DNA of 35,999 nucleotides from an uncultured Eubacteriales bacterium (GTDB lineage Bacteria; Bacillota; Clostridia; Christensenellales; Aristaeellaceae): the NCBI GenBank assembly GCA_944349545.1, contig CALVNG010000017.1, positions 1 to 35,999 on the forward strand. The letters run 5' to 3'. The notes beneath the pieces were generated by a model, which saw only the letters and a list, made by a program, of their open reading frames with translations, searched no databases and had not been told where the DNA came from. The translations under genes were made by a program, and so were the position numbers. Shown here piece by piece: positions 1 to 35,999 of this stretch (its first letter is position 1; every line of letters begins with the position of its first letter).

Positions 1-228
1 GTCAGCGGCGGCGGCCAGCCGCGCACGGACGCGGAGAACTTCCGCGAGCTGCGCTCCCGCGCCCTCTACGCCGAGGATGAGGGCAAGCCCCTTCGCAAGA
101 GCCACGAAAACCCGGACCTCCTGCGCCTCTACGAAACCTGGCTGGGCGAGGCGGGCGGCCATCTGGCGCACGAGCTGCTCCACACGCGCTACGTGCCCAG
201 GGGGCTGTACAACGAACGGGTGGAATGA
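1..228 (+). CDS. [FeFe] hydrogenase catalytic subunit, C-terminal end (partial)
   Basis: The window opens inside this gene; 75 codons remain before a TGA at 226-228. The peptide begins with SGGGQPRT, the end of the third H-cluster motif of [FeFe] hydrogenases. It continues with ALYAEDEGKPLRKSHENP and AHELLHTRYVPRGLYNE, the conserved tail of NADH/ferredoxin-linked clostridial HydA proteins. The enzyme would reduce protons, or oxidise H2, in the cytoplasm with electrons from ferredoxin or NADH. The accessory Fe-S domains and the rest of the H-cluster site lie outside the window, so the subgroup (monomeric or bifurcating HydABC) cannot be decided. A rho-independent terminator follows directly. 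Confidence 0.93.
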   Translation, partial: VSGGGQPRTDAENFRELRSRALYAEDEGKPLRKSHENPDLLRLYETWLGEAGGHLAHELLHTRYVPRGLYNERVE

Positions 229-251
229 CGGGGCGGAGAACGCCCCGCAGG

Positions 252-280
252 CAGGGGTCGCGCAATGCGGCCCCTGTTTT
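252..280 (+). terminator. Rho-independent terminator after the hydrogenase gene
   Basis: Arms 252-261 and 267-276 (CAGGGGTCGC with GCGGCCCCTG, one G-U pair) enclose a 5-nt loop, followed by TTTT at 277-280. A second small hairpin at 229-247 sits directly after the stop codon. Because this terminator covers 265-290, the next gene must start downstream of it, at 316. Confidence 0.75.
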
Positions 281-315
281 CCACGGCAATGAGGATTCGA
301 AACGGGGGACTGACC

Positions 316-843
316 ATGACCAACGAAAGCGCAAGACTCATTCTGCTTCAGATGCTGGACGGCATCGACCCCACCACCGGCGAGGTTCTGCCCGGGGACC
401 ATCTGCTCAACGACGCCGCGGTCATCCGCGCGCTGCATACGGCGGTGCTGGCGCTGACGGACATTTCCCATCCCGTGAGGGCGCCGGTCAACCGCAACGG
501 CCGCCTGAACGCCGGACGGCAGTGGACGGCGGCGGACCGGGACGCGCTGGCCGTTCTCAGCCGGTCGGGCGCTTCCATGAAAATGATGTGCGAAAAGCTG
601 CAGCGGCGGCGGCGCGGCGTGGAAAAGCAGCTTCTTGACATGGGACTGCCCATCCCCGCCCCCGAAAATGCCGGCAAGGCCTGGACGCAGGAGGAAGAGG
701 CGCGCCTGATAACGCTGTACCGCCTCAGGCGCCCGGTGGAGAAGATGGCCCGCGAATTGCGGCGGAGCGTACGGGCCGTCTGCCTTCGCATGGAGCGGCT
801 GGAGCTGTACGGCGATGAACCCGGCTATCCGCGGCGGCCCTGA
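316..843 (+). CDS. Hypothetical protein with two Trp-led (Myb/SANT-like) helical repeats
   Basis: A 175-residue protein I cannot assign to a named function. Residues about 5-45 hold a helical segment with GIDPTTGEVLPGDH. Two similar blocks follow: one from about residue 72 starting QWTAADRDALAVL and one from about residue 122 starting AWTQEEEARLITLY. Each is about 45 residues, starts with W-T then acidic residues, and ends in an Arg-rich helix, as in Myb/SANT-like or homeodomain-like helix-turn-helix units. Nucleic-acid binding is therefore a reasonable guess only. ATG 316 was chosen over in-frame ATGs at 265 and 286 because those lie in or beside the preceding terminator; GGGGGA at 304-309 could serve as ribosome binding site. 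A long hairpin closes the gene. Confidence 0.75.
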   Translation: MTNESARLILLQMLDGIDPTTGEVLPGDHLLNDAAVIRALHTAVLALTDISHPVRAPVNRNGRLNAGRQWTAADRDALAVLSRSGASMKMMCEKLQRRRRGVEKQLLDMGLPIPAPENAGKAWTQEEEARLITLYRLRRPVEKMARELRRSVRAVCLRMERLELYGDEPGYPRRP

Positions 844-871
844 CGGAAGGCGCGACAGACAGGGCGCAAGA

Positions 872-921
872 CAACCGGAATCCCCCCGCGGGCCGTCTGC
901 CCGGCGGGGGGATTCTGGTTG
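872..921 (+). terminator. Long stem-loop, probable terminator without a clear U-tract
   Basis: Arms 872-888 and 905-921 pair over 17 bp (one G-U). A second inner stem, 890-893 with 899-902, caps it. No T-run follows, so termination efficiency is uncertain. It separates the hypothetical gene from the promoter of the regulator/ABC operon. Confidence 0.55.
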
Positions 922-961
922 GATGCGCGCAACGAATCGTGACATTTTTTGTTCGGCCCGG

Positions 962-993
962 TTGGTGGCATTTCAGCCGGGATGGGCTATAAT
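962..993 (+). promoter_or_regulatory. Promoter of the XRE-AbrB/ABC operon
   Basis: A perfect TATAAT lies at 988-993, 23 nt upstream of ATG 1017. The -35 is poor: TTGGTG at 962-967 gives a 20-nt spacer, and TGGCAT-like bases nearer give 16. A weak -35 would suit a regulated promoter. Confidence 0.5.
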
Positions 994-1016
994 GAGCGGC
1001 GGGAGGTGAGAAAAAG

Positions 1017-1496
1017 ATGAAAATGCAGAAAAACAACATCGCGGGCAATTTGTCCGTGCTGCGGCGGCTCAACAAGCTTTCCCAGGAGGTGGTGGCCGAA
1101 CGCATCGGCGTTTCGCGCCAGGCCGTGGCCAAATGGGAGAGCGGCGAATCCGTGCCCGACATCGTCAACTGCGATGCGCTGGCCCAGCTGTACGACGTGG
1201 AGCTGAGCGACCTGATCCATCACGACCCGGAGCGCACAAAGACGCGAATCCCTCCGAAGGGCAAGCACATCTTCGGCGCGGTCCGGGTGGGCGAGCGGGG
1301 CCAGATCGTATTGCCCAAGGCCGCCAGGGACGTGTTTGGGATCGGGCCGGGCGATACGCTGGTGGTGCTGGGGGACGAGTCGCGGGAGCATCCGGGCATC
1401 GCGCTGATGAAGGAATCGTTTTTTCTGGAAATCACGAGGATGGTCAAAACCGCCCTGCAAACCGTACAGCCGCCGGAAGGGAAGGAGGGGGAATGA
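1017..1496 (+). CDS. XRE-family regulator with C-terminal AbrB/SpoVT domain
   Basis: A 159-residue DNA-binding protein. Residues about 8-62 form a Cro/C1 helix-turn-helix (RLNKLSQEVVAERIGVSRQA, then WESGESVPD). Residues about 80-125 form a swapped-hairpin AbrB domain (VRVGERGQIVLPKAARDVFG, GPGDTLVVLGDE). The combination is common in Clostridia in front of small ABC-2 transporters, where the regulator is thought to control its own operon. The ribosome binding site GGGAGGTGAG at 1001-1010 fixes the start. The stop overlaps the start of the ABC ATPase (ATGA), so the genes are translationally coupled. The ligand or signal is unknown. Confidence 0.9.
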   Translation: MKMQKNNIAGNLSVLRRLNKLSQEVVAERIGVSRQAVAKWESGESVPDIVNCDALAQLYDVELSDLIHHDPERTKTRIPPKGKHIFGAVRVGERGQIVLPKAARDVFGIGPGDTLVVLGDESREHPGIALMKESFFLEITRMVKTALQTVQPPEGKEGE

Positions 1497-2257
1497 TGGA
1501 GCCTCTGCTAAGGATCGAGGATGTCAGCAAGCGCTATCCCGGCTTTTTTCTTGACAGGGTCAGCTTTTCCCTTGCGCCCGGACGCGTGATGGGGCTGATC
1601 GGCAAAAACGGGGCCGGAAAAAGCACGACCCTGAAGGCGACGCTCAACATGATCTCTCCGGAGAGCGGGCGCGTGACGATGTTTGGCCGGGACTTTTTCC
1701 GGCACGAAAAGGAATGCAGGCAGCGCGTGGGCGTCGTCTTTGGCGGGACGGACTTTTATCCGCTCAAGAGGCTCGGCGCGATCACGGCGGTCACCCGCAG
1801 GTTCTACGCGCAGTGGGACGAGGAGCAGTACCGGGCGTACCTCCGGCGCTTTTCGCTGGAGGAAGGCAGAAAATTCAAGGAGCTTTCAAACGGCATGAAG
1901 GTCAAGTACCTGCTCGCGCTGGCCCTGTCCCACCATGCCGAACTGCTCATCCTCGACGAGCCGACCTCCGGCCTGGACCCCGTGTCGCGGGAGGAACTGC
2001 TGCATCTTTTCAGACGCATTGTCAGGCGGGAAAACTGCGCCATTCTCTTTTCCACCCATATCACCTCCGACCTGGACCGGTGCGCCGACGACATCACCTA
2101 CATCCGGGACGGCCGGGTTTTGCAAAGCGCGGACAGGGAGAGCTTCCTTCGCTCCTTCGACCATCTCAAAACGCCGGGGGACACAGGGCCGCTCACCCTT
2201 GAAGAAATCATGCTGCGCACGGAAAGGAGCGAGTGGGATGATGACGCTGCTCTATAA
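1493..2257 (+). CDS. ABC transporter ATP-binding protein
   Basis: A 254-residue ATPase. Walker A is GKNGAGKST near residue 39. The signature is LSNGMK, a degenerate form typical of YtrB/EcsA-like ABC-2 exporters. Walker B plus D-loop is LLILDEPTSGLDP, and the switch His lies in FSTHI. It would power the permease encoded next. Two adjacent ATGs (1493 and 1496) are possible starts; GAAGGAGGGGG precedes both. The start overlaps the regulator stop and the end overlaps the permease start by 20 nt. The substrate is not visible; a lipid, peptide or stress-related export role is usual for the group. Confidence 0.92.
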   Translation: MMEPLLRIEDVSKRYPGFFLDRVSFSLAPGRVMGLIGKNGAGKSTTLKATLNMISPESGRVTMFGRDFFRHEKECRQRVGVVFGGTDFYPLKRLGAITAVTRRFYAQWDEEQYRAYLRRFSLEEGRKFKELSNGMKVKYLLALALSHHAELLILDEPTSGLDPVSREELLHLFRRIVRRENCAILFSTHITSDLDRCADDITYIRDGRVLQSADRESFLRSFDHLKTPGDTGPLTLEEIMLRTERSEWDDDAAL

Positions 2258-2873
2258 GGAAATCAGGCTTTGCGCCCATCCGGCCTCGGTGGTGTTCGCG
2301 TTTCTGGGCTGTCTGGTGCTGGTGCCGGCGTATCCGTACAGTGTGATTTTTCTCTTCGGCTGTCTCGCGCCCTACATCACCTTCGTCAACGCGCGGGAAA
2401 CCAACGATCCCTGGTTCACGGCCACGCTGCCCGTGACCAAGCGGGAGAGCGTCCGGGCCAAATGCCTGCTGACCGTCTCGCTCCAGCTGTTTCAGCTGCT
2501 GTTTTCCCTGCCCTTCGCGCTGCTGCGCGGGGCGCTGGGCATCCCCGACAACCCCGTGGGCATCGACGCCGCGCCCGCCTGGTACGGCTTCGGGCTGATG
2601 ATCTACGCCGTATTTGACCTTGTGTTCCTGTCCTCGTTCTACAAAAGCGGCTACAGGGCGGGGAGGGCGTTTGTCATGGCGTCGGTTCCCCTGCTGCTGG
2701 GGATGGCCGCCGTGGAAAGCGCGGCGCACATCCCGGCGCTTGCCTGGCTGGACGGCGGCGAACACTGGCGAAAGCAGCTGCCGGTGCTGCTGGCCGGCGC
2801 GGTGTGCTACGCGGCGCTGCTGCCGCCGGCCTGCCGCATCGCCGAACGGCGCTATGAAAAAGTCGATCTCTAG
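2238..2873 (+). CDS. ABC-2 type transporter permease
   Basis: A 211-residue membrane protein with about five or six hydrophobic segments: near residues 15-45, 75-95, 118-140, 146-165 and 180-200. It begins MMTLLYKEIR, the usual cytoplasmic start of ABC-2 permeases (LLxKE). NARETNDPWFTATLPVTKRE between segments matches the conserved loop (LPVxRxxxV) of this family. Two ATGs at 2238 and 2241 follow GGAAAGGAG. It partners the upstream ATPase. The product is short for an exporter, so it probably works as a dimer. The operon ends in a strong terminator 10 nt downstream. Confidence 0.85.
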   Translation: MMTLLYKEIRLCAHPASVVFAFLGCLVLVPAYPYSVIFLFGCLAPYITFVNARETNDPWFTATLPVTKRESVRAKCLLTVSLQLFQLLFSLPFALLRGALGIPDNPVGIDAAPAWYGFGLMIYAVFDLVFLSSFYKSGYRAGRAFVMASVPLLLGMAAVESAAHIPALAWLDGGEHWRKQLPVLLAGAVCYAALLPPACRIAERRYEKVDL

Positions 2874-2882
2874 GAGGGATTC

Positions 2883-2928
2883 AAACATCCGGGCCGGACG
2901 CAAAATCGCGCGTCCGGCCCGGATGTTT
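2883..2928 (+). terminator. Rho-independent terminator, 19-bp stem
   Basis: Arms 2883-2901 and 2910-2928 are perfectly complementary (AAACATCCGGGCC... with ...GGCCCGGATGTTT), with an 8-nt loop. The A/T ends allow bidirectional use, though only TTT follows. The stretch 2929-3089 holds nothing else I can support. Confidence 0.85.
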
Positions 2929-3089
2929 CGGTTAAATGCCTTTGGCCTCCGAGGCGCGGCCGGCCGGGGAAGGGCGCATGCGCAAGCCCCCTCACGTCCG
3001 AATCCGCACGCACATGGCGTTGACGCCGCGGCTGCTCCACGCACAGCAGGGCACGGCGCGCCGGCCTGACCTTTCCATCCCGCCGGCGC

Positions 3090-3118
3090 TTGCCGTAACG
3101 CCAAAGAAATGGTATACT
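3090..3118 (+). promoter_or_regulatory. Promoter and possible auto-operator of the GntR regulator
   Basis: TTGCCG (3090-3095), a 17-nt spacer and TATACT (3113-3118) make a good sigma-A promoter. The -10 lies inside AAATGGTATACT (3107-3118), whose core GTATAC is palindromic. The same 12-mer recurs at 4310-4321 upstream of the TAXI transporter gene. That suggests a GntR operator in which bound protein would cover the -10 and autoregulate. Confidence 0.75.
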
Positions 3119-3171
3119 CTCCCTGCCCGCTCATTGCTGCGGGAGCACAGCACAGGAAACGGAGACGCAGT

Positions 3172-3879
3172 ATGCAGCAGGAAAACGGAACCGCCATGAG
3201 CGAACAGGTCTACGAGCATTTGAAAAATCTGATTCTCACCCAGCAGATCAAGCCGGGGGAGCGCATCCCCGAAGCCAAGATCGCCGCGCAGTTCGGCTTC
3301 AGCCGCACGCCCATCCGCGAGGCCATCAAGCGCCTCGTGGGGGACGGCATCGTGACCCTCTACCCCAACCGCTATGCGGAGGTGACGGTCTTTCCCAAGG
3401 AGTGGCTGCAGGAGGTGGGCATCGTTCGCCTGGCGCTGGACACGGTCGCCGCCCATCTGGCCATTCTGTATGGAAGCAACTATGATTATTCCGTCATGGA
3501 GTCCTACAACGAGCGCTGCCTCGCCGCCACCCGCGCGGGAGACCGGGCGCTGCGCATCCGCATGAACTGCTCCTTTCACCTCGAGCTCAGCCGCATCGGC
3601 AAAAACGCCGAGCTTTACGAGATGCAAAAGCGCCTTTACCTCAAGCTGGAGTTCGTGCAGGCCTGCCACTACGGCAACGTTCAGCCCCAGGAGGAGCAGT
3701 ACCGCCAGCACGCCGAGATGATCCGCGCCCTCTACGACCGCGACGAGAAGCGCCTCATCGCCCTGCTGGCCACGCATGAGCATACGTTCCACAACATGGA
3801 GCGGGAGCCCGCCGTCGTCAACGACATCCATCAGCTCTTTGCCCCCGTGCCGCACGGCCCGTCGGGGACGCAGCGATGA
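3172..3879 (+). CDS. GntR-family transcriptional regulator, FCD type
   Basis: A 235-residue regulator. Residues about 8-75 form the GntR winged helix (MSEQVYEHLKNLILTQQIKPGERIPE, FGFSRTPIREAIKRLVGDG). Residues about 85-220 form an all-helical FCD ligand domain with the expected metal/ligand histidines (NCSFHLELS, QHAEMIRAL, ATHEHTFHN). Such proteins usually sense an organic acid and repress its transport and catabolic genes. ATG 3172 is preceded by AACGGAGA and lies about 54 nt after the -10. It stands upstream of the TAXI-TRAP/Tm-1/DASS operon, separated by a dispersed repeat, and is the likely regulator of that operon. Confidence 0.92.
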   Translation: MQQENGTAMSEQVYEHLKNLILTQQIKPGERIPEAKIAAQFGFSRTPIREAIKRLVGDGIVTLYPNRYAEVTVFPKEWLQEVGIVRLALDTVAAHLAILYGSNYDYSVMESYNERCLAATRAGDRALRIRMNCSFHLELSRIGKNAELYEMQKRLYLKLEFVQACHYGNVQPQEEQYRQHAEMIRALYDRDEKRLIALLATHEHTFHNMEREPAVVNDIHQLFAPVPHGPSGTQR

Positions 3880-3904
3880 GCGGAGGCCCTCGGTCCAACG
3901 CAAC

Positions 3905-4251
3905 CGGCGGCGCGCCATGCGCGCCGCTCAGCTTGTCGAAAAAGTCCGGCTGCGCCGGCCTTTTCCGCCAGATACTTAAGAAATGTTTGCGCCCAGGGGC
4001 GCAAACTCCCCGCCCGCCTGGCGCCGGAGGGAAGCGTCAGCCCAGTGGGCTGTTGCCACCGAAGGTGGGAAAGCTTCCCGAAGGTGGGGAGCGAAACGAG
4101 CGGTGGGCGCGGCCAGCGCCCACCGCGACGATTGAGCGACCGGGGAAAGCCGGGCGATACGAATGCACTTTGGAGGGCCTGCGGGCCCTCCAAGCCTCCC
4201 GAAAGGGTTTGTCAGCAGTCTGCGGCGGCGCGCCATGCGCGCCGCTTTTTT
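3905..4251 (+). repeat. Dispersed hairpin-rich element flanked by copies of a terminator stem (element 1)
   Basis: A 24-nt sequence containing the palindrome GCGGCGCGC-CAT-GCGCGCCGC occurs at 3905-3928 and again, in direct orientation, at 4223-4246. Only the right copy is followed by a T-run. The 294 nt between start TCAGCTTGTCGAAAAA and end TTTGTCAGCAGTCTG, which are partly inverted copies of each other. Inside are several perfect hairpins: 3985-4006 (9 bp), 4101-4125 (10 bp) and 4172-4191 (8 bp). No credible gene is present; apparent reading frames here are repeat translations. Element 2 at 10865-11094 has the same architecture. Confidence 0.7.
4225..4251 (+). terminator. Rho-independent terminator (right copy of element 1 flank)
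   Basis: A perfect 9-bp GC stem (4225-4233 with 4237-4245) with a CAT loop, followed by T6 at 4246-4251. It would end transcripts from the GntR gene. Confidence 0.85.
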
Positions 4252-4316
4252 GCTGCGCGAAAACCGCCCTTGCGCCGCTCCCTGCCTCTGTCCGGTTTTT
4301 TCTTTGCGAAAATGGT

Positions 4317-4338
4317 ATACTATTTTAATAAATAGTAT
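4317..4338 (+). promoter_or_regulatory. Perfect inverted repeat, candidate operator upstream of the TAXI gene
   Basis: ATACTATTT (4317-4325) and AAATAGTAT (4330-4338) are perfect inverted copies around TAAT. The repeat abuts the -35 (4338-4343) and overlaps the AAATGGTATACT word shared with the GntR promoter. Its place and symmetry suit a repressor or activator site. Confidence 0.6.
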
Positions 4339-4366
4339 TGACAAGTCAAATAAGGTATGGTAGTCT
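4338..4366 (+). promoter_or_regulatory. Promoter of the TAXI-TRAP operon
   Basis: A consensus -35 TTGACA (4338-4343), a 17-nt spacer and TAGTCT (4361-4366) preceded by TGG (extended -10). The start codon is at 4420, giving a leader of about 45 nt. Confidence 0.7.
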
Positions 4367-4419
4367 ATAACCACGGCAAAACGTTCCAAATACGACATGG
4401 ATTGAATGGAGGATTTCGC

Positions 4420-5406
4420 ATGAAAAAATGGATCGCTCTGTCTCTGTCCCTGGTTCTGGCTTTCAGCGCCATGAGCGGCGCCCTGGCCAGCGGCATTCTC
4501 AGCTTCGGCACCGGCTCCGTCGGCGGCACCGATAACGTGGTGCTGGAGGCGCTTTCCTCCGTGGTCAACAGCAAGACCGATCTGCGCACCTCGACCGTGA
4601 CCACCTCCGGCGGCGCCGAGATCATCTACCTCATCGAGTCCGGCGACGTGCAGGGCGGCTATTCCGGCACCATCGACCTGGTCAACGCCATGAACGGCGA
4701 AGCTCCCTTCGAGGCGCCCATCGCCGTGGAAAACATGCTGCAGGGCTTCGGCTTCGTGACCTGGGCGCTGCCCATCGTGGTGCTGGAGAACTCCGACATC
4801 CAGACCTACGAGGACCTGGAAGGCAAGCATGTGGGCTTCCCGCCGGCCGCTTCCAGCTCCACCGCCGCGGTCAACCTCGTCTTTGAGGCCTACGGCCTGA
4901 TGGATAAGTGCACCATCGACTACTTCACCTGGTCCGAAGGCTACACCGCGCTCAAGGACGGCCGCGTGGACGCCTATGTAGGCTCCTACGCCAACGGCGC
5001 GCCCATCTCCGGCATCGTGGAAATCGAAGCCACCAACCCCATCCGCGTTTTGAACATGTCCCCCGAAGTGGGCGAGCAGGTCAAGACCATGAACGCGGGC
5101 GTGGGCACCGCGGTCATGACCAGCGCCGAGTGCGCCACCATCCCCGAGGGCGAAAGCTACCTGGCCGCCGCCAACTCCGGCGTGGTCATCTTCAGCGCCA
5201 ACGTCAGCGAGGACGACGCCTACCTCTACACCAAGACCGCCCTGGAAAGCCTGGAGGACCTCAAGGCCATCTCCACCTACTTTGACAAGTTCGAAGAGGT
5301 CGCCATGTCCGTGTGCGTGGAAACCATCCCCTTCCATCCCGGCGCGGCGAAGGCCCTGAAGGAAGCCGGCCTGTGGGAGGACCGCTTCACCGTCTACGGC
5401 GAGTAA
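4420..5406 (+). CDS. TAXI-family TRAP transporter substrate-binding protein
   Basis: A 328-residue exported protein. The signal peptide is MKKWIALSLSLVLAFSAMSG with cleavage likely after ALA (residue about 23). The mature part starts with SFGTGSVGGTDN, the FGTGxxGGTY-like motif of TAXI (TRAP-associated extracytoplasmic immunogenic) proteins. Further family landmarks are SGDVQGGYSGTIDLVNAMNG, LPIVVLENSDIQTYEDLEGK, GRVDAYVGS and the C-terminal FHPGAAKALKEAG. It would bind an organic acid or amino acid outside the membrane and hand it to the fused permease. ATG 4420 follows TGGAGGA with 7-8 nt spacing. There is no lipobox, which is unusual for a Gram-positive binding protein; how it stays at the cell surface is not visible. 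Confidence 0.93.
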   Translation: MKKWIALSLSLVLAFSAMSGALASGILSFGTGSVGGTDNVVLEALSSVVNSKTDLRTSTVTTSGGAEIIYLIESGDVQGGYSGTIDLVNAMNGEAPFEAPIAVENMLQGFGFVTWALPIVVLENSDIQTYEDLEGKHVGFPPAASSSTAAVNLVFEAYGLMDKCTIDYFTWSEGYTALKDGRVDAYVGSYANGAPISGIVEIEATNPIRVLNMSPEVGEQVKTMNAGVGTAVMTSAECATIPEGESYLAAANSGVVIFSANVSEDDAYLYTKTALESLEDLKAISTYFDKFEEVAMSVCVETIPFHPGAAKALKEAGLWEDRFTVYGE

Positions 5407-5447
5407 TCCGATTTCAAACCCTGCGGGACGTTCAGCGCCCGTTCAAC

Positions 5448-5478
5448 GGGGCGTCTCCGCACACCGGTGAGGCGCCCC
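5448..5478 (+). other. Intercistronic hairpin between binding protein and permease
   Basis: GGGGCGTCTC (5448-5457) pairs with GAGGCGCCCC (5469-5478) over 10 bp with one G-U, followed by TCATCTTTT. It may act as a partial terminator or as a 3' stabiliser that keeps the binding-protein mRNA more abundant than the permease mRNA. Confidence 0.6.
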
Positions 5479-5507
5479 TCATCTTTTGAAAGGTGGGTCG
5501 ATCTGGC

Positions 5508-7445
5508 ATGTCCGAAACCAACGCGATCCAGGACAGAAGCAAGCTGGAAATCTTCGTGGACCGGGCTACCACGGTTGTGGCAATCGTGATGAGCCTGTAC
5601 CATCTGCTGGCCGCCAACTATACCATCTTCGCGGCAGAGCAGCATATCAACCTGCACATCGCATTTTCTCTGGTCATCATCTTCCTGCAGGCCATCAAGC
5701 TCAAGGATACCCGCTCCAAGGTCCGCAGCGTGTTCATGATCGTGTTCCTGCTGGCCAGCATCGTAACCGCGGCTTACATCCATGTCAATTCCACGCGATT
5801 TCAGATGAGCATCGGCCGTCAGCCGTTTGACAAGGTGTTCTCCGGTGCGGTGTTCCTGGTGGTCATCCTCATCGCCACCAAGCGCACCTGGGGCTGGATC
5901 ATCCCCATCATCGCCATGGTCGCGCTGCTCTACGGCTACTTCGGGCCCTACATGCCGGGCGTGTTCTTCCACTCCGGCCTGAGCCTGTCCCGCCTCATCA
6001 CCTACGTCACCACCAACTTCACCGGCGTCTACGGCATGCTGGCCTCCGTGTCGGCCAACACCATCGTGCTCTTCACCATCTTCGGCGGCCTGATGGAGTC
6101 CTTCGGCGCCATCAGCTCCATCATGAACGTGGCCATGGCCGCCAGCACCAAGATCCGCTCCGGCGGCGCGCAGGTGGCCGTGCTCTCCAGCGGCCTGATC
6201 GGCTCCATCACCGGCAGCGTGGCGGCCAACATCACCCTCACAGGCGCCGTGTCCATCCCGCTGATGAAGAAGCGCGGCTATCCGCCTGAGTTCGCCGCGG
6301 CCTGCGAGGCGTCCGCCTCCACCGGCGGCGCCATTTTGCCCCCGGTCATGAACGCCGCCGCGTTCATCATCGCTTCCTGGACGGGCATTCCCTACATCTA
6401 CCTCGTGGCCGTGGGCGTGGCGCCCGCGCTGCTGTACTACCTGGGCATCGCCATCAGCGTGTACATCAAGGCCCTCAAGCTGGGCGATGAAAAGGTCAAG
6501 AGCGACATGATTCCCCAGTTCCACAAGGCCTTCGGCAAGCTGATGCTCTTCGTGGTGCCGGTCATCGTGCTGGTCGTGCTCATGATCATGAGCTTCTCGC
6601 CCCAGAAGGCGCTGTTCATCGCCATCCTCACGCTCCTGGGCATGGGCCTGGTGATGCAGCTGTTCGATAAGGAAAGCACCCTGCGCAAGGCGCCCGTCAT
6701 CTTCCTCAAAAAGACCCTCGAGGGCTTCGCCTCCGGCGGCAAGACCGTGGCCGGCATCGCCGTGTGCATGGCGACCATGGGCTGCGTGGTCGAGATCCTC
6801 ACCGCGACCGGCCTGCCCTCCAAGATCTCCCAGTTCGCGCTGTCCCTGGCGGGCGATAACCTGTTCATCCTGGCTTTGCTGGTGGCCATCGTCTGCCTGA
6901 TCTTCGGCATGGGCATGCCCAGCGGCTCGGCCTACATCCTGGCGGCCCTGCTGGGCGCTCCGGCGCTCACCACCTTCGGCGTGCCGCTGATCGTGGCCCA
7001 CTTCTTCGTGTTCTACTATGCCGAGCTCAGCGCCATCACGCCGCCGGTCGCCATCGGCTGCCTGGTCGCATCGGGCCTGGCGGGGGCCAAGTTCATGAAG
7101 ACATGCCTGGTTTCCATGCGCCTGGCCATCGGCGGCTTCGTGCTCCCGTTCCTGTTCCTCTACCGTCCCGCGCTGCTCCTGCAGGGGCCGTGGTATGAAA
7201 CCATCTGGGCCATTCTGATGGTGGCGGTGTTCATGTTCGCGTTCATCATCGCGGTGGAGGGCTTCTTCCTGAGGAAGATGAAGTGGCAGGAGCGCGTGCT
7301 GGCGGCCCTGAGCGCCTTGTGCTTCCTCTGGCCCGTGTACGTCGCGGACATCATCGGCATCGTGCTCTTTGTCGCTCTGCTGGTATGGCATATCGCCGGT
7401 TACCGCAAGAACAGGCCGGATCAGCCGGTGATGCAGGAGGCGTAA
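5508..7445 (+). CDS. TRAP transporter fused permease (TAXI type, DctQ-DctM fusion)
   Basis: A 645-residue multi-pass membrane protein. The N-terminal part (about 1-130) has four hydrophobic segments and corresponds to the small DctQ subunit. The remainder has the many helices of the large DctM subunit, including MLASVSANTIVLFTIFGGLM, SASTGGAILPPVMNAAAFI, GMGMPSGSAYILAALLGAP and AELSAITPPVAIG, motifs typical of the 4TM/12TM fused permeases paired with TAXI proteins. Uptake would be driven by an Na+ or proton gradient. GAAAGGTGGG precedes ATG 5508. The next gene begins only 2 nt after the stop, so the transporter and the two cytoplasmic proteins are made together. Confidence 0.94.
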   Translation: MSETNAIQDRSKLEIFVDRATTVVAIVMSLYHLLAANYTIFAAEQHINLHIAFSLVIIFLQAIKLKDTRSKVRSVFMIVFLLASIVTAAYIHVNSTRFQMSIGRQPFDKVFSGAVFLVVILIATKRTWGWIIPIIAMVALLYGYFGPYMPGVFFHSGLSLSRLITYVTTNFTGVYGMLASVSANTIVLFTIFGGLMESFGAISSIMNVAMAASTKIRSGGAQVAVLSSGLIGSITGSVAANITLTGAVSIPLMKKRGYPPEFAAACEASASTGGAILPPVMNAAAFIIASWTGIPYIYLVAVGVAPALLYYLGIAISVYIKALKLGDEKVKSDMIPQFHKAFGKLMLFVVPVIVLVVLMIMSFSPQKALFIAILTLLGMGLVMQLFDKESTLRKAPVIFLKKTLEGFASGGKTVAGIAVCMATMGCVVEILTATGLPSKISQFALSLAGDNLFILALLVAIVCLIFGMGMPSGSAYILAALLGAPALTTFGVPLIVAHFFVFYYAELSAITPPVAIGCLVASGLAGAKFMKTCLVSMRLAIGGFVLPFLFLYRPALLLQGPWYETIWAILMVAVFMFAFIIAVEGFFLRKMKWQERVLAALSALCFLWPVYVADIIGIVLFVALLVWHIAGYRKNRPDQPVMQEA

Positions 7446-7447
7446 CC

Positions 7448-8659
7448 ATGGCCAATGTCTGCCTCATCGCCACCATGGATACCAAAGCGGCCGAGGCGCG
7501 CTTTCTGCGCGCCCGGCTGGAGCGCCTGGGCCTGACGGTCACGCTGGTGGATACCGGCATTCTAAGGCCCAGCCCCGCCGACGCCGAGATCTCCCAGCGG
7601 GAGGTGCTGGGCGAGCAGGCGGACGAGGTAGCCAAGGTCAAGACCCGTTCCGAGGCGGCCGACTTCATGATGCGCGGCCTGTGCCGCGTGGTGGGGGAAT
7701 TGCGCGCCGGGGGCCGGCTGGACGCCGTCGTATCCCTGGGCGGTTCGGGCGGCACGTCCATGGCCAGCGCCGCCATGCGCACCCTGCCCCTGGGCGTGCC
7801 CAAGGTGATCGTGTCCACGATGGCTTCGGGCAACACGCTGCCCTACGTGCAGGGTGAGGATATCCTTCTGCTCAATCCCGTGGTGGATATCCAGAACCTG
7901 AACTTCCTCACCACCAACGCGCTCAGCCGCGCGGCGGCCATCGTGGCCGCCATGCTCGCCGAGCCCCTCGCTCCGCAGAAGGAGCGCAGGGCGATCGCCG
8001 TCAGCGGCTTCGGGGTGACCACGCCCTGCGTGGATGCCTGCGTGGCGCGCCTGGAAAAGGCGGGCTACGAGGTGCTGGTGTTCCATGCGCGCGGCATGTC
8101 CGGCGGGCGCATCATGGAAAAGATGATCGCCGAGGGCCATTTTGCCGGCGTGCTCGACCTGACCACCAGCGAAATCGCCGACGAGGTGGCGGGCGGCATC
8201 TACGCCGTAGGGCCCCAGCGCCTGCGCACCGCCGCCGAGAAGGGCGTGCCCTGCGTGGTTACGCCCGGCGCGCTGGAGATGGTCAACCTGGGCGCCGAGG
8301 ACACGCTCACCGACGCGCAGAAAGCCCGCGTGCTCTACCGTCACAGCCCGTCCTCGGTGAAGATGCGCGCCAACGCCGACGAGATGCGCGCCTGCGCGCG
8401 CGTGTTCGCCGAGCGCCTGAGCGGCTCGCGTGGCAACGTCGCGGTGCTTGCGGCAAAACGCGGCTTTTCCATGGTCAACCGCGAGGGCCAGGTATTCTAT
8501 GATCCCCAGGCGGACCAGGCCTTCCTGGACGAGCTGACGGCCGTCATGCCCGCCCAGGTGCCTGTGCGCGTGATGGACCTGCACCACAACGACGAGGCCT
8601 TTGCAAACGCGTGCGTGGACGAGCTGCTTTCGCTGATGGCAAAAAAGGAGAGGGATTAA
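7448..8659 (+). CDS. Tm-1-like ATP-binding domain protein (UPF0261)
   Basis: A 403-residue cytoplasmic protein of the UPF0261/Tm-1 N-terminal family. It begins ANVCLIATMDTKAAEARFLR, the family's conserved start (xGTxDTKxxE). It has the glycine-rich nucleotide loop SLGGSGGTSMASAAM near residue 100 and the later blocks KVIVSTMASGNT, VTTPCVDACVARLEKAGYEV, DLTTSEIADEV and CVVTPGALEMVN. In the tomato virus-resistance protein Tm-1 this domain is fused to a TIM barrel like the next gene product here, so the two probably form one enzyme or complex. The reaction is unknown. Its place between carboxylate transporters suggests action on the imported acid. Confidence 0.92.
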   Translation: MANVCLIATMDTKAAEARFLRARLERLGLTVTLVDTGILRPSPADAEISQREVLGEQADEVAKVKTRSEAADFMMRGLCRVVGELRAGGRLDAVVSLGGSGGTSMASAAMRTLPLGVPKVIVSTMASGNTLPYVQGEDILLLNPVVDIQNLNFLTTNALSRAAAIVAAMLAEPLAPQKERRAIAVSGFGVTTPCVDACVARLEKAGYEVLVFHARGMSGGRIMEKMIAEGHFAGVLDLTTSEIADEVAGGIYAVGPQRLRTAAEKGVPCVVTPGALEMVNLGAEDTLTDAQKARVLYRHSPSSVKMRANADEMRACARVFAERLSGSRGNVAVLAAKRGFSMVNREGQVFYDPQADQAFLDELTAVMPAQVPVRVMDLHHNDEAFANACVDELLSLMAKKERD

Positions 8660-8661
8660 TC

Positions 8662-9486
8662 ATGCAGGAAAAACAGCAGATTCTTGAGAATCTTCATCAG
8701 AAAATCGAACGGGGCGAGCCCATCATCGCCTGCGCCGCTGGCGCGGGGCTGATCGCGCGCCTGGAGGAAAAGAGCGGCGCGGACCTCATCGTGGTCTACA
8801 ACTCCGGCCGCTACCGCATGAACGGCATCGCCTCCATCGCGGGCAACCTGCCCATCGGCGACGCCAACCAGATCGTCTACGAAATGGGCCGGGACCAGAT
8901 CCTGCCCATGGTGCATCATACCCCCGTGGTGGCCGGCATCTACGGCGTGGACCCCACCCGCGACATGCGGCGTTTCCTGCAGAGCCTGTGGGATATCGGC
9001 TACCGCTGCGTCATCAACTTCCCCACCATCGGCAAGCTCTCCGGCCCCATCCGCAGGGAGCTGGAGCAGGTGGGTCTGGGCTTTGCCAAGGAGCTGTCCA
9101 GCCTCAAGCTGGCTTCCGAGATGGGCTTTGTCACCCTTGCCTACTGCTACTGCCCGGAGGAGGCCGAAATGCTCGCGCGCGAGGGCATCGACATTCTGGT
9201 TTCGCACGTGGGCCTCACCGCGGGCGGCGATGTGGGCGTGAAGCAGGCCAGCCCCATGGAGGAGGCCATCGCCAAGACGCAGGCCATCCTCAGCGCGGGC
9301 CGGGCCGTGCGGAGCGATATCATCCCCCTGTGCCACGGCGGCCCCATCGTCAAGCCGGAGGACGTCGCGCGCGTCGTGAAGGAAACCTGCGCCGTGGGCT
9401 TTGTGGCTGCTTCCAGCATCGAACGCCTGCCCATTGAGACGGCCGTCTCCTCCACCGTGCAGGCCCTCAAGAGCATCACAAAATGA
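8662..9486 (+). CDS. Phosphoenolpyruvate-hydrolase-like TIM-barrel protein
   Basis: A 274-residue protein matching the PEP-hydrolase/TIM-barrel 'signal transduction' family, the bacterial equivalent of the Tm-1 C-terminal half. Visible blocks are IIACAAGAGLIARLEEKSGA, DLIVVYNSGRYRMNG, LPIGDANQIVYEMG, VVAGIYGVDPTRD and HVGLTAGGDVGVK, with a late HGGPIVKPEDV and FVAASSIERLPIE. A barrel with a C-C lyase or hydrolase role is the usual guess; no reaction is proven for the family as far as I know. Starts AGGAGAGGGATTAATC-ATG, 2 nt after the Tm-1-like stop. Its own stop overlaps the DASS start by 4 nt. Confidence 0.9.
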   Translation: MQEKQQILENLHQKIERGEPIIACAAGAGLIARLEEKSGADLIVVYNSGRYRMNGIASIAGNLPIGDANQIVYEMGRDQILPMVHHTPVVAGIYGVDPTRDMRRFLQSLWDIGYRCVINFPTIGKLSGPIRRELEQVGLGFAKELSSLKLASEMGFVTLAYCYCPEEAEMLAREGIDILVSHVGLTAGGDVGVKQASPMEEAIAKTQAILSAGRAVRSDIIPLCHGGPIVKPEDVARVVKETCAVGFVAASSIERLPIETAVSSTVQALKSITK

Positions 9487-10856
9487 GGCGCGTGCATGTG
9501 AAGCCGGCGCTGTTTTACGCAACGCTGGCAGCTGTGCTGGGCCTGTGCGCGGTCGCGCCGCGGCTCGACCTTGGGGAGAGCCGCAGCGCCGTCATGGCCT
9601 CAGCCATACTGGTTTTTGCCATTCTGAACTGGATCGCGGAAACCGCGCCCATCGCGGTCACGTCGCTGGCGGTGGTCGCCATCACGCCGCTCACGGGCCT
9701 GATGAGCTTTTCCCAGTCGGTGCAGAAAAGCTTCGGCAACTCCATCTTCGGTTTCTTCCTGGGCGTGCTGCTGCTTTCCTACGCCTTCCGCGAAACCGAC
9801 CTGGGCAAGCTCATCTCCCGCGGAATCTTCCGCCTGTTCGGCAAAAGCCCCCGCGGCGTGGTGCTGGGCATCATGATTTCCGGCGCGCTGCTGGCCATGT
9901 GGGTGACCGAGGTGGCCGCTGCCGCCATCGTGTTCCCCATCGCCCTGTCCATCTGGGACAAGGCCGCCGGCCGCGAGGATCACGCCGCGCTGGGCCGGGC
10001 CATGATGCTGGGCGTGGCCTGGGGCTGCGCCTTCGGCGGCGTGGCCACGCCCATCGCCACCGGCGCCAACCTCATCGCGGTGAGCTACCTGGAGGAATAC
10101 TGCGGCATCTCGGTGGATTTCGGCCAGTGGATGCTCATCGGCGTGCCCATCTGCGCCACGCTCATCGCCGTCGGCTGGCTGATTCTCACCCGCCCGCTCA
10201 AAAACCGCGAGCCGCTGCAGACCGGCGGCGAGGCGGTCCGCTTCGGCCGCCGGGAAAAATGGCTCTCCGTCATTTTCGGCTGCGCCGTCATGATGTGGGT
10301 CTTTGGCGGCCTCATCGGCCTGGAGAGCTATCACGCGGCGCTGATCTGCGCGCTGATGATGTTCCTGCCGGGCGTGGAGGTCGTGGAGTGGAAGAAGGCC
10401 ATCCAGAACATCAGCTGGGATTCCATCCTCCTCATCTGCGCGGGCGTGCTCATCGGCGACCTGCTCTATTCCTCCGGTGTGGCAGAAACGCTGGCCAGGG
10501 CGTTCTTCGTGCCCCAGCTGCTCAGCGGCGGCCTTCTGGTACGCGGCGTCTACATCGTGCTGTCCGTGTCGGTGCTTAAGATTCTCTTCTCCAGCAACAC
10601 GGTCTCCGGGGTGGTGCTCGTGCCCATCATGATTTCCCTGGCCACGGCCTATGGGCTTTCGCCCTGGGGCGTGGTGGCGCCGTGCATCTTCTCCTCGGCG
10701 CTGTCCCTCATCGTCATTTCCAGCAGCCCCGTCAACGTGATCCCGTATTCCTCCAGGGCTTTCACGCCGGGGGATATGGCCCGCTACGGCCTGGTGATGA
10801 CGGTGCTCACCGCCCTGATCATCGGCGGCTGGCTCGCCCTGCTGGGCGTGAATTGA
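9483..10856 (+). CDS. DASS/SLC13-family anion (carboxylate) transporter
   Basis: A 457-residue integral membrane protein with about 11-12 hydrophobic segments in two inverted halves. The first-half motif is GGVATPIATGANL (equivalent of the SNT/GTxxN loop). The second half carries the canonical SNT in LFSSNTVSGVVLVP. ALSLIVISSSPVNVIPYSS near the C-terminus is the conserved NxI loop of divalent-anion:Na+ symporters. Substrates in the family are dicarboxylates, citrate or sulfate. In this operon it is a second carboxylate carrier beside the TRAP system and could export a product or import a co-substrate. ATG 9483 overlaps the previous stop. The dispersed element 2 with its terminator follows. 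Confidence 0.92.
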   Translation: MRRVHVKPALFYATLAAVLGLCAVAPRLDLGESRSAVMASAILVFAILNWIAETAPIAVTSLAVVAITPLTGLMSFSQSVQKSFGNSIFGFFLGVLLLSYAFRETDLGKLISRGIFRLFGKSPRGVVLGIMISGALLAMWVTEVAAAAIVFPIALSIWDKAAGREDHAALGRAMMLGVAWGCAFGGVATPIATGANLIAVSYLEEYCGISVDFGQWMLIGVPICATLIAVGWLILTRPLKNREPLQTGGEAVRFGRREKWLSVIFGCAVMMWVFGGLIGLESYHAALICALMMFLPGVEVVEWKKAIQNISWDSILLICAGVLIGDLLYSSGVAETLARAFFVPQLLSGGLLVRGVYIVLSVSVLKILFSSNTVSGVVLVPIMISLATAYGLSPWGVVAPCIFSSALSLIVISSSPVNVIPYSSRAFTPGDMARYGLVMTVLTALIIGGWLALLGVN

Positions 10857-10864
10857 ACAGGCAA

Positions 10865-11094
10865 AGGCGCGCGTCCCCGCCGGGGGCGCGCCTCAGACTG
10901 TTGAAAAACCCCCTGTTTTTGGGGAGAGCCGCGTTTCTTGCGCCTTTTAGGCGCTCGCAACGCTCGCAAGAAATGCTGCGGCATAAGGCTTTGGGGCTCT
11001 GCCCCAAACCCCGGCAGGGGGATGATCCCCCTGCACCCCGCACTTTGTCAGCGGTCTGAGGCGCGCGTCCCCGCCGGGGGCGCGCCTGTTTTTT
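10865..11094 (+). repeat. Dispersed element flanked by copies of a terminator stem (element 2)
   Basis: A 29-nt stem-loop beginning AGGCGCGCGTCCCC and ending GGGGGCGCGCCT lies at 10865-10893 and, identical and in direct orientation, at 11059-11087. Only the right copy has a T-tail. The 165 nt between start CTCAGACTGTTGAAAAA and end TTTGTCAGCGGTCTGAG; 14 of 17 bases of these ends match as inverted repeats. The interior has paired blocks (TTTGGGGCTCTGCCCCAAA, GGGGGATGATCCCC, TTTCTTGCG...CGCAAGAAA) of a type I recall as common in intergenic DNA of gut Clostridia. No gene is present. Confidence 0.72.
11059..11094 (+). terminator. Rho-independent terminator of the TAXI-DASS operon
   Basis: The right copy of the 29-nt stem-loop (11059-11087), with CCCC/GGGG and CGCGCC arms, is followed by GTTTTTT at 11088-11094. 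The left copy at 10865-10893 has the same stem but no T-run. Confidence 0.8.
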
Positions 11095-11138
11095 GCGGGA
11101 AGCCCACGGAGCGCCGGCGCTCATGGCGGGCAGGGGCG

Positions 11139-11168
11139 TTCGACAAATGCGGGGATCTGCTGTATACT
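11139..11168 (+). promoter_or_regulatory. Promoter of the DUF362 gene
   Basis: TTCGAC (11139-11144), an 18-nt spacer and TATACT (11163-11168). The leader to ATG 11267 would be about 90 nt and is GC-rich, without a clear structure that I can support. Confidence 0.5.
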
Positions 11169-11266
11169 GGAGGCAGACCGGCGCGTCCCGCGCCGTCCGC
11201 GGCATCCTCCACGGGACCCCGGACGGACGGCGCGCCAAGCCTGCGGCAAAGGTGGATGAAAAAACA

Positions 11267-12343
11267 ATGGGAAAAATCTATCAGATTTACGGGCGTGACG
11301 CCCACGACATGACGATGAGGCTGCTGGAGGCGGCTGGAGCCATCCGGCTGGTGCCCTCCGGCGGCGGGGTCGCGCTCAAGCCCAATCTGGTCGTGGCGGG
11401 GACGGCGGAGAACGGGGCGATAACCCATCCGGGCGTGCTGAGCGGCTGCCTGGAGTACTTCCGGGCGCATGGGGTGACAGACCTGAGCGTCATCGAGAGC
11501 AGCTGGGTGGGGGAGGAGACGCTGCGCGCCATGCGCAGGGCCGGCTACGAGGAGGTATGCCGGCGCTATGACGCGCCCTTCTGCGACCTGAAGAAGGACG
11601 GGACCCGTCCGGTCCAGACCGCCGTGGGGCCGATCGAAATTTGCCGCCGCGCGCTGGACGCCGGGCTGCTGGTGGACCTGCCGGTGCTCAAGGGCCATTG
11701 TCAGACGGTGATGACCTGCGCCCTGAAAAATCTCAAGGGCTGTCTGCCGGACAAGGAGAAACGCCGCTTCCATGCCATGGGGCTGCACCGGCCCATCGCC
11801 GCGCTGGGCGCCGCGCTCCGGCCGGGGCTGATCGTGGTGGACAGCATCTGCGGGGATCTGGATTTTGAGGAGGGCGGCAACCCGGTGCAGACGGGACGCA
11901 TGTATCTGGGCACCGACGCGGTCCAGCTGGATGCCTACGGCTGCGCCCTCATGGGGCTGAGGCCGGAGGATGTGGCCTACATCGGCCTGGCCGAGCAGTA
12001 CGGCGCCGGCTGCGCCGCCTGGTCCGCGGACGACCTGACGGAGCTTAACAGCCCCTGCGAAGCCGCGGACTATCCCGGCCCCAGCGGCGCCGTGGCCGCG
12101 CTGACGCGCGGCGTCCACGAAAACCAGGCGTGCTCCGCCTGCTTTGCGGCGCTGGTGCGCGCGCTGCACGCGACCGGGCGCGGTGTAGGAGGCGACATCT
12201 ACATCGGCCAGGGATGGCGCGGACAGACGCCGGACGGCCTGGGCATCGGAAACTGCTGCCGCGGCTGCGCGTCTTGCGTGGAGGGCTGTCCGCCCGCGGC
12301 GGACGCCGTCGCGCGAAGGCTGGAGACGTGGAACGGGCGATAA
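11267..12343 (+). CDS. DUF362 family iron-sulfur protein
   Basis: A 358-residue protein of the DUF362 family. Landmarks are VALKPNLVVAGTAENGAITHPGVL, VIESSWVG, DLPVLKGHCQTVMTCALKNLKGCLPD, VVDSICGDLDFEEGGNPV and LDAYGCALMG. The C-terminus adds a 4Fe-4S ferredoxin motif, CRGCASCVEGCP (C-x2-C-x2-C-x3-CP), and a separate CSAC pair about 45 residues earlier. A cytoplasmic redox or Fe-S role is likely; the family has no settled reaction. ATG 11267 (MGKIYQIYG) was chosen because the family's conserved part begins there; AAAGGTGG lies 11 nt upstream. It is a single-gene unit with its own promoter and terminator and no clear functional tie to its neighbours. Confidence 0.85.
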   Translation: MGKIYQIYGRDAHDMTMRLLEAAGAIRLVPSGGGVALKPNLVVAGTAENGAITHPGVLSGCLEYFRAHGVTDLSVIESSWVGEETLRAMRRAGYEEVCRRYDAPFCDLKKDGTRPVQTAVGPIEICRRALDAGLLVDLPVLKGHCQTVMTCALKNLKGCLPDKEKRRFHAMGLHRPIAALGAALRPGLIVVDSICGDLDFEEGGNPVQTGRMYLGTDAVQLDAYGCALMGLRPEDVAYIGLAEQYGAGCAAWSADDLTELNSPCEAADYPGPSGAVAALTRGVHENQACSACFAALVRALHATGRGVGGDIYIGQGWRGQTPDGLGIGNCCRGCASCVEGCPPAADAVARRLETWNGR

Positions 12344-12474
12344 AGAAGCGCGCGTCAAAGGCCGCTGCGAACCGAAACCGCCGCTTTCGGGGCCGGCCCG
12401 CGCACACGCTCGCGCCGCGGGACGCGCAGCCGATGCTGTGCCACGGACTGCCGCCGTACGACACGGCGCGCGAA

Positions 12475-12531
12475 AGACCTGAGCGCCTTTCCCGGCTGGC
12501 CGGGACTCATCGGCGCTCAAGTCTTTTTTTT
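12475..12531 (+). terminator. Rho-independent terminator after the DUF362 gene
   Basis: Arms 12475-12487 and 12512-12524 pair at 12 of 13 positions. A 6-bp hairpin (TCCCGG/CCGGGA) sits in the loop, and a T-run follows to 12531. The 130 nt between the DUF362 stop and this stem hold nothing I can identify. Confidence 0.85.
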
Positions 12532-12568
12532 GCTCCGCGCTTTTTTCATGACAAAAGGTTCCCACAGG

Positions 12569-12597
12569 TTGACGGAACAAGAAAAATGTGTTACCAT
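12569..12597 (+). promoter_or_regulatory. Promoter of the molybdate-type transport operon
   Basis: TTGACG (12569-12574), a 17-nt spacer and TACCAT (12592-12597) preceded by TGT as an extended -10. The predicted transcription start, near 12604, falls inside the ModE box. Confidence 0.65.
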
Positions 12598-12623
12598 CGT
12601 TATACTCAATAAAATATAACGAT
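12596..12623 (+). promoter_or_regulatory. ModE box (molybdate-responsive operator)
   Basis: ATCGTTATA (12596-12604) and TATAACGAT (12615-12623) are perfect inverted arms with a 10-nt centre. Length (28 bp), arm sequence and spacing match the E. coli ModE operator (ATCGNTATATA-N6-TATATAACGAT), from which the inner two bases of each arm deviate. It covers the end of the -10 and the transcription start, a position that gives repression when molybdate is plentiful. A ModE-type DNA-binding protein is encoded in the same operon at 15407. Confidence 0.85.
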
Positions 12624-12639
12624 GTCAGGAGGAAGTCCC

Positions 12640-13656
12640 ATGTACAAAAGAATGATCGCCCTTGCGCTGAGTCTGATGCTGGCGTTGCTGGCTCCCGTAT
12701 GCCTGGCGGAGAACGCGGCGGGGGAAGGGGCCTTTCCCGTTACGGTCACGGACGCCGCGGGGCGCGAGGTCACGATTGACAAGGCGCCTCAGAAGCTTGT
12801 GAGCGGATACTATATCACCACCTCCATGCTCATTGCCCTGGGGCTTGAGGACCGGCTGGTGGGCATCGAGGCCAAGGCGGACAGCCGCCCCATCTATGCG
12901 CTCGCGGCGCCGGAGCTGCTGGAGCTGCCCAGCGTGGGCACGGCCAAGGAGTTTGATCTGGAGGGCTGCGCGGCGCTGGACCCGGATCTGGTCATCCTTC
13001 CCCTCAAGCTCAAGGACACGGTCCCCGCGCTGGAGGAGCTGGGGATTCCGGCGCTTCTGGTCAACCCGGAGGACCTTGCGCTTCTGGCAGAAACGATTGA
13101 AATGCTGGGCGCGGCGACGGGCGCGCAGGAGCGGGCCGCGGCGCTTCTGGAGGATAACGCCCGGACGGAGGCGGAACTGACGGCGCTTCTGGCGGGGACG
13201 GAGCGTCCGAGGGTGTATCTTGCGGGAAACAGCAGCTACCTGAGCACGGCGGGCGCCAAGATGTATCAGAACAGCCTCATCGAGCTGGGCGGCGGGGAGA
13301 ACGTGGCCGCCAGCATCGAGGATACCTACTGGGCGGAGATTTCCTACGAGCAGCTCCTGGCGTGGAACCCCGAAGCAATCGTGATCGTGCCGGAGGCCGC
13401 CTACACCCGCGAGGAGCTGGTCGGCGACCCGCAGCTCGCCGGGCTGGACGCCATTGAAAACGGCGCGGTCTACGAAATGCCCTCTGCGTTTGAGGCGTGG
13501 GACTCGCCCGTCCCCAGCGCCATGCTGGGCAGCCGCTGGATGGCGGCCGTGCTGCATGAAGAGGAATATCCCTTTGAAACCTTCTGTGCCGATGCGGAGG
13601 CGTTTTACGCGGCGTTTTACGGCATCACGATCGATACCGCCCTTCTGACGAAATGA
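12640..13656 (+). CDS. Periplasmic-type substrate-binding protein of a molybdate/tungstate ABC importer (class III, TroA/BtuF fold)
   Basis: A 338-residue exported protein with a signal peptide at about 1-24 (MYKRMIALALSLMLALLAP, then VCLAEN). It then follows the helical-backbone binding-protein pattern: FPVTVTDAAGREVTIDKAPQ, LEGCAALDPDLVILPLKLKD and YEQLLAWNPEAIVIVPEAA. This fold serves Fe-siderophores, cobalamin and, in MolBCA systems, molybdate or tungstate. Here the ModE box, the ModE-like gene and the cofactor gene downstream make molybdate/tungstate the best call (inference). ATG 12640 follows AGGAGG by 7 nt and was preferred to ATG 12622, which lacks a site. A true lipobox is absent; the Cys in APVCLA does not fit well. 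Confidence 0.85.
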   Translation: MYKRMIALALSLMLALLAPVCLAENAAGEGAFPVTVTDAAGREVTIDKAPQKLVSGYYITTSMLIALGLEDRLVGIEAKADSRPIYALAAPELLELPSVGTAKEFDLEGCAALDPDLVILPLKLKDTVPALEELGIPALLVNPEDLALLAETIEMLGAATGAQERAAALLEDNARTEAELTALLAGTERPRVYLAGNSSYLSTAGAKMYQNSLIELGGGENVAASIEDTYWAEISYEQLLAWNPEAIVIVPEAAYTREELVGDPQLAGLDAIENGAVYEMPSAFEAWDSPVPSAMLGSRWMAAVLHEEEYPFETFCADAEAFYAAFYGITIDTALLTK

Positions 13657-13657
13657 G

Positions 13658-14632
13658 ATGAAAACAGGAAAGAAGCTCGCGCTGTACTTTGCGGCGGCCC
13701 TCGTGGTTACGGGGGCTGCCTTTGCCGCTTCTCTGGCGGTGGGGCGCTATCCCATCGACTGGACGCGGCTGGCGGCGGACGGCATGGACCGCCGCGTGTT
13801 TTTCACGCTCCGCCTGCCGCGCACGTGCATGGCGCTGCTGGCGGGATTCGCGCTGGGCATAGCGGGCGGCGTGTATCAAACGGTGTTTCAAAACCCCCTG
13901 GCCGCGCCGGATATCATCGGCGTGTCGTCGGGAGCGTCGGCGGGCGCGGCGGCAGCGATTCTGTTTTTCGGCGGCGGCGTTACGCTCACCGCGCTGCTCG
14001 CCTTCGCCGGCGGCATGACGGCGGTGCTGGCGGTGCTGGCCCTGGCCGGCTTCGTGCGGCAGCGGGGCGTCACGGGGATCGTGCTGGCGGGAATCGCCGT
14101 AAACGCCCTCACGCAGTCCATGCTGATGCTGATGAAGCTGACGGCGGACCCGGAAAAGCAGCTTGCCGCCATCGAGTTTTGGACGATGGGCAGCTTCGCG
14201 GATGTGACGATGCAGAAGCTCTGGGGCGTATTGCCGCTCGTCGCCGCGGGGCTTCTGTGCCTGTTTTTGCTCCACCGGCAGATCATCCTGCTGGGCCTTG
14301 GAGAAGAGGACGCCCGCATGCTCGGCGTGCCGGTGGGGGCGATGCGCTGCGCGGTTTTGCTGCTGGCCACGCTGGTCACCGGCTCGGTGGTGAGCATGAC
14401 GGGGCTGATCTCCTTCATCGGGCTGCTCGCGCCGCACATCGCCCGGCTGCTCACCCGCAGCAGCCGCTTTTCAACGACGGTGCTCGCCGGGCTTGCCGGA
14501 GGGGCGCTGCTGCTGGTGGCCGATGTGCTGGCGCGCAGCATCGGATCGAGCGAGGTCCCCGTGAGCATCGTGACCTCGCTGCTGGGCGTACCCTTTCTGC
14601 TGCGGCTGATGTGGGGGGAGCGCAATGGATGA
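13658..14632 (+). CDS. FecCD-family ABC transporter permease (molybdate/tungstate type)
   Basis: A 324-residue permease with about ten hydrophobic segments. Hallmarks are RLPRTCMALLAGFALGIAGG, VFQNPLAAPDIIGVSSGAS, GIVLAGIAVNALTQSMLMLM, IEFWTMGSF, LGLGEEDARMLGV and TGLISFIGLLAPHIARLL; the last is the ATPase-coupling region. It belongs to the BtuC/FecCD/MolB class and would form a homodimer in the membrane. It starts 1 nt after the binding-protein stop and ends 8 nt inside the ATPase gene. Substrate is inferred from context as for the binding protein. Confidence 0.92.
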   Translation: MKTGKKLALYFAAALVVTGAAFAASLAVGRYPIDWTRLAADGMDRRVFFTLRLPRTCMALLAGFALGIAGGVYQTVFQNPLAAPDIIGVSSGASAGAAAAILFFGGGVTLTALLAFAGGMTAVLAVLALAGFVRQRGVTGIVLAGIAVNALTQSMLMLMKLTADPEKQLAAIEFWTMGSFADVTMQKLWGVLPLVAAGLLCLFLLHRQIILLGLGEEDARMLGVPVGAMRCAVLLLATLVTGSVVSMTGLISFIGLLAPHIARLLTRSSRFSTTVLAGLAGGALLLVADVLARSIGSSEVPVSIVTSLLGVPFLLRLMWGERNG

Positions 14633-15410
14633 GCTTCTGCGCGTTGAAAGCCTATGCGCCGGCTACGGGCAGCGTCGGGTGCTGAGGGACGTGTCCTTCT
14701 CGGTGCGCCGCGGCGAGCTGTGCGCGCTGCTGGGGGCCAACGGCTCCGGAAAATCCACGCTTCTGCGGGCGCTGTGCGGCTTGACGGATGCGCCCGAAGG
14801 GTGTATGTTATTGGAAGCGGAAAGCCTGCGGGACATGTCCTGCCGGCGGCGCGCGCAAAGGATCGGCTACCTGGCCCAGCGCAGCACCTGCGAGCTGGCG
14901 CTGAGCGTCATGGACGTCGTGCTGATGGGCTGCAACCCGGCGCTCGGCCCGTTTCAGAAGCCGGGGCCGGAGGACAGGCGCCGCGCCATGGCGCTGCTGG
15001 CGGAGCTGGGAGACGCGGCATGGGCGGAGGCCGGATACCTTTCGCTGAGCGAGGGCCAGCGCCAGCTGGTGCTGTTTGCGCGCACGCTCGTGCGCCGTTC
15101 GCCGCTGCTTTTGCTCGACGAGCCGGACAGCGCGCTGGACTACGAGCGCCGCCACCGGCTGCTGCGCTGGCTGAAGGCGTATGCGCAGAGGGAAGAGGCG
15201 GGGGTTTTGCTCAGCAGCCACGACGCGAACATCGCCCTGCGCTACGCCGACCGCCTGCTCCTGCTCAGGGACGGAAGGCTCGTGGGCCAGGTCCATATGG
15301 CGCGCGCCACCGCCGGGAGCCTTGAGGAAGCGCTCACGAAAATCTACGGCCCGGTCGAGGTTCTGCGCCATGGGAGACACTTTCTGATGACAAGAGGAGA
15401 CGCGGAATGA
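14625..15410 (+). CDS. ABC transporter ATP-binding protein (FepC/MolC type)
   Basis: A 261-residue ATPase. Walker A is GANGSGKST near residue 41. The Q-loop is YLAQRS, the signature LSEGQRQLV, Walker B plus D-loop LLLLDEPDSALD, and the switch His lies in SSHDANIAL. It pairs with the FecCD permease just upstream (8-nt overlap) and overlaps the ModE-like gene by ATGA. It energises uptake of the oxyanion proposed for this operon. Confidence 0.93.
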   Translation: MDELLRVESLCAGYGQRRVLRDVSFSVRRGELCALLGANGSGKSTLLRALCGLTDAPEGCMLLEAESLRDMSCRRRAQRIGYLAQRSTCELALSVMDVVLMGCNPALGPFQKPGPEDRRRAMALLAELGDAAWAEAGYLSLSEGQRQLVLFARTLVRRSPLLLLDEPDSALDYERRHRLLRWLKAYAQREEAGVLLSSHDANIALRYADRLLLLRDGRLVGQVHMARATAGSLEEALTKIYGPVEVLRHGRHFLMTRGDAE

Positions 15411-15775
15411 AGCTCAAATTCGGAATCTATTTTTGCGACGACGAGGGAGAAAAGTTCTTTGGGGAAGGCCCGTACCAGCTGCTGCGCGGCATCGACGAGC
15501 TGGGGAGCCTGCGCGCCTCAGCCAAGCGGATGGGCATGGCCTATACCAAGGCGTTCGGCATCCTCAAGCGGGCGGAGGACGCGTTCGCGTTCCCGCTCAC
15601 CCAGCGCAGAATCGGCGGAAAAGGCGGCGGGGGAAGCATGCTGACGCCGGGGGCAAAGGAGCTGCTGATGCGCTATGAGGCCTACAAAACAAGCTGTACC
15701 CAAATGGCTGAAAGCCTATACAATACGCACTTTTCAACATTCCGGCCGGAAAAGCCTGCTCATTACCGGCGCTAA
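15407..15775 (+). CDS. ModE-type winged-helix regulator without molybdate-binding domain
   Basis: A 122-residue protein equal to the N-terminal DNA-binding half of ModE (LysR-like winged helix). Residues about 22-60 (LLRGIDELGSLRASAKRMGM, then AYTKAFGILKRAE) hold the helix-turn-helix. GKGGGGSMLTPGAKELLMRYE matches the conserved wing and linker (GGxxGGGAxLTxxGxxLLxxY). The TOBE/MopI molybdate-binding half of E. coli ModE is absent, as in many Clostridia, so how molybdate is sensed is unclear. The partner site is the ModE box at 12596-12623. The last 33 codons overlap the next gene in another frame. Confidence 0.88.
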   Translation: MKLKFGIYFCDDEGEKFFGEGPYQLLRGIDELGSLRASAKRMGMAYTKAFGILKRAEDAFAFPLTQRRIGGKGGGGSMLTPGAKELLMRYEAYKTSCTQMAESLYNTHFSTFRPEKPAHYRR

Positions 15776-16208
15776 GGGCGCGGGCAAGAGCACGCTGCTG
15801 GAGGCGCTCATCGGCGGCGCGCCTGTGCCCGGCGTGGTCAGCGAGGTGGAGCGCGGCGCGGACGGGCTCCCGGCGCGCGTGCGGCTCAGGGGGCGCGGGG
15901 GCGGCGAGGGCTGCCTGATCGGCGTGCGGGACACGGGCGCGATGCAGCCGCGCAAGGAGGCGTTGGACGCCGGGGGCGTGGCGCTGCTGCGCGCGGCCAG
16001 GCAAGCGCCGGGCGCCTGGGCCGCGGTCGACGAGATCGGCTTTCTGGAGTCATGCAGCCCGGCGTACCTGGCCGAGCTGCGTCTGCTGCTAGCGGAAAAG
16101 CGCGTGCTGGCGGCGGTCCGCAAGGACAGCACGCCTTTTTTGCGGGAGCTTTTTGCGCGAAGCGACTGCTTCGTGCTGGACCTTGACCAACTGGAGGCCC
16201 AACCATGA
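15675..16208 (+). CDS. P-loop nucleoside-triphosphatase (THEP1-like)
   Basis: A 177-residue P-loop protein. Walker A is GAKGAGKST near residue 33, followed by VSEVERGADG, RDTGAMQPRKEALDAGG and Walker B AAVDEIGFLES, in the pattern of THEP1-like nucleoside-triphosphatases. Its place between a ModE-like regulator and a cofactor nucleotidyltransferase suggests work on molybdenum handling, but no function is proven. ATG 15675, 12 nt after AAAGGAG, is the only ATG ahead of the P-loop and forces a 101-nt overlap with the regulator; a CTG at 15708 or a frameshifted fusion cannot be excluded. The stop overlaps the next start (ATGA). Confidence 0.75.
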   Translation: MRPTKQAVPKWLKAYTIRTFQHSGRKSLLITGAKGAGKSTLLEALIGGAPVPGVVSEVERGADGLPARVRLRGRGGGEGCLIGVRDTGAMQPRKEALDAGGVALLRAARQAPGAWAAVDEIGFLESCSPAYLAELRLLLAEKRVLAAVRKDSTPFLRELFARSDCFVLDLDQLEAQP

Positions 16209-16792
16209 AGATCGGCTGCGTCGTCATGGCCGCCGGGCGCGGGCGGCGCTTCGGGGGCAACAAGCTGCTTGCGCCGCTGGCAGGCGCGCCGCTGCTCGCC
16301 CATGCGCTGGGCGCGCTTCCGCGCGGGCGCCTTGCGCGCGTGGTGGCCGTGGTCAGCGACGGTGAGGTGGAGGCCCTGTGCGGCGCGTGCGGCGTCAGGG
16401 CCGTGCGCTATCCCGGCGGGCCGCAGAGCGATACCGTCCGCCTGGGCGTCGCCGAGATGACGGACATGGACGGATGCCTCTTTGTCCAGGGGGACCAGCC
16501 CCTCCTCACCGCCGGGAGCGTTGAGCGGCTGCTGGACAGCTTTGCCGCCGCGCCCGGAGCGGTGCACCGCCTGTCCTATGACGGCGTGCCGGGCAGCCCC
16601 GTCGTTTTTCCCAGACGCCTCTTTCCGGCGCTTGCCGCGCTCACCGGCGAGCGCGGCGGCATGGCGGCGGCGCGGGAAGCGGGCGCGGCCATCCGGCTGA
16701 CGCCGGCGCTTTCGGCCGTTGAAGGAATGGATGCGGACACGGAAAAAGCGTTATCCGAAATTGAAAAAATCATGGCTTCCCCAAAACCGTAA
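16205..16792 (+). CDS. MocA-like molybdenum cofactor nucleotidyltransferase
   Basis: A 195-residue MobA/MocA-family transferase. The N-terminal loop reads MAAGRGRRFGGNKLLAPLAG; KLL rather than DKGLL favours the CTP-using MocA over the GTP-using MobA. The metal-binding block is FVQGDQPLLT near residue 93. GSPVVFPRRLFPALAALTGERGG and GMDADTEKAL follow the family's GxPVxFxxxxFxxLxxLxGDxG and DIDTxED blocks. It would turn Mo-molybdopterin into the cytosine dinucleotide form used by xanthine-dehydrogenase-family enzymes, one of which is encoded 6 kb downstream. That link is inference from gene context. Confidence 0.82.
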   Translation: MKIGCVVMAAGRGRRFGGNKLLAPLAGAPLLAHALGALPRGRLARVVAVVSDGEVEALCGACGVRAVRYPGGPQSDTVRLGVAEMTDMDGCLFVQGDQPLLTAGSVERLLDSFAAAPGAVHRLSYDGVPGSPVVFPRRLFPALAALTGERGGMAAAREAGAAIRLTPALSAVEGMDADTEKALSEIEKIMASPKP

Positions 16793-16838
16793 CCCGTTGC
16801 GGCAAAACCGGTTGCGGGCAGGGGAAGCGTGATTTTTT
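16793..16838 (+). terminator. Weak hairpin followed at a distance by a T-run
   Basis: CCCG (16793-16796) with CGGG (16815-16818) and CGG/CCG inside give an imperfect stem. T7 follows only at 16832-16838. It may end the molybdenum operon poorly; a canonical terminator is not visible here. Confidence 0.3.
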
Positions 16839-16913
16839 TATGTGAAAAACTATGAAAAGCACACACCTGTTATCCTGCCAAATTGTACAAATGATAGAAA
16901 ATTCATCACGCGC

Positions 16914-16942
16914 TTGCAAGGACTGCGGGCGGGTGCTATACT
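16914..16942 (+). promoter_or_regulatory. Strong promoter of the purine catabolic operon
   Basis: TTGCAA (16914-16919), a 17-nt spacer and TATACT (16937-16942) with TGC directly before it (extended -10). The AT-rich stretch upstream contains the 8-bp palindrome TTGTACAA at 16883-16890, a possible regulator site. Transcription would start near 16949, leaving a leader of about 340 nt before ssnA. Confidence 0.8.
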
Positions 16943-16995
16943 ACAGTTGCAAGTAAGGATATGGAAACGATTGACCGCACGATTGTCTGATTTTT

Positions 16996-17088
16996 AACAG
17001 CCAGCTGTAACGGAGTGCTTCGCGCACGGGTTGGACCGACGGGACGGAAGTCCTTGCGGACTTCCAAGTTACATGGAGGCTGTTTTTT
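16996..17088 (+). ncRNA. Structured leader RNA unit 1, branched terminator-like fold
   Basis: AACAGCC (16996-17002) pairs with GGCTGTT (17078-17084), followed by T-run 17083-17088, as in an intrinsic terminator. Inside, TGTAAC (17006-17011) pairs with GTTACA (17068-17073). Within that lie two hairpins: GTGC/GCAC (17015-17018 with 17024-17027) and GGAAGTCC/GGACTTCC (17046-17053 with 17058-17065). The multibranch shape and terminal U-tract fit an attenuator or riboswitch-like leader. I cannot name a known family. Parts could instead belong to a dispersed repeat, since CTGTAACGGAGTGCTTCGCG recurs in unit 2. Confidence 0.55.
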
Positions 17089-17127
17089 CGTACGACATTT
17101 GATGCCCCAACAGGGAATGTTGGTAGC

Positions 17128-17210
17128 AGGCGGCTGTAACGGAGTGCTTCGCGCAAGGGCTGCAAGATCCCAAACCGGTGGTCTTGTTCCCGACTTCGCT
17201 ACAGCCGCTT
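17128..17210 (+). ncRNA. Structured leader RNA unit 2, related to unit 1
   Basis: AGGCGGCTGTA (17128-17138) pairs with TACAGCCGCTT (17200-17210), 11 bp with one G-U. The segment CTGTAACGGAGTGCTTCGCG, then CA, repeats 17005-17026 of unit 1 exactly. Inside, TGC/GCA forms the small hairpin seen in unit 1, then GGG (17157-17159) with CCC (17189-17191) and CAAGA (17163-17167) with TCTTG (17182-17186) form a longer arm. There is no T-run after it. GGCTGT of one unit can also pair with ACAGCC of the other, so alternative folds are possible. Confidence 0.5.
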
Positions 17211-17288
17211 ACGCGTCTGGCACGGCAGCGGGAGCATTCCGACATAAGCATACCCATCACAAACGACGGAGCGAAAAGGAGAATGCAC

Positions 17289-18626
17289 ATGTATCTGCTG
17301 GGAAACGGACGCCTTGTCACCCGCGACGCACACAACCCCTTCCTGGAAAACGGCTGCGTGGCCATTGAGGGCAACCTGATCGCCGAGGTGGGCCAGACGC
17401 AGGCACTGCGCGCCAAATACCCCGACGCGCCCTTCATGGACGCCAGGGGCGGCGTGATCATGCCGGGCTTCATCAATGCGCACAACCATATCTACTCCGC
17501 CTTTGCGCGCGGCCTGACCATCCGCGGCAACAATCCCTCCAACTTCCTGGAGGTGCTGGATCAGCAGTGGTGGACCATCGACCGCCATCTTCTGCTGAAG
17601 GATTCAAAAGCCAGCGCCGACGCGACCTACCTGGACTGCATCGAAAACGGCGTGACGACCGTCTTTGACCACCACGCCAGCTACGGCGAAATCGAAGGAA
17701 GCCTGTTCGCGCTGGCCGAAAGCGCGAAGCGCTTCGGCGTGCGCACCAATCTGTGCTACGAGATCAGCGACCGCGACGGCGCGGAGAAGATGCGCGCCGC
17801 CGTGAAGGAAAACGTCGATTTCATCCGCTATGCGCAGCGGGACGATACCGATATGCTCAAGGGCATGATGGGCATGCACGCGCCCTTCACCCTCTCCAAC
17901 GAGACGCTGGAATACTGCGCCGCCGAGAAGCCCGAGGGGGCCGGATACCACATCCACGTGGCCGAGGGCATCGACGACCTCTACGACAGCCTGACCAAGT
18001 ACAACAAGCGCCTGATGTTCCGCCTGCACGACATGGGCATTCTGGGCGAAAAGACCATCTGCGGCCACTGCATCTACATCAACGAGGCCGAGATGGACCT
18101 GCTCAGGAGCACGGACACGATGGTCGTGCACAACCCCGAAAGCAACATGGGCAACGCCGTGGGCTGCCCGCCGGTGCTCAAGATGTTTGAAAAGGGCATT
18201 CTCATCGGCCTGGGCACCGACGGCTACACCAACGACATGCTGGAGAGCTACAAGGTCGCCAACATCCTGCACAAGCACAACGCCTGCAAGCCCAACGTGG
18301 CCTGGGGCGAGATCCCCGCCATGCTCTTTGACCACAACCGCCACATGGCCGCGCGCTTCTTTGAAAAGCCCGTGGGCGTGCTTGCTCCCGGCGCGTATGC
18401 CGACGTGATCGTGCTGGACTATGTGCCGCTGACCCCCATGACGGCGCAGAACGTGAACAGCCACCTCCTCTTCGGCTGCAACGGCCACAACGTCGTCACC
18501 ACCATCATCAACGGTGTGGTCAGGATGAAGGACCGCGAACTTGTGGATATCGACAAGGAGGCCGTGCTCGCGCATTGCCGCGAGGAAGCCGCCGACCTGT
18601 GGCAGCGCATCAACGCGGGCCGCTGA
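17289..18626 (+). CDS. ssnA: SsnA-family amidohydrolase (purine catabolic operon)
   Basis: A 445-residue amidohydrolase. Metal ligands are visible in FINAHNHIYSAF (H65, H67), GYHIHVAEG, ICGHCIYIN and IGLGTDGYTND. The family is related to guanine deaminase and chlorohydrolases. SsnA belongs to the anaerobic purine/urate degradation gene set together with ygfK, xdhD, ygeX and ygeY found downstream here, where it is thought to hydrolyse a ring or amino group of an intermediate. ATG 17289 lies 7 nt after AAGGAG; ATG 17283 in the same frame is too close to that site. It is the first gene of the operon and follows the long structured leader. Confidence 0.92.
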   Translation: MYLLGNGRLVTRDAHNPFLENGCVAIEGNLIAEVGQTQALRAKYPDAPFMDARGGVIMPGFINAHNHIYSAFARGLTIRGNNPSNFLEVLDQQWWTIDRHLLLKDSKASADATYLDCIENGVTTVFDHHASYGEIEGSLFALAESAKRFGVRTNLCYEISDRDGAEKMRAAVKENVDFIRYAQRDDTDMLKGMMGMHAPFTLSNETLEYCAAEKPEGAGYHIHVAEGIDDLYDSLTKYNKRLMFRLHDMGILGEKTICGHCIYINEAEMDLLRSTDTMVVHNPESNMGNAVGCPPVLKMFEKGILIGLGTDGYTNDMLESYKVANILHKHNACKPNVAWGEIPAMLFDHNRHMAARFFEKPVGVLAPGAYADVIVLDYVPLTPMTAQNVNSHLLFGCNGHNVVTTIINGVVRMKDRELVDIDKEAVLAHCREEAADLWQRINAGR

Positions 18627-18642
18627 AACCGGAAACCATGCG

Positions 18643-18675
18643 GCCGGCGGGGACCTGGGAACCCTCCCCGTCGGC
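18643..18675 (+). other. Intercistronic hairpin between ssnA and ygfK
   Basis: GCCGGCGGGGA (18643-18653) pairs with TCCCCGTCGGC (18665-18675) over 11 bp with one G-U. No T-run follows, so it is more likely an mRNA-stability element than a terminator. Confidence 0.55.
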
Positions 18676-18716
18676 GCGCCATTGCATGTATCAACAATAG
18701 CACAGGAGGGGTTTTT

Positions 18717-21692
18717 ATGAGCGACATCATGCGTCCCATTCCCTTTGCCGACCTGATGAACTGGGTGCTGGAGGAATACCGCACGCAGGGCACCATCTTC
18801 GGCGTGGGCGATCTCTACCGCCACGAGAGCGGCAAGACGCTCCCCATCTTCACCGAGCGGGTGGAAACGCCCTTCGGCCCGGCCGCCGGTCCGCATACGC
18901 AGCTCGCGCAGAACCTGATCGCGGCCTATGTGGGCGGCAGCCGCTTCTTTGAGGTCAAGACCGTGCAGATCATCGACGGCGAGGACCTGCCCGTCTCCAA
19001 GCCCTGCATCCGGGCCGAGGACGAGTGTTACAACGTGGAATGGAGCACGGAGCTGCGCGTGCCGCAGGCGTACGAGGAATACGTCAAGGCGTGGTTCGCC
19101 ATTAAGCTGCTTTCCAAGTCCATGGGCTTTGGCTCGCCCGACGGCTTTGTGTTCAACATGAGCGTGGGTTACGACCTCGCGGGCATCCAGAGCGAAAAGG
19201 TGGACCGCTACATCGAGGGCATGAAGGACGCCTCCGGGAGCGCCGTCTGGGCCGAGTGCCGCGCGTGGGCCCGGGAGAACCTCAGCCGCCTGCCCGGCAT
19301 CGACGAAGCATACATCGACGGCATCAATCCGCACATCTGCACCTCGATCACCCTGTCCACGCTGCACGGCTGCCCGCCGGACGAGATCGAGCGGATCGCC
19401 ACCTACCTCATCACCGTCAAGAAGCTCAACACCTACATCAAATGCAATCCCACGCTGCTGGGCTACGAGTTCGCGCGCAGCACGCTGGATGGCATGGGCT
19501 ACGACTACATCGTCTTTGACGACCATCACTTCAAGGCCGACCTGCAGTTCTCCGACGCGATCCCGATGTTCCGCCGCCTGATGGCGCTGTGCGAGGAAAA
19601 CGGCGTGGAGTTCGGCGTGAAGCTGACCAACACCTTCCCAGTCACCATCGCGGCGGGCGAGCTGCCGGGCGAGGAGATGTACATGAGCGGCAAGAGCCTC
19701 TATCCGCTGTCCATCTCGCTGGCCGAGCGGGTGGAGAAGGCGTTTGACGGAAAGCTCCGCGTATCCTATTCCGGCGGCGCGGACCAGTACAACATCGCCG
19801 ACATCTTCGCCTGCGGCGTGTGGCCCATCACCATGGCGACCACGCTCCTCAAGCCCGGCGGATACAACCGCCTCCGGCCCATCGCCGACATCCTCGGCGC
19901 CATGCCGTACCGGCCCTTTGAGGGCGTGGACGTGGAGGCATTGAGCGCCCTGGCCGCCAGGGCCCGCACGGACGTGCATCACCTCAAGCCCGTCAAGCCC
20001 CTGCCCAGCCGCAAGATGAAAAAGGACGTGCCCCTCATCGACTGCTTCACCGCACCCTGCGCCGAGCAGTGCCCCATCCATCAGGACATCCCCGAATACC
20101 TCAGGCTGGTGGGCGATGGCCGCTATGCGGACGCGCTGGAGGTGATCTGCGCCAAAAACCCGCTGCCCTTCATCACCGGCACCATCTGCAGCCACACCTG
20201 CATGTCCAAGTGCACGCGCAACTTCTATGAGGAATCGGTGCACATCCGCGCCGCGAAGCTCGCGGCGGCCGAGGGCGGCTTTGACGCCTTTGTGCGCACC
20301 CTCAGGCCCGGCGCGCCCTGCGGCGCCAGGGTGGCCGTGATCGGCGGCGGCCCCGCGGGCATGGCGGCGGCGTATTTCCTTTCGCGCGGCGGGGCGAAGG
20401 TCACGCTCTTTGAAAAGCGGGACGCGCTGGGCGGCATCGTCCGGCACGTCATCCCGGCCTTCCGCATCAGCGATGAGGCCATCGACAAGGACGCCTCCAT
20501 GCTGGAGAAGCTGGGCGTGGAGGTCCGGCTGAACACGGAGGTCGCGGATGCCCGCGCGCTGCTTGAGAAGGGCTACACCCACGTCGTCATCGCCAACGGC
20601 GCGTGGGAGCACGGCGCGCTCCATCTGGAGGGCGGCGAGGCCCTCAACGTGATCGAATTCCTGGAGAAGCAGAAAAACGCGCCCGAAACCCTTTCCCTGG
20701 GCAAAAACGTCGTCGTCATCGGCGGCGGCAACACCGCCATGGACGCGGCCCGCGCCGCCCGGCGCGCGCAGGGCGTGGAGCATGTGCGCCTGGTCTACCG
20801 CCGCAATCGCCGCTATATGCCCGCCGACGCCGAGGAGCTGGAGCTGGCCATGGCTGACGGTGTCGAATTCTGCGAGCTGATGGCTCCCAAGGCGTTGCAT
20901 GACGGCATGCTGACCTGCGAGGTGATGGAGCTGGGCGCGCCCGACGCCTCCGGCCGCCGCAGCCCGCAGCCCACGGGCCGCACGCGGGACGTTCCCGCCG
21001 ATACCGTCATCGCCGCCATCGGCGAGAAGGCGGACGCGGACTATTTCCGCAACAACGGCGTCGCCCTGGATGAACGCGGCCGCGCCGTGACGGACGGGGC
21101 GTGCAAGTCCAACGGCATCTACGTGCTGGGCGACGCGCGCCGCGGCCCCGCCACCGTGGTGGAGGCCATCGCGGACGCTGCCGCCGCCGCGCGCGACATC
21201 CTGAGCGCGCCGGAGGCCGGGCGCACCGCGCTCAGGCTCGCGCCCGCGGCCCTCAAGGTCCGCCGCTCCGCGCTCAGGGGCGCCGGAAGCCCCGGGGAGG
21301 AGGCCGCCCGCTGCCTCGGCTGCGAAACCGTCTGCGAGAACTGCGTGGACGTATGCCCCAACCGCGCCAACATCGCCGTCAGGGTGCCGGGGCTTGAGAA
21401 GGAGCAGGTCATCCACGTGGACAAGATGTGCAACGAGTGCGGCAACTGCGCCGTGTTCTGCCCCTACATCAGCGCCCCCTACAAGGACAAGTTCACCCTC
21501 TTTGGCTCGGCCGGAGACATGGCCGATTCCACCAACGCGGGCTTCTGCGTGCTGGACGCCGGCGCGCAGCGCGTGAAGGTGCGCCTGGGCGGCGAGGAAT
21601 ACGAAACGGAGCTTGCCTCCGACACCCGCACCGACGCCTCCATCCGGGCGCTGATGCAGGCGGTCATCCGCGATTACGCCTACTGCCTCTGA
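18717..21692 (+). CDS. ygfK: YgfK-type multidomain flavin/iron-sulfur oxidoreductase (putative selenate reductase subunit)
   Basis: A 991-residue protein. Residues about 1-430 form a dihydroorotate-dehydrogenase-like barrel (ending in YSGGADQYNIADIFACGVWP). Residues about 440-510 carry Cys clusters as in GltD (CFTAPCAEQCPIHQD, CSHTCMSKC). FAD binding follows at about 539 (VAVIGGGPAGMAAAYFLSRG) and NAD(P)H binding at about 664 (VVVIGGGNTAMDAARAARRA). Two C-terminal 4Fe-4S motifs lie at about 865 and 905 (CENCVDVCP, CNECGNCAVFCP). The name 'selenate reductase' is historical; in urate-degrading clusters it is a redox partner that likely reduces a purine intermediate or accepts xanthine dehydrogenase electrons. 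AGGAGGGG precedes ATG 18717. Confidence 0.93.
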   Translation: MSDIMRPIPFADLMNWVLEEYRTQGTIFGVGDLYRHESGKTLPIFTERVETPFGPAAGPHTQLAQNLIAAYVGGSRFFEVKTVQIIDGEDLPVSKPCIRAEDECYNVEWSTELRVPQAYEEYVKAWFAIKLLSKSMGFGSPDGFVFNMSVGYDLAGIQSEKVDRYIEGMKDASGSAVWAECRAWARENLSRLPGIDEAYIDGINPHICTSITLSTLHGCPPDEIERIATYLITVKKLNTYIKCNPTLLGYEFARSTLDGMGYDYIVFDDHHFKADLQFSDAIPMFRRLMALCEENGVEFGVKLTNTFPVTIAAGELPGEEMYMSGKSLYPLSISLAERVEKAFDGKLRVSYSGGADQYNIADIFACGVWPITMATTLLKPGGYNRLRPIADILGAMPYRPFEGVDVEALSALAARARTDVHHLKPVKPLPSRKMKKDVPLIDCFTAPCAEQCPIHQDIPEYLRLVGDGRYADALEVICAKNPLPFITGTICSHTCMSKCTRNFYEESVHIRAAKLAAAEGGFDAFVRTLRPGAPCGARVAVIGGGPAGMAAAYFLSRGGAKVTLFEKRDALGGIVRHVIPAFRISDEAIDKDASMLEKLGVEVRLNTEVADARALLEKGYTHVVIANGAWEHGALHLEGGEALNVIEFLEKQKNAPETLSLGKNVVVIGGGNTAMDAARAARRAQGVEHVRLVYRRNRRYMPADAEELELAMADGVEFCELMAPKALHDGMLTCEVMELGAPDASGRRSPQPTGRTRDVPADTVIAAIGEKADADYFRNNGVALDERGRAVTDGACKSNGIYVLGDARRGPATVVEAIADAAAAARDILSAPEAGRTALRLAPAALKVRRSALRGAGSPGEEAARCLGCETVCENCVDVCPNRANIAVRVPGLEKEQVIHVDKMCNECGNCAVFCPYISAPYKDKFTLFGSAGDMADSTNAGFCVLDAGAQRVKVRLGGEEYETELASDTRTDASIRALMQAVIRDYAYCL

Positions 21693-21710
21693 TTGCGGGA
21701 GGTGAGCGCC

Positions 21711-23069
21711 ATGACCATCATCCAACACGGAACGCTCGTCCTGCCGGACGGCCTTATGCAGGGCGACATCGCGTTTGAAAACGGCGTAATCACCCGCATC
21801 GCGCCCGCCATCGAGGCGGGCGCGGGCGACGCGGTGTGCGAGGCGGCGGGTTGCCTGGTCTTTCCCGGCTTCATCGACGCCCATACGCACCTGGACATGG
21901 ACAGCGGCACGACCGTCACCGCCGACGACTTCGCCAGCGGCTCCCGCGCCGCGGCGTGCGGCGGCACGACCACGCTGGTGGACTTCGCCACGCAGGAGCG
22001 GGGCGGCACGCTCAGGGACGCGCTGGACGCCTGGCACCGCAAGGCCGAGGGAAAATGCGCGTGCAACTACGCCTTTCACATGGCCGTGACCGACTGGAAC
22101 GAGCAGACGCGCGCCGAGCTCCCGCAGATGTTCGAGCGGGGCGTCACGTCCTTCAAGGCCTACTACGCCTATGACAACCTGCGCCTGGACGACGCGCAGA
22201 TGTACGACCTGCTTTCGGCCCTCCGTCCCTTCGGCGGGGTCCTGGGCGTGCACTGCGAGAACGGCACGCTGGTCAACCGGCTCCAGCGGGAGCAGCTTGA
22301 AAAGGGCGTCATCGGCCCGGCGGGGCATCCCGCCTCGCGCCCGCCTGTGGTGGAGGCGGAGGCCATCCGCCGCCTGTGCGCCGTGGCGAAGCTGGCGGAC
22401 AGCCCGGTCCACATCGTCCATCTCTCCAGCGCCGAGGGGCTGGAGGAGGTGCGCCGCGCCCGCGCGGCCGGGCAGAAGGTCTGGGCCGAAACCTGCCCGC
22501 AGTACCTCCTGCTGGACGAATCGCGCTACCACTTGGAGGGCTTCGAAGGGGCCAAATACGTCATGAGTCCGCCGCTTCGCTCTCCCGCCGACCGGGAGGC
22601 GCTGCGCGCGGCGGTCCTGGACGGGGAGATCGATACCATCTCCACCGACCATTGCAGCTACCGCTTCAGCGACCAGAAGACGCTGGGCAGGGACGACTTC
22701 ACCAAAATTCCCAACGGTGCGCCCGGCATCGAGCACCGCCCGGCGCTCATCTACACCAGCTTTGTGGCGTCTGGCCTGATGACCGCGGCGCAGATGAGCC
22801 GCCTTCTGAGCGAAAACCCCGCGAAGCTGTTTGGGATGTGGCCCCGCAAGGGGCAGCTTGCCCAGGGCGCGGACGCGGACATGACCGTGTGGGACCCGCG
22901 GGCGCGCTGGGTCATTCGCGCCGAGGCGCAGCATCAGAACGTGGATTATACGCCCTACGAAGGCTTTGAGGCGGCGGGACGCGCCCGGGCCGTCTATGTG
23001 GGCGGGCAACTGGCGGCAAAGGACGGTGAACCCTCGGGCGCGAGCGCCGGACGGTATGTAAAGCGATAA
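21711..23069 (+). CDS. hydA: Dihydropyrimidinase/D-hydantoinase-like cyclic amidohydrolase
   Basis: A 452-residue binuclear metal amidohydrolase. Metal ligands are H58 and H60 in FIDAHTHLDMD, the carboxylated Lys in FKAYYAYD (K149), HCEN, the His in VHIVHLSS and STDHC. C-terminal KLFGMWPRKGQLAQGADADM is the typical closing block. It opens cyclic ureides (dihydropyrimidines, hydantoins), here probably a ring left after reduction of a purine. GGGAGGTGA sits 5 nt before ATG 21711, which is preferred to a non-ATG start at 21693. The gap to the next gene is 10 nt. Confidence 0.93.
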   Translation: MTIIQHGTLVLPDGLMQGDIAFENGVITRIAPAIEAGAGDAVCEAAGCLVFPGFIDAHTHLDMDSGTTVTADDFASGSRAAACGGTTTLVDFATQERGGTLRDALDAWHRKAEGKCACNYAFHMAVTDWNEQTRAELPQMFERGVTSFKAYYAYDNLRLDDAQMYDLLSALRPFGGVLGVHCENGTLVNRLQREQLEKGVIGPAGHPASRPPVVEAEAIRRLCAVAKLADSPVHIVHLSSAEGLEEVRRARAAGQKVWAETCPQYLLLDESRYHLEGFEGAKYVMSPPLRSPADREALRAAVLDGEIDTISTDHCSYRFSDQKTLGRDDFTKIPNGAPGIEHRPALIYTSFVASGLMTAAQMSRLLSENPAKLFGMWPRKGQLAQGADADMTVWDPRARWVIRAEAQHQNVDYTPYEGFEAAGRARAVYVGGQLAAKDGEPSGASAGRYVKR

Positions 23070-23079
23070 GGAGGCTGGC

Positions 23080-25650
23080 ATGTACACTTTGTATGTGAAC
23101 GGTGCGGTATGCCGCACTGAAAAGAACAGCAAGCTGCTGGATTACCTGCGGGACGACCTGCGGCTGACCAGCGTGAAAAACGGCTGCGGCGAGGGCGCGT
23201 GCGGCACGTGCACCGTCCTGGTGGACGGCAAGAAGGCCAAGGCCTGCGTATTCCGGGTTGCCAAGCTGGATGGAAAGCACATCACAACCGTGGAGGGACT
23301 CACCGAGCGCGAGCGCGAGGTGTACGTCTACGCCTTCGGGCAGACGGGCGCGGTGCAGTGCGGCTTTTGCATCCCCGGCATGGTGCTGTGCGCCAAGGCG
23401 CTGATCGCCGAGAACCCCGACCCCACGCCCGAGGATGTCAAAAAGGCCATCCGGGGCAACATCTGCCGCTGCACGGGCTATGTGCGCATCGAGCAGGCCA
23501 TTTTGCTGGCGGCCAGGATGCTGCGCGAAAACCTGCCCGTGCCGGACAGCGACGCGGACGCGCGCATCGGCCACCTGTTTCCGCGGGTGGACGTGGCGGA
23601 AAAGGTGCTGGGAACCGGGCTTTTCGTGGACGACATCACCCTTCCCGGCATGATCTACGCCAAGGCCCTGCGCTCCAAATACCCGCGCGCGCGGGTGGAG
23701 AAGATCGACCTGACCCGCGCGCTGGCGCATCCCGACGTGGTCAGGATCCTTACCGCCAAGGATGTGCCCTTTAACAAGACCGGGCATATCATTCAGGACT
23801 GGGACGTGCTGATCGCCGAGGGCGACTGCACGCGCTACGTGGGCGACGCGATCGTGCTGGTAGCCACCAACCACAAGGAGACGCTGGACGAGGTGCTCAG
23901 CCTGGTGGACGTGACCTACACCGAGCTCACGCCCCTCACCGACCCGCGCGAGGCCATGAAGGAGGACGCGCCCAAGCTGCACGAAAACGGGAACATCCTC
24001 ACCAAGCAGGTGCTGCGCCGGGGCGACGTGGACAAGGCGATCGCCGAGGCGGCGTACGTGGTCACCCGGCACTATTCCACCCCGATGACCGACCATGCCT
24101 TCATGGAGCCGGAATGCGCCATCGGCATCCCGGACGGCGACGGCGGGCTTCTGATGTACACCGCCAGCCAGTCGGTCTACGACGAACAGAAGGAAATCAG
24201 CCGCATGCTCAAGCTGCCGCCGGAAAAGGTGCGCTGCCAGACCAAGCTGGTGGGCGGCGGCTTCGGCGGCAAGGAGGACATGAGCGTGCAGCATCACGCG
24301 GCGCTGATGGCCTGGGCCACGGGCCGGCCCGTGAAGGTGAAGTTCTCCCGGCAGGAGAGCCTCAACATCCACACCAAGCGCCACGCCATGGAGATGGACG
24401 TGACCACCGCCTGCGACAAGGACGGCAAACTCCTGGCCATGAAGGCGCTGCTCATCTCCGACTGCGGGGCCTACGCCTCCCTGGGCGGGCCGGTTTTGCA
24501 GCGCGCCTGCACGCATGCCGGCGGTCCCTACAACTTCCAGAACGTGGACATCACCGGCATCTGCGTCTATACCAACAACGTGCCCGGCGGCGCCTTCCGC
24601 GGCTTCGGCGTCACGCAGAGCTGCTTCGCGGGCGAGGTCAACCTGGACCTGCTGGCCGAGAAGGTGGGCATCTCCCCGTGGGAGATCCGCTACCGCAACG
24701 CCATCCGCCCCGGACAGGTGCTGCCCAACGGGCAGATCGCCTCGCCGGACACGGGCTATGTCGAATGTCTGGAGGCCGTGAGGGAAGCGTTTGAAAGCAG
24801 CCCCTACGCGGGCATCGCCGGGGCCATGAAAAACAGCGGCGTAGGCGTGGGCCTGCCGGACATCGGCCGCTGCCGCCTGGCCGTGGAAGGCGGCATGGTG
24901 CGCATCCGCACCAGCGCGGCGTGCATGGGCCAGGGCGTGGCTACGGTGTGCACGCAGCTCGTGCATGAGGTGACGGGCGTCGCGCCCGCGAGCATCTTCC
25001 ATGAGCGCGCCGACACCGCCGTCACCCCCAACTCCGGCACCTCCACCGCCAGCCGCCAGACCGTGTTCTGCGGCGAGGCCACGCGCCGCGCGGCCCAGCA
25101 GCTTTCGCAGGCGCTCAAGGCGGCGGGCGGCGACCTGACCAGGCTGGAGGGCCAGTCGTTCTACGGCGAGTACTCCGGCGTGACCGACCCCATGGGCTCC
25201 GACAAGCCCAACCCCGTCAGCCATGTGGCCTACGGCTATGCGGCGCAGGTGGTCGTCATGGACGAAAACAAAAAGGTCGTCCGCGTGGTGGCCGCCCATG
25301 ACGTGGGCCGCGTCGTCAATCCCCAGGCCTGCGCCGGACAGATCGAGGGCGGCGTGGTCATGGGCCTGGGCTACGGCCTGACCGAGGACTTCAAGATGGA
25401 AAACGGCTACGTCAAGAGCAAGTACGGCACGCTGGGCCTGCTGCGCTCCACGGATGTGCCGCCCATCGAGGTGCGCTTCATCGAAAAGGGCACGGACGAT
25501 CAGAACACCTTCGGCGCCAAGGGCGTGGGCGAGATCAGCGCCATTCCCGCCGCCCCGGCATGCGCCAACGCGGCCTACCGCGTGGACGGCCAGGAGCGCA
25601 CCAGCCTGCCCATCACAAACACGTTCTATCGGAAGGAGGGGGCCAAATGA
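23080..25650 (+). CDS. xdhD: Selenium-dependent-type xanthine dehydrogenase, [2Fe-2S] and Mo domains fused, no FAD domain
   Basis: An 856-residue molybdenum hydroxylase. Residues about 1-155 carry two [2Fe-2S] clusters: C36, C41, C44, C56, then C94, C97, C129, C131 (CGFCIPGM, CRCTGY). The rest is the molybdopterin part, with VGGGFGGKEDMS, GAFRGFGVTQS and the catalytic Glu block GAKGVGEIS. This matches XdhD and the selenium-dependent xanthine dehydrogenases of purine-fermenting Clostridia, which carry a labile Se ligand rather than selenocysteine. The FAD/NAD domain of classical XDH is absent and no separate FAD-subunit gene is present here, so another flavoprotein must take the electrons. It oxidises hypoxanthine or xanthine, or runs in reverse on urate. 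The stop overlaps the permease start. Confidence 0.94.
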   Translation: MYTLYVNGAVCRTEKNSKLLDYLRDDLRLTSVKNGCGEGACGTCTVLVDGKKAKACVFRVAKLDGKHITTVEGLTEREREVYVYAFGQTGAVQCGFCIPGMVLCAKALIAENPDPTPEDVKKAIRGNICRCTGYVRIEQAILLAARMLRENLPVPDSDADARIGHLFPRVDVAEKVLGTGLFVDDITLPGMIYAKALRSKYPRARVEKIDLTRALAHPDVVRILTAKDVPFNKTGHIIQDWDVLIAEGDCTRYVGDAIVLVATNHKETLDEVLSLVDVTYTELTPLTDPREAMKEDAPKLHENGNILTKQVLRRGDVDKAIAEAAYVVTRHYSTPMTDHAFMEPECAIGIPDGDGGLLMYTASQSVYDEQKEISRMLKLPPEKVRCQTKLVGGGFGGKEDMSVQHHAALMAWATGRPVKVKFSRQESLNIHTKRHAMEMDVTTACDKDGKLLAMKALLISDCGAYASLGGPVLQRACTHAGGPYNFQNVDITGICVYTNNVPGGAFRGFGVTQSCFAGEVNLDLLAEKVGISPWEIRYRNAIRPGQVLPNGQIASPDTGYVECLEAVREAFESSPYAGIAGAMKNSGVGVGLPDIGRCRLAVEGGMVRIRTSAACMGQGVATVCTQLVHEVTGVAPASIFHERADTAVTPNSGTSTASRQTVFCGEATRRAAQQLSQALKAAGGDLTRLEGQSFYGEYSGVTDPMGSDKPNPVSHVAYGYAAQVVVMDENKKVVRVVAAHDVGRVVNPQACAGQIEGGVVMGLGYGLTEDFKMENGYVKSKYGTLGLLRSTDVPPIEVRFIEKGTDDQNTFGAKGVGEISAIPAAPACANAAYRVDGQERTSLPITNTFYRKEGAK

Positions 25651-26972
25651 GCGCGCGCACGACGGCGACGGCGGACGCCCTGTATACCCGCCGCGGCAGG
25701 CCGGCCATCGGAAAGGCCATTCCGCTCGCCCTGCAGCATGTGGTGGCCATGGTGGTCGGCTGCATCACCATGCCCATGATCGTGGCCTCCTCGGCCGGCG
25801 TTTCGCCCCAGGACCAGATCATCATGGTACAGGCCAGCCTGCTGGTGGCGGCGCTGGCGATTCTGTTGCAGGCGTTCGGGGTGAAGGGCTTCCTCTCCAG
25901 CTGCCTGCCGGTGATGGTGGGAAGCGGCTTCGCTTTTTTGCCCACGCTGCGCTCCATCGTGGAGCAGTACGGCATGTCGGGTCTTGCGGGCGCGCAGATC
26001 GCGGGCGCCGTGATGGGCATGGTCGTGGGCCTGGTCTTTAAGAAAATCCGCTTTCTCTTCCCGCCCATCGTGACCGGCAGCGTGGTGTTGACCATCGGCA
26101 TCTCGCTCTATGACACGGCGGTCAACTACATGGCCGGCGGTTCGGCGGTGGCGCCCACCTATGGCAGCGCCGGCAACTGGATTCTGGCGCTGGTCACGCT
26201 GGTCACGGTCATCGTGGCGGGCCAGTTCGGCAAAGGCATGATGAAAGCCAGCGCCACGCTCATCGGCATGCTGGTGGGCTATCTCGCGGCCGCCCTCACC
26301 GGGGGCATCGACTTTTCGGGCATCGCCTCGGCCGGCTGGGTACAGCTCCCCGAGCCCTTCCACTTCGCGCCCGCCTTCCACTTCAACGCCATCATCAGCC
26401 TGGGCATCGTCTTTATGGTCAACGCCGTGCAGGACATCGGACAGCTGGAGGCCACGGCCAACGGCGTCTATGAGCGCGAGGCCGACGGCGCGGAGATCAC
26501 CGGCGGCGTGATCGGCAACAACCTGTGCAGCCTGCTGGGCGGCATCCTGGGCGGTGTGCCCGTGGCCACCGCCGGGCAGAACGTGGGCATCGTCGTCACC
26601 ACCAAGGTCATCAACCGCGTGGTCTTTGGCATCGCGGGGGTGGTGGTGCTGGTGGCGGGCCTCGTGCCCAAGCTCAGCGCCATCCTCGTCACCATTCCCC
26701 AGCCGGTGCTGGGCGGCGCGACGATCACGGTGTTCGGCTCCATCGCCATGACCGGCGTGCGCATGCTCGCGCGCGAGGGCCTCAGCCCGCGCAGCACCTT
26801 TATCGCGGGCTTGAGCGTGGCGCTGGCGGTGGGCATCCCTCAGCTTCCGGGCGTCTTTGCGGGCTGCCCCGCGTGGATCGGACAGATCTTCGGCGGCTCG
26901 GAGGTCATCATCGTGGCGCTCACGGCCATTTTGCTCAACCTCATCCTTCCCAGGGAAAAAAAGGAGATTTGA
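25647..26972 (+). CDS. NCS2 (uracil-xanthine) family purine permease
   Basis: A 441-residue membrane protein with about 14 hydrophobic segments and the NAT signature QNVGIVVTTK near residue 311. It begins LALQHVVAMVVGCITMPMIV, the usual N-terminal QH motif of NCS2 carriers. It would import xanthine, urate or a related purine for the flanking enzymes. One oddity: where characterised members have E-[ST]-x-G-D in TM8, this one reads Q262-D-I-G-Q266, losing both acidic residues. ATG 25647 overlaps the XDH stop by 4 nt. Confidence 0.93.
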   Translation: MSARTTATADALYTRRGRPAIGKAIPLALQHVVAMVVGCITMPMIVASSAGVSPQDQIIMVQASLLVAALAILLQAFGVKGFLSSCLPVMVGSGFAFLPTLRSIVEQYGMSGLAGAQIAGAVMGMVVGLVFKKIRFLFPPIVTGSVVLTIGISLYDTAVNYMAGGSAVAPTYGSAGNWILALVTLVTVIVAGQFGKGMMKASATLIGMLVGYLAAALTGGIDFSGIASAGWVQLPEPFHFAPAFHFNAIISLGIVFMVNAVQDIGQLEATANGVYEREADGAEITGGVIGNNLCSLLGGILGGVPVATAGQNVGIVVTTKVINRVVFGIAGVVVLVAGLVPKLSAILVTIPQPVLGGATITVFGSIAMTGVRMLAREGLSPRSTFIAGLSVALAVGIPQLPGVFAGCPAWIGQIFGGSEVIIVALTAILLNLILPREKKEI

Positions 26973-26975
26973 CGT

Positions 26976-28196
26976 ATGAAGGAATCCTTTAAGATCGTCA
27001 CCTATCCGCGCCAGGCAAAGCCGGATACCGACCTGTCCGCCTTCACTATCGAGCAGGCCCGCAAGGCGCGGGACTTCCACGCCAGCTTCGACGTGTATGC
27101 CCAAACGCCCCTCACCGCCCTGCCGGGGCTGGCAAAGGCGCTGGGCGTCGCCTCCATCCATGTGAAGGACGAGAGCTACCGCTTTGGCCTCAACGCCTTC
27201 AAGGTGCTCGGCGGCAGCTATGCGCTGGGGCGCTACATCGCCAAGCGTCTGGGCGAGGACATCGCGGACCTGCCCGCCTCGCGCATCCTCTCCGACGAGG
27301 TGCGCAAGAGGCTGGGCGAGGTGACCTTTGTCACCGCCACGGACGGCAACCACGGCCGCGGCGTCGCCTGGACGGCCAACCGGCTCGGCCAGCATTCCGT
27401 GGTGTACATGCCCAAGGGCTCCGCCGCCGAGCGGCTGGCCAACATCCGCGCCGAGGGCGCGGACGCCTCCATCACCGACCTCAACTACGACGACGCGGTC
27501 CGCCTGGCCAACCGCCAGGCCGTCGAAAAGGGCTGGGTCATGGTGCAGGACACCGCCTGGGAGGGGTATACCGACATCCCCCTGTGGATCATGCAGGGCT
27601 ATACGACCATGGGCTATGAGATCGTGCAGCAGCTTGAGGCCATGGGGGCGGAAAAGCCCACGCATGTGTTCCTGCAGGCGGGCGTGGGCAGCATGGCGGG
27701 CGCGATGACGGGCTTTCTGACCTCGTATTACGGTGCGGAGCGGCCCTTCATCACCGTGGTGGAACCCAACAAGGCCGACTGCGTGTTCCGCACCGCGGAG
27801 GCCAACGACGGCAAGCTGCACTTCGTAACCGGCGAGATGAACACCATCATGGCCGGCCTTGCCTGCGGCGAGCCGTGCACCATCGGCTGGGAGGTGCTCA
27901 AGAACTGCGCCGACGCCTTCATCAGCTGCCCGGACTACGCCGCGGCGGACGGCATGCGCATCCTCGCCGCCCCCGTGCGCGGCGACCAGCCCATCGTGTC
28001 GGGCGAATCGGGCGCGGCGACCACGGGCTGCGTGGCCAACATCCTGCTGCGCGAAGGGCTGCATGAGCTTAAGGAAAAGCTGCATCTGGACGCCTCCAGC
28101 CGCGTGCTGTTCATCAGCACCGAGGGCGACACCGACCGCGACAACTACCGCAAGGTGGTCTGGGGCGGCAAATATTCCAAGGTATACGAAGCGTAA
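26976..28196 (+). CDS. ygeX: Diaminopropionate ammonia-lyase
   Basis: A 406-residue PLP enzyme of the tryptophan-synthase-beta/threonine-deaminase fold. The PLP lysine is K76 in RFGLNAFKVLGGSYALG. TATDGNHGRGVAW is the phosphate/substrate loop. DTAWEGYTDIPLWIMQGYTTM and GESGAATTGC are characteristic of 2,3-diaminopropionate ammonia-lyase. It splits diaminopropionate to pyruvate and two ammonia through 2-aminoacrylate, the last carbon-yielding step in the proposed anaerobic urate pathway. It starts 3 nt after the permease stop. Confidence 0.94.
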   Translation: MKESFKIVTYPRQAKPDTDLSAFTIEQARKARDFHASFDVYAQTPLTALPGLAKALGVASIHVKDESYRFGLNAFKVLGGSYALGRYIAKRLGEDIADLPASRILSDEVRKRLGEVTFVTATDGNHGRGVAWTANRLGQHSVVYMPKGSAAERLANIRAEGADASITDLNYDDAVRLANRQAVEKGWVMVQDTAWEGYTDIPLWIMQGYTTMGYEIVQQLEAMGAEKPTHVFLQAGVGSMAGAMTGFLTSYYGAERPFITVVEPNKADCVFRTAEANDGKLHFVTGEMNTIMAGLACGEPCTIGWEVLKNCADAFISCPDYAAADGMRILAAPVRGDQPIVSGESGAATTGCVANILLREGLHELKEKLHLDASSRVLFISTEGDTDRDNYRKVVWGGKYSKVYEA

Positions 28197-28217
28197 CGCA
28201 TAGAAAGGAGCATCGCC

Positions 28218-29402
28218 ATGTTGAACGAAACGCAGAAAAACGAAGTGGTGGCCCTGTGCCAGAAGCTGATCCAGTCGCCCAGCACCAGCGGACACGAGGA
28301 GGGCGTGGTTGAGCGCCTGAAGGCGTTCTTTGAGGCAAACGGCTTTGACAGCGTGCACGTGGACCGCTACGGCAACGTCATCGGCTGCATCAAGGGCTCC
28401 CGCCCCGGCCCCAGGATTCTCTTTGACGGGCACATCGATACCGTCCCCGTGGGCGACCCCGCCACCTGGGAGCATGACCCGTTTGCCGCCGAGATCGTGG
28501 ACGGCAAAATCTACGGCCGCGGCACCTCGGACATGAAGGGCGCGGTAGCCGCCATGGCGTGCGCCGCCGCCAACTACGCCAAGGCCACGAACAAGGATTT
28601 CGCGGGCGAGATCTACGTGGCGGGCGTGGTGCACGAGGAGTGCTTCGAGGGTGTGGCGGCGCGCGAGATCAGCGCCTATGTCAAGCCCGACTACGTCGTC
28701 ATCGGCGAGGCCAGCCAGCTCAACCTCAAGATCGGCCAGCGCGGCCGCGCCGAGATCGTCGTGGAGACCTTCGGCAAGCCCTGCCACAGCGCCAACCCCG
28801 AAAAGGGCATCAACGCGGTCTACAAGATGGCCAAGGTCATCGAGGCCATCCGCACGCTGGAGCCCACCCATCATCCGGTGCTGGGCGACGGCATCCTGGA
28901 ATTGACCGACATCAAGTCCGCGCCCTATCCGGGCGCTTCCGTGGTGCCGGAGTACTGCCGCGCGACCTATGACCGCCGCCTGCTGGTGGGCGAAACAAAG
29001 GAAAGCGTGCTTGCGCCCATCAACGCCCTGCTGGAGAAGCTCATGGCCGAGGACCCGCAGCTCAAGGTCAAGGCCAGCTACGCCGTGGGCCGGGAGATGT
29101 GCCACACCGGCAACGAGATCGAGGGCGAACGCTTCTTCCCCGGCTGGCTGTATGACGAGAACGACGATTTTGTGCAGGCCGTCTATGGCGAGCTCAAGGC
29201 CATGGGCTACAATCCCACCATCACCCAGTACAACTTCTGCACCAACGGCAGCCACTACGCGGGCGAGGCGGGCGTCAAGACCTTCGGCCTCGGACCCAGC
29301 CGCGAGAACCTGGCGCACACCATCAACGAGTACATCGAGATCGACCAGCTCGTGAAGGTCTGCGACTGCTACACCGGCGTGATGAAGGCGCTGCTGAAAT
29401 AA
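28218..29402 (+). CDS. ygeY: YgeY-family M20 metallohydrolase
   Basis: A 394-residue M20/ArgE-DapE-type enzyme. Metal and catalytic blocks are LFDGHIDTVPVGD, GRGTSDMKGAVAAM, VVHEECFEGVA (general base Glu pair), IGEASQL and the late His in ENLAHTINEYIEI. The closest named group is the YgeY 'selenium metabolism hydrolase' family, always found beside ygeX and ssnA. It probably hydrolyses an N-acyl or N-carbamoyl bond to release diaminopropionate or a related amino acid for YgeX (inference). GAAAGGAG precedes ATG 28218. Confidence 0.93.
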   Translation: MLNETQKNEVVALCQKLIQSPSTSGHEEGVVERLKAFFEANGFDSVHVDRYGNVIGCIKGSRPGPRILFDGHIDTVPVGDPATWEHDPFAAEIVDGKIYGRGTSDMKGAVAAMACAAANYAKATNKDFAGEIYVAGVVHEECFEGVAAREISAYVKPDYVVIGEASQLNLKIGQRGRAEIVVETFGKPCHSANPEKGINAVYKMAKVIEAIRTLEPTHHPVLGDGILELTDIKSAPYPGASVVPEYCRATYDRRLLVGETKESVLAPINALLEKLMAEDPQLKVKASYAVGREMCHTGNEIEGERFFPGWLYDENDDFVQAVYGELKAMGYNPTITQYNFCTNGSHYAGEAGVKTFGLGPSRENLAHTINEYIEIDQLVKVCDCYTGVMKALLK

Positions 29403-29417
29403 GAAGGGAGCAAAACG

Positions 29418-31010
29418 ATGGCTTCTCTGCTTTTGAAGGGCGGCCGCGTGGTGGACGGCACGGGCAAAGCCGCCTTTGAGGCCGATGTGCTCGTCCGGGA
29501 CGGGAAGATCGCCGCGGTGGGCCGCGGCCTGTCCGGCGCGGACCGAGAGATCGATGTGACGGGCCTCGTTGTCGCGCCCGGCTTCATCGACACCCACAGC
29601 CATTCCGACCTGGACGTGCTGCTGCGTCCGCAGGTGCTGCCCAAGATCATGCAGGGCATCACCACGGAGCTGCTGGGGCAGGACGGCGTGTCCCTCGCGC
29701 CGCTGCCCACGCGCTTCATCAGCCCCTGGCGCAAGAACCTCGCCGGGCTGGACGGCGACAGCGACGAGATTGACTGGACCTTTGAAACCACGGACAACTA
29801 TCTCAAGATGATCGAGGCGGCGCATCCGGGCCTGAACGAGATGTACCTGGTGCCGCACGGCAACATCCGCATGGAGGCCATGGGGCTGGACAACCGCCTG
29901 CCCACGGAGGACGAGCTGGAGGCCATGCGCCGCATCACCCGCCGGGAGATGGAGGCGGGCGCGATGGGCCTTTCCACGGGGCTGATCTACATCCCCTGCG
30001 CCTATGGCGAGAGCCGAGAGCTGATCGAGATGTGCAAGGTGGTGGCGGAGTACGACGGCGTGTTCGTCATCCACCAGCGCAGCGAGGCCGATACCATCCT
30101 GGACAGCATGAAAGAGGTCATCGAGATCGGCCGTCAGTCCGGCGTCAAGGTACACTGGAGCCACTTCAAGGTCTGCGGCAAGCAGAACTGGGACAAGATC
30201 GACGCCGTGCTCGCGCTTCTGGATGAGGCCAAAGCCGAGGGCATCACCGTCAGCTTCGACCAGTACCCCTATGTGGCCGGCAGCACCATGATGGGCGCGA
30301 TTCTGCCGCCGTGGGTGCACGACGGCGGCACGGACAAGGCCGTGGCGCGCCTGGCCGACCCGGAGCTGCGCAAAAAGATGGTTCACGACATGGAAAACGG
30401 CATCCCCGGCTGGGATAACTTCGTGGACTTCGCCGGGTTTGAAAACATCTACGTCACCAGCGTCAAGACGGAGAAGAACGCCGACGCGGTGGGCCTGTCC
30501 ATCGTGGAGCTGGCAAAGAAGCGCGGCACGGACCCCTACACGGCGGCGTTCGACCTGCTTTTGCAGGAGGAAAACGCCGTGGGCATGGTGGATTTCTACG
30601 GCACGGAGGAGCATGTGCGGCGCTTCATGCGCCGGCCGGAGATGAACGTGTGCACCGACGGCCTGCTCTGCCCCGGAAAGCCGCATCCGCGCCTCTACGG
30701 CAGCTTTGCCCGCGTGCTGGGACGCTATGCGCGTAAGGAAGGGGTGCTGACCCTGGAGGAGGCCGTGCGCAAGATGACAGGCAAGGCTGCGCAGGTGCTC
30801 TCGCTCAGGGACCGCGGGCTGATTCAGGAGGGCATGCACGCCGACATCACCGTCTTTGACGCCGCCACCATCCTCGACAAGGGCACCTTTACCGACCCGA
30901 TTCAATTCCCCGACGGCATCGCCTACGTCATCGTCAACGGCGAGGTGGCCGTCGATCACGGCGCGCATACCGGCGCGCTCAACGGGCGCGTCATCCGGCG
31001 CGGCCGCTGA
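29418..31010 (+). CDS. D-aminoacylase-like amidohydrolase (N-acyl-D-amino acid deacylase family)
   Basis: A 530-residue amidohydrolase. [14 protein letters not shown] carries the H-x-H pair. [11 protein letters not shown] and [13 protein letters not shown] are the central blocks. [20 protein letters not shown] with [16 protein letters not shown] is the typical D-aminoacylase C-terminal block. The residue that is Cys in classical D-aminoacylase (GNCG) reads GQDG here, so an Asp replaces the metal-bridging Cys and the substrate may differ. In this operon it could remove an N-carbamoyl or N-acyl group left by the hydantoinase. The carbamoyltransferase (ygeW) often found in such clusters is not present in this window. 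Confidence 0.88.
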
Positions 31011-31039
31011 AACCATCAAATTTTAAGGAGGAATTGCTC

Positions 31040-31417
31040 ATGAATACCGCCGTTTCCACCGAAAAGGCCCCCGCCGCCATCGGCCCCTATTCGCAGGCCG
31101 TGCAGGCCGGAAATACCGTCTATGTCTCCGGCCAGCTGCCCATCGACCCCGCCACCGGCGCGTTTGCCGGCGAGGACATCCGTGCGCAGACGCGCCAGTC
31201 GCTGACCAACATCTGCGCCATCCTTGAGGCCGTGGGCGCGGACATGTCCAAGGTCGTCAAGACCACGGTGCTTCTCAAAAACATCGCGGATTTTGCCGCG
31301 ATGAACGAGGTTTACGCGGAGTTCTTCGCCGCGCCCTATCCCGCCCGCGCCGCGTTCCAGGTGGCCGCGCTGCCCAAGGACGCGCTGGTGGAGATCGAGT
31401 GCGTGGCGGTGATCTGA
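31040..31417 (+). CDS. ridA: RidA family enamine/imine deaminase
   Basis: A 125-residue YjgF/YER057c/UK114 protein. Key features are [22 protein letters not shown], the catalytic Arg (R103) in [16 protein letters not shown] and VEIECVAVI at the end. RidA hydrolyses 2-aminoacrylate to pyruvate and ammonia; YgeX, encoded 3 kb upstream, makes exactly this intermediate, so the gene suits the operon. ATG 31040 lies 8 nt after AAGGAGG; a TTG at 31034 in the same frame is too close to the site. Confidence 0.95.
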
Positions 31418-31419
31418 CC

Positions 31420-31456
31420 GGGCATCGCGCGGCCTGCGCGGCCGCGCGCCCTTTTT
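31420..31456 (+). terminator. Terminator-like hairpin inside the operon, between ridA and nfnA
   Basis: GGGC (31420-31423) with GCCC (31448-31451) and GCGCGGCC (31427-31434) with GGCCGCGC (31440-31447), with an ATC bulge, are followed by TTTTT at 31452-31456. It is probably leaky, lowering expression of the NfnA/NfnB genes, because no separate promoter is evident in the 18 nt left before the next start. Confidence 0.7.
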
Positions 31457-31474
31457 AGAAAGCGGAGGAACAAG

Positions 31475-32317
31475 ATGTACAGAATTGTGGAAAAAGAGGC
31501 GCTCAATCCCACGGTGACCCGCATGGTCATCGAGGCGCCGCTGGTGGCCCGCAAGGCCCAGCCTGGGCAGTTCATCATCTTCCGCGCGTCGGAGGACGGC
31601 GAGCGCGTGCCGCTGACGATCGCGGATTACGACCGGGAAAAGGGCACCGTGACGATCATCTTTCAGATCGTGGGCGGGGCGACCATGGAGCTTAACGCAC
31701 TTGAGGCGGGCGACAGCCTGACCGACTTCGTGGGCCCGCTGGGCAAGCCCAGCGATCTGGAGGGGCTGAAGAAGGTGGCGGTCGTGGGCGGCGGCGTGGG
31801 CTGCGCCATCGCCTATCCCACGGCCAAGCGCCTGCATGAGCTGGGCGCGGAGGTCCATGCGGTGGTAGGCTTCCGCAGCCGCGACCTGGTGATTTTGGAA
31901 AAGGAGTTCTCCGCCGTTTCGGACCGGATGCTCATGATGACCGACGACGGCAGCTACGGCGAAAAGGGCCTGGTCACCAACGCGCTGGAAAGGCTTATCC
32001 AGGAGGGCAACCGCTACGACGAGGTCATCGCCATCGGCCCGCTGGTCATGATGAAGTTCGTGTGCAAGGTGACGGAGAAATACGGCGTCAAAACGACCGT
32101 GTCCATGAATCCCATCATGATCGACGGCACCGGCATGTGCGGCGGCTGCCGCCTCACCGTGGGCGGGCAGACAAAGTTTGCCTGCGTGGACGGCCCGGAC
32201 TTCGACGGGCATCAGGTGGACTTTGACGAGGCGATACAGCGCGGGGGAATGTACCGCGACTTTGAGGCGCACGCGCGCGAGGCCGCCTGCAACCTGTTCA
32301 AGAAGGAGGCGGAGTGA
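31475..32317 (+). CDS. NfnA/SudB-like FAD-NAD binding [2Fe-2S] subunit
   Basis: A 280-residue protein of the sulfide/dihydroorotate-dehydrogenase electron-transfer (PyrK, NfnA) family. It has a ferredoxin-reductase FAD domain (KAQPGQFIIFRASEDGERVP, then LTIADYD), an NAD-binding loop KKVAVVGGGVGCAIAYP near residue 105, and C-terminal Cys ligands for a [2Fe-2S] cluster (GTGMCGGCRLTV, FACVDGPDFDGH). With the next gene it resembles NfnAB, the electron-bifurcating NADH-dependent ferredoxin:NADP+ oxidoreductase of Clostridia. In this operon the pair could connect purine oxidation to ferredoxin and NADPH. Confidence 0.9.
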   Translation: MYRIVEKEALNPTVTRMVIEAPLVARKAQPGQFIIFRASEDGERVPLTIADYDREKGTVTIIFQIVGGATMELNALEAGDSLTDFVGPLGKPSDLEGLKKVAVVGGGVGCAIAYPTAKRLHELGAEVHAVVGFRSRDLVILEKEFSAVSDRMLMMTDDGSYGEKGLVTNALERLIQEGNRYDEVIAIGPLVMMKFVCKVTEKYGVKTTVSMNPIMIDGTGMCGGCRLTVGGQTKFACVDGPDFDGHQVDFDEAIQRGGMYRDFEAHAREAACNLFKKEAE

Positions 32318-32318
32318 G

Positions 32319-33710
32319 ATGCCCAACATGGACCCCAAAAAGTGCCCCATGCCCGTGCAGGAGCCCGAGGCGCGCATCCGAAATTTCTCCGAGGTGGCGC
32401 TTGGGTATACCTATGACATGGCGGTGGGGGAGGCCAGGCGCTGCCTGAGCTGCAAAAACAAGCCCTGCGTATCGGGCTGCCCGGTGGGCATCGACATTCC
32501 CGCCTTTGTCGCGCGCGTCGCGGCGGAGGACATGGAGGGCGCCTGGGAGGTGCTGAGCGCCTCCACGGCGCTGCCGGCGGTGTGCGGCCGCGTCTGCCCG
32601 CAGGAAAACCAGTGCGAGGGCAAGTGCGTGCGCGGCATCAAGGGCGAGCCGGTGGGGATCGGCCGCCTGGAGCGCTTCGTGGCCGACTGGCACCGAGAGC
32701 ATACCGACGCGAAGCCCGAGGTCCCCGTGCAAAACGGCCACAAGGTCGCGGTCATCGGGTCGGGGCCTTCCAGCCTCACGGCGGCGGGCGAGCTGGCCAA
32801 GGCGGGCTACAAGGTGACGGTCTATGAGGCGCTGCACACGCCGGGCGGCGTGCTGGTCTACGGCATCCCGGAATTCCGCCTGCCCAAGGACATCGTGCGC
32901 CGGGAGATCGACGGCCTGCGCCAGATCGGCGTGGACATCGAAACCAACGTCGTCGTCGGCAAGACCGTGACCATCGACGAGCTGTTTGACATGGGCAACG
33001 AGGCGGTCTTTATCGGCTCCGGCGCGGGCCTGCCCCGCTTCATGGGGATTCCGGGCGAGAGCCTCAACGGCGTCTACTCCGCCAACGAGTTCCTCACCCG
33101 CATCAACCTCATGAAAGCCTACAAGGAAAATGCCAAGACCCCCGTCCAGCGCGCCAGAAACGTGGCGGTCGTGGGCGGCGGCAACGTGGCCATGGACGCG
33201 GCGCGCTGCGCCAAGCGCCTGGGCGCTCAGAACGTCTACATCGTCTACCGCCGCGGCATGGAGGAGATGCCCGCGCGCCGGGAAGAGGTCGAACACGCGC
33301 AGGAAGAGGGCATCATCTTCCGGACCCTGTGCAATCCCATCGAGGTGCTGGGCGACGACAAGGGCTGCGTGAAGGGCATGATCTGCCAGGAGATGGAGCT
33401 GGGCGAGCCGGACGCCTCCGGACGCCGCCGGCCGGTCCCCAAGGAGGGCAGCACCTTCACCCTGGAGGTGGACTGCATGGTCATGTCCATCGGCACCAGC
33501 CCCAACCCGCTCATCCGTTCGACCACGCCGGGCCTGGAAACCAACCGCCACGGCTGCATCATCACAAGCGGCGACGACGGGCTGACCACGCGCGAGGCCG
33601 TCTACGCGGGCGGCGACGCCGTGACCGGCGCGGCCACGGTCATCCTGGCCATGGGCGCGGGCAAGCAGGCGGCCAGGGCGATCGATCAGTACATCAGGAG
33701 CAAGGAATGA
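32319..33710 (+). CDS. gltA: NfnB/GltA-like NADPH-dependent oxidoreductase (glutamate synthase small-subunit type)
   Basis: A 463-residue flavoprotein. N-terminal Cys clusters read RRCLSCKNKPCVSGCPVGID and CGRVCPQENQCEGKC. FAD binding follows near residue 144 (VAVIGSGPSSLTAAGELAKA) and NADPH binding near 284 (VAVVGGGNVAMDAARCAKRL). VYRRGMEEMPARREEVEHA and the closing GGDAVTGAATVILAMGAGK are typical of the family. Databases usually name it homotetrameric glutamate synthase. With the NfnA-like neighbour, and no large GltB-type glutamate synthase gene, an NfnB role is more likely. ATG 32319 follows AAGGAGG by 9 nt and sits 1 nt after the previous stop. Confidence 0.91.
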   Translation: MPNMDPKKCPMPVQEPEARIRNFSEVALGYTYDMAVGEARRCLSCKNKPCVSGCPVGIDIPAFVARVAAEDMEGAWEVLSASTALPAVCGRVCPQENQCEGKCVRGIKGEPVGIGRLERFVADWHREHTDAKPEVPVQNGHKVAVIGSGPSSLTAAGELAKAGYKVTVYEALHTPGGVLVYGIPEFRLPKDIVRREIDGLRQIGVDIETNVVVGKTVTIDELFDMGNEAVFIGSGAGLPRFMGIPGESLNGVYSANEFLTRINLMKAYKENAKTPVQRARNVAVVGGGNVAMDAARCAKRLGAQNVYIVYRRGMEEMPARREEVEHAQEEGIIFRTLCNPIEVLGDDKGCVKGMICQEMELGEPDASGRRRPVPKEGSTFTLEVDCMVMSIGTSPNPLIRSTTPGLETNRHGCIITSGDDGLTTREAVYAGGDAVTGAATVILAMGAGKQAARAIDQYIRSKE

Positions 33711-33735
33711 CAGCCTGGCGCCGGAGCCTGGCACG

Positions 33736-33777
33736 AAAAAAACCGTTTCGGGAAGCATCTCCCGAAACGGTTTTTTT
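33736..33777. terminator. Bidirectional rho-independent terminator, 18-bp stem
   Basis: A7-CCGTTTCGGGA (33736-33753) pairs perfectly with TCCCGAAACGG-T7 (33760-33777). The A- and T-runs let it stop both the purine operon (+) and the cyclase gene (-), which converge here. Confidence 0.95.
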
Positions 33778-33844
33778 CTGCCGACAGCCCAAAGGGCGGG
33801 CGGCGCTGCCTCACGGCCCGCGCGTGCGCTGGAAGCGACGCCCG

Positions 33845-35659
33845 TCACCGATCCTTCGCCAAGCCCTCCAGCAAAAGGATTTCCAGCTTCTTCGCCTTTC
33901 CCTTGAGCGCGATGCCGTCTCCCAGGGAGGTCGTCACGATGCGGTCCCCCAGGCGGTCGGCCACGTCGCGGCTGATGTAGATTTTTCCCGCCGGCGCGTT
34001 GGCCTCCAGGCGGGCGGCGGTGTTGACGGTGTCCCCGATGGCGGTGAAGTCCATGCGCATCTCTGCGCCGATGTTGCCCACGACGGCGCTTCCGCAGTGC
34101 ACGCCGACGCCGAAGGAGACCGTGCGCCCGAACTGGTCCATCAGCTGCCGGGAAAGCGCCCTGGAGCCCTCCACCATGTCCAGCGCCGCCTGGCAGGCCT
34201 TCATCACATAGTCCTCCTGGGCGATGGGCGCGTTCCAGATGGCCATGGTGCAGTCGCCCACGAACTTGTCCAGCGTGCCCTGGTTTTTCATGATGCAATC
34301 CGTGGTCAGGCTGAGGTAGCGGTTGAGAATGGAGACGACCTCCTCGGGCGAGAGGCCCTCGCTCATGGTGGTGAAGCCGCGGATGTCCACAAAGAGAACC
34401 GCGATGTCGCACAGCTTGCCTCCCAGCCCCAGGGAATCCGCGCCCTCCCGAAGCAATTCCCCGACGATTTCCGGGGCCACATACCGCTTGAACGTTTCGG
34501 AGATGCGGCGCTTTTCCAGGGAGGCGCGCACGTAATTGACCGCCACCGCGCCCACATAGAACAGGGTCGTGCCCAGCGGCAACCAGAGCGGATGCAGCAC
34601 CCATCCGGCGCCGTAGAGAACGCGGCACAGCAGCACGCCGCCGCCGGCCGTGGCGGCCCAGAGCAGCGTGGAGGGGAAGAGCCTGCCGCCGATGAAAACC
34701 CACAGGCACGCGGCGGCAATGACAAAGAGCGCCGCCGCCTGGACGAGGTCCGAAACCTCGCGCTTGAAGCTGCGCTGAATCATCTGCTGGATGATGTTGG
34801 CCTGATATTCCACGCCGTACATCAGCGAGGCGCGGTCGATGGCCGTGGTGACATAGTCGGACAGGCCGGGCGCATAGGGGCCGATGAGCACGATGGCATC
34901 CGCGAACAGCTCGGCGGGGAAATCGCCCGAAAGCAGGTCCGCCACCGAAACCCCGTCGTAAAACCCGCCGGGCAGGGCCGAAAAATCCACATAGAACCGG
35001 TGAAGCGAATCGGTGGGCACCTCCAGCTCGACGGGCAGGCCCGCCGCGAGGGCGTATTTCTGATAGATGGCATAGGCGAACAGGGGTACGCTTCTTCCGT
35101 CAGGCAGGTCAATCTGAAGAATCCCGTGCCGCAAAACGCCGTCCTGGTCGTACATGGCGTTGATGTGCCCCTGGGCCGTCACGGCCTTCAGCGAGTCGTA
35201 AGGTTCCTCGTAGGAAGCGATGGCATAATCCTGCATATAGAAGCTGCCGTCGTCCTGCGTTACGAGCTGAGCGTCGAAATTGGCGACCGACGCCACCACC
35301 ACGTTGTCATAGGCCCCGGCGGCCTCGGCAAGATACGCGTCCAGCTCCGGGTCGGATTCGCCGGTATAGAGCACGTCGATTCCGATGACCGCGGGACGGC
35401 AGTCGGGGTCCGCGTTCAGCGCTTCCAGCGCCATGGCCATGACGTCGCGGCCCCAGGTCTGGTACGGGCCGATATCCTCCATGGCGCGCTCGTCGATGCC
35501 GATGACGAAGATGTTGCCGTCCAGCGCCTTGGGCTGCTGATAGAGCCAGTCGGAAAGCATCTGGTCCGGCTGATAAAACAGCCCCGCAAGGGCCGCGGCT
35601 GTAAACAGGGCGGAGAGAAGAAGGGAAACCATCGCGTTTCTGATAGGCTTGTTCACCAT
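33845..35659 (-). CDS. CHASE2-domain class III adenylate cyclase
   Basis: A 604-residue membrane-anchored cyclase. One N-terminal membrane segment (about 8-28) is followed by an extracellular CHASE2 sensor (about 30-300: IFVIGIDERAMEDIGPYQTW, VIGIDVLYTG, DAIVLIGPYAPGL). Then come about three membrane segments (about 305-375) and a class III catalytic domain (about 415-600). Metal ligands D425 (VLFVDIRGFTT) and D469 (DKFVGD) are present. K465 with D537 (MDFTAIGD) indicates ATP rather than GTP as substrate, and N546/R550 (NTAARLE) complete the site. It should make cAMP in response to an unknown external signal. GGGAGGG lies just upstream of ATG 35659. Confidence 0.94.
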   Translation of the reverse strand: MVNKPIRNAMVSLLLSALFTAAALAGLFYQPDQMLSDWLYQQPKALDGNIFVIGIDERAMEDIGPYQTWGRDVMAMALEALNADPDCRPAVIGIDVLYTGESDPELDAYLAEAAGAYDNVVVASVANFDAQLVTQDDGSFYMQDYAIASYEEPYDSLKAVTAQGHINAMYDQDGVLRHGILQIDLPDGRSVPLFAYAIYQKYALAAGLPVELEVPTDSLHRFYVDFSALPGGFYDGVSVADLLSGDFPAELFADAIVLIGPYAPGLSDYVTTAIDRASLMYGVEYQANIIQQMIQRSFKREVSDLVQAAALFVIAAACLWVFIGGRLFPSTLLWAATAGGGVLLCRVLYGAGWVLHPLWLPLGTTLFYVGAVAVNYVRASLEKRRISETFKRYVAPEIVGELLREGADSLGLGGKLCDIAVLFVDIRGFTTMSEGLSPEEVVSILNRYLSLTTDCIMKNQGTLDKFVGDCTMAIWNAPIAQEDYVMKACQAALDMVEGSRALSRQLMDQFGRTVSFGVGVHCGSAVVGNIGAEMRMDFTAIGDTVNTAARLEANAPAGKIYISRDVADRLGDRIVTTSLGDGIALKGKAKKLEILLLEGLAKDR

Positions 35660-35687
35660 AGCCCTCCCTTTTGAAGCGGTAAGGGGC

Positions 35688-35719
35688 GGACCCTTCCCGG
35701 TTCTGCCTGGGAAGGGTCC
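35688..35719 (-). other. Perfect 11-bp hairpin in the cyclase leader
   Basis: GGACCCTTCCC (35688-35698) pairs with GGGAAGGGTCC (35709-35719), with a 10-nt loop. On the - strand it lies between the repeat protein and the cyclase without a T-run, so it may be an intercistronic element or part of the cyclase leader. A further 7-bp hairpin, 35795-35801 with 35813-35819, directly follows the repeat-protein stop. Confidence 0.55.
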
Positions 35720-35822
35720 TGAAAGGGGCCTGGTCCGGAAGCTGCCGGTCGGCCCGCGCCGTCCGCCGCTGCCGGGCGTTCCGCCTTTGATTCAGCGGCG
35801 CTCGCGGCAGACGCGCCGCGCG

Positions 35823-35999
35823 TTATGGCGTAGTGGTGCCCGAACCATCAGGGTCGGTACCCGAACCATCGGGGTCGGTGCCCGAACCATCGGGGTCGGT
35901 CCCCGAACCATCGGGGTCGGTGCCCGAACCATCGGGGTCGGTGCCCGAACCATCGGGGTCGGTGCCCGAACCATCGGGGTCGGTGCCCGAACCATCGGG
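35823..35999 (-). CDS. C-terminal end of a protein with PDGSGTD heptad repeats (partial)
   Basis: Read on the - strand from the window edge, the frame gives six PDGSGTD units, then PDGSGTTTP and a TAA at 35823-35825, 58 residues in all. The other five frames give either no codon logic or Arg/Pro-rich strings, and this frame ends naturally, so I take it as the real one. Asp/Gly/Ser/Thr-rich tails of this kind occur on secreted or wall-exposed proteins, and D-x-D-G spacing recalls calcium-binding loops; neither is proven. The protein body lies outside the window. FecR-domain proteins often sit beside CHASE2 cyclases and would be one candidate. Confidence 0.7.
   Translation of the reverse strand, partial: PDGSGTDPDGSGTDPDGSGTDPDGSGTDPDGSGTDPDGSGTDPDGSGTDPDGSGTTTP
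35835..35999. repeat. 21-bp tandem repeat array
   Basis: The + strand unit is CCCGAACCATCGGGGTCGGTG, repeated about eight times up to the window edge with single-base variants (a ->G at 35850 region, GTACCC, GTCCCC). It codes the heptad repeat of the - strand gene. Copy number is likely to vary between strains. Confidence 0.9.

Follow-up and report, generated by a model that had tools for sequence, protein, structure and literature searches.

LicT/SacY-type (RAT) sites consist of a small conserved hairpin that overlaps a terminator. Among riboswitches, xanthine-I (NMT1 motif) is described in the available excerpts of its report as a hairpin with an internal bulge, which senses xanthine and uric acid and acts as an OFF switch, likely translational, on genes making oxidised purines (PMC7373994). 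Xanthine-II appears in the accessible part of another report as a variant of the guanine riboswitch (PMC9295807). Tandem riboswitches termed pseudo-cooperative include, according to the accessible portion of a third source, TPP, Moco, glutamine and others, and xanthine-I and -II are placed there among the classes not found in tandem (PMC9481103). As outlined in the available sections of a study on reductive urate degradation, XdhD forms yanthine, the compound that YgfK and SsnA reduce and open, and the final steps involve HyuA, YgeW or UacY, YgeY and YgeX; UacY, a PF07969 protein, replaces YgeW in C. difficile (PMC12507026).

Here we analyzed a DNA stretch of 35,999 nt (contig CALVNG010000017.1, from an uncultured Eubacteriales bacterium; hereafter the window), in which a 340-nt leader (16949-17288) with two related units in series precedes ssnA and further urate-degradation genes. 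Both units belong to the ssnA RNA family (Rfam RF03031). As far as the excerpts on xanthine-I go, this RNA resembles that class in being a hairpin with an internal bulge; in contrast, it is predicted to act as an ON switch, through a terminator, on genes that destroy oxidised purines. The xanthine-I (NMT1) model of Rfam gave no match in the leader, even up to E 10. Like the pseudo-cooperative tandems, to the extent that the accessible source describes them, the leader has two units of the same class, both of which have a terminator in most tandem relatives; in contrast to those riboswitches, it belongs to an orphan class, and the second unit of the window has no U-run. What is new here is a tandem member of a known orphan RNA family, together with a mechanism open to experimental test. 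The Rfam model ends before the terminators, and both the tandem arrangement and a C6/G6 split described below lie outside it; the comparison gives RF03031 an expression platform beyond that model, a testable mechanism, a tight link to reductive urate degradation and a short list of ligands.

Two ssnA RNA units in front of the urate genes

The features of the locus are collected in Table 1. The initial annotation had found a segment of 22 bases, CTGTAACGGAGTGCTTCGCGCA, in both units (17005-17026 and 17134-17155), and these coordinates proved exact; the closing of unit 1 by AACAGCC/GGCTGTT with a T6 end, and that of unit 2 by an 11-bp stem with no T-run, were likewise located. That annotation could not name an RNA class, but the Rfam scan it suggested revealed that both units match RF03031 (ssnA RNA, Cis-reg) across all 48 positions of the model and above the gathering cut-off of 37.3 bits. 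The leader therefore carries two members of a named orphan RNA family. No other family reached its gathering score in the window, and the matches up to E 10 within 16800-17400, RF03031 apart, were to a microRNA, a snoRNA and a viral frameshift family. The ssnA RNA was reportedly discovered by Weinberg et al. in 2017, and our literature search on ssnA RNA / RF03031 found no paper on its function. We take its typical setting to be upstream of ssnA, the namesake of the family, which is the setting observed in the window and in its relatives.

Both units had stable predicted folds. Unit 1 reached -38.2 kcal/mol (z -3.0), which 1 shuffle in 200 also attained, and unit 2 -43.5 kcal/mol (z -4.5), attained by 0 of 200. 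Promoter-like matches numbered 2 versus 0.3 in shuffles, one of them being the promoter of Table 1. A simple terminator scan gave 1 match versus 0.9 in shuffles, which is chance level.

Table 1. Leader elements and downstream genes, with positions in the window
Feature	Position	Strand	Basis or remark
Promoter, sigma-70-like, TTGCAA-17-TATACT, TG ahead of second hexamer	16914..16942	+	consensus match alone, 9/12
Unit 1, ssnA RNA (RF03031)	16995..17042	+	46.3 bits; P1 covariation
Unit 1 core	17005-17030		
Unit 1 P1	17001-17005 with 17030-17034		
Unit 1 P2, Rfam register	17015-17018 with 17024-17027		
Predicted intrinsic terminator of unit 1, ending in T6 (17083-17088)	16996..17088	+	fold; similar stems in relatives
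Unit 2, ssnA RNA (RF03031)	17124..17171	+	45.9 bits
Unit 2 core	17134-17159		
Unit 2 P1	17130-17134 with 17159-17163		
Unit 2 outer stem, 11 bp, without U-run (17128-17138 with 17200-17210)	17128..17210	+	position corresponds to terminator stem of relatives
ssnA, first gene after leader, aminohydrolase of reductive urate degradation	17289..18626	+	PRK07203, 674 bits; TIGR03314, 626 bits
ygfK	18717..21692	+	TIGR03315
hyuA-like dihydropyrimidinase	21693..23069	+	
Selenium-dependent xanthine dehydrogenase	23080..25650	+	TIGR03311
NCS2-family purine permease, pbuX-like	25560..26972	+	above cut-off for ncs2, below for pbuX
ygeX, diaminopropionate ammonia-lyase	26976..28196	+	
ygeY hydrolase	28218..29402	+	
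Amidohydrolase, PF07969	29418..31010	+	Pfam family of C. difficile UacY

The genes found downstream cover the urate pathway, as far as the accessible sections of PMC12507026 describe it, and the set thus appears complete; the PF07969 amidohydrolase suggests a stand-in for YgeW. The start codon of the permease is uncertain, and its listed reading frame overlaps the preceding gene. Judging from gene spacing, the urate genes (about 14 kb) are probably read as one transcript. Upstream of the leader lie genes for an ABC transporter, a ModE-domain protein and a MocA-like protein. On the minus strand, a reading frame of 453 aa (31016-32377) is convergent to the urate genes; it had no match in NCBIfam (E 1e-10) or Pfam (E 1e-4), and a relative with 47% identity lies at the equivalent place in locus L144.

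A scan for the core pattern in one genome per species (84,980 species) yielded 30 loci, titled Oscillospiraceae, Ruminococcaceae, related genera, Clostridia or, once, Bacillota; the genera presumably belong to the Oscillospiraceae/Ruminococcaceae group. RF03031 was also searched in genome samples that overlap one another; scores above the cut-off came from 1 of 391 genomes at class level, 14 of 396 at order level and, at family level, 4 of 308 in the family of the window and 27 of 103 in another, referred to here as the second family. The final data set contained 62 loci with 71 units, including the window, after L043 (the same locus as L040) and L042 and L057 (no core) had been dropped. Sub-cut-off matches without the core, judged by eye, were set aside (L004-L008, G467 with locus L042, and G850 with locus L057).

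The gene next to the RNA was ssnA-like in 61 of the 62 loci, as judged from the protein start, and the sequence of the remaining one (L026) ends before its next gene. Tblastn searches detected SsnA, with the protein of the window as query, in all but L026 of the 50 loci given, and YgfK in 45 of the 50; all 20 of the longer stretches contained YgfK, and 18 of them a protein related to the dehydrogenase of the window. Among 411 genomes of the two families, 100 contained ssnA (E 1e-100) and 311 did not; the RNA was present in 32 genomes, all with ssnA (28 of 73 and 4 of 27 in the two families), and in 0 of the 311 without it, although such co-occurrence counts ignore kinship. The 32 carriers are 31 genomes above the cut-off plus G859 at 36.5 bits; G467 (27.2 bits, no ssnA) was left out. 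In the loci seen, the RNA is thus linked exclusively to ssnA. In the 68 ssnA genomes without the RNA, where the upstream DNA was readable, ssnA mostly lay behind another coding region or a short leader (by eye, with some starts mis-picked).

P1 covariation and predicted overlap with the terminator

In an alignment of 61 distinct rows, pairing of the P1/P2 structure amounted to 91.8%, compared with a shuffle value of 87.4%. Two-sided changes were counted in 40 cells, as against 16.5 ± 3.4 for the shuffles (none of 500 as high), and in 5 pairs (reached by 2 of 500); kinship is ignored in these shuffle controls. Further pair types, one of the five covariation measures, were not above chance (92 of 500), and shifting the pairing partners abolished P1/P2 pairing. 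The P1 pairs -2/27 and -1/26 were standard in all 61 rows, and also in all 30 distinct rows from the pattern scan (versus 24.7 and 26.8 in shuffles), where neither pair had been required. Outer P1 was patchy, with pair -3/28 standard in 44 of 61 rows, which is not above shuffles, and -4/29 in 30. P2, by comparison, is nearly invariant (99.2% paired), with one compensatory change in a single sequence; in the Rfam register, a C-to-A difference at 17156 in unit 2 of the window disrupts the pair that closes P2, and a shifted register with a 3-nt loop fits about as well as that of Rfam, whose loop has 5 nt. Helix P1 therefore covaries, and the covariation support sits there. Conservation of the core is partly by construction, since the pattern behind the 30 loci fixes 19 core positions; P1 positions other than C0/G25 are absent from this pattern, and the search model of Rfam that supplied the remaining loci is biased towards the structure it encodes. 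At core position 6, 42 units have C and 29 have G; all C6 units have A21, and the G6 units have G21 (24) or A21 (5). The G6 form comprises the second family plus L041 (L041, L044-L056, L058-L072), and the split might reflect a change in specificity or in a tertiary contact.

The predicted terminator of unit 1 pairs AACAGCC (16996-17002) with GGCTGTT (17078-17084) and CTGTAAC (17005-17011) with GTTACATG (17068-17075), which breaks up both P1 and the core in its 5' half. Similar stems are present in L010, L011, L016, L025, L026, L029, L032 and L035. Of the 70 units with a T run, 51 had at least four core positions inside the best predicted terminator hairpin, 18 using the 5' strand of the core, as unit 1 of the window does, and 33 the 3' strand; the latter number includes unit 2 of L032, whose T stretch does not adjoin the outer stem, and unit 1 of L040, whose hairpin is weak (-14.9 kcal/mol), and the count missed L070, where an inner T stretch was taken (read by eye). 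Most units are thus predicted to form either the folded core or the terminator but not both, since the two draw on shared positions; this is the relation to an expression platform expected of a riboswitch. In the other 19 units, which had at most three core positions in the predicted terminator, this exclusion is not predicted; 11 of them have a separate hairpin followed by a terminator. A ACTATCACT-like stretch follows the core in L012, L014, L019, L021, L023, L024, L027, L028, L030, L031 and L033, and in these leaders the hairpin and the separate terminator have a few bases in common (by eye).

Pairs within terminator stems are standard by construction, being taken from a fold, and unpaired cells are given where counted. 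In the 28 units with core positions 20 and 22 both in the stem, position 21 and its partner varied together, forming G-C (20 units), A-U (6) or G-U (1), and position 21 was unpaired once (L022, with A). Ten units have C at core position 3; in two of these, L026 and L040 unit 2, the terminator uses that strand, and the C pairs with G. In a weak test of core-to-tail complementarity against shuffled tails, at most 3 of 300 shuffles did as well for 12 of 70 units, and at most 15 of 300 for 22 of 70.

Unit 1 of the window was folded as a transcript of increasing length that included 40 nt of upstream RNA, at equilibrium rather than kinetically. P1 probabilities were 0.44-0.85 while the 3' end lay between 17034 and 17074, dropped to 0.08 when it reached 17078 and stood at 0.00 from 17082 on, the point at which the terminator stem forms. 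P2 in the Rfam register reached 0.08-0.26 up to 17074 and had a low probability in most units. When the folded stretch was fixed, running from 20 nt ahead of the core start to 34 nt past it (L017 left out for too little upstream DNA), P1 was 0.5 or higher in 45 units of 70 and below 0.2 in 19. The values for the window were 0.33 (unit 1) and 0.53 (unit 2), and comparison of 0.33 with 0.44-0.85 indicates that the result for unit 1 depends on the length of upstream RNA folded. When the RNA was extended to the T run, P1 fell below 0.1 in 66 of 70 units.

These observations bear out the proposal, made in the initial annotation, of a structured, duplicated leader with the layout of an attenuator before the urate genes. 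Two findings had been named there as speaking against it, namely a lack of covariation among homologous leaders and copies of the shared segment scattered through the genome; P1 covaries in such leaders, and scattered copies were not found.

Tandem loci and the second unit

Tandem units were found in 9 of the 62 loci: the window, L010, L016, L025, L026, L029, L032, L035 and L040. Across these loci, flank identity was 0.79 between first units and 0.61 between second units, but 0.36 between first and second units, and the tandem copies look like the product of one old duplication. Because L010, L016, L025 and L029 are closely related, the independent weight of these loci is below nine. An exchange of closing stems between the two units had also been suggested; GGCTGT/ACAGCC complementarity was present in just six of the nine loci, and we rejected this exchange as a conserved device, the conserved exchange being the one within each unit.

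Both units are followed by a U-run in the seven tandem loci other than the window and L032 (the weak hairpin of L040 unit 1 among them), the run after unit 2 having at least five T in six loci and four (TTTT) in L026. In the window and in L032, no T run follows the stem of unit 2, and the arrangement of a pseudo-cooperative tandem, with a terminator for each unit, is therefore absent from both. L032, which has the nearest relative of the window's unit 2, is titled Ruthenibacterium, and its SsnA is 91% identical to that of the window. In both loci, unit 2 has A at core position 22, and the 11-bp outer stem of the window is kept in L032 with changed, compensating pairs. Unit 1 of the window joins a full core to a predicted terminator, and unit 2 may be read as a unit that lost its terminator.

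Antitermination model and alternative explanations

We propose that the leader carries two ssnA-class RNAs in series and that unit 1, when stabilized by a ligand, acts as an ON switch by antitermination, a reading to which we give a probability of roughly 0.55. Nascent unit 1 would fold into a small hairpin composed of P1, an internal loop (GUAACGRA opposite G) and P2. A ligand holding this fold would let RNA polymerase read on; without it, the 5' strand AACAGCC..CUGUAAC would be captured by GUUACAUG..GGCUGUU, a terminator would form at 17083-17088, and the urate gene run of about 14 kb would stay off. We infer the ON logic from the predicted terminator, which dismantles the conserved fold, so that readthrough would be expected in the bound state. 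Direct binding is assumed in this scheme, and urate, 2,8-dioxopurine ('yanthine') or xanthine, all oxidised purines of the pathway, are our best guesses for the ligand. Unit 2 would be another aptamer of this class. Where a tandem has two terminators, passing one checkpoint after the other would make the response sharper, and in the window and L032, where the U-run of unit 2 was lost, this unit may be a remnant or have another mode of action. A more specific version, which we advance tentatively, is that the ssnA RNA is a riboswitch binding urate or yanthine and turning on anaerobic reductive urate degradation by antitermination, with a two-unit double check in Gemmiger, Fournierella and Ruthenibacterium. 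If true, this would explain how some gut anaerobes sense urate and would bear on host urate levels; it would also represent a natural urate-responsive genetic switch, one by which gut anaerobes detect a purine that they use for growth.

The core might instead be the binding site of an RNA-binding antiterminator protein of the LicT/SacY kind, with the protein sensing the purine, which we consider unlikely but worth keeping in mind. The size and placement of the core fit sites of that type, as a small conserved hairpin overlapping a terminator, and the window's genome encodes one ANTAR and one HutP protein. However, among the 32 RNA-bearing genomes, several of them incomplete, the RNA-binding domain CAT_RBD of LicT/SacY-type proteins occurred in none, HutP in 4 and ANTAR in 6, and we rejected all three as a general partner. 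The HutP and ANTAR proteins of the window's genome (G000:C15:3021-3401 and G000:C27:3033-3194) are encoded on contigs other than that of the leader, and most RNA carriers are without them. The sensed compound could also lie outside the urate path, for example molybdenum cofactor, guanine or 8-oxoguanine; the ABC transporter, ModE-domain and MocA-like proteins encoded upstream are in keeping with this idea, as is a pathway dehydrogenase of the Mo and Se kind. Yet the RNA precedes ssnA in the loci read, and never a cofactor or transport gene, and RF03031 was the one Rfam family above its cut-off, so that we regard such a ligand as rather improbable. Attenuation through a translated leader peptide would account for the long leader and its alternative stems, but a short ATG frame with a ribosome-site-like sequence was seen in just 8 of 61 leaders and at differing positions, which makes it very improbable. 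As for the view, raised in the initial annotation, that the shared segment is a dispersed genomic repeat, the near-identity of the two copies is what one would expect from it; nevertheless, RF03031 has two copies in the genome, both in this leader (assembly of 2.57 Mb in 178 contigs, 93% complete), and the copies of relatives likewise precede ssnA, so that we give it almost no credence.

Within the antitermination model, a further question is whether unit 2 of the window is a decaying remnant, with unit 1 alone regulating; here we see the odds as even, and they overlap with those of the model itself. The stem without a U-run and the A at core position 22, both common to unit 2 of L032, point to decay. 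On the other hand, the 11-bp stem is retained in the window and L032 with compensating differences, it folds better than all 200 shuffles, and the unit still scores 45.9 bits against the family model.
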